From Candidatus Ferrigenium altingense (GTDB lineage: Bacteria > Pseudomonadota > Gammaproteobacteria > Burkholderiales > Gallionellaceae), in assembly GCA_020621985.1 (NCBI GenBank), contig JAHRYS010000001.1, positions 461,737-525,736 of the forward strand: a DNA stretch of 64,000 nt, in the 5' to 3' direction. Position 1 is the stretch's first letter. Each line of letters opens with the position of its first letter. The position numbers were made by a program, and so were the translations under genes. The notes under the pieces are model-generated. The model did not search any database and was not told the DNA's origin. It was given only the letters and a program-made list of their open reading frames with translations. This document shows, piece by piece, positions 1 through 64,000 of the stretch.

Positions 1-3000
1 TCCTGATCATCGTGCTGATGGGCGCGGGGGTGATTTCCTATTTCAATCTGGGGCGCGCCGAAGATCCGGACTTCACCTTCAAGGTCATGGTGGTGCGCAC
101 CCTGTGGCCGGGCGCGACGGCGCAGGAGGTCGAGCAGGAAGTGACCGAGCGCATCGAGAAGAAGTTGCAGGAAACACCCTGGGTGGACGTGCTGCGCTCC
201 GCCTCCAAGCCGGGCGACTCGATGGTTTTCGTTATGCTCAAGGATTACACGCCCAAAACCGAGGTGCCGGAAGCCTGGCGGCAGGTGCGCAAGAAGCTAG
301 ACGATATCCGCCATACCTTGCCGGAAGGCGTACAGGGACCGTTCCCCAATGACGAGTTCGGCGATGTGCAGATCAATATTTTCGCGCTGACCGGCGACGG
401 TTTCGATCTCGCGGCGTTGCATCGCTACGCCGACCAGGTCGCGCTGGACTTGAAACAGGTGCCGGATGTGCGGCGGGTCGAATTGTTCGGCGTGCAGGAC
501 GAAAAAATCTATCTGGAGATTGCGCCGCACCGCCTGGCGAATCTGGGCATCACGCCCGGCCAGATCGGCGAGGCTTTGCAGAAGCAGAACATGGTGGGCC
601 CGGCCGGTTTTGTCGATACCGCCACCGACCGGGTACAACTGCGCGTATCGGGCGGTTTCGACAGCGTCGAGCGGGTGCGCAATGCCGATCTGCTGGTGAA
701 CGGGCAGCACTTCCGCCTCGGCGACATCGCCAAGGTGTCGCGCGGTTTTGCCGATCCGCCCAATCCGCAGATGCGCGTCGGCGGGCAGCCCGCCATCGGC
801 ATCGGCGTCGTGATGGACAAGGGCGGCAACGTGATCCGCCTCGGTGAGAACCTGCAACTGGCGATGAAAAAAATCACGGCGGACTTGCCGGCGGGCGTGG
901 ATATGCACGTGGTCGCGAACCAGCCGGAAGTGGTCAAGGGCTCCATCCGCCTGTTCGAGAACTCGCTGGCCGAGGCGATCCTGATCGTACTCGCGGTGTC
1001 GTTCCTGAGTTTGGGGTGGCGCACCGGCACGGTGGTGGCGCTGTCCATCCCGCTGGTGCTGGCGATCACCTTCTTCCTGATGAAGGTATTCGGCATCGGC
1101 CTGCAGCGCATCTCGCTCGGCGCGCTGGTGATCGCGCTCGGCCTGCTGGTGGACGACGCGATCATCGCGGTGGAGATGATGGTGGTGAAAATGGAGCAGG
1201 GCTGGGACCGCTTCAAGGCCGCGACCTTTGCCTACACTTCGACCGCTTTCCCGATGCTGACCGGCACGCTGATCACCGCCGCCGCGTTCACGCCGGTGGG
1301 CTTTTCCAAATCGGCGGCCAGCGAATACACCATTTCGATCTTCCAGGTGGTGACCATCGCGCTGCTGGTGTCGTGGATCGTCGCGGTGGTGTTCACGCCT
1401 TACCTCGGCTATAAATTGCTCGACCCGAAAAAACTGGTGGAAAAGGCGCAGAAGCACGGCGCGGATGTTTACGACACGCCGTTCTACCGCCGCTTCCGCG
1501 CGCTGGTGACCTGGTGTTTGCGCAACCGCTGGAAGGTGATCGGCGCCACGGCAGGGATTTTCGTATTATCTATTGTCGCGTTCAACGTCGGGGTGCAGAA
1601 ACAGTTCTTTCCGGCCGCCAACCGCCTCGAATTGATCGTCGACGTCTGGCTGCCGCAGGGCGCATCGCTCAAGGCGACCGAGGCCGAGACCAAACGCATC
1701 GAGCAGATCCTGGCCGGCGATCCGGCGGCGGCTTCCTATTCTTCCTATATCGGCAATGGTGCGCCGCGCTTCATCCTGTCGCTCGACGTGCGCCTGTTCA
1801 GCGACAACTATGCGCAAGTCGTGATCGTCACCAAGGGCTTGCAAGAGCGCGAAGAGCTCAAACGCAGGCTGACGAACCTGTTCACCTCGGCGGAAGGCGG
1901 CTTTTCGCATATCCATGCGCGCGTGTCGCGGCTGGAGAACGGCCCGCCGATCGGCTATCCGGTGCAGTTCCGCGTGATGGGGGAGGATGTCGAACAGGTG
2001 CGCACAATTGCCGGCAAGGTGGCCGATCTGATGCGCGCCAACACGCATCTGCAGGATGTCAGTTTCGACTGGGACGAAAAGATCAAGGCGCTGCGCGTCG
2101 AGGTGGATCAGGACCGGGCGCGCCAGCTCGGCACCTCCAGCCGCGAGATTTCGCAGGCCCTGCAAGGCTGGCTGAACGGCGTGGCGTTGGCGCAGTATCG
2201 CGAAGGCGACCAGTTGATCGACGTGGTGTGGCGCGGCACTGGCGATCTGGAAACCCGCTCGCTGGACAGGCTGTCCGATCTCGATATCCCGCTGCCGAAT
2301 GGTCGGCATGTGCCGCTGGCGCAGGTCGCGAAGCTGGTGCCGGTGCTGGAAGAGGGGCTGATCTGGCGGCGCAACCGCCTGCCGACCATGACCGTGCTCG
2401 GCGACATGGCCGACAAGACCCAGCCTGCCACCGTGTCGGCGGAACTGAACGCACAGCTCGATGCGCTGCGCGCCGCGTTGCCGATCGGCTACCGTATCGA
2501 AATGGGTGGCAGCGTCGAGGAATCCGCGAAGGGCGAGACCGCGATCAAGGCGGTGGTGCCGCTGATGCTGGTCGGCGTGATCACGCTGCTGATGATCCAG
2601 CTGCAAAGCATCAGCCGCACCGTCATCGTGCTGCTCACCGCGCCGCTTGGCCTGATCGGCGTCACGTTGGCATTGCTGGTGTTCCAGGTGCCGTTCGGCT
2701 TCGTCGCCAACCTCGGCTTCATCGCGCTGGCCGGGATGATCATGCGCAACTCGGTGATCCTGGTGGACCAGATCCGCCAGGACGAGGAAGACGGCAAGAC
2801 GCAGTGGGAAGCGATCATCGGCTCCACCGTGCGCCGCTTCCGCCCGATTTCACTGACCGCCGCTGCCGCGATCCTGGCGATGATCCCGCTGACCCGCCAG
2901 GTGTTCTGGGGGCCGATGGCCGTGTCCATCATGGGCGGGCTGGTCGTCGCCACGCTGCTCACCTGCCTGTTCCTGCCCGCGCTGTATGCGGCGTGGTTCA

Positions 3001-3017
3001 GGGTGCGGGAGGTTTAA
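1..3017 (+). CDS. RND-family efflux transporter permease (AcrB/MexF-like), 5' end outside the window
   Basis: 1001-aa ORF; frame open to the window edge upstream of the GTG at 12; RND hallmarks (GAGVISYFNLGRAEDPDFTFK, duplicated 12-TM layout, GLLVDDAIIAVEMM, GMIMRNSVILVDQI). Confidence 0.93.
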   Translation, partial: LIIVLMGAGVISYFNLGRAEDPDFTFKVMVVRTLWPGATAQEVEQEVTERIEKKLQETPWVDVLRSASKPGDSMVFVMLKDYTPKTEVPEAWRQVRKKLDDIRHTLPEGVQGPFPNDEFGDVQINIFALTGDGFDLAALHRYADQVALDLKQVPDVRRVELFGVQDEKIYLEIAPHRLANLGITPGQIGEALQKQNMVGPAGFVDTATDRVQLRVSGGFDSVERVRNADLLVNGQHFRLGDIAKVSRGFADPPNPQMRVGGQPAIGIGVVMDKGGNVIRLGENLQLAMKKITADLPAGVDMHVVANQPEVVKGSIRLFENSLAEAILIVLAVSFLSLGWRTGTVVALSIPLVLAITFFLMKVFGIGLQRISLGALVIALGLLVDDAIIAVEMMVVKMEQGWDRFKAATFAYTSTAFPMLTGTLITAAAFTPVGFSKSAASEYTISIFQVVTIALLVSWIVAVVFTPYLGYKLLDPKKLVEKAQKHGADVYDTPFYRRFRALVTWCLRNRWKVIGATAGIFVLSIVAFNVGVQKQFFPAANRLELIVDVWLPQGASLKATEAETKRIEQILAGDPAAASYSSYIGNGAPRFILSLDVRLFSDNYAQVVIVTKGLQEREELKRRLTNLFTSAEGGFSHIHARVSRLENGPPIGYPVQFRVMGEDVEQVRTIAGKVADLMRANTHLQDVSFDWDEKIKALRVEVDQDRARQLGTSSREISQALQGWLNGVALAQYREGDQLIDVVWRGTGDLETRSLDRLSDLDIPLPNGRHVPLAQVAKLVPVLEEGLIWRRNRLPTMTVLGDMADKTQPATVSAELNAQLDALRAALPIGYRIEMGGSVEESAKGETAIKAVVPLMLVGVITLLMIQLQSISRTVIVLLTAPLGLIGVTLALLVFQVPFGFVANLGFIALAGMIMRNSVILVDQIRQDEEDGKTQWEAIIGSTVRRFRPISLTAAAAILAMIPLTRQVFWGPMAVSIMGGLVVATLLTCLFLPALYAAWFRVREV

Positions 3018-3305
3018 GCGCGAACCCTGTTCTGGATTAGTGACTGCGAAGGAAGAGAATCAATTTGACTCCGGTGCTTGTACTTTTTTTAAAGTTCTGA
3101 TGGGCTGCTTCCGGGCTGGGAATAATGCAACACCACTTTCGCCTTCGTGCCAATAAGCGATGCTCAAGGTTGAAAACTCGATACCAGAAAGCTGACGTTT
3201 GCGAAGTCTATCGAGGCATAGCATATGGTCAGTCTTTGTGGAAACCCGTACTGAACCTGATTTACCGCAGGTGAGCAAGAAGGTAGAATGCAGCAGGGGA
3301 GATTT

Positions 3306-4280
3306 ATGCCAAGAGCCGATTTAATCGTTAATCTTGTTCGTGCTGGCGCACAAGGTGACCAAGGCTTGTTCCGGTCAACCGTCGAAGCCATCGCAGCAGA
3401 AGAGCGCGCAAAGCACCACAACCTGTTAGCGAATCGGTTGGAGGAGAACTTGCGCGAAGCTAATACACGTCCAAAACCTGTCGAAGTAGTCAGAAGTTTT
3501 GATGGTGGTCATGGCGGACTTCTCTATGAGATTGAACCGTGCCGTACACTTGATTCGGTATTGCTGCCGGATGAGGTAAGCCAGTCCATAAGGGAATTGG
3601 TTGAAGAGCAACAGCGCCGCGATATTCTGCGTTCTTACGGTCTTGAACCACGTCATCGACTGTTACTTTCCGGGCCACCCGGAAATGGCAAAACAACTTT
3701 AGCTGAAGCAGTTGCCTTCGAGTTGATGTCACCGCTGTTCGTGGTGCGCTATGAGGCAGTTATCGGGAGTTTTCTAGGGGAAACTAGCAGCCGTTTGAAG
3801 CGGTTGTTTGATTTTGTTCGTACACACCAGTGTGTACTGTTCTTTGACGAGTTTGATACGCTGGGCAAAGAGCGTGGAGACACCCACGAGACCGGAGAGA
3901 TCAAGAGAGTCGTCAGCTCCCTCTTGCTTCAAATTGATTCTTTGCCAAGTCATGTTGTGGTGGTTACAGCCACAAACCATGCCGAACTATTGGATCGTGC
4001 TGTGTGGCGTCGTTTTCAGTTGCGTCTCAGCATGCCAACACCAACCTTGGAACAAAAAACAAAATGGTTTTCCCGCTTCGAGGAGCAGATTGGTCATCGC
4101 CTTGGTCTAACGCCAAAGACATTGGCAACACGACTGAAGGATGCGAACTTTTCCGATCTGGAAGAATTTTGCCAAGACATCCATCGTCGCTATGTGCTTG
4201 CAATGCCTGATGGCAATCTGCGTGCCATCATCAATGATAGGTTGGCGCATTGGCAAAATCGCGTTCAGCCCAACGCATAA
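3306..4280 (+). CDS. AAA+ ATPase (FtsH/Cdc48-like AAA domain), partner of adjacent subtilase
   Basis: Walker A GPPGNGKTT, Walker B VLFFDEFD, sensor/Arg region VVVTATNHAELLDRAVWRRF; ORF opens at 3288, the ATG at 3306 is an alternative start. Confidence 0.88.
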   Translation: MPRADLIVNLVRAGAQGDQGLFRSTVEAIAAEERAKHHNLLANRLEENLREANTRPKPVEVVRSFDGGHGGLLYEIEPCRTLDSVLLPDEVSQSIRELVEEQQRRDILRSYGLEPRHRLLLSGPPGNGKTTLAEAVAFELMSPLFVVRYEAVIGSFLGETSSRLKRLFDFVRTHQCVLFFDEFDTLGKERGDTHETGEIKRVVSSLLLQIDSLPSHVVVVTATNHAELLDRAVWRRFQLRLSMPTPTLEQKTKWFSRFEEQIGHRLGLTPKTLATRLKDANFSDLEEFCQDIHRRYVLAMPDGNLRAIINDRLAHWQNRVQPNA

Positions 4281-4304
4281 TCCGGCAACAACAAGGGGGC
4301 ACGG

Positions 4305-6860
4305 ATGAGCGAACAGCAACTACCTTTACTTCTCTTTCCTCGCCCCACCTCCACTAGTAAAGATAAAAGACCTCCCCCTCGGTCAACGCTACAACTTCCT
4401 TCCGCTGATCGTCAACAAGAACGGCTAGGGCCAAAATTTACGACGCTTCAAGCGACCTTCGATGCTCAGCGAATTCAGTTGCAGGAAATGGCCCCGCAGG
4501 ACGAACCTGAACTCGTAGTCGTGTTTGAAACCATCGGCTCGATTAGCAGCTTTGTGGGTGCTGTAAAACGCATAGATGGACTTGAGTGGTTGCTGGAAGC
4601 TGATGAGCTTGATATAGAACCGGACGATGATTTTTATGACACAGGGAAGCCGGAAAAATCCTTATCAGGAAGCCTTTTTCTGCTGGGCACTAATCGTCAG
4701 GCACTGATTGAAATCATTAGTCTATGGACAAGCTATCAAAGCGATCCGACAGCCAAATTCGATCACGGCTTTGGAGCATGGAAAGAGGTGTTCAAACATT
4801 TGCGGGATGTTCGATTCTGGGGGGCTCGGGATCGTCTTGGGCAGGACATCATTCAATACTGGCAGAATCATCTGGACGCAGGTGATGATCTCATCCGATT
4901 TGAGATTGAAGCATGGTATTTCGCATCACTAGAGAAGAATCAGAAAGCCTCAGAGGAACTCACACGCTTGGTTACAGCGCAAGGCGGGAGAATTCTGCGA
5001 AGCGCACTGATTGAAGAAGTTGCATATCACGGATTTTTGGTTGAACTATCTGCCACTGGTGTGCGCAGTCTATTGAGCACTTCCCCTCCTGAACTTACCT
5101 TGTCAGATCGTGTGATGTTTTTCCGGCCATGTGGTCAGGCAATTGCACCACACACTGAAGACGAAAATAATTTACCGGCAGGTAGTCCACCCTCTCAGCC
5201 AGTTTCTGGCAACCCCGTAGTTGCTTTACTTGATGGGTTGCCTTTGCAAAATCACCCTATGCTAAACGGTCGGTTGATGATCGACGATCCTGAAGGATGG
5301 GAGAGCACTTACGAGGCCAGAGACCGTGTACACGGGACAGCAATGGCCTCACTGATTGCACTTGGCGAATTGGATGGCCCCAAGCAGCCCCTTCGCAAGC
5401 CAATTTATGTGCGACCTATCATGCGTCCTGACCCAGAGGACACAAGCTTACCCAGAACCGAATCGACACCGCACAATGTCTTGTTGATCGATCTAGTTCA
5501 TCGCGCAGTTCGTAGGATGTTCGAGGGTGAAGGTGACGCTCCCTCGTCCGCACCAACAGTGAGAGTCATCAATCTTTCCCTTGGAGATTTGCAGCGACCA
5601 TTCGATAGATCATTATCGCCGTGGGCGCGATTATTAGACTGGCTGTCTTACCGATACCGCGTTTTGTTTGTAGTCAGCGCTGGTAATGTGGCCTCTGACT
5701 TGGTGTTAAACACCCCTCGTGAAACGCTATCAAACCTTCCGCTTGAAGAGCGTCAACGCTTAGCATTGGGATCGCTGTTCGCTGAATCTGTAAATCGGCG
5801 GCTTCTGTCTCCGGCGGAAGCAATCAATGTCATCACTGTTGGAGCGGTTCATACCGACTCTTCAAGATCAGCGACCATTCCCACACGCCATGATTTATTC
5901 CCTGATCGCGGAGTGTCGCCTTACTCGTGCATTGGTCATGGATTCCGACGTGCAATTAAGCCCGAAATCGTGTTGCCGGGTGGCCGCATTCTGTATAAAG
6001 AAAACCATACACCTCCCGGCAATACAGAGGTTAGTATGGTCAATACTCCAAGAGCACCCGGTCACCTTGTAGCTACGCCACCCAATGTTCTTGGCAACAA
6101 CACGAAATATACAAGTGGTACAAGCAATGCAGCCGCTTTAGCCAGCCGAGGCGCAGCACAAGCGTTTGACGTAATTGATGCACTTCGTGCAGGGAATCCG
6201 CAATCGCTACCCGAAAGATTTGATGCTGTATTGTTAAAGGCGCTACTCACTCATGGGGCTGATTGGGGTGATCTTGAGCATCAGATACTTGCGGCACGCC
6301 CCGATATTACTGATCGAAGAAAACAACAGGACTTTATCGCTAGGTTCGTCGGCTATGGGCTGGCAGATATTGACCGAGCATTAACGTGTACTGAACAACG
6401 AGCAACGTTGATTGGTGTTGGCGAGCTGAAAGATGGTGAAGCTCTAGAATTCCGAGCTCCTATGCCGCCTTGCTTAAGTGCCAAAACGATCAAACGTCGC
6501 CTGACAATTACTTTGGCATGGCTGACGCCTGTTAATGTGCGCAATTCGAAATACCGCTCTGCAAGATTGTGGATCAATCCGCCAAGCGATGAGTTCGGCG
6601 TGTCACGGGTTAATTACCAGTGGCAGCATGTTCAGCGCGGAACATTGCAGCATGAAATACTGGAGGGCGGGAATGCACTTGCCTTTGTCGACGGCAACGA
6701 AGCAGTTTTCAAAGTCAATTGCAGTGAGGATGGGGGGAAACTCCCCGACCCCGTGCCATTCGCATTGTGTGTTTCGCTGGAAGTTGCAGAGGGCATTGAA
6801 CTTCCTATTTACCAACAAATTCGAGATCGAGTATCTGTAAGAGTAGGGGTGCAGTCATAA
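4305..6860 (+). CDS. S8 (subtilisin-like) serine peptidase, no signal peptide apparent
   Basis: Asp (VVALLDGLPLQNHP), His (RVHGTAMASLIALGE), oxyanion Asn (VVSAGN) and Ser (YTSGTSNAAALASR) motifs in order; starts 25 nt after the AAA stop. Confidence 0.88.
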   Translation: MSEQQLPLLLFPRPTSTSKDKRPPPRSTLQLPSADRQQERLGPKFTTLQATFDAQRIQLQEMAPQDEPELVVVFETIGSISSFVGAVKRIDGLEWLLEADELDIEPDDDFYDTGKPEKSLSGSLFLLGTNRQALIEIISLWTSYQSDPTAKFDHGFGAWKEVFKHLRDVRFWGARDRLGQDIIQYWQNHLDAGDDLIRFEIEAWYFASLEKNQKASEELTRLVTAQGGRILRSALIEEVAYHGFLVELSATGVRSLLSTSPPELTLSDRVMFFRPCGQAIAPHTEDENNLPAGSPPSQPVSGNPVVALLDGLPLQNHPMLNGRLMIDDPEGWESTYEARDRVHGTAMASLIALGELDGPKQPLRKPIYVRPIMRPDPEDTSLPRTESTPHNVLLIDLVHRAVRRMFEGEGDAPSSAPTVRVINLSLGDLQRPFDRSLSPWARLLDWLSYRYRVLFVVSAGNVASDLVLNTPRETLSNLPLEERQRLALGSLFAESVNRRLLSPAEAINVITVGAVHTDSSRSATIPTRHDLFPDRGVSPYSCIGHGFRRAIKPEIVLPGGRILYKENHTPPGNTEVSMVNTPRAPGHLVATPPNVLGNNTKYTSGTSNAAALASRGAAQAFDVIDALRAGNPQSLPERFDAVLLKALLTHGADWGDLEHQILAARPDITDRRKQQDFIARFVGYGLADIDRALTCTEQRATLIGVGELKDGEALEFRAPMPPCLSAKTIKRRLTITLAWLTPVNVRNSKYRSARLWINPPSDEFGVSRVNYQWQHVQRGTLQHEILEGGNALAFVDGNEAVFKVNCSEDGGKLPDPVPFALCVSLEVAEGIELPIYQQIRDRVSVRVGVQS

Positions 6861-7220
6861 TCTAACTTATGCTGCAATGAGCTTAGTGATCGAGCGACTT
6901 TAGGGGGCTCGATCATCTGCCTTGTGGCGCAAGCCAAGAATTGATTGCATATTCCGCGCGCCACCAAAGCTGACTGTCATCGTAGTCGGCAATGTGTCGA
7001 TTGCTGCCCGTGGCGAATGACTGCTATCAGGGAGTAGGAATAGCTTCTACATTTAACCTTTCAGTCACGGCGCTTGCAATAAGCCCCGCAACCCCCGCAC
7101 CTTCGCTATCGCTGTGGTATCGAACAGGCTGCGCGCTACAAAACCGGACAGATCAAAAACTCGCGAAAGCGTAATCCGACCGCTTTGTCATAGTACGGGC
7201 AATGTGGTTTAATCGCGCCC

Positions 7221-8093
7221 ATGAAATTTCCCTTCCAGAACGTCGCGCTGATCGGCAAGCACAAGGCCCCGGAAATTGCCGAGCCGTTGTTGCGCCTAGC
7301 CGCGTTTTTGTCGTCCCGGGGGCTGAATGTGGTGGTGGATAGCCTGACTGCCGAACAGATCGAATCCAGCCCTTACCCGGCGATGAATCTGAACGAGATG
7401 GCCCATGCGGTGGATCTGGCCGTCGTGATCGGCGGCGACGGCACCATGCTGAACATCGCGCGCACCCTGTCGCCGTACCAGGTGCCGCTGGTCGGGGTGA
7501 ACCAGGGCAGGCTGGGTTTTCTCACCGATCTCACGCTGGAAAACATGCAGGACAGCATGGCGGCGATGCTGGACGGCAAGTTCGTCACCGAGCAGCGCCT
7601 GCTGTTGTCGGCGCGCGTGCTGCGCGGCGATGTCGAGGTGTTCAGCGGGCTGGCCTTCAACGAGGTAGCGGTGCATCGCAACCATGCCAGCAGCATGGTC
7701 GAGTTCGAGGTGCGCATCGACGGCGAATACCTCTACAACCAGCGCGCCGACGGGTTGATCGTCTCGACGCCCACCGGTTCGACCGCCTATGCGATGTCGG
7801 CGGGCGGCCCGATATTGCATCCCAGCCTGGATGTGATCGAGCTGGTGCCGGTATGCCCGCACACATTGAGCAACCGCCCCATCGTGGTGAAAGGCTCATC
7901 GGTGCTGGAGATTCTGATGCACCGCACCGGCGATATCCGCGTGCGTTTTGACAGCCACACCAACTACGATCTGCAACTGCACGACAAGATCATCGTCACG
8001 CGCCATCCCGAGCCTGCCTGCCTGCTGCATCCGGTGGGGCATAGCTATTACCACACGCTGCGCGAGAAGCTGCTCTGGAATCAGACCTTGTAA
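7221..8093 (+). CDS. nadK: NAD kinase
   Basis: 290 aa; GGDGTMLNIAR, NQGRLGFLTDL, TPTGSTAYAMSAGGPI motifs. Confidence 0.97.
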   Translation: MKFPFQNVALIGKHKAPEIAEPLLRLAAFLSSRGLNVVVDSLTAEQIESSPYPAMNLNEMAHAVDLAVVIGGDGTMLNIARTLSPYQVPLVGVNQGRLGFLTDLTLENMQDSMAAMLDGKFVTEQRLLLSARVLRGDVEVFSGLAFNEVAVHRNHASSMVEFEVRIDGEYLYNQRADGLIVSTPTGSTAYAMSAGGPILHPSLDVIELVPVCPHTLSNRPIVVKGSSVLEILMHRTGDIRVRFDSHTNYDLQLHDKIIVTRHPEPACLLHPVGHSYYHTLREKLLWNQTL

Positions 8094-8152
8094 ATGCTGA
8101 AATTTCCGACCTTGATGTTTTATAAATTTAGCCACTCCGAAACGAGGCTCAT

Positions 8153-8209
8153 TGTAGGAGCGGGCCATGCCCGCGATAGTGAGTCTCGCGGGCATGGCCC
8201 GCTCCTACA
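8153..8209. repeat. Perfect 24-bp inverted repeat with 9-nt loop (REP-like element)
   Basis: TGTAGGAGCGGGCCATGCCCGCGA-tagtgagtc-TCGCGGGCATGGCCCGCTCCTACA. Confidence 0.95.
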
Positions 8210-8248
8210 GGGGTAGTGAACATCTTCATGAAACGTCTGGTTTAGAAA

Positions 8249-9910
8249 ATGCTGAAGTTCCTGAGCATCCGCGATTTCGTTATCGTCTCCTCGCTTGAGC
8301 TGGATTTTTCTTCCGGTTTCACCGCACTGACCGGCGAGACCGGTGCGGGCAAATCCATCCTGATCGACGCATTGTCGCTGGCGCTCGGCGAGCGCGGCGA
8401 CGCGGCCATGGTGCGCAACGGCTGCGAGCGCGCCGAGATCGCCGCCGAGTTCGATATTGCCGCGTTGCCGCATTTGCAGGCATGGCTGGCCGGCCAAGAA
8501 TTGGCGGGCGACGAGGGCGTATGCCTGTTGCGCCGCGTGCTGGATGCCAATGGGCGTTCGCGCGGCTTCATCAACGGGTGCAGCGCCACACTGCAACAGA
8601 TGCGCGACGCGGGCGAGCAGTTGCTGGATATCCACGGCCAGCATGCGCATCAATCGCTGGTTCGGCCCGACGCGCAGCGTATGCTGCTGGACGGTTATGC
8701 GGGCGTGGCCGCCGATGCGGAGAAAGTCGCAGCCCTGTACCGCGACTGGCAGGCCCTGCGCCGCCGCCGTATCAGCCTCAGCGAAAATGCCGAGGCCGTG
8801 GCCGCCGAACGCGAGCTGTTGCGCTTCCAGCGCGACGAGCTGGAAGGGCTGGGTTTTAATGCCGCCGATTGGCAGGAGCTGCAAGCCGACTACGCGCGCC
8901 TCGCTCATGCGGCGAGCCTGCTGGAGACCGCCGCATTCGGCATCGAAACCCTGAGCGAGGCGGACAACGCCTGCCTGGCGCAGCTCAATGCGCTGGCGGC
9001 GCGCCTGCGCGACGGCATGGCGCACGATGCCGGCCTGGGCGAAACGCTGCGTATGCTGGAAAGCGCGCAGGCCGAGTTGCAGGAAGCGGTGTATGCGTTG
9101 CGCCATTACCAGCAGCGCCTGGATACCGACCCGCAACGTCTGCATGAACAGGAGCAGCGCATCCAGGGCGTGATGGATGCCGCGCGCAAACACCGCGTCG
9201 CGCCGGAACAACTGGATGAGGTCTTGCAGCGCATCGTGGCGCGCCTCGCGGAACTGGGCGGCAATGCCGATCTGGCCGCGCTGGAACAACAGGAAAAATC
9301 CGCGCAGCAAAACTATCTGGCGGCGGTGCAAAAATTGTCGGCGGCGCGCAAGAAAGCCGCCGACAAGCTGGCGCGCGAGATCACCGAAGCGATGCAGACG
9401 CTGGCGATGCAGGGCGGCAGTTTCGCCGTGGCGTTGCCGCCGCTGGCCGAGGGGAATGCTTGTGGCCTGGAGACGATAGAGTTCCAGGTCGCCGCCAATC
9501 CCGGTGTGCCGCCGCGCAGTCTGGCCAAGGTCGCATCGGGCGGCGAGTTGTCGCGCATCAGCCTGGCGATCCAGGTTGCCGCGAGCCAGGTCGCCAGCGT
9601 GCCGACGCTGATCTTCGACGAGGTGGACAGCGGCATCGGCGGGCGCGTCGCGGAAATCGTCGGGCATTTGCTCAAGAAACTGGGCAAGGATTATCAGGTG
9701 CTGTGCGTGACGCATTTGCCGCAGGTCGCCGCCGCCGCCGACCACCAGTGGCAGGTGAGCAAGGCGGCGGAGAACGGCGTCACGCTGAGCCATATCGCCG
9801 TGCTGGACGGCGAACAGCGCGTCGAGGAGATCGCGCGCATGCTGGGCGGCGTGAAGATCACCGACACGACGCGCAAACATGCGGCGGAGATGTTGGGCGC
9901 GGCCGCTTGA
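8249..9910 (+). CDS. recN: DNA repair protein RecN
   Basis: 553 aa; N-term GETGAGKSILIDAL, ASGGELSRISLAIQV, FDEVDSGIGG. Confidence 0.97.
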   Translation: MLKFLSIRDFVIVSSLELDFSSGFTALTGETGAGKSILIDALSLALGERGDAAMVRNGCERAEIAAEFDIAALPHLQAWLAGQELAGDEGVCLLRRVLDANGRSRGFINGCSATLQQMRDAGEQLLDIHGQHAHQSLVRPDAQRMLLDGYAGVAADAEKVAALYRDWQALRRRRISLSENAEAVAAERELLRFQRDELEGLGFNAADWQELQADYARLAHAASLLETAAFGIETLSEADNACLAQLNALAARLRDGMAHDAGLGETLRMLESAQAELQEAVYALRHYQQRLDTDPQRLHEQEQRIQGVMDAARKHRVAPEQLDEVLQRIVARLAELGGNADLAALEQQEKSAQQNYLAAVQKLSAARKKAADKLAREITEAMQTLAMQGGSFAVALPPLAEGNACGLETIEFQVAANPGVPPRSLAKVASGGELSRISLAIQVAASQVASVPTLIFDEVDSGIGGRVAEIVGHLLKKLGKDYQVLCVTHLPQVAAAADHQWQVSKAAENGVTLSHIAVLDGEQRVEEIARMLGGVKITDTTRKHAAEMLGAAA

Positions 9911-9953
9911 GGTATCATGCGCCGGCTAAATTTTGGAGCTGACTGAGACTATT

Positions 9954-11099
9954 ATGCGTATCAAACTGGTTTTGCTTTCCACGCTGCTGGCTTCGTGCAG
10001 CTACATTTCCTCGCCGGTATTGTCGCCGTACAAGATGGACATCCGCCAGGGAAATTATATTACGCCGGAGATGCGCGAGAAACTCAAGCTCGGCATGTCA
10101 AAACAGCAGGTGCGTTATGTGATGGGCACGCCGATGGTCAGCGATGCCTTTCACGGCAACCGCTGGGACTATATATATAGCTTGGAGCAGCGCGGCGAAG
10201 TGGTCGAAAAGCAACGGCTGACGCTTTATTTTGAAGGCGACAATCTGGTGCGCATGGATGATGGCAGCCAGCCCGTACAAGCCGCACCGGCGATTGCGCA
10301 GCAACCGGTTATGGCGCCGGTCGTTGTCACAGCACCGCCGCAACCCGTTGCCAAGGCCGACCCCTCTGCGGATGTGCTGAAAAGCGTACAGGCCTGGTCG
10401 GCGGCTTGGTCGGCCAAGAATGTAAACGGCTACTTGGCCGCGTATACGCCGGACTACAAGCCGCAGGGCATGAGCCGCAAGGCGTGGGAAAAACAGCGCT
10501 TGGAGCGTATCAGTAAGCCCAAGGTGATCGAAGTCGGGCTGAGCGAAGCCAGCGCCAGCATGCAGGACGACAGCCATGCGACGGTCACGTTCATGCAGCG
10601 CTATCGTTCCGACAGCCACCACGATGAGGTGGGAAAAACCTTGCGCATGGTCAAGCTGGAAGGCAAGTGGTTGATCGCCGAAGAGCAGGCGGGCAAGGCA
10701 GTCAAGGCGAAAGCTCAAGTGAATGAGCCGGCCGGTGTCAGCGCGCAGCCGCTAAACGCTAACCAGCAGGCCGTGCAGGATGCAGTTAAGCGCTGGGCGG
10801 ATGCGTGGTCGGCGCGCGATGCGGATAAATATCTTGCCAGCTATGCCGATGGATTCAAGCCGAGCGGTATGAGCAAAGTGGCGTGGGAAAAACAGCGCCG
10901 GGAACGCATCAGCAAGGCGCACAGCATTGCGGTGGAAGTCAGCGATCTGGGCATCAAGTTGCGCGATGACAGTCATGCCAGCGCGACCTTCAAGCAGGTT
11001 TACCGCTCCGATACTCATCAGGACGACACGCGCAAAACGCTGCAACTGAAAAAGGTCGGCGATGTCTGGCTGATCGTTTCCGAACAGGCAGCCAAGTAA
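9954..11099 (+). CDS. BamE/SmpA-type outer-membrane lipoprotein fused to two tandem NTF2-like (Cds6/DUF4440-type) domains
   Basis: Lipobox LLASCSY; BamE motif LKLGMSKQQVRYVMGTPMVSDAFHGNRWDYIY; two ~110-aa repeats (WSAAWSAKNVNGYLAAYTPDYKPQGMSRKAWEKQRLERISKP / WADAWSARDADKYLASYADGFKPSGMSKVAWEKQRRERISKA). Confidence 0.87.
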   Translation: MRIKLVLLSTLLASCSYISSPVLSPYKMDIRQGNYITPEMREKLKLGMSKQQVRYVMGTPMVSDAFHGNRWDYIYSLEQRGEVVEKQRLTLYFEGDNLVRMDDGSQPVQAAPAIAQQPVMAPVVVTAPPQPVAKADPSADVLKSVQAWSAAWSAKNVNGYLAAYTPDYKPQGMSRKAWEKQRLERISKPKVIEVGLSEASASMQDDSHATVTFMQRYRSDSHHDEVGKTLRMVKLEGKWLIAEEQAGKAVKAKAQVNEPAGVSAQPLNANQQAVQDAVKRWADAWSARDADKYLASYADGFKPSGMSKVAWEKQRRERISKAHSIAVEVSDLGIKLRDDSHASATFKQVYRSDTHQDDTRKTLQLKKVGDVWLIVSEQAAK

Positions 11100-11106
11100 A
11101 GGATAG

Positions 11107-11916
<810 letters not shown>

Positions 11917-12227
11917 GCTGATTTTTCATATTGCTGGGGTGGGCGGGTTGGCGGCGCACTGCCGGATTGCACCAACAAAAAGTATTTGCAGTACGCTGCC
12001 GGAGCGGGTTGCGTCATTATCGAATTTCGGGTGCTGTGAAAAGCGTTAGAAAAGGCCAATTGAGAAATCGATATTTCGCGTCCTCCGATGACACATAGCA
12101 CTGAAATACCTTGGTGGAAAATAGGTAATTAATTGGATTTGTTTGGCTTTTAAACAAGCGGGCATATGCAGCGAGTGCAGAAATAATGCTGCAAAGAATA
12201 CTTGATAAAAACACTCGTTATTTATGC

Positions 12228-12256
12228 TTGACACATCCTGTCGGTTGGGACAAAAT
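12228..12256 (+). promoter_or_regulatory. Possible sigma70-type promoter upstream of the oxidase-like operon
   Basis: TTGACA, 17-nt spacer, CAAAAT; about 75 nt before the first small ORF. Sequence match only. Confidence 0.35.
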
Positions 12257-12331
12257 TCAAAGGCGCGTCAAATTGTCGCAGAGCAATTGCGTTAAGCACG
12301 CCGTAAATATAATACAAACGGAGGTTATTCT

Positions 12332-12475
12332 ATGGAATCATCCAAAATAGGGGGCGCGCCAGTGCCCTTTATGCAGCAGATGCTGCACAACAAAATGTTA
12401 TTGTTGACCATGTTTATAGCCGTCAGTGCCGTGGCTTACTTCGGCATCGGTCTTTACATGCTGCTCAGGCATTAA
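12332..12475 (+). CDS. Small single-TM protein (47 aa), putative accessory subunit of the heme-copper complex
   Basis: MESSKIGGAPVPFMQQMLHNKMLLLTMFIAVSAVAYFGIGLYMLLRH; good RBS (GGAGG); same FMQ.ML.N motif as the next ORF. Not in the supplied ORF track (below its size cut-off). Confidence 0.7.
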   Translation: MESSKIGGAPVPFMQQMLHNKMLLLTMFIAVSAVAYFGIGLYMLLRH

Positions 12476-12627
12476 ACCAGCGTTTTGATTTAAAATTTTC
12501 CAGTTTGCCTTTAAAGCGGCAGCTGGAATAGTAGTGTGTGTAAGTAGGTGAAAATTTGTTTTTTCAGGTTGTTTTGTATCAACTATCAATGGCGCCAGCC
12601 ATCAATTATCAAAGGGAGGAGTAAGCG

Positions 12628-12783
12628 ATGTCAGAACCAACTTCAAGTGGTGCAAGCCCCCATTTCATGCAGACTATGCTTGATAACCAGTGGCTTATGT
12701 TGGCACTGGGTGTGATAACACCTATGGTGCTTTATACGCTGTGGGGTCTGTGGGACGTGATGAACATACCGGTAGCTCCGTAA
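12628..12783 (+). CDS. Small single-TM protein (51 aa), paralogue of the preceding ORF
   Basis: MSEPTSSGASPHFMQTMLDNQWLMLALGVITPMVLYTLWGLWDVMNIPVAP; RBS GGGAGGAG; immediately upstream of subunit II. Confidence 0.72.
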   Translation: MSEPTSSGASPHFMQTMLDNQWLMLALGVITPMVLYTLWGLWDVMNIPVAP

Positions 12784-12826
12784 TAACGCCGCACCTGTTT
12801 AATTAAATTAAAGGAGAAATACAGCT

Positions 12827-13384
12827 ATGGGAACGTCTTATACCCCCCCAACAAACCCCGATTGGTGGCGTGAACCAATCGAACGCACCGAAATATGGTG
12901 GATTGTGCTTGCGTTTGCATGGTGTCTGTTCATGTTCGGCTGGATGGTCGGCTGGCACTTTGTCGGGCCGCAAAATATGAGCAACGAAGCTTATAAAACG
13001 ACCCCTGAGGCGTTTTCTAAGAAAGTTGCCGACATGCAGGCGAAGTACACCGTCCGCAAGGATGAGGCTACCGGTGAAGACGTAGTGGCTCCACCACCTG
13101 GCAGTGATGTTTATCTGGCTGCCATGCAGTGGCAATACCGCCCTATTCTTGAGTTGCAAAAAGGGCAGAAATATCGCCTGCATATGTCCTCTCTTGATGT
13201 GGGTCATGGCTTCTCGTTGCAGCCTGAGAATATCAACTTTCAAGTCTATCCAGGCTACGAGCAGGTTACTACCATAACACCCAATAAAACTGGTATTTTT
13301 GCCATAGCGTGCGGTGAATACTGCGGTGGTGTTGATGCCATGGGGCATCACACGATGCTGGGCAGAATTTACGTAAAGGAGTAA
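12827..13384 (+). CDS. Heme-copper oxidase/NO-reductase-type subunit II (B-family-like, CuA domain)
   Basis: Single N-terminal TM, LDVGHGFSLQPENINFQVYPG (CuA His) and ACGEYCGGVDAMGHHTM (CuA Cys/Cys/His/Met with 4-aa insertion). Confidence 0.9.
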   Translation: MGTSYTPPTNPDWWREPIERTEIWWIVLAFAWCLFMFGWMVGWHFVGPQNMSNEAYKTTPEAFSKKVADMQAKYTVRKDEATGEDVVAPPPGSDVYLAAMQWQYRPILELQKGQKYRLHMSSLDVGHGFSLQPENINFQVYPGYEQVTTITPNKTGIFAIACGEYCGGVDAMGHHTMLGRIYVKE

Positions 13385-13390
13385 GAAATA

Positions 13391-15115
13391 ATGGCGACGA
13401 CAACAATGTCTGATTTTCGCATTGATCCGGTGTCCGGTCTCAAGATTCACAAAACGGCCAATACACTCGTCAAGTGGAATGCTTTTGCGGCAGTAGTGTT
13501 CTTGCTGGTCGGTGGTCTGTTTGGTGTCGGGGTAGCGCTTACCCGTATGCCGAGCGTGCAACTGCTCAGTCCTGAATTGTTTTACATGGCGCTGACGGCG
13601 CACGGTCTGGTTAATCTGATGGTGTGGATCATTTTCTTTGAAATGGCTGTGCTGTATTTTCTCGGTGCGCATGTACTGGGTAACCGGTTGGCAACACCAC
13701 GTTGGGCGTGGGCGCAGTTCTGGCTGATGCTCGTTGGCGCTGCTCTGGTTGCTGTTGCAGTGTTGGCACCATTGTGGGGCGGTGCGCCATCAAGCGTGAT
13801 GATGACTTCGTATCCTCCGCTTCAGGCTCAACCGCATTTCTATCTGGGTTTAATCCTGTTTGCCGTGGGCGCGTTGATCGGCTGTTTCGTGTTTCTCGGA
13901 ACACTGGTGATTGCCAAGAGGGAAAAGACCTATAACGGATCGCTTCCGCTGGTAGTGTTCGGCGGCGTGACGGCTACTGTGATTGCTGTTTACACCATCG
14001 TTTCCGGCGCATTGATCCTGATCCCTACTTTCCTCTGGTCTGTAGGATTGATCAGCCACATTGATCCGATGATGTATCGGGTTGTCTGGTGGGGTTTCGG
14101 TCACTCGTCGCAACAAATCAACGTGGTTACCCATATCTCCATCTGGTACCTCATTGCATCTTTGGTATTTGGCGCCAAGCCGATGTCCGAAAAGGTAAGC
14201 CGTGGCGCGTTCCTGTTGTATATCCTGTTCCTGCAGCTCGGTTCTGTGCATCACCTGCTGTCTGATCCGGGGCTTTCTTCTACTTGGAAGATATTCAATA
14301 CCAGCTACATGCTCTATCTGGCAGTGTTGGCTAGTATGATCCACGGTTTGACTGTTCCTGGCGCTATCGAAGTTGCACAACGCAGGAAAGGCCTTGATAC
14401 CGGCTTGTTTACATGGCTCCGTAAGGCGCCGTGGGGCAATCCGATTTTCTCCGGCATGTTCCTGTCGCTGGTTGGTTTCGGCTTCATCGGCGGCGTAACT
14501 GGCGTAGTGATGAGCGTGGAACAGATCAATATGGTCATCCACAACACCATGTACTTGCCAGGCCATTTCCATGGCACGCTCGTGGTTGGTACTACCATGG
14601 CATTCATGGCGGTTACTTACTGGCTGATTCCGGTGGTATTCCAGCGCAAGATCGCGTTGGCCGGCATGGCAAAATGGCAGCCTTACATTTTCAGTCTCGG
14701 CGCTTGGGTATTTTCTATCGCCTTGATGGGTGCCGGTACTTTGGGTGTACAACGCCGCCATGCGGATATCACCTTTGCCGGTCAACCATTGGCTTATGAA
14801 TACCCGGAAATCGCCAAGGGCCTGATGGACCTGGGTGAAATCTTCGGTGTAGTCATGGCTGTTGGCGCGATTATGTACATTCTGGTTGTGCTGGCCTCCA
14901 TCTTTGCGGGCGAGAAGATTCCTGAAGGTTCTGCACCATGGCCGAAAGTGGAAGATGCCGATGTTGTAGCCGAAAGAACCGGAAAGCACCACGTAGGTAT
15001 GTGGGGCATGGAAGCTCCGGGAACCTTCATCCTTGCAATGATCCTGTTCGCGACTATCGTGCTGTACTACTTCATTAACTTCAAGTACCTGTCCACTATT
15101 TGGGGCTTGTCTTAA
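13391..15115 (+). CDS. Heme-copper superfamily subunit I, B-family-like with active-site Tyr replaced; candidate NO reductase-like subunit
   Basis: TAHGLVNLMVW (TM II His), WWGFGHSSQQINVV (TM VI CuB His, no HPxVY Tyr), SVHHLLSDPGLSSTWK (CuB His-His), VIHNTMYLPGHFHGTLV (heme His). Confidence 0.9.
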   Translation: MATTTMSDFRIDPVSGLKIHKTANTLVKWNAFAAVVFLLVGGLFGVGVALTRMPSVQLLSPELFYMALTAHGLVNLMVWIIFFEMAVLYFLGAHVLGNRLATPRWAWAQFWLMLVGAALVAVAVLAPLWGGAPSSVMMTSYPPLQAQPHFYLGLILFAVGALIGCFVFLGTLVIAKREKTYNGSLPLVVFGGVTATVIAVYTIVSGALILIPTFLWSVGLISHIDPMMYRVVWWGFGHSSQQINVVTHISIWYLIASLVFGAKPMSEKVSRGAFLLYILFLQLGSVHHLLSDPGLSSTWKIFNTSYMLYLAVLASMIHGLTVPGAIEVAQRRKGLDTGLFTWLRKAPWGNPIFSGMFLSLVGFGFIGGVTGVVMSVEQINMVIHNTMYLPGHFHGTLVVGTTMAFMAVTYWLIPVVFQRKIALAGMAKWQPYIFSLGAWVFSIALMGAGTLGVQRRHADITFAGQPLAYEYPEIAKGLMDLGEIFGVVMAVGAIMYILVVLASIFAGEKIPEGSAPWPKVEDADVVAERTGKHHVGMWGMEAPGTFILAMILFATIVLYYFINFKYLSTIWGLS

Positions 15116-15191
15116 AGAAATAAGATGACGGGAGGGGGGCCTACGGTGCCCTTCCCGGATTCCTGCACCAAAACAGTTAGAGGGAAACCTC

Positions 15192-15208
15192 TAACCTAAG
15201 CTAGGTTA
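15192..15208. repeat. 17-bp perfect palindrome TAACCTA-AGC-TAGGTTA, possible operator
   Basis: 7-bp arms, 3-nt centre, in the gap between subunit I and the heme O synthase. Confidence 0.5.
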
Positions 15209-15358
15209 CGCAATCCTGGATATGCGCAAAACAAGCAACTGTATTAAGCCTATATTGCAGGCTGACATGGTTTAGGTTAGAAGTGTTCAGAAGCAGAAAT
15301 TTTGAAATCAACTTATGCCTATTTTTAGAAAGAAGAAATAGGTAGGAACGGACATAAA

Positions 15359-16222
15359 ATGATAGCAATTGGACAATATATCAATCTCTTCAAATTACGC
15401 ATAGGTGTGGTGATTACCTTAGCGGCTTTGGGCGGTATGGCAATTACTCCAGGACAATCGCTGACAAGTTGGCAAGTTCTGCTTTTGTCGCTGACGGTCA
15501 TGATGGCCTCGGCAGCTGCGGGCGCTTTTAACCAATACTTTGAGCGCGATATTGATGCAAAAATGACGCGCACCAAAAACCGCCCATTTTTGAACGGTTA
15601 TTTTCAGCATAGCCGTAAGTGGCTGGTGATCATCGGGTTGATGCTGGCTGTTGCGGTAACATCCGCCGCCATCGCATTTAATGCGATGACGGCGCTGAAC
15701 ATTTTCCTCGGTGCGTTTACCTACGCTATCGTTTATACGGCCTGGCTGAAACGTCGCACTTGGTTGAATATCGTATTTGGCGGATTGGCGGGGAGCTTCG
15801 CGGTGTTAGCCGGTGCGGCGGCAGTCGACCCTTCATTCGGTCCTCTTCCCGGTTTGCTGGCATTGGTACTGTTTCTGTGGACTCCCCCGCATTTCTGGAG
15901 TTTGGCGATTGTAATTCGCGATCAATATGCCGCAGCGGGTGTTCCAATGCTGCCGGTGGTAAAGGGCGACAAGAAAGCAGCGCGCATTATTCTGGGTCAT
16001 ACCATCCTTCTGGTGATTGTTTCCATTTTGCCGGTGTTTTACGGTTTAGGTGGAATCTATCTGGCCGGCGCCTTGGCGGGAGGGATATATTTCATTATCA
16101 AAAGCGTGCAACTGGTGCGCAATCCGACGAAGGAAACGGCTATGGCCAATTTTGTTGCGTCGCTGGTGCAGTTCAGCGTACTGATGATAGCGCTGTTGCT
16201 TGAAGTGAATTTCGGCGCCTGA
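15359..16222 (+). CDS. ctaB: Protoheme IX farnesyltransferase (heme O synthase)
   Basis: NQYFERDIDAKMTRTKNRP, polytopic UbiA-type protein, WTPPHFWSLAI. Confidence 0.94.
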   Translation: MIAIGQYINLFKLRIGVVITLAALGGMAITPGQSLTSWQVLLLSLTVMMASAAAGAFNQYFERDIDAKMTRTKNRPFLNGYFQHSRKWLVIIGLMLAVAVTSAAIAFNAMTALNIFLGAFTYAIVYTAWLKRRTWLNIVFGGLAGSFAVLAGAAAVDPSFGPLPGLLALVLFLWTPPHFWSLAIVIRDQYAAAGVPMLPVVKGDKKAARIILGHTILLVIVSILPVFYGLGGIYLAGALAGGIYFIIKSVQLVRNPTKETAMANFVASLVQFSVLMIALLLEVNFGA

Positions 16223-16239
16223 TTTTTCATGGTCTGAAT

Positions 16240-16276
16240 AAAACCCGTCTGCGTAACTTCAGGCGGGTTTTTTATT
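16240..16276 (+). terminator. Rho-independent terminator after heme O synthase gene
   Basis: AAAACCCGTCTG...CAGGCGGGTTTTTT stem followed by T-run. Confidence 0.8.
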
Positions 16277-16425
16277 TGGGCACTCCCTAAAAAGTATATT
16301 AGCCAACCATAATTTAGCTTGCGTTTTCGATATATCGTATTAAAATAGTCAGGTATTTTTAATTACCTCTGGTTTCGTTGAAGTTACCTCATTTCGATGA
16401 ATCAAAAATCCAAGAAAGCGTGATT

Positions 16426-17337
16426 ATGCGTCGCTATTTGTTACCGATAAGCTTGGCTGTCTTGAGTTTCGGGGTCTTGTTACCCGGAATGCTGTTTTAT
16501 TTGTCGAAGGATTGGCGCAGGGACGATCATGTGATTGTGGTCAAACCCGCTGCTTCCGCAGTGAAGCAACAGGGGCAGGAAACTGTGGCTGCTCCCCAGG
16601 CTTTTGATGAAAGAGAAGCTTTGCGGGTAAGTCAGGCTGCGATAGGTAAGCAACTCGGTAATTATACTTTTCTGGATCGTGGCGGACGCACCGTGCGCTT
16701 GGCGGATTACCGTGGTAAGCCACTGGTTATCAGCATGATTTATACCCATTGCCCGATTATTTGCGCGACTACTACGCGCAGCTTGAGTGCGCTCAAGTTA
16801 TCTCAAGAAGCGCTTGGGGAAGATAGTTTTGGTGTGTTGACGGTTGGTTTTGATACTGAAAATGACACACCGGAAGCAATGAATGATTTTGCCAAGCGGA
16901 TGGGGGTGAACCTGCCTAAATGGGAATTCGTCAGCGCCGATCCGGAAACGATTAAAAAGCTCAGCAAGGACTTGGGGTTCGTTTACTTTCCTACCGAGGA
17001 GGGTGGTTATAACCACATAACACAGACAACGTTTGTTGATGGACAGGGTAAAGTCTACCGCCAAGTTTATGGCGATGAATTTGAGAACAAGACGCTGCTC
17101 GATCCGCTGAAAGATATGATTTATAACGTCAAGACAGCAGAGCCGGGTCTTGCCGGCTTGTCGAATAAAATAAAACTTTTTTGCACCGTTTACGACGAGC
17201 AGGCGGGGACATATAAAGTGAGTTACAACTATTTTTATGGAGTTGGGTTGGGTGTCCTTGTTTCGTTATTCATCATAGGGTGGATCGTGTACGAATATCG
17301 CCGCAGCCCGAAGCGGTACCACCCGGAGCATGAATGA
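16426..17337 (+). CDS. SCO1/SenC-family copper chaperone/thioredoxin-like protein with additional C-terminal TM
   Basis: THCPIICATTTRSL (CxxxC), GGYNHITQTTFVDGQGK (His); TMs at both ends. Track ORF opens at a TTG at 16378. Confidence 0.9.
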   Translation: MRRYLLPISLAVLSFGVLLPGMLFYLSKDWRRDDHVIVVKPAASAVKQQGQETVAAPQAFDEREALRVSQAAIGKQLGNYTFLDRGGRTVRLADYRGKPLVISMIYTHCPIICATTTRSLSALKLSQEALGEDSFGVLTVGFDTENDTPEAMNDFAKRMGVNLPKWEFVSADPETIKKLSKDLGFVYFPTEEGGYNHITQTTFVDGQGKVYRQVYGDEFENKTLLDPLKDMIYNVKTAEPGLAGLSNKIKLFCTVYDEQAGTYKVSYNYFYGVGLGVLVSLFIIGWIVYEYRRSPKRYHPEHE

Positions 17338-17397
17338 TGCAGGTCAAGATAACGCTATTTTTAGATGGAAGCTTTAAATTTTTCCTAGGAGTTGCCA

Positions 17398-19335
17398 GTG
17401 ATTAATTTTATACATCGCATCGGCCAAGGTATTTTTTTGCGCCTGGAGAGCGGGCTCAATTATGTTTTTGGGCCGGCATTGAACCCATTTTATTATCTGG
17501 GCGCAATCACTTACTTGATGTTCTGGATCATCGTTGTCAGTGGTTTTTACATCTACGCTTTTTATGATACCGGTGTAAATGATGCCTTCAGCTCGGTGGA
17601 ATACATAACCCATGAGCAATGGTATTTCGGCGGCATAATGCGCAGCCTGCATCGTTATGCTTCCGACGGGATGCTGTTGTTCGGCGTTTTGCACATGCTG
17701 CGAAACTTTGCGTTTGACCGGTACCGCGGCTTCCGCTGGTTTTCATGGTATACGGGCATCCTGGTGTTGTGGCTGATTTATATGGCCGGCATAAACGGCT
17801 ATTGGCTGCCTTGGGATCATCTGGCGCAGTTTGCCGCCGTGGCGACTGCCGAATGGCTGGATGCGCTGCCGATTTTCAGTGCTCCCCTGGTGCGCAATTT
17901 CCTCGAGGAGGGTAGCGTAAACGATCGCTTCTTCTCCCTGCTTTCGCTTATCCATATCGGTATTCCGCTGGGCGCTTTTGCGATTATCTGGATACACACT
18001 CAACGCGTGCCGCAGGCTAAAACATCTCCACCGAGAGCGCTTACGGTTGGATTGATCCTGTCCATGCTCGTGCTTGCGCTGATCAAGCCGGCATTAAGCC
18101 ACGGGCAAGCGGATTTGGACTCCGCGCCTTCAGTTCTGAACCTGGACTGGTTCTATTTCTGGAGTTATCCATTGTTGTATTCCTGGAGTCCGGGCAAGGT
18201 TTGGATGCTGGTGGGTGGTGTTTCCGCCGCTTTATTGTTGCTGCCGTTCCTGGGAGGGAAGAGGCGCGGCAAGGGTGAATACGAGATCACCACAGTTCCC
18301 TGCGGGCATGCGGTGGTTGCCCAACAAGGCGAGACTGTGCTTGAGGCTGCGCTGCGCCAGGGCTTGAATCTGCCCTATGTTTGCCGCGACGGTGCCTGCG
18401 GTGCCTGCAAGGGCAAGATACTCAGGGGCACGGTCGATTACGGCACCTACCAGGAAGGCGTGCTCACCGAAGCGGAGAAAGCGGAGGGCAAGGCGCTGTT
18501 TTGCTGCGCCAAGCCGTTATCCGATTTGGAAATAGAGTGTCATGAAATCGATGAGCTCGGACGATTCCCGATAAAAACCATGAAGTTCACGGTGCAAAAA
18601 ATGGAGCGGGCGGCGCAGGATGTGATGCTGCTCGAATTGTGCCCCGAGGGCGATGAGCGGATGAATTTCATTGCGGGCCAGTATATCGCCGTGTTATTGG
18701 ATGATGGCACCAAACGCAGTTACTCCATCGCCAATGCGCCCCATGAATCGGATCGCTTGCAGTTGCATATCCGTCTGGTGAAAGGCGGCAAATTTACCGG
18801 CCATGTCTTCAATGAAATGAAGGTGGGCGATGTGCTGCAAGTGGAAGGCCCGCTGGGTTCTTTCTTCCTGCATGAAGAAAGCGACAAACCGATCATCTTC
18901 ATGTCGGGAGGTTGCGGTTTCGGCTCTATCAAGGGCATGGTCGAGCATGCCTTGAAAACCGGGATGAACCGTTCCATGGTGTTGTACTGGGGCGCAAGAA
19001 CACCAGCCGATATATACTCGAACCTGCCGGAAAAATGGCAGCAGGAACATGACAACTTCAAATTCATTCCGGTTCTTTCCGAACCCAAGCCGGAACATGA
19101 CTGGCAAGGCAGAACGGGTCTGGTTCACGAGGCCATCCTGCAAGATTATCCGCAACTGGACAACTATCAGATATATGCCTGCGGTTCGCCCGAGATGATC
19201 GATGCGGGTCGTGCGCCATTCATGACCAAAGGATTGCCGGAAGATCAGTATTTTGCGGATAAATTTTCGAGCGCCTGTTACAAGGCTCCGCTTGCGGAAG
19301 CACCAGTATCCTCTGAGGGGGTGACACATGGCTAA
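17398..19335 (+). CDS. Cytochrome b (b6-type) fused to 2Fe-2S ferredoxin and FNR-like FAD/NAD(P)H oxidoreductase
   Basis: Cyt b part: HRYASDGMLLFGVLHML, HIGIPLGAFAIIWIH. Ferredoxin: YVCRDGACGACKGK...CC. Reductase: KRSYSIANAP, GGCGFGSIKGMVEH, YACGSPEMI. GTG start with AGGAG RBS. Confidence 0.92.
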   Translation: MINFIHRIGQGIFLRLESGLNYVFGPALNPFYYLGAITYLMFWIIVVSGFYIYAFYDTGVNDAFSSVEYITHEQWYFGGIMRSLHRYASDGMLLFGVLHMLRNFAFDRYRGFRWFSWYTGILVLWLIYMAGINGYWLPWDHLAQFAAVATAEWLDALPIFSAPLVRNFLEEGSVNDRFFSLLSLIHIGIPLGAFAIIWIHTQRVPQAKTSPPRALTVGLILSMLVLALIKPALSHGQADLDSAPSVLNLDWFYFWSYPLLYSWSPGKVWMLVGGVSAALLLLPFLGGKRRGKGEYEITTVPCGHAVVAQQGETVLEAALRQGLNLPYVCRDGACGACKGKILRGTVDYGTYQEGVLTEAEKAEGKALFCCAKPLSDLEIECHEIDELGRFPIKTMKFTVQKMERAAQDVMLLELCPEGDERMNFIAGQYIAVLLDDGTKRSYSIANAPHESDRLQLHIRLVKGGKFTGHVFNEMKVGDVLQVEGPLGSFFLHEESDKPIIFMSGGCGFGSIKGMVEHALKTGMNRSMVLYWGARTPADIYSNLPEKWQQEHDNFKFIPVLSEPKPEHDWQGRTGLVHEAILQDYPQLDNYQIYACGSPEMIDAGRAPFMTKGLPEDQYFADKFSSACYKAPLAEAPVSSEGVTHG

Positions 19336-19876
19336 GCCATTGCAATACATCAGCCAAGGGTTGTTTTATGCCTTGTTTATGGGGGTAATTGGCTATTTCT
19401 CTACTCTTCCGCCATACACTCACCTGCCGCCTGATGAAACCTTGATCAAGCTGAGCTTCAGGCATGCCGGCCAGCATGTCGGCGAATGCCGCGAACGCAC
19501 GCCGGAAGAGTTGGCTAAAATGCCTGAATACCAGCGTAAAGGCGGAACCAAGGTATGCCCGCGCGGGCGTTCCGATGTGGTGGTTGAGCTGGAAATGGAC
19601 GGAAAGCGCCTCTATCATGAAATATTGAGGCCAAGCGGGTTGGCGCACAGCAGTAATGCCAATATTTACCGGCGCATCCCGGTGAAGGCCGGAGTCCATA
19701 CTCTGAAGGCACGCCTGAAGGATCATCCCGGCGACGATTTCAACTATGTAAGCGAAGAAACGCTGACCCTCGCGCCGGGACGTATTCTGGTGATTGATTT
19801 CAAGGCGGCAACCGGCGGATTTATTTTCAGGAACAAAAATATAACAACCAAGACGCAATCAGAAGGTAACAAATGA
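19328..19876 (+). CDS. Hypothetical protein, N-terminal TM plus extracytoplasmic domain; overlaps flanking genes
   Basis: 182 aa, start overlaps the cyt b-FNR stop and end overlaps the next start (translational coupling). Confidence 0.75.
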   Translation: MAKPLQYISQGLFYALFMGVIGYFSTLPPYTHLPPDETLIKLSFRHAGQHVGECRERTPEELAKMPEYQRKGGTKVCPRGRSDVVVELEMDGKRLYHEILRPSGLAHSSNANIYRRIPVKAGVHTLKARLKDHPGDDFNYVSEETLTLAPGRILVIDFKAATGGFIFRNKNITTKTQSEGNK

Positions 19877-21288
19877 ATTCAACATATCAGCAAGCAGGTG
19901 CCGAACAAGGCGCAGAGGCGATCGGCGAAAAAACACACGGGGGCGGCTTTGCCCTTTCCATGCCATCGGATGCCAACCGCAAACTGGCCGCCGGCTGGCT
20001 GTGGCTCGGCATTGCATCGCTGGTAGGCGCCGGGCTGTTCGCTATCCTCCTGGTGCTTTCGCGCACCCCTTATGTTCAGGATATTTTTCCATGGGTTGAT
20101 TTTTTCCACACTGCACTGGTGGTGCATGTGGATTTGTCAGTGCTGTTATGGTTCATGGCATTCGCCGGGGTGCTGTGGAGCCTGAATTCATCACCCAGAT
20201 TCGTCGGCGTTGGCTGGCTGGCTTTGGTGCTGGCTTCCGTCGGCGCCGCGATAATTGTCCTGTCTCCCTTTGTCGCTGTCGGCAAACCGTTGATGAGCAA
20301 TTATGTGCCGGTCATTGAAAGCACCTTCTTCTTTACCGGGTTGATTGTTTTTGCCATTGGGGTGGCCGTGCTGGTGTTGCGCAGCCTGATAGCGGTACCT
20401 TCTGCCGACTTGTGGCGCGGCGGCGAAGGCTCGATTCGCATCGGTTTCTATGCCGCATCCATTTCCACGGTGTTTGCTCTGATTGCCTTCGCCTGGTCAT
20501 ACAACATCATTCCGCAAGGAATTTTTGAAAGCACGCAGTACTATGATCTGCTGTTCTGGGGCGGCGGCCATGTGCTGCAGTTCACCTACTCGCTGTTGAT
20601 GCTGGCCGGCTGGCTGTGGCTGGCGGATGCCTGCGGCGCGAAAACTCCGCTGACCACAAGGTTGGCGTCAGCCTTCCTGGTGCTGGGGTTGTTGCCGGTT
20701 TTCTATGTTCCCGTTATTTACCTGTCTTTTGCAGGCGATATGGGCGTTTACATGGAGCAATTTACCCAGTTGATGAAAGTCGGCGGCGCTTTCGCCCCGG
20801 TACCACTTGGCTTGGCGGTACTTTACGCGATCGGTGCGGCCGGAAGCACGGCGGCGACCAAGCCGCAACGCGCGGCGCTGCTGTCGTCAATCATCCTGTT
20901 TGCCATCGGCGGCGGGATAAGCCTGATGATCGGGGACAGCAATACGATCATCACCGCGCACTACCACGGAACCGGCGGCGCAATCAGCCTGGCCTTCATG
21001 GGGCTGGCCTTTCATCTGCTGCCGCGCCTCGGCTATCGCGAGCCGGATTTGAAATGGGCCACCTTGATGCCTTACATATACGGTGCGGGGCAACTGCTGC
21101 ACATTATCGGCTTGCTGTGGTCCGGCGGATATGGCGTGCAGCGCAAGGTTGCGGGAGCCGCTCAAGGGTTGCATGGCTTCGCGCAGACGGCAGGCATGGG
21201 GCTGATGGGCTTGGGCGGGCTGATAGCCGTGATCGGCGGCATCATGTTCCTGGTCGTGGTTTTCAAAGCCATGCGCCGGTCAGCTTAA
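19873..21288 (+). CDS. Highly divergent heme-copper oxidase/NOR-like subunit I lacking canonical CuB ligands
   Basis: About 12 TM; VVHVDLSVLLW (TM II His), LFWGGGHVLQFTYS (TM VI His, no Tyr), no HH in TM VII (FAGDMGVYMEQFTQLMK instead), IITAHYHGTGGAIS (TM X His-x-His). Confidence 0.82.
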   Translation: MNSTYQQAGAEQGAEAIGEKTHGGGFALSMPSDANRKLAAGWLWLGIASLVGAGLFAILLVLSRTPYVQDIFPWVDFFHTALVVHVDLSVLLWFMAFAGVLWSLNSSPRFVGVGWLALVLASVGAAIIVLSPFVAVGKPLMSNYVPVIESTFFFTGLIVFAIGVAVLVLRSLIAVPSADLWRGGEGSIRIGFYAASISTVFALIAFAWSYNIIPQGIFESTQYYDLLFWGGGHVLQFTYSLLMLAGWLWLADACGAKTPLTTRLASAFLVLGLLPVFYVPVIYLSFAGDMGVYMEQFTQLMKVGGAFAPVPLGLAVLYAIGAAGSTAATKPQRAALLSSIILFAIGGGISLMIGDSNTIITAHYHGTGGAISLAFMGLAFHLLPRLGYREPDLKWATLMPYIYGAGQLLHIIGLLWSGGYGVQRKVAGAAQGLHGFAQTAGMGLMGLGGLIAVIGGIMFLVVVFKAMRRSA

Positions 21289-21615
21289 CGGCACTTCCAA
21301 TAACCCCGCTTCGCCACGCTTGAATGTCAATTTTTTACGGGTGTGGCGAAGTGATTCTGATTCGTGTTATCGACTAATTTTGCAGGATACGTTCTACGCA
21401 ACCAAAGAGCCAGTAGTCGCTTCAGTTAGTATTGGAATAATGGATGCTCAGATCCCAGAGGATATCTGGTGCGAGGCGAAGTGTGCCCGAGGCTAGTTCT
21501 GAGGAATTTCCAATCATCAGGCAGGCATCGCACATAACGCATCGGGCGATGGCCGCCCTTTTGGATGGGATTTATGACCCAGGCTGCGGGTCATATGGCA
21601 TAACTCGCTGAGAAG

Positions 21616-21804
21616 TTACTCCGAAGGAAGCGAAAGATAGTTGATAAAACCGAACGAGATAAATGCCAGTACCAGAATGATGACAAAGAAAATGATGCTG
21701 CGGTATTTAAAGCGCGTCCCGCGCGAAATCTCGATGCGGTCAAGTATCCAGTCGGATGCAAAGTAGAGGCCTACGGCCACAAAGGTGTAATAGATAACTT
21801 CCAA
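21616..21804 (-). CDS. Small two-TM protein (62 aa), function unknown
   Basis: MEVIYYTFVAVGLYFASDWILDRIEISRGTRFKYRSIIFFVIILVLAFISFGFINYLSLPSE; TTG start with GGGGAA RBS on the minus strand. Confidence 0.55.
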   Translation of the reverse strand: MEVIYYTFVAVGLYFASDWILDRIEISRGTRFKYRSIIFFVIILVLAFISFGFINYLSLPSE

Positions 21805-21890
21805 GTTAATTCCCCATTAATATTTTTACAACGCGCTCATTATATTATGCTGCCACGCTTTGAGCGGATGAATTTGAACCGGTTTTTAAA

Positions 21891-23495
21891 ATGGATTGCA
21901 GGCAGCCCTGCTGCAAGGTCACCCCTTTGACTACCTCCAAACACACCGAGTCTGTTGCGCGCAAGATGTTGCTCCGGTTTGAAGGCATCCTGAACAAGAT
22001 TTTCGGTAACGACCTCAACCCTTTCTACTATCTGGGCGCGCTGGGCTTCTTTTTTTTCTGGGTAGTTGCAGTCAGCGGCGCCTATATCTATATTTTTTAC
22101 GACACCGGTGTGAAAGATGCTTTCAAATCGGTCGAGTCCCTCACGCACGAACAACCGTATCTCGGCGGCATCATGCGCAGCCTGCACCGCTACGCTTCCG
22201 ATGCGCTGATCGTGGTGATGATGCTGCACTTGCTGCGCGAATTCATCCTCGGGCGCTACCGTGGCGCGCGCTGGTTCGCATGGTTCACGGGGGTGCCGCT
22301 GATCTGGCTGATATTTACCGCCGGCATCAATGGTTACTGGATGCCCTGGGACACCCTGGCCCAATATTCCACCGTGGCTGCCATAGAATGGCTCGACTGG
22401 CTGCCGATATTCAACGAACCGATGTCGCCAGCTTTCATTTCCCAAGAAGTCCTCAATGACCGCTTCTTTTCGCTGATATCGTTCGCCCATGTGACCATCC
22501 CGGTGCTCATCCTGTTCCTGCTCTGGGTGCATATCATGCGCATCAGCTACCCCGTGGTTAACCCGAGGCGCGGGCTGGCGCTGGGGATGCTGCTGGCGTT
22601 GCTGGTTCTGGCATTGATCAAGCCGGCATTGAGCCAGGGTCCGGCGGATATGGGGATCGAGCCAAGCAATATCGGCATCGACTGGTTCTACCTGTTCATT
22701 TTTCCGCTGCAGGACAGTTGGTCGGCAGGCCGGGTATGGGCGCTGACAGTAGGAATCAGCGTGCTGCTCTGCGTGTTGCCGTGGCTGCCCGCCAGAAAAA
22801 AACAGATACCGATAGCCGAAGTCAGCCTCAAGAATTGCAACGGATGCCGGCGCTGTGTCGCCGATTGCCCCTACGAGGCGGTGGTAACGCGTCCGCGCAC
22901 CGACAGCCTGCGTTTCCAGGAAGAGGCGGTGGTCATAGCGGATCGCTGCGTCAGTTGCGGCATCTGCGCCGGCGCGTGCCCCTCATCGACCCCTTTCAGG
23001 AGCGATGAAGGATATGTGAGCGGAATCGAAATGCCCTCTATGCCGATGGCCGGGTTGCGTGCCGCCATGACGGATGATCTGGCCAAGCTGAAAGGTGATG
23101 CGCGGGTCATCGTGTTCGGCTGCGACAACGCGGCAGACATCGGGAAGCTGCGCGGCGAAGGCGTGGCCGTCATGAGCCTGCCGTGCACGGCCATGTTGCC
23201 GCCGTCCTTCATCGAATATGCGCTGTTCGAGAATCAGGCCGACGGTGTATTTATCACCGGCTGCCGCGAGAACGACTGCTACCATCGGATGGGCGGATTG
23301 TGGGCGACGCAGCGGCTGGCCAGGGAGCGGGAACCGCGTCTGCGCGGCCGTGTCGAGCGTGAACGCGAGCGAATCGGGTTGTTCTGGGCGTCTTCTGCCG
23401 ACTTCAGGGAATTGGCCAAGGAACTGGAATCGTTCCGTGCCAGCCTGCGCGGATTGGCCGTTGCCCCAGCGGAAGCGGACGATAGACACCTCTAA
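21891..23495 (+). CDS. Cytochrome b fused to 2x[4Fe-4S] ferredoxin and MvhD-like (hydrogenase/heterodisulfide reductase delta) domain
   Basis: Cyt b part closely paralogous to 17398..19335 (LNPFYYLGAL, FYDTGVKDAF, GGIMRSLHRYASDA); CNGCRRCVADCP, CVSCGICAGACP; VIVFGCDNA, SLPCTAM, GVFITGCRENDCYHRMG. Confidence 0.9.
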   Translation: MDCRQPCCKVTPLTTSKHTESVARKMLLRFEGILNKIFGNDLNPFYYLGALGFFFFWVVAVSGAYIYIFYDTGVKDAFKSVESLTHEQPYLGGIMRSLHRYASDALIVVMMLHLLREFILGRYRGARWFAWFTGVPLIWLIFTAGINGYWMPWDTLAQYSTVAAIEWLDWLPIFNEPMSPAFISQEVLNDRFFSLISFAHVTIPVLILFLLWVHIMRISYPVVNPRRGLALGMLLALLVLALIKPALSQGPADMGIEPSNIGIDWFYLFIFPLQDSWSAGRVWALTVGISVLLCVLPWLPARKKQIPIAEVSLKNCNGCRRCVADCPYEAVVTRPRTDSLRFQEEAVVIADRCVSCGICAGACPSSTPFRSDEGYVSGIEMPSMPMAGLRAAMTDDLAKLKGDARVIVFGCDNAADIGKLRGEGVAVMSLPCTAMLPPSFIEYALFENQADGVFITGCRENDCYHRMGGLWATQRLAREREPRLRGRVERERERIGLFWASSADFRELAKELESFRASLRGLAVAPAEADDRHL

Positions 23496-23573
23496 AAATT
23501 CAGCGGGTGCAGGGCGGGACGCTGTGGTTCCGCCCTGCGCGGGCTGCGGCAAGCCTTAATCCATCCACGGCAA

Positions 23574-24026
23574 TCAATAAAACGCTTTACGCCATACAAC
23601 CCAAATCGAGTGACGTCGCGGCTTGATCTCGATCTGTCCTTCTTTCGATTCGAAGCGCAGGATAGGCGACAATGAAGCGCGGTTACTGCCGGGAGCGATT
23701 TGCCAGTGTGCGTTTGATGACAAGGTAGCCTTCACCTTTGTTTCGGCGACAAGGCCCAACCGTAATACGTTGCTTAACCCTGATTCAACGGGCGCGATAT
23801 TATCTGAACGGGAAAGGACATTATCCATTTTGATCTGGTAAGGAAGCATCAAGTCAGCGCCGGAAAATACCGGCTGAATTGTGAATATATCCAGATCGCG
23901 CGCAAAGAAGCCTTCATCGGACTGGGCTTTATGTGCCACAACAATCAATCCAACGAATATCATCCCGGAGCACATGCGGAGCATGGTCACTCGAATAAAC
24001 CGAAAATAAGAAATGAAGTCAGACAT
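23574..24026 (-). CDS. Putative exported/membrane-anchored hypothetical protein
   Basis: MSDFISYFRFIRVTMLRMCSGMIFVGLIVVAHKAQSDEG signal-like N-terminus. Confidence 0.5.
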   Translation of the reverse strand: MSDFISYFRFIRVTMLRMCSGMIFVGLIVVAHKAQSDEGFFARDLDIFTIQPVFSGADLMLPYQIKMDNVLSRSDNIAPVESGLSNVLRLGLVAETKVKATLSSNAHWQIAPGSNRASLSPILRFESKEGQIEIKPRRHSIWVVWRKAFY

Positions 24027-24523
24027 GCTGTTCTCCTTTCCATATGCTAAAACCCCGCAGGGGTAAGCAGTTTGTGCGCACAACATCATTCGTGTCGCAG
24101 CATCACTGCCATAGCCTCCCTTGGGCCGGCGACTTTGCACTCTTACCTTTCGGTAAGTTTGCCAAGTGAGTGCAGGTTATTGAACAGCACCGGAAGAATC
24201 AATTCATATAAGACAAATGGTTGAGTCATTTGGATAACCGGTAAAGCTTATCCAATTAACCAATGATTCCCTGCATGAACGGTTGAATTGTTCGGACGGA
24301 CGGTAGAGGTTGCACAAATAGCCAATGATTTTTTGTATGAGTGGTTGGATGTTTTCAGCTCAGCATGGCAGAGTGAGCAGGAAACGAGAGCTCAAGACTT
24401 GAACAAGGCTGCGGTAGCGAAAAAGATGCACACTAGCCGCCGCGGTTGTGGACGAACCGGGCTGCACCGGATATTTTGCAGGCTACAGTAAATTATTCAA
24501 GCCGGAGCTATTTAACGCTGGTC

Positions 24524-27500
24524 TTAACGCAATTCCGCAAAAAAATTCTTGATCGCCAGCACCCGCTGGCGCAGATCGTCATGCTTCAGCTCAATGCGCA
24601 GCTTGTCCTGCCCGGACATTTTGATATAGCGCCTGCTCTGGATCATCGTGATGATCTTCATCGGGTCGATCGGCGGATTCGGCACGAACTGGATCACGAT
24701 GGCCTCAGAAGACGCATCCACTTTGCTGATGCCGAGCGGTTTGGCGAGGATGCGCAGGCGGTGGCTGTCGAGCAGGGTCTGTGCGGGCTCGGGCAGCAGG
24801 CCGAAGCGGTCGATCAGCTCCTGATGCATGTCGTCCAGTTCTTCCGATGTATTGCAGTTTGCGAGGCGCTTGTACAGCATCAGGCGTTGGTGGATGTCGC
24901 CGCAGTAGTCGCTGGGCAGCAGCGCGGGGGTGTGCAGGTTGATCTCGGTGGTCACGCCGAGCGGGTGCGCCATGTCCGGTTCGCGCCCCTGGCGCAACGA
25001 GGCCACGGCGGCGTTGAGCATGTCGGTGTACAGAGAGAAGCCGATCTCCTGCATCTCGCCGCTCTGCGATTCGCCCAGCACTTCGCCCGCGCCGCGGATC
25101 TCCAGGTCGTGCATCGCGAGGTAGAAGCCGCTGCCGAGCTGTTCCATCGACTGGATCGCTTCGAGGCGTTTCTTCGCCTGCGCGGTGAGCGCTTCGGTCT
25201 CCACCAGCAGATAGGCGTAAGCCTGATGGTGCGAGCGCCCGACGCGACCGCGCAGTTGATGGAGTTGAGCGAGGCCGAAGCGGTCGGCGCGATTCATCAG
25301 GATGGTGTTGACGGTCGGGATGTCGATGCCGGTCTCGATGATGGTGGTGCACAGCAGCACATTGAAGCGCTGCTGGTAAAAATCGCGCATCACCTGCTCC
25401 AGATCGCGCTCACCCATCTGCCCGTGCGCCACGCGGATACGCGCTTCCGGCAACAGCGTCTCCAGCTTTTCCGCCATGTTGGCGATGGTGTCCACCTCGT
25501 TGTGCAGGAAATACACCTGCCCGCCGCGCTTCAGTTCGCGCAGCACCGCCTCGCGGATGATACCGTTGCTGGTCTGTGCGACGAAGGTCTTGATCGACAG
25601 GCGGCGTTGCGGGGCGGTGGCGATGATCGAGAAATCGCGCAGCCCTTCCAGCGACATCGCCAGCGTGCGCGGGATCGGCGTGGCGGTCAGCGTCAGCACG
25701 TCCACCTCGGCGCGCAGCGCCTTGAGGCGTTCCTTCTGCTGCACGCCGAAGCGGTGCTCCTCGTCGATGATGACCAGGCCGAGGTTGTGGAACTTCACGC
25801 CCTTCTGGATCAGCTTGTGCGTGCCGATGATGATGTCGATCTTGCCGTCTTCCATGTCCTTCAGCGCCTGCGTCTGCTCTTTCGCGGAGCGGAAACGCGA
25901 CAGCTCGGCGATCTTGACCGGCAGGTCGGCGAAGCGGTTGGAAAAGTTCTGGAAATGCTGTTCGGCGAGCAGCGTGGTGGGCACCAGCACCGCGACCTGC
26001 TTGCCGTCCATCGCCGCAACGAAGGCAGCGCGCAACGCGACCTCGGTCTTGCCGAAGCCGACATCGCCGCAGATCAGCCGATCCATCGGTTTGCCGGATT
26101 GCAGGTCGGCGATCACCGCCTCGATCGCGGCGGCCTGGTCGGGTGTCTCCTCGAAACCGAAGCCGGCGGCGAACGCCTCATAGTCATGCGGTGTCAGCTT
26201 GAACGCATGGCCCTTGCGCGTGGCGCGCTGCGCGTAAAGATTCAACAGCTCGGCGGCGGTGTCGCGCACCTGCTGCATCGCGCGGCGCTTGGCCTTGTCC
26301 CAGGCTGCCGTGCCAAGCTTGTGCAGCGGCGCGGTATCCGAAGCGCCGCCGCTGTAGCGGCTGATCACGTGCAGTTGCGCCACCGGCACGTAGAGCTTGT
26401 CGGCGCCGGCGTATTCCAGCAGCAGAAATTCGTTCTCGCCTTCGCCGAGGTCGAGGTTGACCAGCCCCTGATAGCGCGCGATGCCGTGCTGTTCATGCAC
26501 CACCGGATCGCCCGGTTTGAGTTCGGACAGGTCGCGCAACATGCCCTCGACATTGGTCTTCTTCGCCGCGCGCACGGCGCGGCTTCTGGGCTGCGCGGCA
26601 TAAAGCTCGGTTTCCGTTACCAGCGCGATCTCTTCATCGGGCAGGGTGAAGCCGCTCTGCAGCGGGCTGACACTGAGCACGAATTGCTCGGTGCGTTGCA
26701 GGAACTCTGCGTAGCCCTCGCATATCGCCGGGGCGAGACCGTACTCGTGCAGATAGCCCGCCATGATCTCGCGCCGCCCCAGGCTGTCGGCAAGCAGCAG
26801 CACGCGCCCGGTATAGCCTTGCAGGAAATCCTGGAATGCCTGCGTCGGGATTTCGGCGCGGCGGTTCACCGCGATAGGCGGAATGGCGGCGGTGGAGCAG
26901 GGGGTGAGTGTCGCGCCGCTTTCACCCGCGACGATATCCAGCCGCGCAAATTCTTTCGCGCGGATGTAGAACCGCTCCGCATCGAGGAACAATTCCTTCG
27001 GCTCCAGCAGCGGGCGCTGCGGGTCGCCCCTGAGCAGGTTGTAGCGCGACGCGGCATCCTTGGCGAAGGTGGCGATGGCTTCGTCGATCTCGTGATGCAG
27101 GCACAGCGTGGTGTGCTTTGGCAGGTAATCGAACAGCGTCGCGGTCTTGTCGAAGAACAGCGGCAGGTAATACTCGATACCCGCCGGGGCGATGCCCTTG
27201 CTCACGCCTTTGTAGATAAACGACTTGGACGGATCGCCTTCGAAGCGATCGCGGAAATTCTGGCGGAAACGCGCCTGGCCGGCATCATCCAGCGGGAACT
27301 CGCGCGCGGGCAACAGGCGGATCTCCGGCACGGGGTACAGCGTGCGCTGCGTGTCCACGTCGAAGCTGGCAATGGTCTCGATCTCGTCGTCGAACAGGTC
27401 GATGCGGTAGGGCAGCACGCTGCCCATTGCAAACAGGTCGATGATGCCGCCGCGCACGCAGTATTCGCCGGGCGCGAGCACCTGCTGCACATGGTTGTAT

Positions 27501-27940
27501 CCGGCGAAAGTCATCTGCTCGCGCAGTTGCGCCACGTCCAGTTTCTCGCCGCGCTTGAGGAAGAAGGTGTAGGCGGCGAGATGCTCGACCGGCGGCAGCG
27601 GATACAGCGCAGTGGTGAGCGGCACGATCACCACGTCGCAGGCATTGCTGCGGATATGGTGCAGCGTCGCGAGGCGCTCGGAGATCAGGTCCTGATGCGG
27701 CGAGAAATGGTCGTAGGGCAGCGTCTCCCAGTCCGGCAGCAGATGTACGCGCAAATCGGGTGCGAAGAACGGGATTTCCTCGAGCAGCCGCTGTGCCTCC
27801 AGCGCGTTCGCGGCGATGATTACCAGCGGGGAACGGGCCAGCGGCGCATGCTGCGCGGCATACTGCGCCAGCGCCAATGCGTCGGACGAGCCGTGCAGTT
27901 GCGTGTAGCGGGGACGTGAATGTTTTGACGAGAAAAGCAC
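24524..27940 (-). CDS. mfd: Transcription-repair coupling factor
   Basis: Full-length (>1130 aa) with RID, GDVGFGKTEVALRAAF, DEEHRFGVQQKE, ETGIDIPTVNTILMNRADRFGLAQLHQLRGRVGRS; a GTG start at 27940 is plausible although the ORF opens at 27991. Confidence 0.97.
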   Translation of the reverse strand: MLFSSKHSRPRYTQLHGSSDALALAQYAAQHAPLARSPLVIIAANALEAQRLLEEIPFFAPDLRVHLLPDWETLPYDHFSPHQDLISERLATLHHIRSNACDVVIVPLTTALYPLPPVEHLAAYTFFLKRGEKLDVAQLREQMTFAGYNHVQQVLAPGEYCVRGGIIDLFAMGSVLPYRIDLFDDEIETIASFDVDTQRTLYPVPEIRLLPAREFPLDDAGQARFRQNFRDRFEGDPSKSFIYKGVSKGIAPAGIEYYLPLFFDKTATLFDYLPKHTTLCLHHEIDEAIATFAKDAASRYNLLRGDPQRPLLEPKELFLDAERFYIRAKEFARLDIVAGESGATLTPCSTAAIPPIAVNRRAEIPTQAFQDFLQGYTGRVLLLADSLGRREIMAGYLHEYGLAPAICEGYAEFLQRTEQFVLSVSPLQSGFTLPDEEIALVTETELYAAQPRSRAVRAAKKTNVEGMLRDLSELKPGDPVVHEQHGIARYQGLVNLDLGEGENEFLLLEYAGADKLYVPVAQLHVISRYSGGASDTAPLHKLGTAAWDKAKRRAMQQVRDTAAELLNLYAQRATRKGHAFKLTPHDYEAFAAGFGFEETPDQAAAIEAVIADLQSGKPMDRLICGDVGFGKTEVALRAAFVAAMDGKQVAVLVPTTLLAEQHFQNFSNRFADLPVKIAELSRFRSAKEQTQALKDMEDGKIDIIIGTHKLIQKGVKFHNLGLVIIDEEHRFGVQQKERLKALRAEVDVLTLTATPIPRTLAMSLEGLRDFSIIATAPQRRLSIKTFVAQTSNGIIREAVLRELKRGGQVYFLHNEVDTIANMAEKLETLLPEARIRVAHGQMGERDLEQVMRDFYQQRFNVLLCTTIIETGIDIPTVNTILMNRADRFGLAQLHQLRGRVGRSHHQAYAYLLVETEALTAQAKKRLEAIQSMEQLGSGFYLAMHDLEIRGAGEVLGESQSGEMQEIGFSLYTDMLNAAVASLRQGREPDMAHPLGVTTEINLHTPALLPSDYCGDIHQRLMLYKRLANCNTSEELDDMHQELIDRFGLLPEPAQTLLDSHRLRILAKPLGISKVDASSEAIVIQFVPNPPIDPMKIITMIQSRRYIKMSGQDKLRIELKHDDLRQRVLAIKNFFAELR

Positions 27941-28013
27941 GATGGACAGCCTGAAACAGAGGCGCACATTATAAGCCATGCGCGCGGGCAACCTTTTAAT
28001 TTACAATCGCACC

Positions 28014-28688
28014 ATGTCAGAATTCCACGCCTTGGTTCCCGCCGCCGGTTTCGGCGCGCGCATGGGACATGAGTTGCCCAAACAATACCTGCCGCTGGCC
28101 GGGCAGCCGCTGATTTTCCACGCTTTGAATACGCTGTGCGCCAGTCCGGAGGTCGCCACGGTGTTTGTGGTGCTGGCGCCCGAAGATACGCTGTTCCACA
28201 CCTACGACTGGTCGCGCTTCGGCGACAAGCTGCAGCCGTTGTTTTGCGGCGGGGCGACGCGCGCCGCGAGCGTGGCGAACGGCTTGCTGGCTTCCGAGCT
28301 GGAGCCGGACGACTGGGTGCTGGTGCATGACGCCGCGCGCCCCTGCCTGACGCAGGCGCATCTCGCCAAACTGATCGCCGAATTGCGCGACGACGAGGTA
28401 GGCGGCATCCTTGCCGTGCCGGTGGCGGATACGCTGAAGCGCGCCGATGCGGATGGCCGCGTCTTGCTCACCGAGAACCGCGAGCAATTATGGCAGGCGC
28501 AGACGCCGCAGATGTTCCGTGCCGGGCTGCTGGTACATGCGTTGCGGCAGTGCAGCCAGGTCACCGACGAGGCATCGGCGATCGAGGCATTGGGTTTGCG
28601 GCCCAAACTGGTATTGAGCGAATCAAGCAATTTCAAGGTGACTTATCCGCAGGATTTATTGCTGGCGGAATTGTTGCTGCAAAAGTGA
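28014..28688 (+). CDS. ispD: 2-C-methyl-D-erythritol 4-phosphate cytidylyltransferase
   Basis: [22 protein letters not shown]. Confidence 0.96.
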
Positions 28689-28702
28689 TAGGCAAAAAAT
28701 AT

Positions 28703-28822
28703 TTTATCCACAGATTACGCAGATTCCACAGATTGAATTCCGGGATAACCAGGGTGTAAAGGTAAAAGGGGTAAAGGTTTTAATCTGCGTCCATCTGTGT
28801 AATCTGCGGGTGGATGTTTTTG
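28703..28822. repeat. Dispersed palindromic repeat, copy 1 (CCACAGATTACGCAGATT ... AATCTGYRTAATCTGCGG)
   Basis: Same sequence family at 42372-42487 and 43398-43469. Confidence 0.85.
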
Positions 28823-28837
28823 ATAAAGGTGCAAGAC

Positions 28838-29314
28838 ATGAGAATCGGCCAAGGCTTTGACGTGCACCAACTGGTAGAGGGGCGCCGGTTGGTTATAGGT
28901 GGGGTGGAAATTCCTCACGACAAGGGGTTGCTCGGCCATTCCGATGCCGACGTGCTGCTGCATGCGATCAGCGACGCGCTGCTCGGCGCGGTGGCGCTGG
29001 GCGACATCGGCAAACATTTCGCCGATACCGACGCGAAATTCAAGAACATCGACAGCCGCATCCTGTTACGCGATGTGCTGCACCTGGTGCGCGAACAGGG
29101 CTACCGCGTCGGCAACGTGGATGCGACGATCATCGCACAAGCGCCGAAAATGGCGCCGCATATCCCGCAGATGGTGGCGCATATCGCCGCCGACCTGCGC
29201 GTGGAGAAAAACGCTGTCAACGTGAAAGCGACCACCACCGAGCAGCTGGGGTTCAGCGGGCGCGGTGAGGGGATCGCGGCGCAGGCGGTGGTGTTGTTGC
29301 TCGCCGATAACTGA
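28838..29314 (+). CDS. ispF: 2-C-methyl-D-erythritol 2,4-cyclodiphosphate synthase
   Basis: [26 protein letters not shown]. Confidence 0.96.
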
Positions 29315-30003
29315 TGCGCGTACTGGCACTGGAAACTTCCACCGAATACTGCTCGGTCGCGCTGTGGCAGGATGGCGTGGTTGTGGAGCATTGCGAATTG
29401 GTCGGGCAGAAACATTCCGAGTTACTGATGGCGATGCTGGATGATGTGCTGAAGCAGGCTGGCGTGAAGCTCACGCAGCTCGACGGCATCGCGTTCGGCA
29501 TGGGGCCGGGGTCGTTCACCGGGGTGCGCATCGCGTGCGGAGTGGCGCAGGGTCTGGCGTTCGGCGCGGATTTGCCGGTGGCTGGTGTATGTACCCTGGA
29601 AGCGCTGGCGGACGCTTCCGGCAGGCCGCGCGTGATTGCGGCGCTGGATGCGCGCATGGGCGAGATTTATCACGCCGCGTATGAGAAGTGTGATGGTGCT
29701 TGGATAGCGGTGAGCGAGCCGCATTTGTGCAAACCGGTAGATGCGCCGCCGCTGCCGGGCAATGACTGGTTCGGCGCGGGCAGCGGTTTTGCCGTACACG
29801 GCACGGCATTGAGCGGGCGCTATGCCGGGCAGTTGCAGGGCGCGGATGACGCCGCCGTGCCGCAGGCCGCCGCGATCGCTGCGCTTGGTGCGGCGCAATT
29901 TATACAGGGGCGCGGGGCGGATGCGGCGGAAGCTTTGCCGCTGTACCTGCGCGACAAGGTGGCGCTGAAGACCAGCGAACGGGAAGCGCCCCGCTCATCA
30001 TGA
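29314..30003 (+). CDS. tsaB: tRNA threonylcarbamoyladenosine biosynthesis protein TsaB
   Basis: LALETSTEYCSVAL, GMGPGSFTGVRIACGVAQGLA. Confidence 0.95.
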   Translation: MRVLALETSTEYCSVALWQDGVVVEHCELVGQKHSELLMAMLDDVLKQAGVKLTQLDGIAFGMGPGSFTGVRIACGVAQGLAFGADLPVAGVCTLEALADASGRPRVIAALDARMGEIYHAAYEKCDGAWIAVSEPHLCKPVDAPPLPGNDWFGAGSGFAVHGTALSGRYAGQLQGADDAAVPQAAAIAALGAAQFIQGRGADAAEALPLYLRDKVALKTSEREAPRSS

Positions 30004-30458
30004 TGTTGCGTGCGATGACGCAGGACGATGTGGATGCGGTGCTTGCCATCGAACAGGCGGTGCAGCGCTTTCCGTGGACGCGCGGCAATTTTACCGATGC
30101 GCTGCACAGCGGCTATCTATGCTGTGTGGATGAAACGGAAGAAGGCGGGATTCGCGGCTATGCGATATTGATGCCGACGGTGGACGAGGCAGAGCTGCTC
30201 AATATCGGCGTGGCGGCGGCGCAGCAGCGCAAGGGCTTGGGGCGCGCGATGTTGGCGGAGATGTTGAACGTGGCGCGTGGCAGGAATATGAAGCGCGTGT
30301 TCCTCGAAGTGCGTTCGTCCAATATTGCCGCGATTGCGTTGTATCGCAGCGCGGGCTTCAGCGAAGCCGGTGTGCGGCGCAGTTATTATCAGGGCGCAAA
30401 CGGCAGCGAGGACGCCATCGTGATGGCATGCGAATTGATGGGTGAATCCAATGGATAG
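30000..30458 (+). CDS. rimI: Ribosomal protein S18-alanine N-acetyltransferase
   Basis: GNAT fold QQRKGLGRAML, LEVRSSNIAAIALYRSAGF; ATGA overlap with tsaB. Confidence 0.93.
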   Translation: MMLRAMTQDDVDAVLAIEQAVQRFPWTRGNFTDALHSGYLCCVDETEEGGIRGYAILMPTVDEAELLNIGVAAAQQRKGLGRAMLAEMLNVARGRNMKRVFLEVRSSNIAAIALYRSAGFSEAGVRRSYYQGANGSEDAIVMACELMGESNG

Positions 30459-31290
30459 AAGCGAAGCGGTGCTGCGCGAGCTGAAGCTGCACCCGCAATG
30501 GGTGCGGCGAAATCAGCCTGCGCCAGTTTTGGCGGAACAACCTGCGCTAATCACGGCAGAGGCTGAAGCGAGGGTTCCGGCAGCTGCCGTTATTTCAATG
30601 CATCCCGCCCCTCCTTTGGCACCGGGTGAAGCCTGTCCTGAACCTTGTCGAAGGGTTGAAGAGCCGGCCCAAGCGGAAATAAATGATATTCATGCCGGCT
30701 CATCTGTCGCCGTACCGGCATCTCAGGCCGATAAGCTCAACTGGCCCGAGCTAAAGCAACGGGTGCACGATTGCATCGCCTGCAAGCTGCGCGCCGGTTG
30801 CACGCAGACAGTGTTCGGCGTGGGCGACGAGCAGGCCGAGTGGCTGTTCGTCGGCGAAGGGCCGGGGGTGGATGAAGATGCGCAGGGCGAGCCGTTCGTC
30901 GGGCAGGCGGGCAAGCTGCTCGACAACATGCTGCTATCGATCAAACTCAGGCGCGGGAAGAATGTTTACATCGCCAACATCGTCAAATGTCGCCCACCCA
31001 ACAACCGCGTGCCGGAGGCGGACGAGATCGCAACCTGCATGCCCTATCTGCAACGCCAGATCGAATTGATCAAACCCAAGCTCATCGTCGCGCTGGGCAA
31101 GACCGCGGCCACTGCGCTACTGGGGCGCGATGCGGCGCTGGGTTCGTTGCGCGGCACATTGCACGACTACCACGGCATTCCACTGGTCGTCACCTATCAC
31201 CCCGCCTATTTGTTGCGCAGTCCGATGGAGAAGGCCAAGGCGTGGCAGGATTTGTGTTTTGCGGTGCGGGCGCGACACGGTGAGGCGTAG
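30442..31290 (+). CDS. Uracil-DNA glycosylase, type 4/5 family
   Basis: [35 protein letters not shown], four-Cys 4Fe-4S pattern, [11 protein letters not shown]. Confidence 0.93.
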
Positions 31291-31417
31291 CCTTCAGGTG
31301 CGGGAGCGCCCGCATCGCACCTCCTCCCGCAATCGGCTGGCTGTGCCAGTAACGTGTCGGAGGTGCGGGCGCGACACGGTGAGGCGTAGCCTTCAGGTGC
31401 GGGAGCGCCCGCATCGC
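31263..31417. repeat. Partial tandem duplication of the UDG gene 3' end (two 56-bp identical copies, 99-bp period)
   Basis: GGTGCGGGCGCGACACGGTGAGGCGTAGCCTTCAGGTGCGGGAGCGCCCGCATCGC at 31263-31318 and 31362-31417. Confidence 0.93.
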
Positions 31418-31539
31418 GCATTTTTTGCAGCATAGATTGATGCACGTCATGGTTTTTTAGGCTGACCTCCACTAGACTTCAGGCGTCAGAGGACTACGAT
31501 GCGAATGTGATTGTGTGATACCACGTACTTTATAAAGGT

Positions 31540-34500
31540 ATGGTGATGACAGACAACAGCGGCAGCAGTAAAAAATTAATGCAGGCATTTTTCTCTCCTG
31601 CCGTGGCCCTGATGAATCGCCTGGATGTCACCAGGAAATTCGTGCTGCTGGGGTTGATGTCCTTGGTCGCGATAGCGGTAGTGGTGTACAGCCTGTTTGT
31701 CAGCCTTGACCGGGTTATCATCTCCTCGCAACGGGAGCTGAAAGGCCTCGAGCTGATCAAGTCATTTCCCCGGACTGTGCGGGTCCTCCAGCAACACCGT
31801 GGGCTTTCGGCCGGAATTTTCGGTGGCAATGTGACCCTGCGGGACGGTCGTGCCAGCACGGAAAAGGAAGTGGCCAAAGCATTGAATGAAATGTGGGGCA
31901 AGCCGTTTGCCGGCATAGCCTTGAGCGAAGACTTGCAGCACATCATGGCAGACTGGGAGCGCCTGCGCGAAGAGGGACTCAATTGGACGGCGGCTGAAAA
32001 CTTTGCCGCGCACACTCGTCTGATCAGCCGGATACAGTTATTCGAGGGGATGGTTGCGGATGAATACGCGCTGACCCTGGATCCTGAACTCAGCACGTTC
32101 TACCTGATCGATACCATTATTAACAAGTTGCCGCATGCGCTTGAGCATCTTGGGCAGTTACGCGCATACGGCACCGGTATCCTGGCCGGCAAACAGGCCA
32201 CTGCGCAGCAGAAGACCGAATTAAATATCCTGATTGTCGAACTCGATGATGCGCTTGGGATGCTCAGAACCAACCTCGACAAGACCGGCCGCCACAACCC
32301 TGCACTACAGGGTTTAATCTCGACGGCGTCTGGAGATATCACCGATTCGGCGCAGCGAGTTACCAGTCTCGTGACATCGGACATTCTCACCGGTCATTTT
32401 GCTACGCTCCACAATGACTTTTTCGGGATGTCCACTGTGGCGATCGACAAAAGTTACGCGCAACTATATAAAACACTGCTGCCGACGGCCGAAACTCTGA
32501 TCAAGGAGCGTACTGCGCGGGCGGAAAATACATTACGCGCCAGTATCGGCATCGCCGTTCTGCTGTTTCTGGCAGTGGCCTATTTCTCGATTGGCATCTG
32601 CCGCGCCATTATCGCCAATATTCGGTCGCTGGCCCGTTCGGCACGCGCCTTTGCCGGCGGCGATCTGAATGAGCGGGTCAATCTCGGTGCACACGATGAA
32701 CTCGGCCAAGTGGGCGACAGTTTCAACGAAATGGCCGACGGATTCAGCGCGTTATTGAAAGTGTCCCGTGAAAATGAAGCGCGCCTGCACGACCTGTCGA
32801 TGCACCTCGAAGAGCGGGTGAAAGAGCGCACTATTGAACTGGAGTCAGCTCAGCAGTTGACCGAATCGCTGCTGCGGCGCAACCAGGCTTTGATGATGAC
32901 CTCCATGGATGGCATCCATGTGATGGATATGCAGGGCAACATATTGGCGGCCAATGATGCCTTCTGCCGCATGCTGGGCTACACCCAGAAAGAGGTGGCT
33001 GGCCTCAATGTGGCCGACTGGGATGCGCAATGGCCGATTGAGGAGCTGCGGGCGAAATTCAGGGAGCTTATCGGCAAGAGCGCCATGTTCGAGACTCTGT
33101 ATCGCCGCAAGGACGGCACACTGATCAATGCCGAGATCAGCGCCTCCGGCGTGGAGCTGGAAGGGCAGAATTTCATCTATGCATCATGCCGCGACATCAC
33201 CGGACGCAAGAATGAGGAAGAGGCGCTCAAGCGGCATAAGCTGGTGATCGATACCGCCATAGACGGCTTCTGGATAACCGATATGATGGGTAATCTGCAG
33301 GAAGCCAACGAGGCTTATGCAAAAATGTCGGGCTATACGGTCGATGAACTGGCGAACATGCACATCAGCCAACTTGAAGCGAAAGAGCAATCGCCGGAAG
33401 AAGTCCGGGCGCATATCGCAAAGATCATTGCGCAAGGCTATGACCGGTTTGAGACACGCCATCGCCGCAAGGATGGGCATGAAATCGATATCGAGGTATC
33501 CGTTACTTGCATGGCGGAATCGCAGCAACTTTTCGTTTTCTGCCACGACATCACCAAGCGCAAGAAGACCGAAGAGGCGTTGCGCGTCGCGGCGACGGCC
33601 TTCGAGACGCATGAGGCCATCATGATTACCGATGCCGACGCGAATATCATCCGCGTCAATCAGGCGTTTACCGATATCACCGGCTATAGCCCGGAAGAGG
33701 TATTGGGCAAAAACCCGCGCATGATGAATTCCGAGCGGCAGGACAAGGCTTTTTACGCCGAGATGTGGCAGCAACTGATCCATACCGGTACATGGTCGGG
33801 CGAGATTTGGGATAAACGCAAAAATGGCGAGATTTTTCCGAAGTGGATGACGGTGACCGCAGTAAAAAATGAACACCAGCAAACCGTTCAGTATGTCGCC
33901 ATCTTCAGCGACATCACCGCGCGCAAGCGGGTCGAGGAGGAAATCCGCAACCTGGCGTTTTATGATGCGCTGACCCAGTTGCCCAACCGGCGTTTGTTTA
34001 TCGACCGCTTCCGCGCGGCTTTGCCTGCTTCCGCGCGCCACCATAACTATGGCGCGGTGTTGTTCATCGACATGGATAAGTTCAAGGTGCTTAACGACAC
34101 GCTCGGGCATGACTACGGCGATTTGCTTCTGGTTGAGGTGGCTGTGCGGATCAAGTCCTGCGTGCGCGAAATGGATACCGTGGCAAGATTTGGCGGGGAC
34201 GAATTTGTGGTGCTGATCGAGGAAATCGGCGATGACCGGGACGAGGCTTCGCGCAAGGCCGGGCTGGTAGGCGAAAAAATCCGCGAGGCGTTGGCGCGCC
34301 CTTACCGGCTTAAAGAGCGCGAGCACCATAGTTCACCCAGTATCGGCATCAATTTGTATCGCGGCAACGAAGAGACAGTGGACACCCTGCTTAAACATGC
34401 CGATCTGGCGATGTACCAGGCCAAGAGTTCCGGGCGCAATGCGGTGCGCTTTTTCGATACTGTCATGCAACATAACGTGGCAGCGCATGCCGAACTGGTG

Positions 34501-35250
34501 AATGATTTGCGCCGCGCCATAGAACAGCGGCAATTGCATCTGTATTACCAGGTGCAAGTGGATGACGATAACCGTCCGCTGGGGGCGGAGGCGTTGCTGC
34601 GCTGGATCCACCCGCAGCGCGGTATGGTCATGCCGGATCAGTTTATCCCGATCGCCGAAGAGAGCGCGCTGATCATCGAAATCGATGATTGGGTGCTGGA
34701 AACAGCCTGCCGGCAACTCGCCTCGTGGGGCGGCAATGCGCGAACGCGCGATTTGCTGCTGACCATCAATATCAGCACCAAGCAGTTCGCCCTGCCGGAT
34801 TTTGTGAATAAGGTGGCCAGCATGTTGCGCAAGCACCAGGTCAACCCTGCGCGCCTGAAACTGGAGCTGACCGAGCGCATGGTGCTGGACGACTTGGCCG
34901 GAACGGTGAAAAAAATGCATGCGCTTAAAGTGCTCGGCGTCAGTTTGTCGATGGACGATTTTGGCACCCGCTATTCGTCACTGTCCTACCTGAAACAGCT
35001 TCCAATCGATCAACTCAAGATAGACAAGGGCTTTGTGCAGGCTATTACCAAAGGCAGCGATGACGCGCTGCTGGTGCAGAACATCATCGATCTGGTGAAC
35101 AACTTCAACTTGAGCGTGATTGCAGAAGGGGTGGAAACCGAGGCGCAATTGGCTTCGCTCAAACAGCGCGACTGCATCACCTACCAAGGTTTCCTGTTCG
35201 GTAAAGCCGTGCCGGTTGAGGAGTTCGAGAAGCTGCTGGGAGGGCTTTAG
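31540..35250 (+). CDS. Membrane sensor with HAMP, three PAS, GGDEF and EAL domains
   Basis: N-term TM + periplasmic helical domain, HAMP, repeated PAS, ARFGGDEFVVL, GAEALLRW. Confidence 0.93.
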   Translation: MVMTDNSGSSKKLMQAFFSPAVALMNRLDVTRKFVLLGLMSLVAIAVVVYSLFVSLDRVIISSQRELKGLELIKSFPRTVRVLQQHRGLSAGIFGGNVTLRDGRASTEKEVAKALNEMWGKPFAGIALSEDLQHIMADWERLREEGLNWTAAENFAAHTRLISRIQLFEGMVADEYALTLDPELSTFYLIDTIINKLPHALEHLGQLRAYGTGILAGKQATAQQKTELNILIVELDDALGMLRTNLDKTGRHNPALQGLISTASGDITDSAQRVTSLVTSDILTGHFATLHNDFFGMSTVAIDKSYAQLYKTLLPTAETLIKERTARAENTLRASIGIAVLLFLAVAYFSIGICRAIIANIRSLARSARAFAGGDLNERVNLGAHDELGQVGDSFNEMADGFSALLKVSRENEARLHDLSMHLEERVKERTIELESAQQLTESLLRRNQALMMTSMDGIHVMDMQGNILAANDAFCRMLGYTQKEVAGLNVADWDAQWPIEELRAKFRELIGKSAMFETLYRRKDGTLINAEISASGVELEGQNFIYASCRDITGRKNEEEALKRHKLVIDTAIDGFWITDMMGNLQEANEAYAKMSGYTVDELANMHISQLEAKEQSPEEVRAHIAKIIAQGYDRFETRHRRKDGHEIDIEVSVTCMAESQQLFVFCHDITKRKKTEEALRVAATAFETHEAIMITDADANIIRVNQAFTDITGYSPEEVLGKNPRMMNSERQDKAFYAEMWQQLIHTGTWSGEIWDKRKNGEIFPKWMTVTAVKNEHQQTVQYVAIFSDITARKRVEEEIRNLAFYDALTQLPNRRLFIDRFRAALPASARHHNYGAVLFIDMDKFKVLNDTLGHDYGDLLLVEVAVRIKSCVREMDTVARFGGDEFVVLIEEIGDDRDEASRKAGLVGEKIREALARPYRLKEREHHSSPSIGINLYRGNEETVDTLLKHADLAMYQAKSSGRNAVRFFDTVMQHNVAAHAELVNDLRRAIEQRQLHLYYQVQVDDDNRPLGAEALLRWIHPQRGMVMPDQFIPIAEESALIIEIDDWVLETACRQLASWGGNARTRDLLLTINISTKQFALPDFVNKVASMLRKHQVNPARLKLELTERMVLDDLAGTVKKMHALKVLGVSLSMDDFGTRYSSLSYLKQLPIDQLKIDKGFVQAITKGSDDALLVQNIIDLVNNFNLSVIAEGVETEAQLASLKQRDCITYQGFLFGKAVPVEEFEKLLGGL

Positions 35251-35317
35251 GGGCGCGGCGTGCCCCTGCGCCATGCTAATATGAGCCGAGCGCATTTGAT
35301 GCGCGTGAAGGTCGTTT

Positions 35318-36565
35318 ATGCAAAACCTGCTTCGCGGTAAATTCAACTTATTGGTTGCTATCCTGGTGGCCGCGGTTTTGCTGGCCGGTGTATTGCTGTA
35401 CAGCCAATATGGCCGTGCCAAACCCGGTATAAAAATCGGTGTGCTGCACTCGCTCAGCGGCACGATGGCGCCGAGCGAGGTGCCGCTGGTGGATGCGGTG
35501 CGGCTGGCGGTCGAAGAAGCCAACCAGTCGGGCGGATTGAACGGCCAGACCATCGAGATGATCGTTGCCGACTGCCGCTCCGATGCCGCATATTGCGCGC
35601 AGCAGGCGGAGAAGCTCATCACTCAGGACGGCGTTCAGGCGTTGTTTGGCTGCTGGACATCGGATTGCCGCAAGGCGGTCAAAGCCGTCGTCGAAAAATA
35701 TCATCATCTGCTGTTCTATCCGCTGCAATACGAAGGGCTGGAGCAATCGCCCGACATCTTTTATACCGGCGCGGCACCCAACCAGCAAATCATTCCGATG
35801 GCGTTCTGGGCTTTGCAAAATCACGGCAAACGCTATTACCTGATCGGTTCGGATTACATTTTTCCGCGCACCGCCAACCGCACGGTCAAGGACGTGCTGC
35901 TTGCGCAAGGCGGGCAGTTGCTTGGCGAGCGGTATTTGCCGCTGGGTGCGAGCGATATAGCGGCGGTGGTGCAGGAAATTGCCGCACAGCGTCCCGATTT
36001 TGTGGTCAACACGCTCAATGGTGACAGCAATCTGCATTTTTTTCGCGCGCTGCGCGCAGCAGGCATCGATGCCAAAAAAATCCCGGTGTTTTCCACCAGC
36101 ATCGCCGAAGTGGAATTGGCGGCGATCGGGGCCGATCTGGTGGCGGGGCATTACGCCGCATGGAATTATTTCCAGAGCGTGGACAGCGACGAAAACAAGG
36201 CGTTCATCGCGCGCTTCAGGCAGCGCTTCGGCAAGGAGCGCGTGCTGGATGATCCGATGGAGGCGGCCTACATCGGGGTGAAGCTGTGGGCGGACAGCGT
36301 GCGCAACGCCGGCACGGCGGATCTGACGCCGGTAAAAAACATTTTTGCGCAGCAAAGCATGGCGGCGCCGCAGGGTATCGTGGCGGTGGACTTCAATACC
36401 GGACACCTGTGGAAAACCGTGCGTATCGGCAGGGCGCGCGCTGACGGGCAATTCGACATTGTCTGGCAATCCGATACCGCAGTGCATCCGGCGCCGTTTC
36501 CGTTCTATCGCAGCCGCCCGGAATGGCTTGCCGAGCAACACGCTTTGGCGGGAGCGGCGCGATGA
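35318..36565 (+). CDS. UrtA/FmdD-like (urea/short-chain amide) periplasmic substrate-binding protein, orphan
   Basis: IKIGVLHSLSGTMAPSEVPLVDAVRLAVEEANQSGGLNG, LFGCWTSDCRKAVKAVVE, LLFYPLQYEGLEQSP. Confidence 0.88.
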   Translation: MQNLLRGKFNLLVAILVAAVLLAGVLLYSQYGRAKPGIKIGVLHSLSGTMAPSEVPLVDAVRLAVEEANQSGGLNGQTIEMIVADCRSDAAYCAQQAEKLITQDGVQALFGCWTSDCRKAVKAVVEKYHHLLFYPLQYEGLEQSPDIFYTGAAPNQQIIPMAFWALQNHGKRYYLIGSDYIFPRTANRTVKDVLLAQGGQLLGERYLPLGASDIAAVVQEIAAQRPDFVVNTLNGDSNLHFFRALRAAGIDAKKIPVFSTSIAEVELAAIGADLVAGHYAAWNYFQSVDSDENKAFIARFRQRFGKERVLDDPMEAAYIGVKLWADSVRNAGTADLTPVKNIFAQQSMAAPQGIVAVDFNTGHLWKTVRIGRARADGQFDIVWQSDTAVHPAPFPFYRSRPEWLAEQHALAGAAR

Positions 36566-39500
36566 ACCGTGACATGAAAAATCACTCGCTCACCCATCAC
36601 CTGGCGCTCTGGTTTATCGTGGTTGCGCTGCTGCCGCTGCTGTTATTCGGTTACCTGAGCCTGCGGCAAAACGAAGCCGCGTTGCGCATTGAAATGCAGG
36701 CGCGAATGTCGCGCTTGGCGGACAAGAAGGCGATGGAGATCAAGGTCTATCTGGCCGAGCGTGCCCAGGATGTGCAGATGCTCGCGCGCGGCCTTCTGGC
36801 GGAGCAGGCCATGGACGCCCTGTCGCGCGCCTATTTGCAACACCGCCCCGGCTCAGCCGGATACCAGAGGGCGGACCGGCAATTCCGCAGCCGTTTTTCC
36901 GCCTATATTGACGAGAGCGCATTGTTTTACGATGTGTTCCTGATTACGCCGCAGGGCGAAATCATCTATACCGACAAGCACGAGCCGGACTTCGCCACCA
37001 ACCTGCTCGACGGCCCGTACCGCGACTCGCAACTGGCTAGGGCATTCCGCGAATCCAGCCTGACCTTCGAAAGCAGCTTTTCCAGCTTCGGAAGCTACTC
37101 GCCTACCGGTGCGCCCGCCGCATTTGTTGCCGCGCCGATCATTCGTAACGGCGTATTCCACGGCGTGGTCGCTTTTCAGCTCAGCACCGAAAATATCTAC
37201 CGGGTAGCGATGGAAAACAGCGGGCTGGGCACGACCGGGGAAACCCTGCTCGCCAGGTTGACGGATTCCGGGGAAGCCGAGTTTGCCGCGCCGCTCAGGC
37301 ATGATCCGCATGCAGCCATGCAGCGCAAAATGGAGATAAAAACGTCACCCGTCCCGATACGCAATGCCTTGCTTGGCCGGCACGGCGGCGGGATAGAAAC
37401 CGATTACAGCGGGCGGCAAGTGGTCGCCGCTTGGCGCTACCTGCCGGAATTGCGCTGGGGGATGGTGGTCAAGATGGATGCCGACGAGGCTTTCGCACCG
37501 ATTTATCGCCAGCGAAAAACCCTGCTGGAGATCTTGCTGGGATTGATTTTGCTGGCCGGAGTTGCCGCATTTTATTTCGGCCGGCGGCTGGTATGGCCGC
37601 TCAAGGATTTCGCGCAAACCGCCGATGAAATAGCCCAGGGCGATCTGGGCAAACGTGTCGCCGAGTCCGGCCCGGGTGAAATCGGCGCGTTGGGGCGCGC
37701 GTTTAACCACATGGCCGAAAACCTGCAATCGCTGTATCGCTCTCTGGAAGACCGCGTCGAGAAACGCACCCGTGAGTTGAATGTAAGCAATGAGCAATTG
37801 CAGGAAGAAATCATCGAGCGCGAGCATATCGAAAAGGCGCTACGGGACAGCCAGGAGCACATAAGGCACGCACTTTTGGAGTTGCAACATAACCAGGACT
37901 TGCTCAACGAAGCGCAGCGGCTGGGGCATTTGGGCAGCTGGGAGCTGGATATGGTGAGCGGCGAGCTGCGCTGGTCGGATGAAATCTACCGGATATTTGA
38001 GCTTGATCCGGCACAGTTCTCGCCATCCTATGAGAATTTCCTGAACGTGATTCATCCGGATGACCGTGACAAGGTGGATCAGGCTTACACGCGGTCGTTA
38101 CAAGATCGCCAGACCTACGACATCACGCATCGGCTGCTGCTTGCGGATGGCCGCATCAAGTGGGTGCGTGAACATTGCTCCAGTGATTTCGATGCGTCCG
38201 GCAAGCCGCTGCGTTCGGTAGGGGCGGTGCAGGATGTTACCGAGCAAAGGCTGGCGGAGGATCGTTTGCGCGTGGCAGCGGCAACCTTCGAGACGCATGA
38301 AGCGATCCTGATCACCGATGCATACTCGACCATCATCCGCGTTAACCGGGCATTCGAGGAGACGACCGGCTATAGCGCCGAAGAGGTACTGGGGAAGAAT
38401 CCGCGCATCCTCAGTTCGGGCCGCCAGGACAAGGCCTTTTATGCGGAGATGTGGCGGCAATTGCTGGCGACCGGTTCATGGACCGGCGAGATGTGGGACA
38501 GGCGCAAGAACGGGCAGATTTACCCGAAGTGGCTGACCATTACCGCCATAAAGGATGAGCAGGGCGAGACCACCGAGTATGTCGCCATTTTCAGCGACAT
38601 CACCGCGCGCAAACAGGCCGAGGAGGAAATTCGCAACCTGGCGTTTTATGACGCGCTGACCAAATTGCCCAACCGGCGCTTGCTGCTGGACCGTTTCCAT
38701 CTGGCGCTGTCGGTGTCGGCGCGCAGCCATCATTATGGCGCGGTGCTGTTTCTCGATATGGACAAGTTCAAGACGCTCAACGATACGCTGGGGCACCATT
38801 ACGGCGACCTGATGCTGATCGAGGTGGCGCAGCGTATCGAGTTATGCGTGCGTGAAGTGGATACCGTGGCGCGCTTGGGCGGCGACGAGTTCGTGGTGTT
38901 GATCGATGAGGTCGGCGCAAATGCAGAAGAGGCTTCGCAAAGAGTTGCGCTGATCGCCGAGAAGATACGCGCGGCACTGGCGCTGCCTTACCAGATCAAG
39001 GGGCATGAGTATCACAGTTCGCCGAGCATCGGCGTATGCCTGTACCGCGGCAACGAGGAATCGGTGGACACCTTGCTTAAACACGCCGATCTGGCAATGT
39101 ATCAGGCCAAGGATGCAGGGCGGAATGCGGTGCATTTTTTCGATCCCGCGATGCAGCACGCGGTGGAAATGCACGCCGCGCTGGAGGCGGATTTGCGCCG
39201 TGCCATACCCAATCTGGAACTGCGCCTGTATTACCAGATCCAGGTGGACAGCGAGCAGCGTCCGTTGGGCGCGGAGGCGCTGGTGCGCTGGATGCATCCG
39301 AACCGCGGCATGGTTTCCCCCGCACAATTCATTCCCGTCGCCGAGGAGAGCTCACTGATTCTGGATATCGGTCTGTGGGTGCTGAATACCGCCTGCCGGC
39401 AGCTTGCGCAGTGGGGCGGAAATGAACAAACGCGCAATTTGGAGCTTGCCATCAATGTCAGCGCGCAACAGTTCCGCTTGCATGGTTTTGTGGATGTGGT

Positions 39501-39945
39501 CGCGGCAGCGCTGCGTGCGCATCAGGTTGACCCGTCGCGCCTGAAGCTGGAATTGACGGAAAGTGTCGTGCTGAATGATGTTGCCGATGTTGTGGCAAAA
39601 ATGCACGCGTTGAAAGCGTTGGGCGTCAAATTGTCCCTGGACGATTTCGGCACCGGTTATTCGTCGCTGTCCTACCTGAAGCAACTGCCGCTCGACCAGA
39701 TCAAGATCGATCAGAGCTTCGTGCGCGATATTGCAACCGATCCGAACGATGCCGTGATGGTGAAAACCATCATCGACATGGCGCAAAATTTCCGCTTGAA
39801 CGTGATTGCCGAAGGGGTGGAGACCGGGGCGCAACTGGGCTTCCTCAAACAAAACGGCTGTATGGCGTATCAGGGCTATTTGTTCAGCAAACCGGTGCCG
39901 GTCGAGGAGTTTGAAGTGTTGCTCGGGAAATTGCAGGGTAATTGA
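36562..39945 (+). CDS. Cache-HAMP-PAS-PAS-GGDEF-EAL sensory c-di-GMP enzyme
   Basis: dCache-type periplasmic domain, HAMP, PAS, ARLGGDEFVVL, GAEALVRW; ATGA overlap with the upstream binding-protein gene. Confidence 0.93.
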   Translation: MNRDMKNHSLTHHLALWFIVVALLPLLLFGYLSLRQNEAALRIEMQARMSRLADKKAMEIKVYLAERAQDVQMLARGLLAEQAMDALSRAYLQHRPGSAGYQRADRQFRSRFSAYIDESALFYDVFLITPQGEIIYTDKHEPDFATNLLDGPYRDSQLARAFRESSLTFESSFSSFGSYSPTGAPAAFVAAPIIRNGVFHGVVAFQLSTENIYRVAMENSGLGTTGETLLARLTDSGEAEFAAPLRHDPHAAMQRKMEIKTSPVPIRNALLGRHGGGIETDYSGRQVVAAWRYLPELRWGMVVKMDADEAFAPIYRQRKTLLEILLGLILLAGVAAFYFGRRLVWPLKDFAQTADEIAQGDLGKRVAESGPGEIGALGRAFNHMAENLQSLYRSLEDRVEKRTRELNVSNEQLQEEIIEREHIEKALRDSQEHIRHALLELQHNQDLLNEAQRLGHLGSWELDMVSGELRWSDEIYRIFELDPAQFSPSYENFLNVIHPDDRDKVDQAYTRSLQDRQTYDITHRLLLADGRIKWVREHCSSDFDASGKPLRSVGAVQDVTEQRLAEDRLRVAAATFETHEAILITDAYSTIIRVNRAFEETTGYSAEEVLGKNPRILSSGRQDKAFYAEMWRQLLATGSWTGEMWDRRKNGQIYPKWLTITAIKDEQGETTEYVAIFSDITARKQAEEEIRNLAFYDALTKLPNRRLLLDRFHLALSVSARSHHYGAVLFLDMDKFKTLNDTLGHHYGDLMLIEVAQRIELCVREVDTVARLGGDEFVVLIDEVGANAEEASQRVALIAEKIRAALALPYQIKGHEYHSSPSIGVCLYRGNEESVDTLLKHADLAMYQAKDAGRNAVHFFDPAMQHAVEMHAALEADLRRAIPNLELRLYYQIQVDSEQRPLGAEALVRWMHPNRGMVSPAQFIPVAEESSLILDIGLWVLNTACRQLAQWGGNEQTRNLELAINVSAQQFRLHGFVDVVAAALRAHQVDPSRLKLELTESVVLNDVADVVAKMHALKALGVKLSLDDFGTGYSSLSYLKQLPLDQIKIDQSFVRDIATDPNDAVMVKTIIDMAQNFRLNVIAEGVETGAQLGFLKQNGCMAYQGYLFSKPVPVEEFEVLLGKLQGN

Positions 39946-39963
39946 ACCTGCCGGGGCAGGCTC

Positions 39964-41190
39964 TTACTTTTGTCCCCTGTCCTGGTCATGCCCATGGCGC
40001 TTGTACAGCGCGGCCATGATGCCTGACAGCAGCAGGCCGAACACCGTGATGATGAGGTAGATGCTGAGCTCCAGTTTTTGCATCACGGCATACAGCCCCA
40101 GCATCGCGAAGATGCTCAGGTTCTCGTTGAAGTTCTGCACCGCGATGGAGCGCCCCGCGCCCATCAGCAGGTGGCCGCGATGTTGCAGCAGTGCGTTCAT
40201 CGGCACGACGAAATAGCCGCCCATCGCGCCGATCGCAATCAGCAGCAAGATCGCCACTGTGCTGTTGGTTACCGGAATCATCATCAGCACGGCGATGCCC
40301 ATCGCGATGCCGACCGGCAGCACCTTCACCGAATGCTCCAGCTTGATGAATTTTGCCGCCAGCACCGAACCGATGGCGATGCCGATAGCCACCCAGGCGG
40401 TGAGCTTGGCGGCCTCGCCGATGTCGTAATGCAACGCGACGGCCGCCCAGGCCAGCACCAGCAGGCGCAGCGTGGCGCCCGCGCCCCAGAACAATGTGGT
40501 GACCGCCAGCGAAACCTGTCCGAGCGGGTCTTTCCACAGCAGCTTGAAGCAATGCCAAAAATCCTTGACCAGAAACACGGGGCTGCGGCTGAGCGGCTTG
40601 TGGTCGATGGCGACGCGCGGGATGTAAAGGTTGAAGATCGCGGCGGCAATGTAGATCAGCACGATGAAGGCGATGGCCAGTTCCGCGATACTGCCGACCA
40701 GCGGAAGATCCAGCATTTGCAGCAATGGCGCGACGACTTTTGGGCTGATGAGCATACCGCCCACCAGCGCGCCGAGCACGATGGCGGCAACGGTCAGCCC
40801 TTCCATCCAGCTATTCGCCTTGACCAGTTGGTCGGGCGGAAGATATTCGGTGAGGATGCCGTATTTGGCAGGGGAGTAGGCAGCGGCGCCCAGCCCGACC
40901 AGGCAGTAGGCGATCAGCGGATGGACGCCGACCAGCATCGCGACGCAGCCGGCCAGTTTGATGATGTTGCTGATGAACATCACGCGCCCCTTGGGCAGCG
41001 AATCGGCGAATGCGCCGACGAACGGCGCCAGCACGATGTACGAGACGATGAAGCTCTGCTGCAATACCGGCGTATGCCAGGCTGGCGAGCTCAGGTCGTT
41101 GAGCAGCGCAATCGCGGCAAACAGCAGGGCGTTGTCGGCGAGCGCGGATAAAAACTGCGCCGCGAGGATAATGTAGAAACCGGAATTCAT
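39964..41190 (-). CDS. lplT: Lysophospholipid transporter LplT (MFS)
   Basis: QFLSALADNALLFAAIALL, YSPAKYGILTEYLPPDQLVKANSWMEGLT. Confidence 0.93.
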   Translation of the reverse strand: MNSGFYIILAAQFLSALADNALLFAAIALLNDLSSPAWHTPVLQQSFIVSYIVLAPFVGAFADSLPKGRVMFISNIIKLAGCVAMLVGVHPLIAYCLVGLGAAAYSPAKYGILTEYLPPDQLVKANSWMEGLTVAAIVLGALVGGMLISPKVVAPLLQMLDLPLVGSIAELAIAFIVLIYIAAAIFNLYIPRVAIDHKPLSRSPVFLVKDFWHCFKLLWKDPLGQVSLAVTTLFWGAGATLRLLVLAWAAVALHYDIGEAAKLTAWVAIGIAIGSVLAAKFIKLEHSVKVLPVGIAMGIAVLMMIPVTNSTVAILLLIAIGAMGGYFVVPMNALLQHRGHLLMGAGRSIAVQNFNENLSIFAMLGLYAVMQKLELSIYLIITVFGLLLSGIMAALYKRHGHDQDRGQK

Positions 41191-41286
41191 TCAACAGGGA
41201 TTGTTTTTGGCAGGCCGTTTTATATCACGAAAGCACAGCCCCTGCTATCATTCGCGCCTATTAAAATCCTTGCGATAAGTGAATTC

Positions 41287-42351
41287 GTGCCACGCCCCAT
41301 ACAAGCCCATATCAACCTGAGCGCGCTGGAGAACAACCTCCGGGTGGCGCGCCGTGCCGCGCCGTCCGCGCGCATCATGGCGGTGATCAAGGCGGACGGC
41401 TACGGGCACGGCTTGACCAGGGTGGCCGAAGCATTGTCGGCGGCGGACGGTTTTGCGCTGCTGGACATTCAGGATGCGGTGCATCTGCGCGAGGCGGGCT
41501 TCAATCAGGTGATCTTGCTGCTGGAGGGGGTTTTCAACGCCGAGGATATGGCCCTCATCGCGCAATACGACCTGGCCTGCGTGATTCACAGCGCGTGGCA
41601 GCTTGCCTTGCTGGATGCCTGTCCCGGCAAGGGTACGCTGGATGTCTGGCTCAAGGTCAACAGCGGCATGAACCGCCTGGGTTTCGCGCCGCAGCAGGCG
41701 GCGCACGCGCTGGAGCAACTGCGCCGCCATCGCGCCGTGCGCGGTATCACCCTGATGACGCATTTCGCCAATGCCGACGAGGCGCGCGGCATCGCCGGCC
41801 CGCTCGCCCTGTTCGACGACTTCGCCGCGCCGCATCGCATCGCGCGCTCGCTGGCGAATTCCGCCGCGCTGCTGCGTTATCCGGAAACGCATGGCGACTG
41901 GGTGCGCCCCGGCCTCATGCTGTACGGCGCGTCGCCCTTCGCTGAGGTCAGCGCGCAGCAACTCGGGCTGCAACCGGCGATGACCCTGAGCAGCCGCATC
42001 ATCGCAGTGCAGGAATTGCGTGCCGGCGACGAGGTTGGTTACGGCGCGCTGTTCCGCGCCGAACATGCGATGCGCATCGGCATCGTCGCCTGCGGTTACG
42101 CCGACGGTTACCCGCGCCATGCGCCGAACGGCACGCCGGCATTGGTGGACGGGCAAGCGACGCAAACCCTGGGGCGCGTCTCGATGGATATGCTGTATGT
42201 GGATTTGAGCAGGCTGCCGCAAGCCGGCGTCGGCAGTGCCGTCACGCTGTGGGGCGAGGGTCTGCCGATCGAGGAAGTGGCGCGTGCGGCCGGAACCGTC
42301 AGCTATGAATTGATGTGCGCGCTGACCGCGCGCGTCCCGGTTGTAGTTTGA
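41287..42351 (+). CDS. alr: Alanine racemase
   Basis: AVIKADGYGHGL, RPGLMLYGASPF, CGYADGYPR; GTG start. Confidence 0.96.
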   Translation: MPRPIQAHINLSALENNLRVARRAAPSARIMAVIKADGYGHGLTRVAEALSAADGFALLDIQDAVHLREAGFNQVILLLEGVFNAEDMALIAQYDLACVIHSAWQLALLDACPGKGTLDVWLKVNSGMNRLGFAPQQAAHALEQLRRHRAVRGITLMTHFANADEARGIAGPLALFDDFAAPHRIARSLANSAALLRYPETHGDWVRPGLMLYGASPFAEVSAQQLGLQPAMTLSSRIIAVQELRAGDEVGYGALFRAEHAMRIGIVACGYADGYPRHAPNGTPALVDGQATQTLGRVSMDMLYVDLSRLPQAGVGSAVTLWGEGLPIEEVARAAGTVSYELMCALTARVPVVV

Positions 42352-42371
42352 ATCAACCAAAACCATAGCCG

Positions 42372-42487
42372 TCCGCAGATTACGCAGATTGACGCAGATT
42401 AAACAATAGGCCAGACATATTGATATTCACCAAACAGGTGATCGAGGATTCTTGGATGTTTCATTGATAATCTGCGTAATCTGCGGA
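42372..42487. repeat. Dispersed palindromic repeat, copy 2 (19-bp perfect arms TCCGCAGATTACGCAGATT / AATCTGCGTAATCTGCGGA)
   Basis: Arms 42372-42390 and 42469-42487. Confidence 0.93.
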
Positions 42488-42522
42488 CAGATGTTTTTTC
42501 TAGGATTAAAGAGGTAATAAAT

Positions 42523-43389
42523 ATGTTGGGCATTATCGGCGGCAGCGGCGTTTACAACATCGAGGGATTGGAGAACACCCGCTGGGTGAAGGCGGAATCT
42601 TCATTCGGCGAAGCGTCGGACGAGATCATGGTCGGCGAGCTGGCGGGACAACCCATCGCCTTCCTGCCGCGCCACGGGCGCGGGCATCGCATCCCGCCTT
42701 CCGAGATCAACTTCCGTGCCAACATCGACGCGCTCAAGCGCCTCGGCGTGACGGACATCATTTCGGTGAGCGCGGTGGGATCGCTGCGCGAACATCTCAC
42801 GCCGGGCATGTTTGTCATCGTCGATCAATTCATCGACCGCACCTTCGCGCGGGAAAAAAGCTTCTTCGGCAGCGGGCTGGTCGCGCATGTATCGATGGCG
42901 CATCCGGTGTGCAGCCGCCTGGGCGGGCACCTGCACGCGGCGGCGCAGCAGATGGATATCCCGGTGGTGCGCGGCGGCACCTATCTGGTGATGGAAGGCT
43001 CGCAGTTTTCCAGCCTTGCGGAATCGGAGCTGTACCGCCTGTGGGGCTGCGATGTGATCGGCATGACCAACATGCCGGAAGCCAAGCTCGCGCGCGAAGC
43101 CGAGATATGCTACGCCACCGTCGCGATGGTGACCGACTACGACTGCTGGCATCCCAATCACGACAACGTGACGGTACAGGCGATCGTCAAGGTGCTGCTG
43201 GAAAATGCCGACAGGGCGCGCGCGCTGGTCAAGGGCGTCGCGCCGCGCGTGCTGGGCGATGAAGAAGGCGGCGCGTGCGGCTGCCGCAGCGCATTGCAAC
43301 ACGCCATCCTGACTGCGCCGGAAGCGCGCGACCCGGCGATGCTGGAAAAATTGTCCGCCATCGCCGGGCGGATGCTGAAAACAACCTGA
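42523..43389 (+). CDS. mtnP: S-methyl-5'-thioadenosine/thioinosine phosphorylase
   Basis: GIIGGSGVYNI, RHGRGHRIPPSEINFRANI, GMTNMPEAKLAREAEICYATVAMVTDYDCW. Confidence 0.93.
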   Translation: MLGIIGGSGVYNIEGLENTRWVKAESSFGEASDEIMVGELAGQPIAFLPRHGRGHRIPPSEINFRANIDALKRLGVTDIISVSAVGSLREHLTPGMFVIVDQFIDRTFAREKSFFGSGLVAHVSMAHPVCSRLGGHLHAAAQQMDIPVVRGGTYLVMEGSQFSSLAESELYRLWGCDVIGMTNMPEAKLAREAEICYATVAMVTDYDCWHPNHDNVTVQAIVKVLLENADRARALVKGVAPRVLGDEEGGACGCRSALQHAILTAPEARDPAMLEKLSAIAGRMLKTT

Positions 43390-43397
43390 AACCCGCA

Positions 43398-43469
43398 TCC
43401 GCAGATTACGCAGATTCACGCAGATTTAATTTAGAGGTTTTAATCTGTTTAATCTGCGTAATCTGCGGA
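43398..43469. repeat. Dispersed palindromic repeat, copy 3 (same 19-bp arms as copy 2)
   Basis: Arms 43398-43416 and 43451-43469. Confidence 0.93.
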
Positions 43470-43507
43470 CAAAAATGTTTTTTATAAATCGACACAAGGA
43501 ATTCACC

Positions 43508-44035
43508 ATGCCAATAAAGTCCAGAATCCGCACCGTCCCGCATTACCCCCATCAGGGCATCATGTTCCGCGACATCACCACGCTGCTCAAAGATCCGGTC
43601 GGCCTGCGCGCCACGATTCAGGAAATCGTCAGCCGCTACAAAGGCATGAAGATCGACAAGGTGGCCGGCATCGAATCGCGCGGCTTCATCGTCGGCACGC
43701 CGGTCGCCTACGAGCTGGGCCTCGGCTTCGTGCCGGTGCGCAAAAAGGGCAAGCTGCCCGCCGAAACGGTCGGGCGCGACTACCAGCTCGAATACGGCAC
43801 CGACCGCATCGAAATTCATGTCGATGCGATCCAGAAGGGCGACCGCGTGCTGCTGGTAGATGACCTGATCGCCACCGGCGGCACGGCGGAAGCCGCCACC
43901 AAGCTGATCCAGGACATGGGTGGCATCGTCGTGGAATGCTGTTTCGTGATCGACCTGCCGGATATCGGCGGCAGGGCGCGTCTGGAAAAACTGGGGCACA
44001 AGGTGTTTGCGCTGTGCGAGTTCGAAGGGGATTAG
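43508..44035 (+). CDS. apt: Adenine phosphoribosyltransferase
   Basis: [61 protein letters not shown]. Confidence 0.96.
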
Positions 44036-44039
44036 CGGG

Positions 44040-44109
44040 TGTAGGGTGGGCACGCCGTGCCCACGCGGCGATTAAATTTATTGGTGGGCAACGAGTTGCC
44101 CACCCTACA
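44040..44109. repeat. Nested inverted repeat (TGTAGGGTGGGCA ... TGCCCACCCTACA with two internal hairpins)
   Basis: 13-bp outer arms; internal GTGGGCACgccGTGCCCAC and GGTGGGCAAcgaGTTGCCCACC. Confidence 0.9.
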
Positions 44110-44114
44110 AAATC

Positions 44115-45185
44115 ATGAAAATTAACGGCAAACCCTATCGCACCATCTGGCCAACCGCCGACGCGGTGGAGATCATCGACCAGACCAGGCTGCCGCATGT
44201 TTTTGCCACATTGCGCCTGAACACGATGCGCGACGCCGAGCGTGCGATCCGCGACATGCAGGTGCGCGGTGCGCCGCTGATCGGCGTGACGGCGGCTTAC
44301 GGCGTCGCGCTGGCGATGCGGGATGATGCCTCGGATGCCGCGCTTGCCGACGCTTGCAGCGTGCTGCTCGCGGCGCGTCCCACGGCGGTGAACCTGCGCT
44401 GGGGCGTGGAAAAAATGCGCGCGCTGCTGGCTCCGTTGCCCGAACGTGAACGCATTGCTGCCGCCTGGAAAGAGGCGGCGCGCATCGCCGACGAGGACGT
44501 GGCGATCAACGCGGCCATCGGCAAGCATGGCGGCGAGATCATCCGCACGATTCACCAGAAGAAAAATACTGCGGTCAACATTCTCACGCACTGCAACGCC
44601 GGCTGGCTCGCGACGGTGGACTGGGGCACGGCGCTGGCACCGATCTATACCGCGTTCGACGCGGGCATTCCGCTGCATGTGTGGGTGGACGAGACGCGCC
44701 CGCGCAACCAGGGCGCGAGCCTGACCGCATGGGAACTCGGCCAGCACGGCGTGTCGCATACCGTGATCGTCGACAACGCGGGCGGGCACTTGATGCAGCA
44801 CGGCAGGGTGGACATGGCGATCGTCGGCTGCGACCGCGTCACGGCGCGCGGCGACGTATGCAACAAGATCGGCACCTATCTCAAGGCGCTCGCGGCGCAT
44901 GACAACGGCGTGCCGTTCTATGTGGCGCTGCCGACCCCGACAATCGACTGGACATTGCAGGATGGTGTGAAGGAAATCCCGATCGAGGAACGCGCACAGG
45001 AAGAGGTGACGCATATCGCCGGGTTGTGCGACGACGGGCAGGTGCGCACCGTGCAGGTCACCCCGCAAGGTTCGCGCGCGGCCAATTACGGCTTCGACGT
45101 GACCCCGGCGCGGCTGGTAACGGGGTTGATCACCGAGCGCGGTGTGGTGAAGGCGGATGCCGGGGCGATGGAAGTATTGCGGTAA
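44115..45185 (+). CDS. mtnA: S-methyl-5-thioribose-1-phosphate isomerase
   Basis: [58 protein letters not shown]. Confidence 0.96.
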
Positions 45186-45217
45186 CGCTGGTAGGGATTT
45201 ATCACGGCACGAAGAAC

Positions 45218-45292
45218 AAACCCCCTCCAACTCCCCCTTATCAGGGGGAGAGGTTGACTCCTCCCCTGACAAGGGGAGGCCGGGAGGGGTTT
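45218..45292. repeat. Intergenic palindromic element (AAACCCCCTCC ... GGGAGGGGTTT with internal CCCCCTTATCAGGGGG hairpin)
   Basis: Inverted arms read directly from the sequence. Confidence 0.8.
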
Positions 45293-45333
45293 GGGGTTGC
45301 ATCTAGTGTGGCTGGAAATTAACAGGATCAAAA

Positions 45334-47373
45334 ATGGAAAACCTCTGGAACGAAACAGAAGCAGGCAAGCAAAAAGACATTTTGGCGGAGCGCGTCTATT
45401 CGTCGCGCCTGCTCGGCGCGAACCCGAACCTGGTGTTGCACGGCGGCGGCAACACTTCGGTGAAGGGCGTCAGCAAGAACATCTTCGGCGAGGATGTGGC
45501 TACTTTATTTGTAAAGGGCAGCGGTTCCGACCTCGCCACGATAGAGGCCAAGGACTTCGTCGCGGTGCGCCTGGATGCGATGCTGAAGCTGTCGCGGCTG
45601 GAAAAATTGTCGGACATCGACATGGCGCGCGAGCTCAAGCTGGCTTCGCTTGACCCGTCGGCGCCCGCGCCGTCGGTCGAGGCGATTCTGCATGCGCTGA
45701 TCCCGCATCGCTTTGTCGACCATACCCATGCCGATGCAATCGTGGCGGTCACCAATACCGCGAACGGCGAGGCGCGCATCCGCGAGATTTACGGCGATGA
45801 AGTCATCGTGCTGCCTTACGTGATGCCGGGATTCGATCTCGCCAAGCTGTGCGCCGAGGTGTTTCCCAAACAGGCCACTTCACGCACCATCGGCATGGTG
45901 CTGATGAACCACGGCATCTTCAGTTTCGGGGATACCGCGAAACAATCCTACGAGCGGATGATAGAACTGGTCGGCCGCGCCGAGGATTACCTGAATAATT
46001 TCAAAGAAACCGTTCGGCCTGAGCTTGTCGAAGGCAGGGGAACTAGCGGTTCGACAGGCTCACCGCGAACGGTAAATGGGGAAGTCTCTGCGAGCGCAGA
46101 CTGGTTAGCGTTGCCGGAGTTGAGAAAGAAAGTTTCCGCTGCCGCCGGTTTTCCGCTGCTGTTGCGCAGCTGTTCGAGTGCGGCTGCGCTGGCCTTTGCG
46201 CGCCATCCCAACGCGGCCAGCATCACGCAGCGCGGCCCGGCCACGCCGGATCACGTGATCCGCACCAAGCGCCTGCCGATGTTCGGACGCGATGTCGAGG
46301 CCTACGCGCAGGCATACAAACAGAGTTTTGAGAAGAACTCGAAACAGGCGAAGCAGCCGCTGACGATGCTCGACCCCGCGCCGCGCGTCATCATCGACCC
46401 GGAGTTCGGCCTGGTCAGCGCGGGCCGTTCGGCGCGCGACACGCAGATCGTCGAGGACATCTATCTGCACACCCAGGACATTATCCTGCGCGGCGAAAAG
46501 CTTGGCGGCTATCAGGCGCTGGGCGAGGCGGAGCTGTTCAGCATGGAATACTGGGACCTCGAACAGGCCAAGCTGAAGAAGGCCGGCGCGCCGAAAGCGT
46601 TCGCCGGCGAGGTTGCGCTGGTGACCGGTGCGGCATCCGGCATCGGCAAGGCTTGCGTGCAATCGTTTCTGAACCGGGGCGCGGCGGTCGTGGCGGTGGA
46701 CATCAATCCGGCCGTGGAGACGTTATTCGGCAACCGCGCGGACTGTGCTCGTGAAGATTATCTGGGCATCACCGCAGACCTGACATCAACGCAGGACATC
46801 CGGCGCGTCATCGAGCAGACGCTGCGCCGTTTTGGCGGCCTCGATATGTTGGTGCTTAACGCGGGCATCTTCCCCGGCGGCAAGAAGATAGCGGCGCTGT
46901 CCGACGACGAGTGGCGCAAGGTCATGGCGGTCAACCTGGATTCCAATCTGGCGATCATGCGTGAGGCGCACCCGTTGCTGAAAGCGGCGCCGAGGTATGG
47001 CCGCGTCGTGGTGAACGGCTCGAAGAACGTCCCGGCGCCGGGCCCCGGCGTGGTGGCCTATTCCGCTTCCAAGGCGGCGCTGACACAGGTTGCGCGCGTC
47101 GCCGCATTGGAGTGGGGCGCGGATAAAATCAGGATCAATCTGGTGCATCCGAACGCGGTGTTCGACACCGGCATCTGGACGCCGGAAGTGCTGGCGCAGC
47201 GCGCCGCCCATTACGGCATGAGCGTCGACGATTACAAGCGCAACAATGTGCTGCATGAAGAAGTCACCAGCAGGGACGTGGCGGAGTTGATCGCGGAAAT
47301 GTGCGGCACGCTGTTCGCGAAGATCACCGGCGCGCAAGTGCCGATCGACGGCGGCAACGAGCGGGTGATCTGA
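45334..47373 (+). CDS. Bifunctional class II aldolase / short-chain dehydrogenase (rhamnulose-1-P aldolase/dehydrogenase-like)
   Basis: N-term aldolase class II (HGGGNTSVKG, DHTHADAIVAVTN, LMNHGIFSFG) and C-term SDR (GAASGIGKACVQSF, YSASKAALTQVARVAALEW). Confidence 0.9.
   Translation: MENLWNETEAGKQKDILAERVYSSRLLGANPNLVLHGGGNTSVKGVSKNIFGEDVATLFVKGSGSDLATIEAKDFVAVRLDAMLKLSRLEKLSDIDMARELKLASLDPSAPAPSVEAILHALIPHRFVDHTHADAIVAVTNTANGEARIREIYGDEVIVLPYVMPGFDLAKLCAEVFPKQATSRTIGMVLMNHGIFSFGDTAKQSYERMIELVGRAEDYLNNFKETVRPELVEGRGTSGSTGSPRTVNGEVSASADWLALPELRKKVSAAAGFPLLLRSCSSAAALAFARHPNAASITQRGPATPDHVIRTKRLPMFGRDVEAYAQAYKQSFEKNSKQAKQPLTMLDPAPRVIIDPEFGLVSAGRSARDTQIVEDIYLHTQDIILRGEKLGGYQALGEAELFSMEYWDLEQAKLKKAGAPKAFAGEVALVTGAASGIGKACVQSFLNRGAAVVAVDINPAVETLFGNRADCAREDYLGITADLTSTQDIRRVIEQTLRRFGGLDMLVLNAGIFPGGKKIAALSDDEWRKVMAVNLDSNLAIMREAHPLLKAAPRYGRVVVNGSKNVPAPGPGVVAYSASKAALTQVARVAALEWGADKIRINLVHPNAVFDTGIWTPEVLAQRAAHYGMSVDDYKRNNVLHEEVTSRDVAELIAEMCGTLFAKITGAQVPIDGGNERVI
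46010..46072. repeat. In-frame palindromic element inside the aldolase/SDR gene
   Basis: CCGTTCGGCCTGAGCTTGTCGAA ... TTCGACAGGCTCACCGCGAACGG; encodes TVRPELVEGRGTSGSTGSPRTV. Confidence 0.85.
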
Positions 47374-47389
47374 ACGATCGAATGGAATG

Positions 47390-47464
47390 TGGTGTCCCCG
47401 ACAGGAATCGAACCTGTAATTGACCCTTAGGAGGGGCCGGTTATATCCATTTAACTACGGAGAC
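47390..47464 (-). tRNA. tRNA-Arg (anticodon CCT), CCA encoded
   Basis: Reverse strand GTCTCCGTAGTTAAATGGATATAACCGGCCCCTCCTAAGGGTCAATTACAGGTTCGATTCCTGTCGGGGACACCA folds as a cloverleaf. Confidence 0.95.
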
Positions 47465-47538
47465 AGCTTGACTGCGGAAGCAGCGGGCGCATTCTAGCTT
47501 AAACGCCGCGTAATCAGAACCCGCTCGGTCGTCCATTT

Positions 47539-48714
47539 ATGAAAAAACATAAATTACCCGGCACCGTCATCGCGCTCGGGCTGGTCAGTTTTCTGAATGA
47601 CCTGGCTTCGGAAATGGTGACGCCGTTCATCCCGATTTTGATCGCCACGGTGCTGGGCGCCGGGCCGGTGATCCTCGGGCTGGTGGAGGGCGTGGCGGAT
47701 GCGGCGGCGAGTTTCCTCAAGCTTTGGGCGGGGCGCTATTCGGACAGCAAGCATGGCCGCCGCAAACAACTGATGGTGTTCGGCTACGGGCTGTCCAATC
47801 TGGCGCGCCCGCTGCTGGCGCTGGTGTCGAGCTGGGGAGCGCTGCTGCTGTTGCGCAGCCTGGACCGCGCCGGCAAGGGCTTGCGCAATGCGCCGCGCGA
47901 CGCGCTGCTCGCGGATAGCGCACATCCTAAAATACACGGCTTTGCCTACGGCTTCCACCGCGCGATGGACAACGCCGGCGCGCTGGGCGGCACGCTGCTC
48001 GCGGTTGCCGCGTTGAGCTGGCTGGACTGGTCGGTGAGCGAGGTGATTCTGTGGTCGGCGCTGCCGGGTGTGCTGGTGCTGCTGGTGCTGATCTTCGGCG
48101 TGCGCGAAGCGCCGCGCCCGGTTGTGCAGCAGCAGAAACGGCAGGCGCCGCTGGCCTGGTCGGAGTTGTCGCACAACATGCGCCGCTATTTGTGGGTGCT
48201 GGTGCTGTTCACCTTTGCGCGCGTCTCGGAGAGCTTCATCCTGCTGCGCGGCAACGAGCTGGGCATGAGCGTGGTGCAGTTGCTGCTGTTGTGGGCGGCG
48301 CTGAACCTCGCCAAATCCGGGGCTTCGCTGCTCGGCGGGCACATGGCGGATAAGTTCGGCATACGCCGTCTGAGCCTGGTCAGCTGGTCGGGTTATGCCG
48401 CGAGTTTTGTCGCGCTCGGTTTGGTCGAGCAGGGTAACGCGTTGTGGGCCTGCACCCTGCTGTATGGCTTGCTGACCGGCCTGGGCGAAGGCTCGGAGCG
48501 CGCATTGATCAGCCTGTATGCCGACGAACGCGAGCGCGGCACGGCGTTTGGCTGGTATCATCTCGCCGTTGGCCTGAGTGCCATTCCCGCCGGGGTATTG
48601 TTCGGCACGATATGGCATTACTGGAATGCCGGTGCCGCATTTTTGTTTGCCGGGGCATTGGCTTCGCTATGTGTGCTGTTGCTGCGCTTCTGGAGTTTCA
48701 ACGACCCAGCGTGA
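47539..48714 (+). CDS. MFS transporter
   Basis: 12 TM; DLASEMVTPFIPI, RPLLALVSSWGALLLLRSLDRAGKGLRNAPRDALLADS. Confidence 0.88.
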   Translation: MKKHKLPGTVIALGLVSFLNDLASEMVTPFIPILIATVLGAGPVILGLVEGVADAAASFLKLWAGRYSDSKHGRRKQLMVFGYGLSNLARPLLALVSSWGALLLLRSLDRAGKGLRNAPRDALLADSAHPKIHGFAYGFHRAMDNAGALGGTLLAVAALSWLDWSVSEVILWSALPGVLVLLVLIFGVREAPRPVVQQQKRQAPLAWSELSHNMRRYLWVLVLFTFARVSESFILLRGNELGMSVVQLLLLWAALNLAKSGASLLGGHMADKFGIRRLSLVSWSGYAASFVALGLVEQGNALWACTLLYGLLTGLGEGSERALISLYADERERGTAFGWYHLAVGLSAIPAGVLFGTIWHYWNAGAAFLFAGALASLCVLLLRFWSFNDPA

Positions 48715-48783
48715 TTTTCATCGAATATTTGTCCATCGGTTTTTTTCAATCAATCGTTTCATTTCAACAAGTAGCTTTCACTT

Positions 48784-50700
48784 ATGCCAATTATTACCTT
48801 AGACAAGGCGTGCCTCGCATTCGGGCACGTCGCACTGCTCGACCACGCCGACTTTCAACTCGATGAGGGCGAACGCGTCGGCCTGATCGGGCGCAACGGC
48901 GGCGGCAAGTCGAGCATGATGCGCGTGCTGGCCGGCCAAGGCAATTTAGACGACGGGCTGGTGTGGCGCGCGCCGACCGCGCGGATCTGCTACGTCAGCC
49001 AGGAGCCGGTGCTGAATGCCGACGACACGGTGTTCGATGCGGTGGCGCAAGGCCTGGGCGATTTGCATACGCTGCTCAGCGATTACCATCATGTTTCCCA
49101 TCAATTGTCCGAAGCGGATGCGGACGTGGAAGCGCTGCTGGAAAAAATGCAGCACTTGCAGACCCAGCTCGAGGCGCAGAACGGCTGGTCAGTGCAGGCG
49201 CGCATCGAGACCGCGATCGCGCGGCTGGATCTGGACCCCGACAAACGCGTCGGCGACATGTCCGGCGGGCAGCGCAAGCGCGTGGCGCTGGCGCAGGCAT
49301 TGGTGGCCGAGCCGGATGTGCTGATCCTCGACGAACCGACCAACCATCTGGATTTCGAATCCATCGAATGGCTGGAAGGGCTGCTGAACAACTTTGTCGG
49401 CGCGGTGTTGTTCGTCACGCATGACCGGCGTTTTCTGGACAACGTCACCACGCGCATTATCGAACTGGACCGCGGCAAGCTGGCGAGTTTCACCGGCAAT
49501 TTTTCCGCCTATCAGGCAATCAAGGAGCGCATGCTGAGCGACGAGGCGGTAGTGAACGCCAAGTTCGACAAGGTGCTGGCGCAGGAAGAAGTGTGGATAC
49601 GCCAGGGGGTCAAGGCGCGCCGCACCCGCAACGAAGGCCGCGTGCTGCGCCTGGAGCAATTGCGCCGCGACCGCGCGGCGCGCCGTGAAAAAGTCGGCAA
49701 GGTCGAGATGACAGTGGACACCGGCGACCGTTCCGGCAAGCTGGTGGCCGAACTGGAAAATGTCAGCAAATCATTTGGCGAACGCAAGATCATCGACGAT
49801 TTTTCCTGTCGCATCCAGCGCGGCGACAAGATCGGCCTGCTCGGCCCGAACGGCGCGGGCAAGAGCACGCTGCTCAAGATCATCCTCGGCCAAATGGAAC
49901 CGGACTCCGGGAAGGTCAAGCTCGGCACGAAGATTTCGGTCGCGTATTTCGACCAGTTGCGCGAGCAACTGGATGACGAAGCGACGCTGGCCGACACCAT
50001 CAGCCAGGGTTCGGATTTTGTCGAGATCGGCGGGCAGAAGAAGCATGTCATCAGCTATCTCGGCGATTTCCTGTTCGCGCCGGAGCGCGCCCGCTCACCG
50101 GTCAAGAGCTGTTCCGGCGGCGAGCGCAACCGCCTGCTGCTGGCAAGGCTGTTCACCCAGCCTGCCAACGTGCTGGTGCTCGATGAGCCGACCAACGACC
50201 TCGACATTGAGACGCTGGAGCTGCTCGAAGAGCTGCTGGCAAACTATGACGGCACGCTGTTTCTGGTCAGCCATGACCGCGCGTTTCTCGACAACGTGGT
50301 CACGCAGGTGATCGCGTTCGAGGGCGACGGCAAGCTGATCGAATACGTCGGCGGCTATGAGGACTGGGTGCGGGTGAAAAAATACCAGGCAACAGCAGCA
50401 ACCGCCAAACTACCTGTTTCAACGCCGCCGCGTGTGGCAGTCGCGCCGGCAGAAAAACCCAAAGCCATCAGCAAACTCAGCCACAAGGAAGCGCGCGAGC
50501 TGGAAGAGCTGCCCAAGCGCATCGAGGTATTGGAGCGCGAGCAGATCGACATTGTCGCGCATCTCGCCGATGGCACGCTATACCGCAGCGATGTTAAGCG
50601 CGCCAAGCAACTGCAAGCGCGCAGCGAGGAAATCGGGGCGGAAATAGCGGAGGCGATGCAACGCTGGGAGGAGCTGGAGCAGCGCTCGCTGGCTATGTAA
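48784..50700 (+). CDS. uup: ABC-F family ATPase (Uup-like)
   Basis: Two ABC domains (GRNGGGKSSMMR, GPNGAGKSTLLK), LDEPTNHLD, LDEPTNDLDIETLELLEE, C-terminal coiled coil. Confidence 0.88.
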   Translation: MPIITLDKACLAFGHVALLDHADFQLDEGERVGLIGRNGGGKSSMMRVLAGQGNLDDGLVWRAPTARICYVSQEPVLNADDTVFDAVAQGLGDLHTLLSDYHHVSHQLSEADADVEALLEKMQHLQTQLEAQNGWSVQARIETAIARLDLDPDKRVGDMSGGQRKRVALAQALVAEPDVLILDEPTNHLDFESIEWLEGLLNNFVGAVLFVTHDRRFLDNVTTRIIELDRGKLASFTGNFSAYQAIKERMLSDEAVVNAKFDKVLAQEEVWIRQGVKARRTRNEGRVLRLEQLRRDRAARREKVGKVEMTVDTGDRSGKLVAELENVSKSFGERKIIDDFSCRIQRGDKIGLLGPNGAGKSTLLKIILGQMEPDSGKVKLGTKISVAYFDQLREQLDDEATLADTISQGSDFVEIGGQKKHVISYLGDFLFAPERARSPVKSCSGGERNRLLLARLFTQPANVLVLDEPTNDLDIETLELLEELLANYDGTLFLVSHDRAFLDNVVTQVIAFEGDGKLIEYVGGYEDWVRVKKYQATAATAKLPVSTPPRVAVAPAEKPKAISKLSHKEARELEELPKRIEVLEREQIDIVAHLADGTLYRSDVKRAKQLQARSEEIGAEIAEAMQRWEELEQRSLAM

Positions 50701-50856
50701 TTCCATTTTTCAATCAGAAGCATGGCAGGGAGTAATCAGGAACAAAAAGGCTGCACGGCAAGCGCGTTTCGGGTAAATTGCGCGCTCATTATTTGGCAAT
50801 GGAACCTTTCCGGAATAACGTTATTCCACTGGTTCCAAATATTTCAGGAGAAAGTT

Positions 50857-51378
50857 ATGACGCAATACAGCAAACGCATGGTGATCGTTCATTGGCTGAC
50901 CTTGGCATTGGTGGTCGTCGCGTGGTTCCTGGGCCATGAACTGGATGAGGCAAGGCATGAAGAGGGTGCAACGATTGCCGGATACATTGCGCATGCGTTG
51001 GTGGGCGGCGCGGTGCTGCTGTTTACCCTGGCGCGACTGTTTTTCCGCAGCAAGGACGGCACACCGCCGCCAGTGGGGCAGTCGCTGATGGACAAGGTGG
51101 CCAAGGGCATTCATCACGGGCTTTATGCCTTGCTGGTGCTGTTGCCGGTAAGCGGGTTTATGACAATTGTGACGAGCGATGTGGGCAAGGCCTTACTGGC
51201 AGGCGACGCAACCTTGCTCCCCAAAAAATTTACCGGCGTAGTTCCCCACGACGTGCATGAAATATTGGTGACGGTGCTGATCGTGCTGGTAGTGGTGCAT
51301 ATACTGGGCGCGATCAAGCACCAGTTCATCATGAAAGACGGCCTGATGGAGCGGATGTCGCTGCGCCGGAAAGACTGA
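50857..51378 (+). CDS. Cytochrome b561 family protein
   Basis: KRMVIVHWLTLALVVVAWFLGH, IAHALVGGAVLLFTLARL, HHGLYALLVLLPVSG, VVHILGAIKHQF. Confidence 0.9.
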   Translation: MTQYSKRMVIVHWLTLALVVVAWFLGHELDEARHEEGATIAGYIAHALVGGAVLLFTLARLFFRSKDGTPPPVGQSLMDKVAKGIHHGLYALLVLLPVSGFMTIVTSDVGKALLAGDATLLPKKFTGVVPHDVHEILVTVLIVLVVVHILGAIKHQFIMKDGLMERMSLRRKD

Positions 51379-51412
51379 TACAGCCGCAAATCGAACGTAG
51401 GGGCGGGCCCAT

Positions 51413-51442
51413 AGGGCGGGTAAATGGAAACCCGCCCTTTTT
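51413..51442 (+). terminator. Rho-independent terminator
   Basis: AGGGCGGGT-aaatgga-AACCCGCCCTTTTTG. Confidence 0.8.
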
Positions 51443-51455
51443 GTTTTTTGGGATT

Positions 51456-52355
51456 TCAGAAGTCGGCGGTTTGCAGCAGCCAGCCTATCCCGCTTAGCGC
51501 GCCGAAGAAAATCACCACATGCGCCCAACTCCAGAGCAGGTAGCGGCGCGATAATTTTTCCGGCGTGAGGTTGCTGATCAGGAATAATTTGCCGTCGCGC
51601 GGCCGGTCGATGAGGTGGATGTCCGGTTGCGCGTGCGCTGCGCGCTGTTTTTTCGCTACCTCGCGCTTGGCGGCCTGGCGCGCCAGCATCCATTCGTTCA
51701 TATCCAGCTCGCCGTCGTTGTTCAGGTCGAAGCGCGCGTGCAGCGCGGGTTTGTCCTGCTTCCATTCGGCGAGCAGCGCATTGAGTTCGGCGCGGCTGCC
51801 GAATTCCACCGCCCCGTTCCGCGTGCGGAACTCGCCGATGACATACAGGTTGTCGCTGTTGATGAGCTTCCACTCGGTGTAGCGGTAATCGCCTTCCTGC
51901 CATTGGTCACGGTGTTTGGTGACGATCTCGGCATGTTCCGGATCGACCACGCAATCGCCCGTGTCGTCGCGCAACAGGAACGAATCGCTGCTCTCGCCGC
52001 TGTCCACGGTTTTCCACTTGTCTTTCGAGCCACGCTGTTCGATTTTGTAGCGATACCACAGGCAGGGCAGTTGGCGGCATTTGCTGATCAGCGGCATTTC
52101 ACCGAACTGCTTGCCGCGTCCGATCAGTTCGACATAACCCTGTGCGGCTGAAGCGACCTTGGAAGTCGGCGTGCCGCGTATCGCACGCAGCCGTTTCAGT
52201 GCCGAGAGCCAGGCTGCAAAGCTGATGATCGCCATTACGGACAGACAGCCCAGCCAAGCCTCGCGCGATTCCAGTTTGACGCCGATAAACAGCAGCAGTA
52301 ACTGCGCGCCGGAGGTGATGAGCTCGGCGTAGCTGCGGCGCAGCGAAACCAGCAT
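51456..52355 (-). CDS. GIDE-domain (E3 ubiquitin ligase-like, MUL1/MAPL-related) membrane protein with inserted EF-hand
   Basis: Two N-term TMs, C-term TM, GKQFGEMPLISKCRQLPCLWYRYKIEQ..., FDLNNDGELDMNEW EF-hand loop. Confidence 0.75.
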   Translation of the reverse strand: MLVSLRRSYAELITSGAQLLLLFIGVKLESREAWLGCLSVMAIISFAAWLSALKRLRAIRGTPTSKVASAAQGYVELIGRGKQFGEMPLISKCRQLPCLWYRYKIEQRGSKDKWKTVDSGESSDSFLLRDDTGDCVVDPEHAEIVTKHRDQWQEGDYRYTEWKLINSDNLYVIGEFRTRNGAVEFGSRAELNALLAEWKQDKPALHARFDLNNDGELDMNEWMLARQAAKREVAKKQRAAHAQPDIHLIDRPRDGKLFLISNLTPEKLSRRYLLWSWAHVVIFFGALSGIGWLLQTADF

Positions 52356-52360
52356 GGTGC

Positions 52361-52927
52361 TTAGCTGAATAGCTGCTTCATGTCCACATCCGCTTTCTCG
52401 CTGGAGGAGAATTCCAGCAGCGGCTTTGCGCCGAAGTTGAACAGCTTTGCGATGATGCTGGCGGGGAACACCTCGATCTGCACGTTGTTGATGTTCACCG
52501 ACTCGTTATACAACTCGCGGCGGTCGGCGATGCCGTTCTCCAGCGAGGTGATGCGGGTCTGCAACTGCATGAAATTTTCGTTGGCCTTCAGCTCAGGATA
52601 GGCTTCCGCCACCGCGAAGATATTGCCCAGCCCCATGCGCAGCATGCCTTCCGCCTGCCCCAGCGCCGGAATATCCTGCTGCTGGCGCGCGGTTTGCACC
52701 TGCGAGCGCGCCTCGATGACCTTTTGCAGCGTGGCCTGCTCGAACTGCTTGTATTGCTTGCACACCTCGACCAGCTTGGGCAGCTCGTCGTGGCGCTGCT
52801 TGAGCAGCACGTCGATGTTCGCCCATGACTTCGCGACGGCGTGCTTGATGTTCACCAGATGGTTGTACAGGCCGATGCCATAGAACAGCAGCACGGCGAC
52901 GATGCCAAAGAAAATCAGGGTGCTCAT
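52361..52927 (-). CDS. lemA: LemA family protein
   Basis: GIVAVLLFYGIGLYNHLVNIKHAVAKSWANIDVLLKQRHDELPKLVEVCKQY. Confidence 0.93.
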   Translation of the reverse strand: MSTLIFFGIVAVLLFYGIGLYNHLVNIKHAVAKSWANIDVLLKQRHDELPKLVEVCKQYKQFEQATLQKVIEARSQVQTARQQQDIPALGQAEGMLRMGLGNIFAVAEAYPELKANENFMQLQTRITSLENGIADRRELYNESVNINNVQIEVFPASIIAKLFNFGAKPLLEFSSSEKADVDMKQLFS

Positions 52928-53013
52928 TTAGCTCCTCCGTTAAGTAACGATCACGTTTGCTTTTCTGTGCAAGTAGGCCATATCGTAAAGCAAAGCCGGC
53001 CTGTGATGCTTGC

Positions 53014-53760
53014 CTATAAAACCAGCTTGTCATTCAGGCAGGTCTTGGCCTGTGCGAGCCGCGCCAGCGTCGGCACTAGGTTCAGCCCGGTTTGCTCCTT
53101 CAATGCCAGCGCGCTTTCCTTCAGGTCGTCGAAAGACAGTTCGATCGGATGGCCTGCCACGGCCAGCGCCACCGCATTGCCGCTCTCGCATGAAGGGAAC
53201 AGCAGCACGCGATCCTCGAATGCCTCCGCGATGTGGGCGGAAGTTCGCTTGAAGCTGCGGCTGCGTGTCAGCAGGTTCACCGCCACGATCCCGTTATCGC
53301 TCAAGCGGGACCGGCAAGCCTGGTAGAAGGGCAACGTCTCCAGCGCTCCCGCGCGCGCCTTCTCGTCGAAGCCGTCCACCAAAATCAGGTCGAATTTCTT
53401 GTTGCTGTTGAGCATGTATTCCGCGCCGTCGCCGATCACCAGATTGAGCCGCTTCGGGTCTTCCGGCAGCTTGAAAAACTGCCGCGCCGCGGCGACCACA
53501 TCGGGCTCGATCTCCACCACGGTGAGATGCGCGAGCGGATAGTGGCGATACAGGAACTTGGTCAGCGAAGCCGCGCCGAGGCCGATCAGCAGCACCTTCC
53601 GCGGCGCGTCGCGCAGCAGCAGGCTCGTCATCATCTCGCGCGTGTATTCCAGTTCCAGGTTCCACGGCCGCGCGATGCGCATCGCGCCCTGTGTCCATTC
53701 GGAACCGAAGTGCAGCATGCGCACGCCGGCTTCTTCGCTGACTTCTATTGGTGTGGCCAT
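53014..53760 (-). CDS. Spermidine synthase-like methyltransferase-fold protein
   Basis: YTREMMTSLLLRDAPRKVLLIGLGAASLTKFLYRHYPLAHLTVVEIEPDVV, DLILVDGFDEKA. Confidence 0.85.
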   Translation of the reverse strand: MATPIEVSEEAGVRMLHFGSEWTQGAMRIARPWNLELEYTREMMTSLLLRDAPRKVLLIGLGAASLTKFLYRHYPLAHLTVVEIEPDVVAAARQFFKLPEDPKRLNLVIGDGAEYMLNSNKKFDLILVDGFDEKARAGALETLPFYQACRSRLSDNGIVAVNLLTRSRSFKRTSAHIAEAFEDRVLLFPSCESGNAVALAVAGHPIELSFDDLKESALALKEQTGLNLVPTLARLAQAKTCLNDKLVL

Positions 53761-53864
53761 GAGTTTTGATAGTCATTCCGGCGCAAGCGGGAATTTAGGG
53801 TTAAACGAAAGTGCAGGCAGGATTATCGCAGACAACTTTGATAACGCCGAACTTCAGCAAGCAA

Positions 53865-53899
53865 GTAGCCCGCATGAAGCGCAGCGTAATGCGGGCTAC
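53865..53899. repeat. Inverted repeat GTAGCCCGCAT-gaagcgcagcgta-ATGCGGGCTAC
   Basis: 11-bp perfect arms in the intergenic gap. Confidence 0.9.
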
Positions 53900-53903
53900 G
53901 GGG

Positions 53904-54764
53904 CTACGCCCATTGATTCAGCAGCCAGCGCGCCCACTCGGTGACTTCGGTCGCGGTCATGCCGATGGTGGCTTGCTGTTCAGCCAGCGCGTCGCCCGCC
54001 GCGCCGTGCAGGTGCACCGCCAGCAGCAGCGCGTCGTCCGCTGCCATGCCCTGCGCGATGAAGGCGGCGATCATGCCGGTCAGCACATCGCCCATGCCGG
54101 CCGCGCTCATGCCGGGATTGCCGGTCTGGTTGACGAATAGCCTGCCGTCGCACGTGGCGCACAGGCTGGAAGCGCCTTTCAGCACCACGCTGCAAGCGAA
54201 CTTCTGCGCCAGTTGCTGCACCGCCGCGACGCGATCCGCCTGCACCTCGCCGATCTCGCAGGCCAGCAGGCGCGCCGCTTCGCCGGGATGCGGCGTGAGC
54301 ACCGTTGCGGCCTTGCGCGAAAGCAGCAGGGCGCACAGGTCGGGACGCAGCGCGAGGATGTTCAGCGCGTCGGCATCCAGCACCAGCGCGGCGTCGCAGT
54401 TCAACACGTCATGCAGTAGCTTTTGCGCGGCCATGTCGCGCCCCAGGCCGCAGCCGATTGCCAGCACGTCCACACCGGGCAGGCGCAGCGCATCGGCGGC
54501 AGAGTGCAGCATCAGTTCCGGCTGCAACGGGTCGACGCCCGGCGCGTTGTCCGCCAGCAGCCCGACATGCACGCAGCCCGCGCCCAGCTTGAGTGCGGCG
54601 CGCGCCGCCAGCAGCGCCGCGCCGATCATGCCGGGCGCGCCGCCGATCACCGCGACGCTGCCGAACATGCCCTTGTGGCTGTCGCGCGGGCGCTTCGGGA
54701 AATTCGCGACGACCCGGTCTTGAACAATGGGTTCGGGCGTGAGGGCGGGGATGCGTTTGCTCAT
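53904..54764 (-). CDS. nnrD: ADP-dependent NAD(P)H-hydrate dehydratase (YjeF C-terminal domain)
   Basis: SHKGMFGSVAVIGGAPGMIGAALLAARAALKLGAGCV, LTPHPGEAARLL, NPGMSAAGMGDVLTGMIAA. Confidence 0.93.
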   Translation of the reverse strand: MSKRIPALTPEPIVQDRVVANFPKRPRDSHKGMFGSVAVIGGAPGMIGAALLAARAALKLGAGCVHVGLLADNAPGVDPLQPELMLHSAADALRLPGVDVLAIGCGLGRDMAAQKLLHDVLNCDAALVLDADALNILALRPDLCALLLSRKAATVLTPHPGEAARLLACEIGEVQADRVAAVQQLAQKFACSVVLKGASSLCATCDGRLFVNQTGNPGMSAAGMGDVLTGMIAAFIAQGMAADDALLLAVHLHGAAGDALAEQQATIGMTATEVTEWARWLLNQWA

Positions 54765-54832
54765 TTCCGGTTAAGTGCTATGTGGGGGGCATAGTATAAT
54801 CGCGCCCCCGATTTCATCCTACGGTCATCACC

Positions 54833-57800
54833 ATGTTTCGAGTCTCCGTCGGCACCCCTGCCTTATCCGCCTTCCGTCTGGAAAAATTGCGCGCCGTGCT
54901 GAACGATGCCGCGCCCGGCGCCACCATCGCGGATACGCGCCACTGGTATTTCAGCGCGCTCAAGAGCAAGACGCTGAGTAAGTTGCAAGAGAAGTTGCTG
55001 GATAAGGTGCTGGGCAAGGCTGCCGGCGAGCCCGCGAATGCATTTTTACGGATACTGGTGGTGCCGCGTCTCGGTACCATTTCGCCGTGGTCAACCAAGG
55101 CGACCGACATCGCACAGCATTGCGGGCTGTCCGAAGTGACGCGCATCGAGCGCGGCGTGGTGTATTACCTTTCGACCGGGAGCGGCAAGCCGCTGAGCAA
55201 GGCCGAACGGGCGGCGGTGCTGCCGCTGCTGCACGACCGCATGACCGAGACCGTGTTGAGCGATATTGAGGGTGCGGCGGAAAAGATCTTCCGGCATGGC
55301 AAGCCGCAACCGCTTGCCACGGTGAATATCCTGAAGGGCGGCAGCAAGGCTCTGGAGAAAGCCAACCGCGAAATGGGGCTGGCGCTGTCGGCGGACGAGA
55401 TCGACTACCTGGTCGAGAACTTCCAGAAGCTCAAGCGCAACCCGACCGATGTCGAACTGATGATGTTCGCGCAGGCGAATTCGGAACATTGCCGCCACAA
55501 AATTTTCAACGCCGACTGGGTGATCGACGGCGAGGCGCAGGACATATCGCTGTTCGGCATGATCCGCAACACCCACAAGGTCAGCCCGCAGGGCACGGTG
55601 GTCGCGTATTCCGACAATTCCTCGGTCATCGAGGGCGCGCGCGTCGAGCGTTTCTATCCGCGCACCGACGGCGGCTATGCGTTCAGCGAGGAGCTGACCC
55701 ATATCCTGATGAAGGTCGAGACGCACAACCATCCCACCGCGATCGCGCCGTTTGCGGGTGCTGCCACCGGCAGCGGCGGCGAGATCCGCGACGAAGGCGC
55801 GACCGGCAGCGGCTCCAAGCCCAAGGCCGGCCTGACCGGGTTCTCGGTGTCCAATTTGAATATTCTCGGCTTCGTGCAGCCGTGGGAGAAATATGAGAAG
55901 GGAGAAGGGGGAAGGGGGAAGGGAAAAACCACAGAGCCTCTTTTGACCTTACCCTTGAGCGCCGAAGGTGCGATCCCTTCTCCCTTAAGCCCTTCCCAGA
56001 CTTACGGCAAACCCTCCCGCATCGTCACCGCGCTGCAAATCATGCTGGAAGGCCCGATCGGCGCGGCGGCGTTCAACAATGAATTCGGCCGCCCGAACCT
56101 GACGGGCTATTTCCGCACCTTCGAGGAAAATGTCAGCGGCGAGATGCGCGGCTACCACAAGCCGATCATGCTGGCGGGCGGGGTCGGCAACATCGCGGCG
56201 ATCCACACGCACAAGCACGACCTGCCGGTCGGCGCGCTGGTGGTGCATCTCGGCGGCCCCGGCATGCTGATCGGCCTGGGCGGCGGCGCGGCCTCGAGCA
56301 TGGACACCGGCAGCAATGCCGAGAATCTCGACTTCGATTCGGTGCAGCGCGGCAACCCCGAGATGCAGCGCCGCGCGCAGGAAGTGATCGACCGCTGCTG
56401 GCAGCTGGGCGAGAATAATCCGATCCTGTCGATCCACGACGTCGGCGCGGGCGGCATGTCCAACGCGCTGCCGGAGCTGGTGCATGGCGGTGGGCGCGGC
56501 GCACATTTTGAACTGCGCAAGATTCCGCTGGACGAGACCGGCATGTCGCCGAAACAGATCTGGTGCAACGAATCACAGGAGCGTTACGTGCTGGCGATTG
56601 CGCCGGAGCGGCTGGAAGAATTCCGCGCGTTCTGCGAGCGCGAACGCTGCCCGTTCGCGGTGGTCGGGGTCGCGGCCGAGGACGACCAACTGATTGTGCA
56701 CGACACCGAGTTCGGCAACGATCCGGTCAACATGCCGCTGTCGGTGCTGCTCGGCAAGCCGCCGAAGATGACGCGCAACGTGAAACGCGAAACCGCGCGC
56801 CTGGCTTCCTTCGATTCCAGCGGGCTGGATCTGCGCGAGGCGATCGAGCGCGTGCTGCGCTTGCCGTCCGTGGCGAACAAGACGTTCCTGATCAGCATCG
56901 GCGACCGCACCGTGGGCGGCATGACCGCGCGCGACCAGATGGTCGGCCCGTGGCAGGTGCCGGTGGCGGACGTTGCGGTCACCTTGATGGGTTTCAACAC
57001 TCATCGCGGCGAGGCGTTCGCGCTCGGCGAGCGCACCCCGCTGGCGCTGGTCAACGCACCGGCTTCCGGGCGTATGGCAGTGGGCGAGGCGCTGACCAAT
57101 ATCGCGGCGGCGCGCATCGACAAGATCGGCGACATCAAGCTGTCGGCGAACTGGATGGCGGCGGCAGGCCATCACGGCGAAGACGCCGCGCTGTTCAATA
57201 CGGTGCGCGCGGTGGGCATGGAGCTGTGCCCGCAGCTCGGCATCGGCATTCCGGTCGGCAAGGATTCCATGTCGATGAAGACGGTCTGGCAGGAAGAGGG
57301 CGAAACGAAATCCGTCACCGCGCCGCTGTCGCTGATCGTGACCGCGTTCGCGCCCTGCGCCGATGCGCGCCACACGCTGACGCCGCAGCTCTCCGCCTAC
57401 CTGGATACCACGCTGTTGCTGATCGATCTGGGGCAGGGCAAGAACCGCATGGGCGGCTCGGCGCTGGCGCAGGTGTACAAACAGGTCGGCGACGTCGCGC
57501 CGGACGTGGACGATGCGCAGATGCTCAAATCGTTCTTCGAGCTGATCCAGCGCCTGAATGGCAGCGGCAAGCTGATCGCTTATCACGACCGTTCCGACGG
57601 CGGCGCGCTCGTGTCGCTGTGCGAGATGGCCTTCGCGTCGCACATCGGCCTGGACATCAGGCTCGACGAGCTGCACGGCGACACGCTGCGCGCGCTGTTC
57701 AACGAGGAGCTCGGCGCGGTGGTGCAAATACGCAACCGCGATGTGCAGCATGTGCTGCAACTTACCCAAGAGCTCGGCCTGAAGAGCGTGCAGAAAATCG

Positions 57801-58834
57801 CGACGCCGAATGAAACCGGCATGATCGAGATTTCGCGCGGCGGCGAAAAGCTGTTCAGCGACAGCGGCGTGAACCTGCAACGCATCTGGTCGGAGACCAC
57901 CTACCAGATGCAGAAACTGCGCGACAACCCAACCTGTGCGCAACAGGAATTCGACCGCCTGCTCGATGCCGCCGATCCGGGTCTGCATGTGAAGCTGACT
58001 TACGATCTGAACGAAACCCCAACCCCCGTTCGCGCTGAGCTTGTCGAAGGGAGAGCGGTGCTGACCCGGCCGAAGATCGCCATCCTGCGCGAGCAGGGCG
58101 TGAATGGCCAGGTGGAAATGGCTGCCGCATTCGACCGCGCCGGCTTCGCGGCGGTGGACGTGCACATGAGTGACATCATCAGCGGCCGCGTCAAGCTGGC
58201 CGACTTCAAGGGCTACGCCGCGTGCGGCGGATTCTCCTACGGCGACGTGCTCGGCGCGGGCGAGGGCTGGGCGAAATCCATCCTGTTCAACCCGCGCGCG
58301 CGCGACGAATTCGCGGCGTTCTTCCAGCGCAGCGACACCTTCGCGCTCGGCGTGTGCAACGGCTGCCAGATGATGAGCAACCTGCACGAGATCATCCCCG
58401 GCGCGGCACAATGGGCGCACTTCGCGCGCAACCAGTCCGAGCAATTCGAGGCGCGCTTCGCGATGGTCGAGGTGCAGCCGTCGCCGTCGATCTTCTTCAG
58501 CGGTATGGCGGGCAGCCGCATGCCGATCGTGGTGTCGCATGGCGAAGGCTATGCCGATTTCGGCAGCGCCGCGAAACTGAAGGCCGCGCAGGATATCGTC
58601 ACGCTGCGCTATGTGGATCATCGCGGCAATGCCACCGAGATCTATCCGCTCAACCCCAACGGTTCGCCGCAAGGCATCACCGGCCTGACCACGCCGGACG
58701 GGCGCTTTTCGATCATGATGCCGCACCCAGAACGCGTATTCCGCGCCGTGCAGAACTCCTGGTATCCGCGCGAGTGGCAGGAGAACGGCGCATGGCTGCG
58801 CATGTTCCAGAATGCAAGGAAGTGGGTGGGATAG
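54833..58834 (+). CDS. purL: Phosphoribosylformylglycinamidine synthase, with two apparent in-frame palindromic insertions
   Basis: 1333 aa; [50 protein letters not shown], glutaminase [10 protein letters not shown]. Insertions at ~55891-55997 and ~58015-58060. Confidence 0.97.
55891..55997. repeat. In-frame insertion 1 in purL with 12-bp inverted arms
   Basis: AAGGGAGAAGGG (55898-55909) / CCCTTCTCCCTT (55975-55986); encodes a low-complexity stretch between the conserved VQPWE and [20 protein letters not shown] blocks. Confidence 0.8.
58028..58051. repeat. In-frame insertion 2 in purL, GTTCGCGCTGAGCTTGTCGAAGGG element
   Basis: Shares CTGAGCTTGTCGAAGG with the element at 46010-46072; encodes [10 protein letters not shown]. 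Confidence 0.75.
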
Positions 58835-58861
58835 GGGCACATAAGGCCTTATGTGCCTGCT

Positions 58862-58891
58862 AAAAGGCGGCCGGATAGCCGCCTTTTTTTG
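58862..58891 (+). terminator. Rho-independent terminator of purL
   Basis: AAAAGGCGGC-cggata-GCCGCCTTTTTTT. Confidence 0.88.
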
Positions 58892-58958
58892 TGCCTTTTT
58901 ATTGTGATTGACCATAGCACACAACCCTACTACAATCTCCCAAATTGGGAGGTTAGGT

Positions 58959-59267
58959 ATGCGGGTGATTGCCAAGAGCACATTGGTTAAATTCTGGAAT
59001 CAGCCGGAATATGCGGATTCAAAGGGCGCTTTGCAAAGCTGGTACGACGAGGCGGCCAAAGCAAGCTGGGGCAGTCCGCAGAACATAAAGGATCAGTACC
59101 GAAGCGCGAGTATTTGCGGCAACCAACGTGTGGTGTTTAATATCGCCGGGAACAAGTATCGCCTGGTTGTAGAAATGCAATACCGAGCCGGAATGGTGTG
59201 GGTGAAGTTCGTGGGAACCCACGCACAATACGACAAAATCAACGTGGAGACCGTCAATGAATATTAA
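58959..59267 (+). CDS. higB: HigB-like mRNA interferase toxin
   Basis: MRVIAKSTLVKFWNQPEYADSKGALQSWYDEAAKASW...NQRVVFNIAGNKYRLVVEMQYRAGMVWVKFVGTHAQYDKI. Confidence 0.9.
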   Translation: MRVIAKSTLVKFWNQPEYADSKGALQSWYDEAAKASWGSPQNIKDQYRSASICGNQRVVFNIAGNKYRLVVEMQYRAGMVWVKFVGTHAQYDKINVETVNEY

Positions 59268-59613
59268 GCCGATCCGAAACGACGACGACTTGCGCGCCGC
59301 ATTTAAGCGGCTGGAACTCGTGTATCAGGCACAAGAGGGAACGCCGCAGGCGGATGAAATGGAAATCCTGGTGACGCTCATCGAAGCCTATGAGCACAAG
59401 CATTTCCCGATTGGCGTGGTCGATCCGGTCGAAGCCATCAAATTCAGAATGGAACAGCAGGGACTGACGCAAAAAGACCTTGAGCCCTACATCGGTTCAA
59501 GCGGGCGTGTTTCCGAAGTGTTGAACCACAAGCGACGGCTCAGTCTGCAAATGGTGAAACGGTTGCACGACGGGCTGCACATCCCGTATGAAAGCCTGTT
59601 ATCCGCTGCATAG
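59257..59613 (+). CDS. higA: HigA-like HTH (XRE) antitoxin
   Basis: FRMEQQGLTQKDLEPYIGSSGRVSEVLNHKRRLSLQMVKRLHDGLHIPYESLL; overlaps higB. Confidence 0.9.
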   Translation: MNIKPIRNDDDLRAAFKRLELVYQAQEGTPQADEMEILVTLIEAYEHKHFPIGVVDPVEAIKFRMEQQGLTQKDLEPYIGSSGRVSEVLNHKRRLSLQMVKRLHDGLHIPYESLLSAA

Positions 59614-59696
59614 ATTCTTCGGATTTTCAATTTTTAAAATGGCCGTATCAGTGAGACGGCTTCCAAGAACAACATCAATAACCGGAGAGTACTTAT

Positions 59697-61025
59697 ATGA
59701 CCGCACCAGTTTCGTTGCCAGTATCGTTGAGAGAAATTCCGCAGCACAACATCTTCCGCAAGGGCGACACCTTCGTGCTGTTCGGCGAACTGTTCGGACG
59801 GGGTTACGCCAACGGCCTGGTGAACGAGGCGCGCAAGGCGGGGATGACGATCATCGGCATCACGGTCGGACGCCGCGACGAAAACCACGCGCTGCGCGCG
59901 CTGACCGCCGAGGAATTGGCCGAGGCCGAGGCCAATCTGGGCGGGCGCATCATCAACGTGCCGCTGATGGCCGGCTTCGACCTGGACGCCCCCGCAGGCG
60001 AGCCGACCCCGACCGACCTGCTCGGCGGCATGACGCTGAAGAGCTGGCAGGAAGACAAGCTCGACTGGGCGCATGTCGAGAAGTGCCGCGCGGTCGGCGT
60101 CAAGCGCTTCAGGGATTCCGTCGCGAAGGTGATGGCCGAGCTGGATGGCATGATCGCGGACGGCAGCAACGCGTTCTTCGCCCACACGATGGCGGGCGGC
60201 ATCCCCAAGGTCAAGGTGTTCCTCGCCATTGCGAACCGCATCTACAAGGGGCGCGGCGAGCGCTTCATGTCCTCGCGCGCGCTGCTCGACAGCGATCTCG
60301 GCAAGCTGTGCCTGATGAATTTCGACGAGGTCACCGCGAACACCTTCCAGTACCTGATCGAAGGCAGCGCGGCGATCCGCGCGCGGCTGGAAAAGACCGG
60401 CGGCCAGGTGCGCTACACCGCCTACGGCTACCACGGCACCGAGATACTCATCAATGGCGACTACCACTGGCAGACCTACACCAACTATACGCAGGGCTAC
60501 GCCAAGATGCGCCTCGAGCGCGTCGCAACGGATGCCTGGGCGCAGGGCATCAAGGCCACGGTGTTCAATTGCCCGGAGATACGCACCAACTCCTCCGACA
60601 TCTTCGTCGGCGTCGAACTGTCGCTGTTCCCGCTGCTGAAGGCGCTCAAGAAGGAAGGCGGCGGGGCATGGGCCGACGCGCAGTGGCAGGCCTGCCGCGA
60701 CCTGTTGCAGGAGGGCATGTCGCTCGAGGCGCTGCTGCAGAAGATCGGCGACTACAACGCCGCCGGCGTGATGAAGGCGTACCGCAACTTCGCCGCGTGG
60801 CCGATGGACAACTCCGCGGAACTGGCCGACCTGATGATCGGCACCTCGGATGAGATCACCCAGATGCACAAGGACCGCAAGGCGCTGGTGACCGACATCC
60901 TCAGCGCGCTGGTGCTGGAGGGAACCGGGCCGCTGATGTTCGTTGAAGCCTCCCATCCTGCGGCCCCGGTGCTGTGGCTCAATCACGATGTGATCGCGAA
61001 GCAGCTGAATCTGATTCACGGGTGA
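59697..61025 (+). CDS. Conserved ~440-aa protein, possibly enoyl-ACP reductase FabMG-like family
   Basis: Well-formed CDS with terminator; family assignment from memory of similar proteins only. Confidence 0.45.
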   Translation: MTAPVSLPVSLREIPQHNIFRKGDTFVLFGELFGRGYANGLVNEARKAGMTIIGITVGRRDENHALRALTAEELAEAEANLGGRIINVPLMAGFDLDAPAGEPTPTDLLGGMTLKSWQEDKLDWAHVEKCRAVGVKRFRDSVAKVMAELDGMIADGSNAFFAHTMAGGIPKVKVFLAIANRIYKGRGERFMSSRALLDSDLGKLCLMNFDEVTANTFQYLIEGSAAIRARLEKTGGQVRYTAYGYHGTEILINGDYHWQTYTNYTQGYAKMRLERVATDAWAQGIKATVFNCPEIRTNSSDIFVGVELSLFPLLKALKKEGGGAWADAQWQACRDLLQEGMSLEALLQKIGDYNAAGVMKAYRNFAAWPMDNSAELADLMIGTSDEITQMHKDRKALVTDILSALVLEGTGPLMFVEASHPAAPVLWLNHDVIAKQLNLIHG

Positions 61026-61051
61026 GGGGCGCAGTACCGTTACATGAAAAG

Positions 61052-61082
61052 AAAAAGGCGACCGGATGGTCGCCTTTTTTAT
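61052..61082 (+). terminator. Rho-independent terminator
   Basis: AAAAAGGCGACC-ggat-GGTCGCCTTTTTT. Confidence 0.88.
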
Positions 61083-61144
61083 TCAGTGGTTGTTTTGCGG
61101 TAATGCGAAGCTGACCCGTTTAGTTGCTAATTATTATTGCCGAC

Positions 61145-62735
61145 TTATTTTCGCCAATCTTTGATATATAAAACTTTGCTATTTGAAAGCTGGAGAACAG
61201 AATGTTTAGTCATGACAGTAGCTGCGCTATCCCCATATTTTTGGATTTCATCGATTGAAATAAAAGTCTGCTTATCAGTAGAACAGTATAGAGAAATCAT
61301 CTTAGCAACAGCTTCATTCTCGATATTTTTGAATAAGAGCGAGTCGTGTATTAGAAACGGAAGCCGTGATGTAAGAAACACTGACCAGTCGAATAGGATG
61401 AGATTTGAATATGCTTTTCCAGTGCCCGTATCTTCAAAAATCTCAAATTCATAATTTGACTTGCTGAATGTTAGGTAAGGGCTTTTTCTGGTTTCACCAT
61501 ATATTTCAGAAGATAATTTTTGAAGCTTACTATTTATTAAATCCTCAATAAGTTTTAGTAGTTTATTCTTTTCTACATCCAGATTTTCCTGGGTTTGCTT
61601 TACGTCGATAGTTAACTCTTTGTTCTGATCGTGGTACTTGTTTTCAAGCTCTGCATTTCTTTTAGAGTTGGATAGCTCATATACACGATCAACCACCAGC
61701 CCGGGATTCTCCACATTCTTAAGGATTGATGAAAGCCGCTCGTCAATCTTAGCAATTTCAGCCTTTATATTAGCTTGCTCCTCTAATAGTTCACGTTCAC
61801 TGGTCTTCAGTTCCTTCCTTAAAATGACTGCGATATCGGAATGGAATTCTTCAACTTTTATAATCTTGTCATCGTAAACGTCTGGGAAGAACGCTTTCAG
61901 TGATTCGAAGTTTTTACTTTTAATATGGCGACTTTGGCTAACTGAATCCATGATTCTGGAAAGCCTGCTATCTACATCTGCCTTGCTTTGAAGTAATCTG
62001 TCCTTGTCCTCTTTGAGCTCACCTACTTCTCGATTTACGATTTCTTTGATGTTGGTAGCATAACGAGCTAAATTAGTCTTTATGTCTTCAAACTCTGAAG
62101 TGATGTTCGTTACTGAGGATACATTTTGTTTGTATTTCTTTTCGGTAATTTTTGGTATGAGGTTTTTTTTGAGGGCCGCTGACAAAGCTTTCTGATCAGA
62201 TTGTTTTTCTCTCAATAAATCAGCGAGACTTTCCAATGGGGCGTATTTTTCGTAGAGCTTAAGCATTAATGTTAAAGCATCATTTGCCTTCTGTTTTTTG
62301 TGTCCATCCAAAGGTCTTCTAGGCTCCAAGTTCTCTTTTCCCCAAATACGAGAGAAGACAGACACGATGCCTCTAAAAGTCATATCTAGAACATCAAGCT
62401 CATAGGCTGTTTTCAGAAAGGTGCGGAATTCATTTACATCAATGGGCTTAATTTCTTCATACTGATCTGTGCACATGAAAACAATCTCAGGCCGTTGTGT
62501 GTCACGACGGAAAGTATGTGTCTTTCCCCGAAATACAAACTTTACGAAGTAAGAATGATGACCCAATTCGTCAACAACATCTTTGTTGAAATTAATAAAG
62601 GAATCGCCGCCGGTCGCAAAGTCAATTACCATCAAGAACGTAGATTTACCAATCGAATTAGTCGCGACATCATCACCGAGGACTACATTTAGACCCTTAT
62701 GAAAAACGATAGGAGTGCTTCTAAGTTTATCGCAG
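61145..62735 (-). pseudogene. DUF2326/Rad50-like ABC-ATPase (ABC-3C type) truncated at its 5' end by an IS element
   Basis: Reading upstream of the annotated ORF start in frame gives CDKLRSTPIVFHKGLNVVLGDDVATNSIGKSTFLMVIDF (Walker A) and then runs into the IS end and a TAA (62768-62770) with no ATG/GTG/TTG start. Confidence 0.75.
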
Positions 62736-62800
62736 TGACCTTGCCCCCGAAAAACGTATTTCTTAACTTATGGTAGATTTCAAGTTAAGGAGACGTAAAA

Positions 62801-63100
62801 ATGACGGCAGAAAAAAGCAAGAGAGCGGCATACACACTGGAGTACAAGCTGGAGGCGGTGCGATTGGTTCAGGGCGGCCAGGCATGTTTGATGACAGCCA
62901 AAGTGCTGGGTATTCCGAAGCAGACATTGGAGAATTGGGTCAGGCAGGCGGCAAAAGGGAAGCTGGCCGGTGCAGGTGCCAAGCCGGTGAGCGCAGAGCA
63001 AATGGAGCTGGCGCGCTTGAGAGCAGAACTTGCGCGGGTCAAGATGGAGCGCGACATCCTAAAAAAAGCGACGGCGTACTTTGCGCGGGAGTCAGCGTGA
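62801..63100 (+). CDS. IS3-family OrfA (HTH)
   Basis: YTLEYKLEAVRLVQGGQACLMTAKVLGIPKQTLENWVRQA ... ERDILKKATAYFARES. Confidence 0.95.
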   Translation: MTAEKSKRAAYTLEYKLEAVRLVQGGQACLMTAKVLGIPKQTLENWVRQAAKGKLAGAGAKPVSAEQMELARLRAELARVKMERDILKKATAYFARESA

Positions 63101-63993
63101 AGTACGCCTGGATTGAGCGGCATAAAAATCGTTGGCCGATCACCCTGCAATGCGAAGTGCTGAACGTCAGCGCGAGCGGATACTTTGAGTATCAGCGTCG
63201 CAAAGGTTCTGGACACCCCGCGACGCCTGGCAAGCGCATCAATGATGAAGCCCTGCTGGTTCACATCAAGGCAGCGCATGCCGCCAGCAAAGGCGAATAC
63301 GGCTGGCCGCGAATCTGGCAAGAACTCCGTGCCAGTGGTGTGCGTGTCTGGAAAGAACGGGTTCGGCGGCTCATGAAGGAACACGGCATCAAGGCACGAG
63401 GAAAGCGTAAATTTGTTGTTACCACCGACAGCAAGCATAACCTGCCGATCGCGCCGAACTTGCTCAATCGCAACTTCCAGCCTGATACGCCCGACTGTGT
63501 ATGGACTAGCGACATCACCTATATCCAGACCGATGAAGGCTGGTTGTATCTGGCTATCGTCCTTGATCTGTACAGCCGTCAGGTAGTCGGCTGGAGCATG
63601 CAAGCCCACATGCAGACCCGCTTGGTGACGGATGCGCTCAGGATGGCATGGTTCAGGAGACGACCGGAGCCCGGGCTGATCTTCCACTCGGATCGGGGTA
63701 GTCAGTATTGCAGCCACACATTCCAGCAAACGCTGGTTGAATACGGCATGCAAAGCTCAATGAGCCGCAAAGGGAACTGCTGGGACAACGCGCCAACGGA
63801 AAGCTTGTGGGGGTCATTGAAGGTGGGACGGTTGTACGGCATGCGGTTTGAAACACGGCGCCAGGCGATGGACGAGGTGATTGACTGGCTGACGTACTAC
63901 AACCACAGAAGGCTGCACTCGACACTGGGCTATATCAGTCCGATGCAGTTCGAGAAAAACTGGTTGGCGGCACAGTTGAAGGATGCCGCATAA
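63097..63993 (+). CDS. IS3-family OrfB transposase (DDE), expressed as OrfAB by -1 frameshift
   Basis: TSDITYI, HSDRGSQY, APTESLWGSLK; reading frame is -1 relative to OrfA with AAAAAAAG at 63061-63068. Confidence 0.95.
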   Translation: MKYAWIERHKNRWPITLQCEVLNVSASGYFEYQRRKGSGHPATPGKRINDEALLVHIKAAHAASKGEYGWPRIWQELRASGVRVWKERVRRLMKEHGIKARGKRKFVVTTDSKHNLPIAPNLLNRNFQPDTPDCVWTSDITYIQTDEGWLYLAIVLDLYSRQVVGWSMQAHMQTRLVTDALRMAWFRRRPEPGLIFHSDRGSQYCSHTFQQTLVEYGMQSSMSRKGNCWDNAPTESLWGSLKVGRLYGMRFETRRQAMDEVIDWLTYYNHRRLHSTLGYISPMQFEKNWLAAQLKDAA

Positions 63994-64000
63994 TGAGCGT

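Follow-up and report, generated by a model that had tools for sequence, protein, structure and literature searches.

A probable ABC-3C immune operon broken by an IS3-family element in Candidatus Ferrigenium altingense

The right edge of the window (the whole stretch of 64,000 nucleotides that was analysed; C3:461737-525736 of the host assembly G000) very likely holds the wreck of an HNH-CTD11/MC7/DUF2326 operon of the ABC-3C type, in which an IS3-family element has replaced ~580 bp. ABC-3C systems have been placed within the Lamassu superfamily (PMC10586767). On the left of the element lies a DUF2326 ATPase gene that lacks its start, and on the right, just outside the window, lies a truncated HNH effector gene. 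Positions past the window edge are given here as L008 coordinates, i.e. window positions minus 54,000.

The two remnants and the intact operons

The ATPase gene (61145..62734, minus strand) is truncated at its 5' end and retains 529 codons plus the stop. Translated from 62770 to 61145 on the minus strand, the sequence gives a stop, VKKYVFRGQGH and, beyond the junction, CDKLRSTPIVFHKGLNVVLGDDVATNSIGKSTFLMVIDF, before it ends at the stop at 61145. In other words, a TAA inside the IS (62768..62770, minus strand) closes the frame upstream and is followed by 11 IS-derived codons, the eleventh of which is shared with the flank, and then by CDKLRSTPIVFHKGLNVVLGDDVATNSIGKST. At the junction, 62735 still belongs to the chromosome and 62736 is the first base of the IS, which begins with TGACCTTGCCCC. 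This bears out the sequence-only reading, in which the minus-strand frame had been extended through a Walker A motif into the IS terminus at 62736 and on to a TAA at 62768. The Walker A motif or P-loop (GDDVATNSIGKST; 62639..62677, minus strand) is intact, with N26, I28, G29, K30 and S31 invariant in the alignment, as is a Walker B-like FISIDE identified in the ATPase alignment (61247..61264, minus strand). The DUF2326 domain (PF10088, E 1.6e-19; 61181..61513, minus strand) forms the C-terminus, and the protein has the Rad50-like character of an ABC-3C ATPase. Because of this domain match and an end-to-end alignment over 529 residues, at 50% identity, with Shewanella and Nitrospirales proteins, the frame is not a chance one. 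Beyond codon 6 of the complete protein, the remnant retains every residue that is invariant across nine aligned ATPases. The ATPase also shows weak similarity, of the coiled-coil or ATPase kind, to ZorA and TrlF.

The truncated HNH effector gene (L008:10098-10594, minus strand) lies just past the right end of the IS. Its frame also runs out inside the IS, with EALYKDF followed across the junction by DLAPVIRIS and a stop, such that the HNH domain is retained while the C-terminal CTD11 fusion is lost at the IS. The remnant is 70% identical to residues 4-141 of the HNH effector of the Shewanella plasmid CP080634, or 72% over an alignment of 132 residues, and is the sole such match in the genome. 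The sequence-only reading had expected the companion genes of the ATPase beyond the right end of the IS; an HNH gene is indeed there, but it is truncated and is the sole survivor of the two companions, the middle component being absent. Neither the ATPase nor the HNH remnant contains an internal stop, and both frames are open. Where HNH homologues begin (L008:10504, minus strand), the remnant has an ATA in place of a standard start codon, preceded by an AAGGA-like ribosome site; the nearest start codon further upstream, a TTG, is at a distance of 90 bases. This is possibly a second lesion. Upstream of the remnant there is also a minisatellite of GAGCCAACG units (L008:10623-10790), and another run of N.

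Uninterrupted relatives of the operon are present in Shewanella, Xanthomonas and Halomonas plasmid records, in a Nitrospirales MAG, in Ruegeria and Robertmurraya and in two others in the class; further ones occur in streptococcal, Ruminococcus and gut phages. In the loci read, an effector gene is followed by an overlapping small gene and by a DUF2326 gene that in turn overlaps the small gene. The small gene has ~73-75 residues in most loci, and its annotation varies. The homologues tested consist of HNH_2 and CTD11 (PF20277, E 4e-28), MC7 (PF20292, E 8e-15) and DUF2326 (PF10088), which upholds the earlier assignment of the DUF2326 gene to the ABC-3C systems. The streptococcal phage version has CTD11 and MC7, and its effector part gives no HNH match. 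Six uninterrupted loci are all HNH-CTD11/MC7/DUF2326, and the two remnants have the same order and strand as the corresponding genes in the homologues. For instance, the operon on the Shewanella putrefaciens plasmid CP080634 (QYX67065-QYX67067) resembles the window locus in gene order, strand and overlaps; however, it is intact, while the window locus lacks the middle component, CTD11 and the start of the ATPase. Just upstream of the intact operon, Ruegeria has a caspase-like gene (L036:2930-3877) and Shewanella a CHAT-domain gene (L042:2865-3896).

Comparison with uninterrupted homologues, which the sequence-only reading had proposed, delimits the loss. In the alignment of six intact operons, the positions that correspond to the broken ends of the remnants are 579, 579, 579, 582, 582 and 581 bp apart. 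The missing stretch comprises ~115-121 effector residues (essentially CTD11), the whole MC7 gene, which the intact homologues carry where the IS now sits, and ATPase codons 1-6, which encode MLTEVR in Shewanella. Uninterrupted homologues start with MLTE(V/I)R, and their next residue is the one at which the ATPase in the window begins. The “decapitation” of the ATPase is a matter of six codons only, and the larger loss is in the neighbouring genes. Elsewhere in the assembly, which is ~81% complete, there is no MC7, no CTD11, no second CTD11 effector and no second DUF2326 gene.

The arrangement of effector, middle component and SMC-like ATPase is shared with Lamassu type II/DdmABC of Vibrio cholerae, and both are ABC-3C systems. 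By contrast, the parts differ in that DdmABC has a Cap4 nuclease and a DUF6521 middle component, whereas the system in the window is of the HNH and MC7 type. The PADLOC models for LmuB and LmuA find nothing in the remnants to E 0.1. The PADLOC candidate PDC-M68 (A+B) weakly matches both remnants (B, E 6e-13; A, E 1e-5) as well as the intact homologues, but with scores far under those expected of true members of the model, and the middle component is matched by no PADLOC model.

The IS3-family element and how the operon broke

The first 1,265 of the 1,297 bp of the IS occupy 62736..64000 (plus strand), starting with the left terminal inverted repeat (62736..62773, plus strand). The remainder lies past a gap of 10 N (L008:10066-10097) and ends with the right inverted repeat GGGGCAAGGTCA, the last base of which is L008:10097. 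A domain search identified orfA with HTH_Tnp_1 (62801..63100, plus strand), and orfB with the rve integrase core (63098..63993, plus strand) is in the frame of the ORF 62770-63993. Between orfA and orfB there is an A7G run (63061..63068, plus strand), which, going by the IS3 family in general, is the probable -1 frameshift site. With orfA/orfB, HTH and DDE (rve) domains, this slippery site and imperfect terminal repeats, the element has the features of the IS3 family. Six full copies in the genome bear identical ends and are identical across the 1,265 bp compared; once the duplicated 55 bases at the gap are removed, the window copy is 1,297 bp long and, base by base, identical to three other complete copies. 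Target-site duplications (TSDs) of 3 bp, within the 3-4 bp usual for the family, flank three further copies (GTT, AAC and GTT). At the window copy there is no TSD, the flanks being CAG and AAA.

Because there is no TSD and ~580 bp are missing, the operon was not broken by a simple hop, but by an insertion plus a deletion of ~0.58 kb, or by two insertions with the piece between them lost or unassembled. Thus, the earlier claim of inactivation by transposition holds in that an IS3-family element breaks the gene, but not in the form of a simple insertion; the sequence past 64000, where the sequence-only reading had proposed looking for companion genes, a TSD and the N-terminal codons, contains the companion HNH gene but no TSD, and the IS stands in place of those codons. 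The absent TSD and the missing 580 bp are compatible with an IS-adjacent deletion, and also with recombination of two IS copies that flanked the lost piece. Both processes are known causes of missing TSDs, in the IS3 family as well (PMC11708052). The IS-adjacent deletions made by the IS3-family element IS150 in the Lenski lines (PMC11708052) resemble the window in that a single IS copy remains, a TSD is absent and neighbouring DNA is gone. However, the window lost merely ~0.58 kb in comparison, and its event is deduced and not directly observed.

The IS also contains a break in the assembly. Exactly at the window edge (64000), 10 N stand within the IS, and the sequence that follows repeats the preceding 55 IS bases (L008:10001-10065), as is characteristic of scaffolds joined within a repeat. 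Because of the 10-N gap and the exact 55-bp duplication, any reading across the right edge of the window must allow for a gap, and because the gap is inside the IS, the ATPase and HNH flanks are linked by scaffolding and gene content and not by unbroken sequence. It follows that two IS3 copies might bracket the missing 0.58 kb, with the assembler having dropped the MC7/CTD11 fragment and written a gap of 10 N in its place. There would then be no deletion, and the 580 bp might still be present between the two copies without having been assembled. In addition to the gap and the duplicated 55-mer at the right end of the IS, several observations agree with this: a missing TSD is expected if the left and right flanks stem from different insertions, the assembly may lack short contigs, and the sequence identity of the six full IS copies is as would be seen for collapsed repeats. 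We nevertheless regard it as unlikely, although a serious contender, because MC7 and CTD11 are untraceable anywhere in the assembly and the element would have had to insert twice, independently, within 0.6 kb.

Very unlikely, in our view, is a false scaffold join, in which the HNH and ATPase remnants would derive from different loci, each with the same IS. The missing TSD is compatible with such a join, as is the AAA in the right flank of the window copy, which equals the AAA in the left flank of the copy on contig C7. However, the remnants are neighbours from one operon type, are on the same strand and in the right order, and each break off at the IS end that faces them; moreover, the interval between the broken ends is constant in the six homologues. 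We retain one broken operon, with the IS in place of ~580 bp, as the preferred reading. When the HNH remnant and the C7 flank were read as the true junction, the frame stayed open for ~40 residues, but the result is unlike CTD11; the C7 flank more plausibly belongs to the end of an unrelated gene, and we take the AAA pairing to be a chance match.

Further observations concern other copies of the IS. Two other full copies are without a TSD, one on C8 (L009; CAG/ACA) and one on C7 (L011; AAA/GGC), which suggests that other parts of the assembly contain IS-linked rearrangements or misjoins. The left flank TTG at the right end of C8 (L003) pairs with the right flank TTG at the right end of C3 (L017) as a matching 3-bp TSD, suggesting that contigs C8 and C3 join via one further IS copy. 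The end of C3 (G000 C3:779643-781652; L017, L032) repeats the final 85 bp of the IS ~24 times head to tail, and this array is very probably an assembly loop and not biology.

Origin, function and present state of the system

The operon was probably gained horizontally, since the gene is absent from all of the congeneric genomes sampled (0/36). Judged from the remnants themselves, its breakage is probably recent: they are without internal stops and the ATPase retains its invariant residues, as fits a recent event.

Wherever this has been tested, LmuA, LmuC/MC and LmuB are all required (PMC10586767). In ABC-3C systems, the Rad50/SMC-like ATPase is likely the sensor and acts with a small middle component, while a variable C-terminal domain of the effector presumably docks it (PMC10586767); recent work has reported release and assembly of the effector upon activation (addendum in PMC12409362). 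By analogy, the Rad50-like DUF2326 ATPase and the MC subunit of the intact operon would sense foreign DNA, and sensing would release or activate the HNH nuclease held via CTD11. The nuclease, once unleashed, would bring about abortive immunity, as in other Lamassu systems. As it now stands, the locus is predicted to yield no working complex: it has lost the linker and the docking domain of the effector, and its ATPase gene offers no start codon ahead of the P-loop. Judging from these lesions, the system is almost certainly dead.

The missing ATPase start had already been described in the sequence-only reading, and we find the same: from 62770 to the P-loop, there is no ATG, GTG or TTG in frame, the IS portion included, and the earliest possible start is a TTG (62633..62635, minus strand; first base at 62635) that follows the Walker A lysine. 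The uninterrupted homologues, in turn, start before the P-loop. Both objections that the sequence-only reading had foreseen, homologues starting past the P-loop and a start supplied by the IS, are thereby answered in its favour. It is thus extremely unlikely that a functional fusion or a re-initiated short ATPase is produced and still active: the frame is open for 11 residues into the IS end and the native codons lost are only six, but translation could begin only past the Walker A lysine, the locus lacks MC7 and CTD11, and all the homologues examined start ahead of the P-loop. We also consider it quite unlikely that the IS-mediated loss was selected for silencing a costly or self-toxic immune module and, as part of the same reading, that the HNH domain, without CTD11 and with an IS-encoded tail, persists as an uncoupled nuclease or as raw material next to an ATPase intact save for its start.

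Neighbourhood and significance

The locus would record, down to the single base, how an ABC-3C immune operon died in a genus whose other sampled species have none, and it would exemplify immune modules that are gained and then lost to transposons. The loss mechanism is already well known and the event is ordinary, so the general interest is modest. The debris appears fresh enough to identify the exact module that was destroyed, i.e. a nuclease, a small linker protein and an ATPase. The comparison also yields a set of intact HNH-CTD11/MC7/DUF2326 operons, plasmid-borne and chromosomal, with a CTD11/MC7 variant in phages, that can be used for testing the function of this little-studied subtype.

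The broken operon lies in a stretch bounded by fabMG (window 59697-61025) and by a djlA-like gene (L008:15816-16643). Two related species have other ATPase modules at this place, one PADLOC PDC-M22A/B (G375; L072) and the other an SMC/Lamassu-like ATPase of 879 residues (G385; L070). Among the fabMG loci of 17 relatives, fabMG and the djlA-like gene are close together only in these two. The stretch is possibly a small defence hotspot, as judged from three genomes. Beside fabMG, at window 58908-59613, there is a HigB/HigA-type toxin-antitoxin pair, which is conserved in the related genome G376 (L071).
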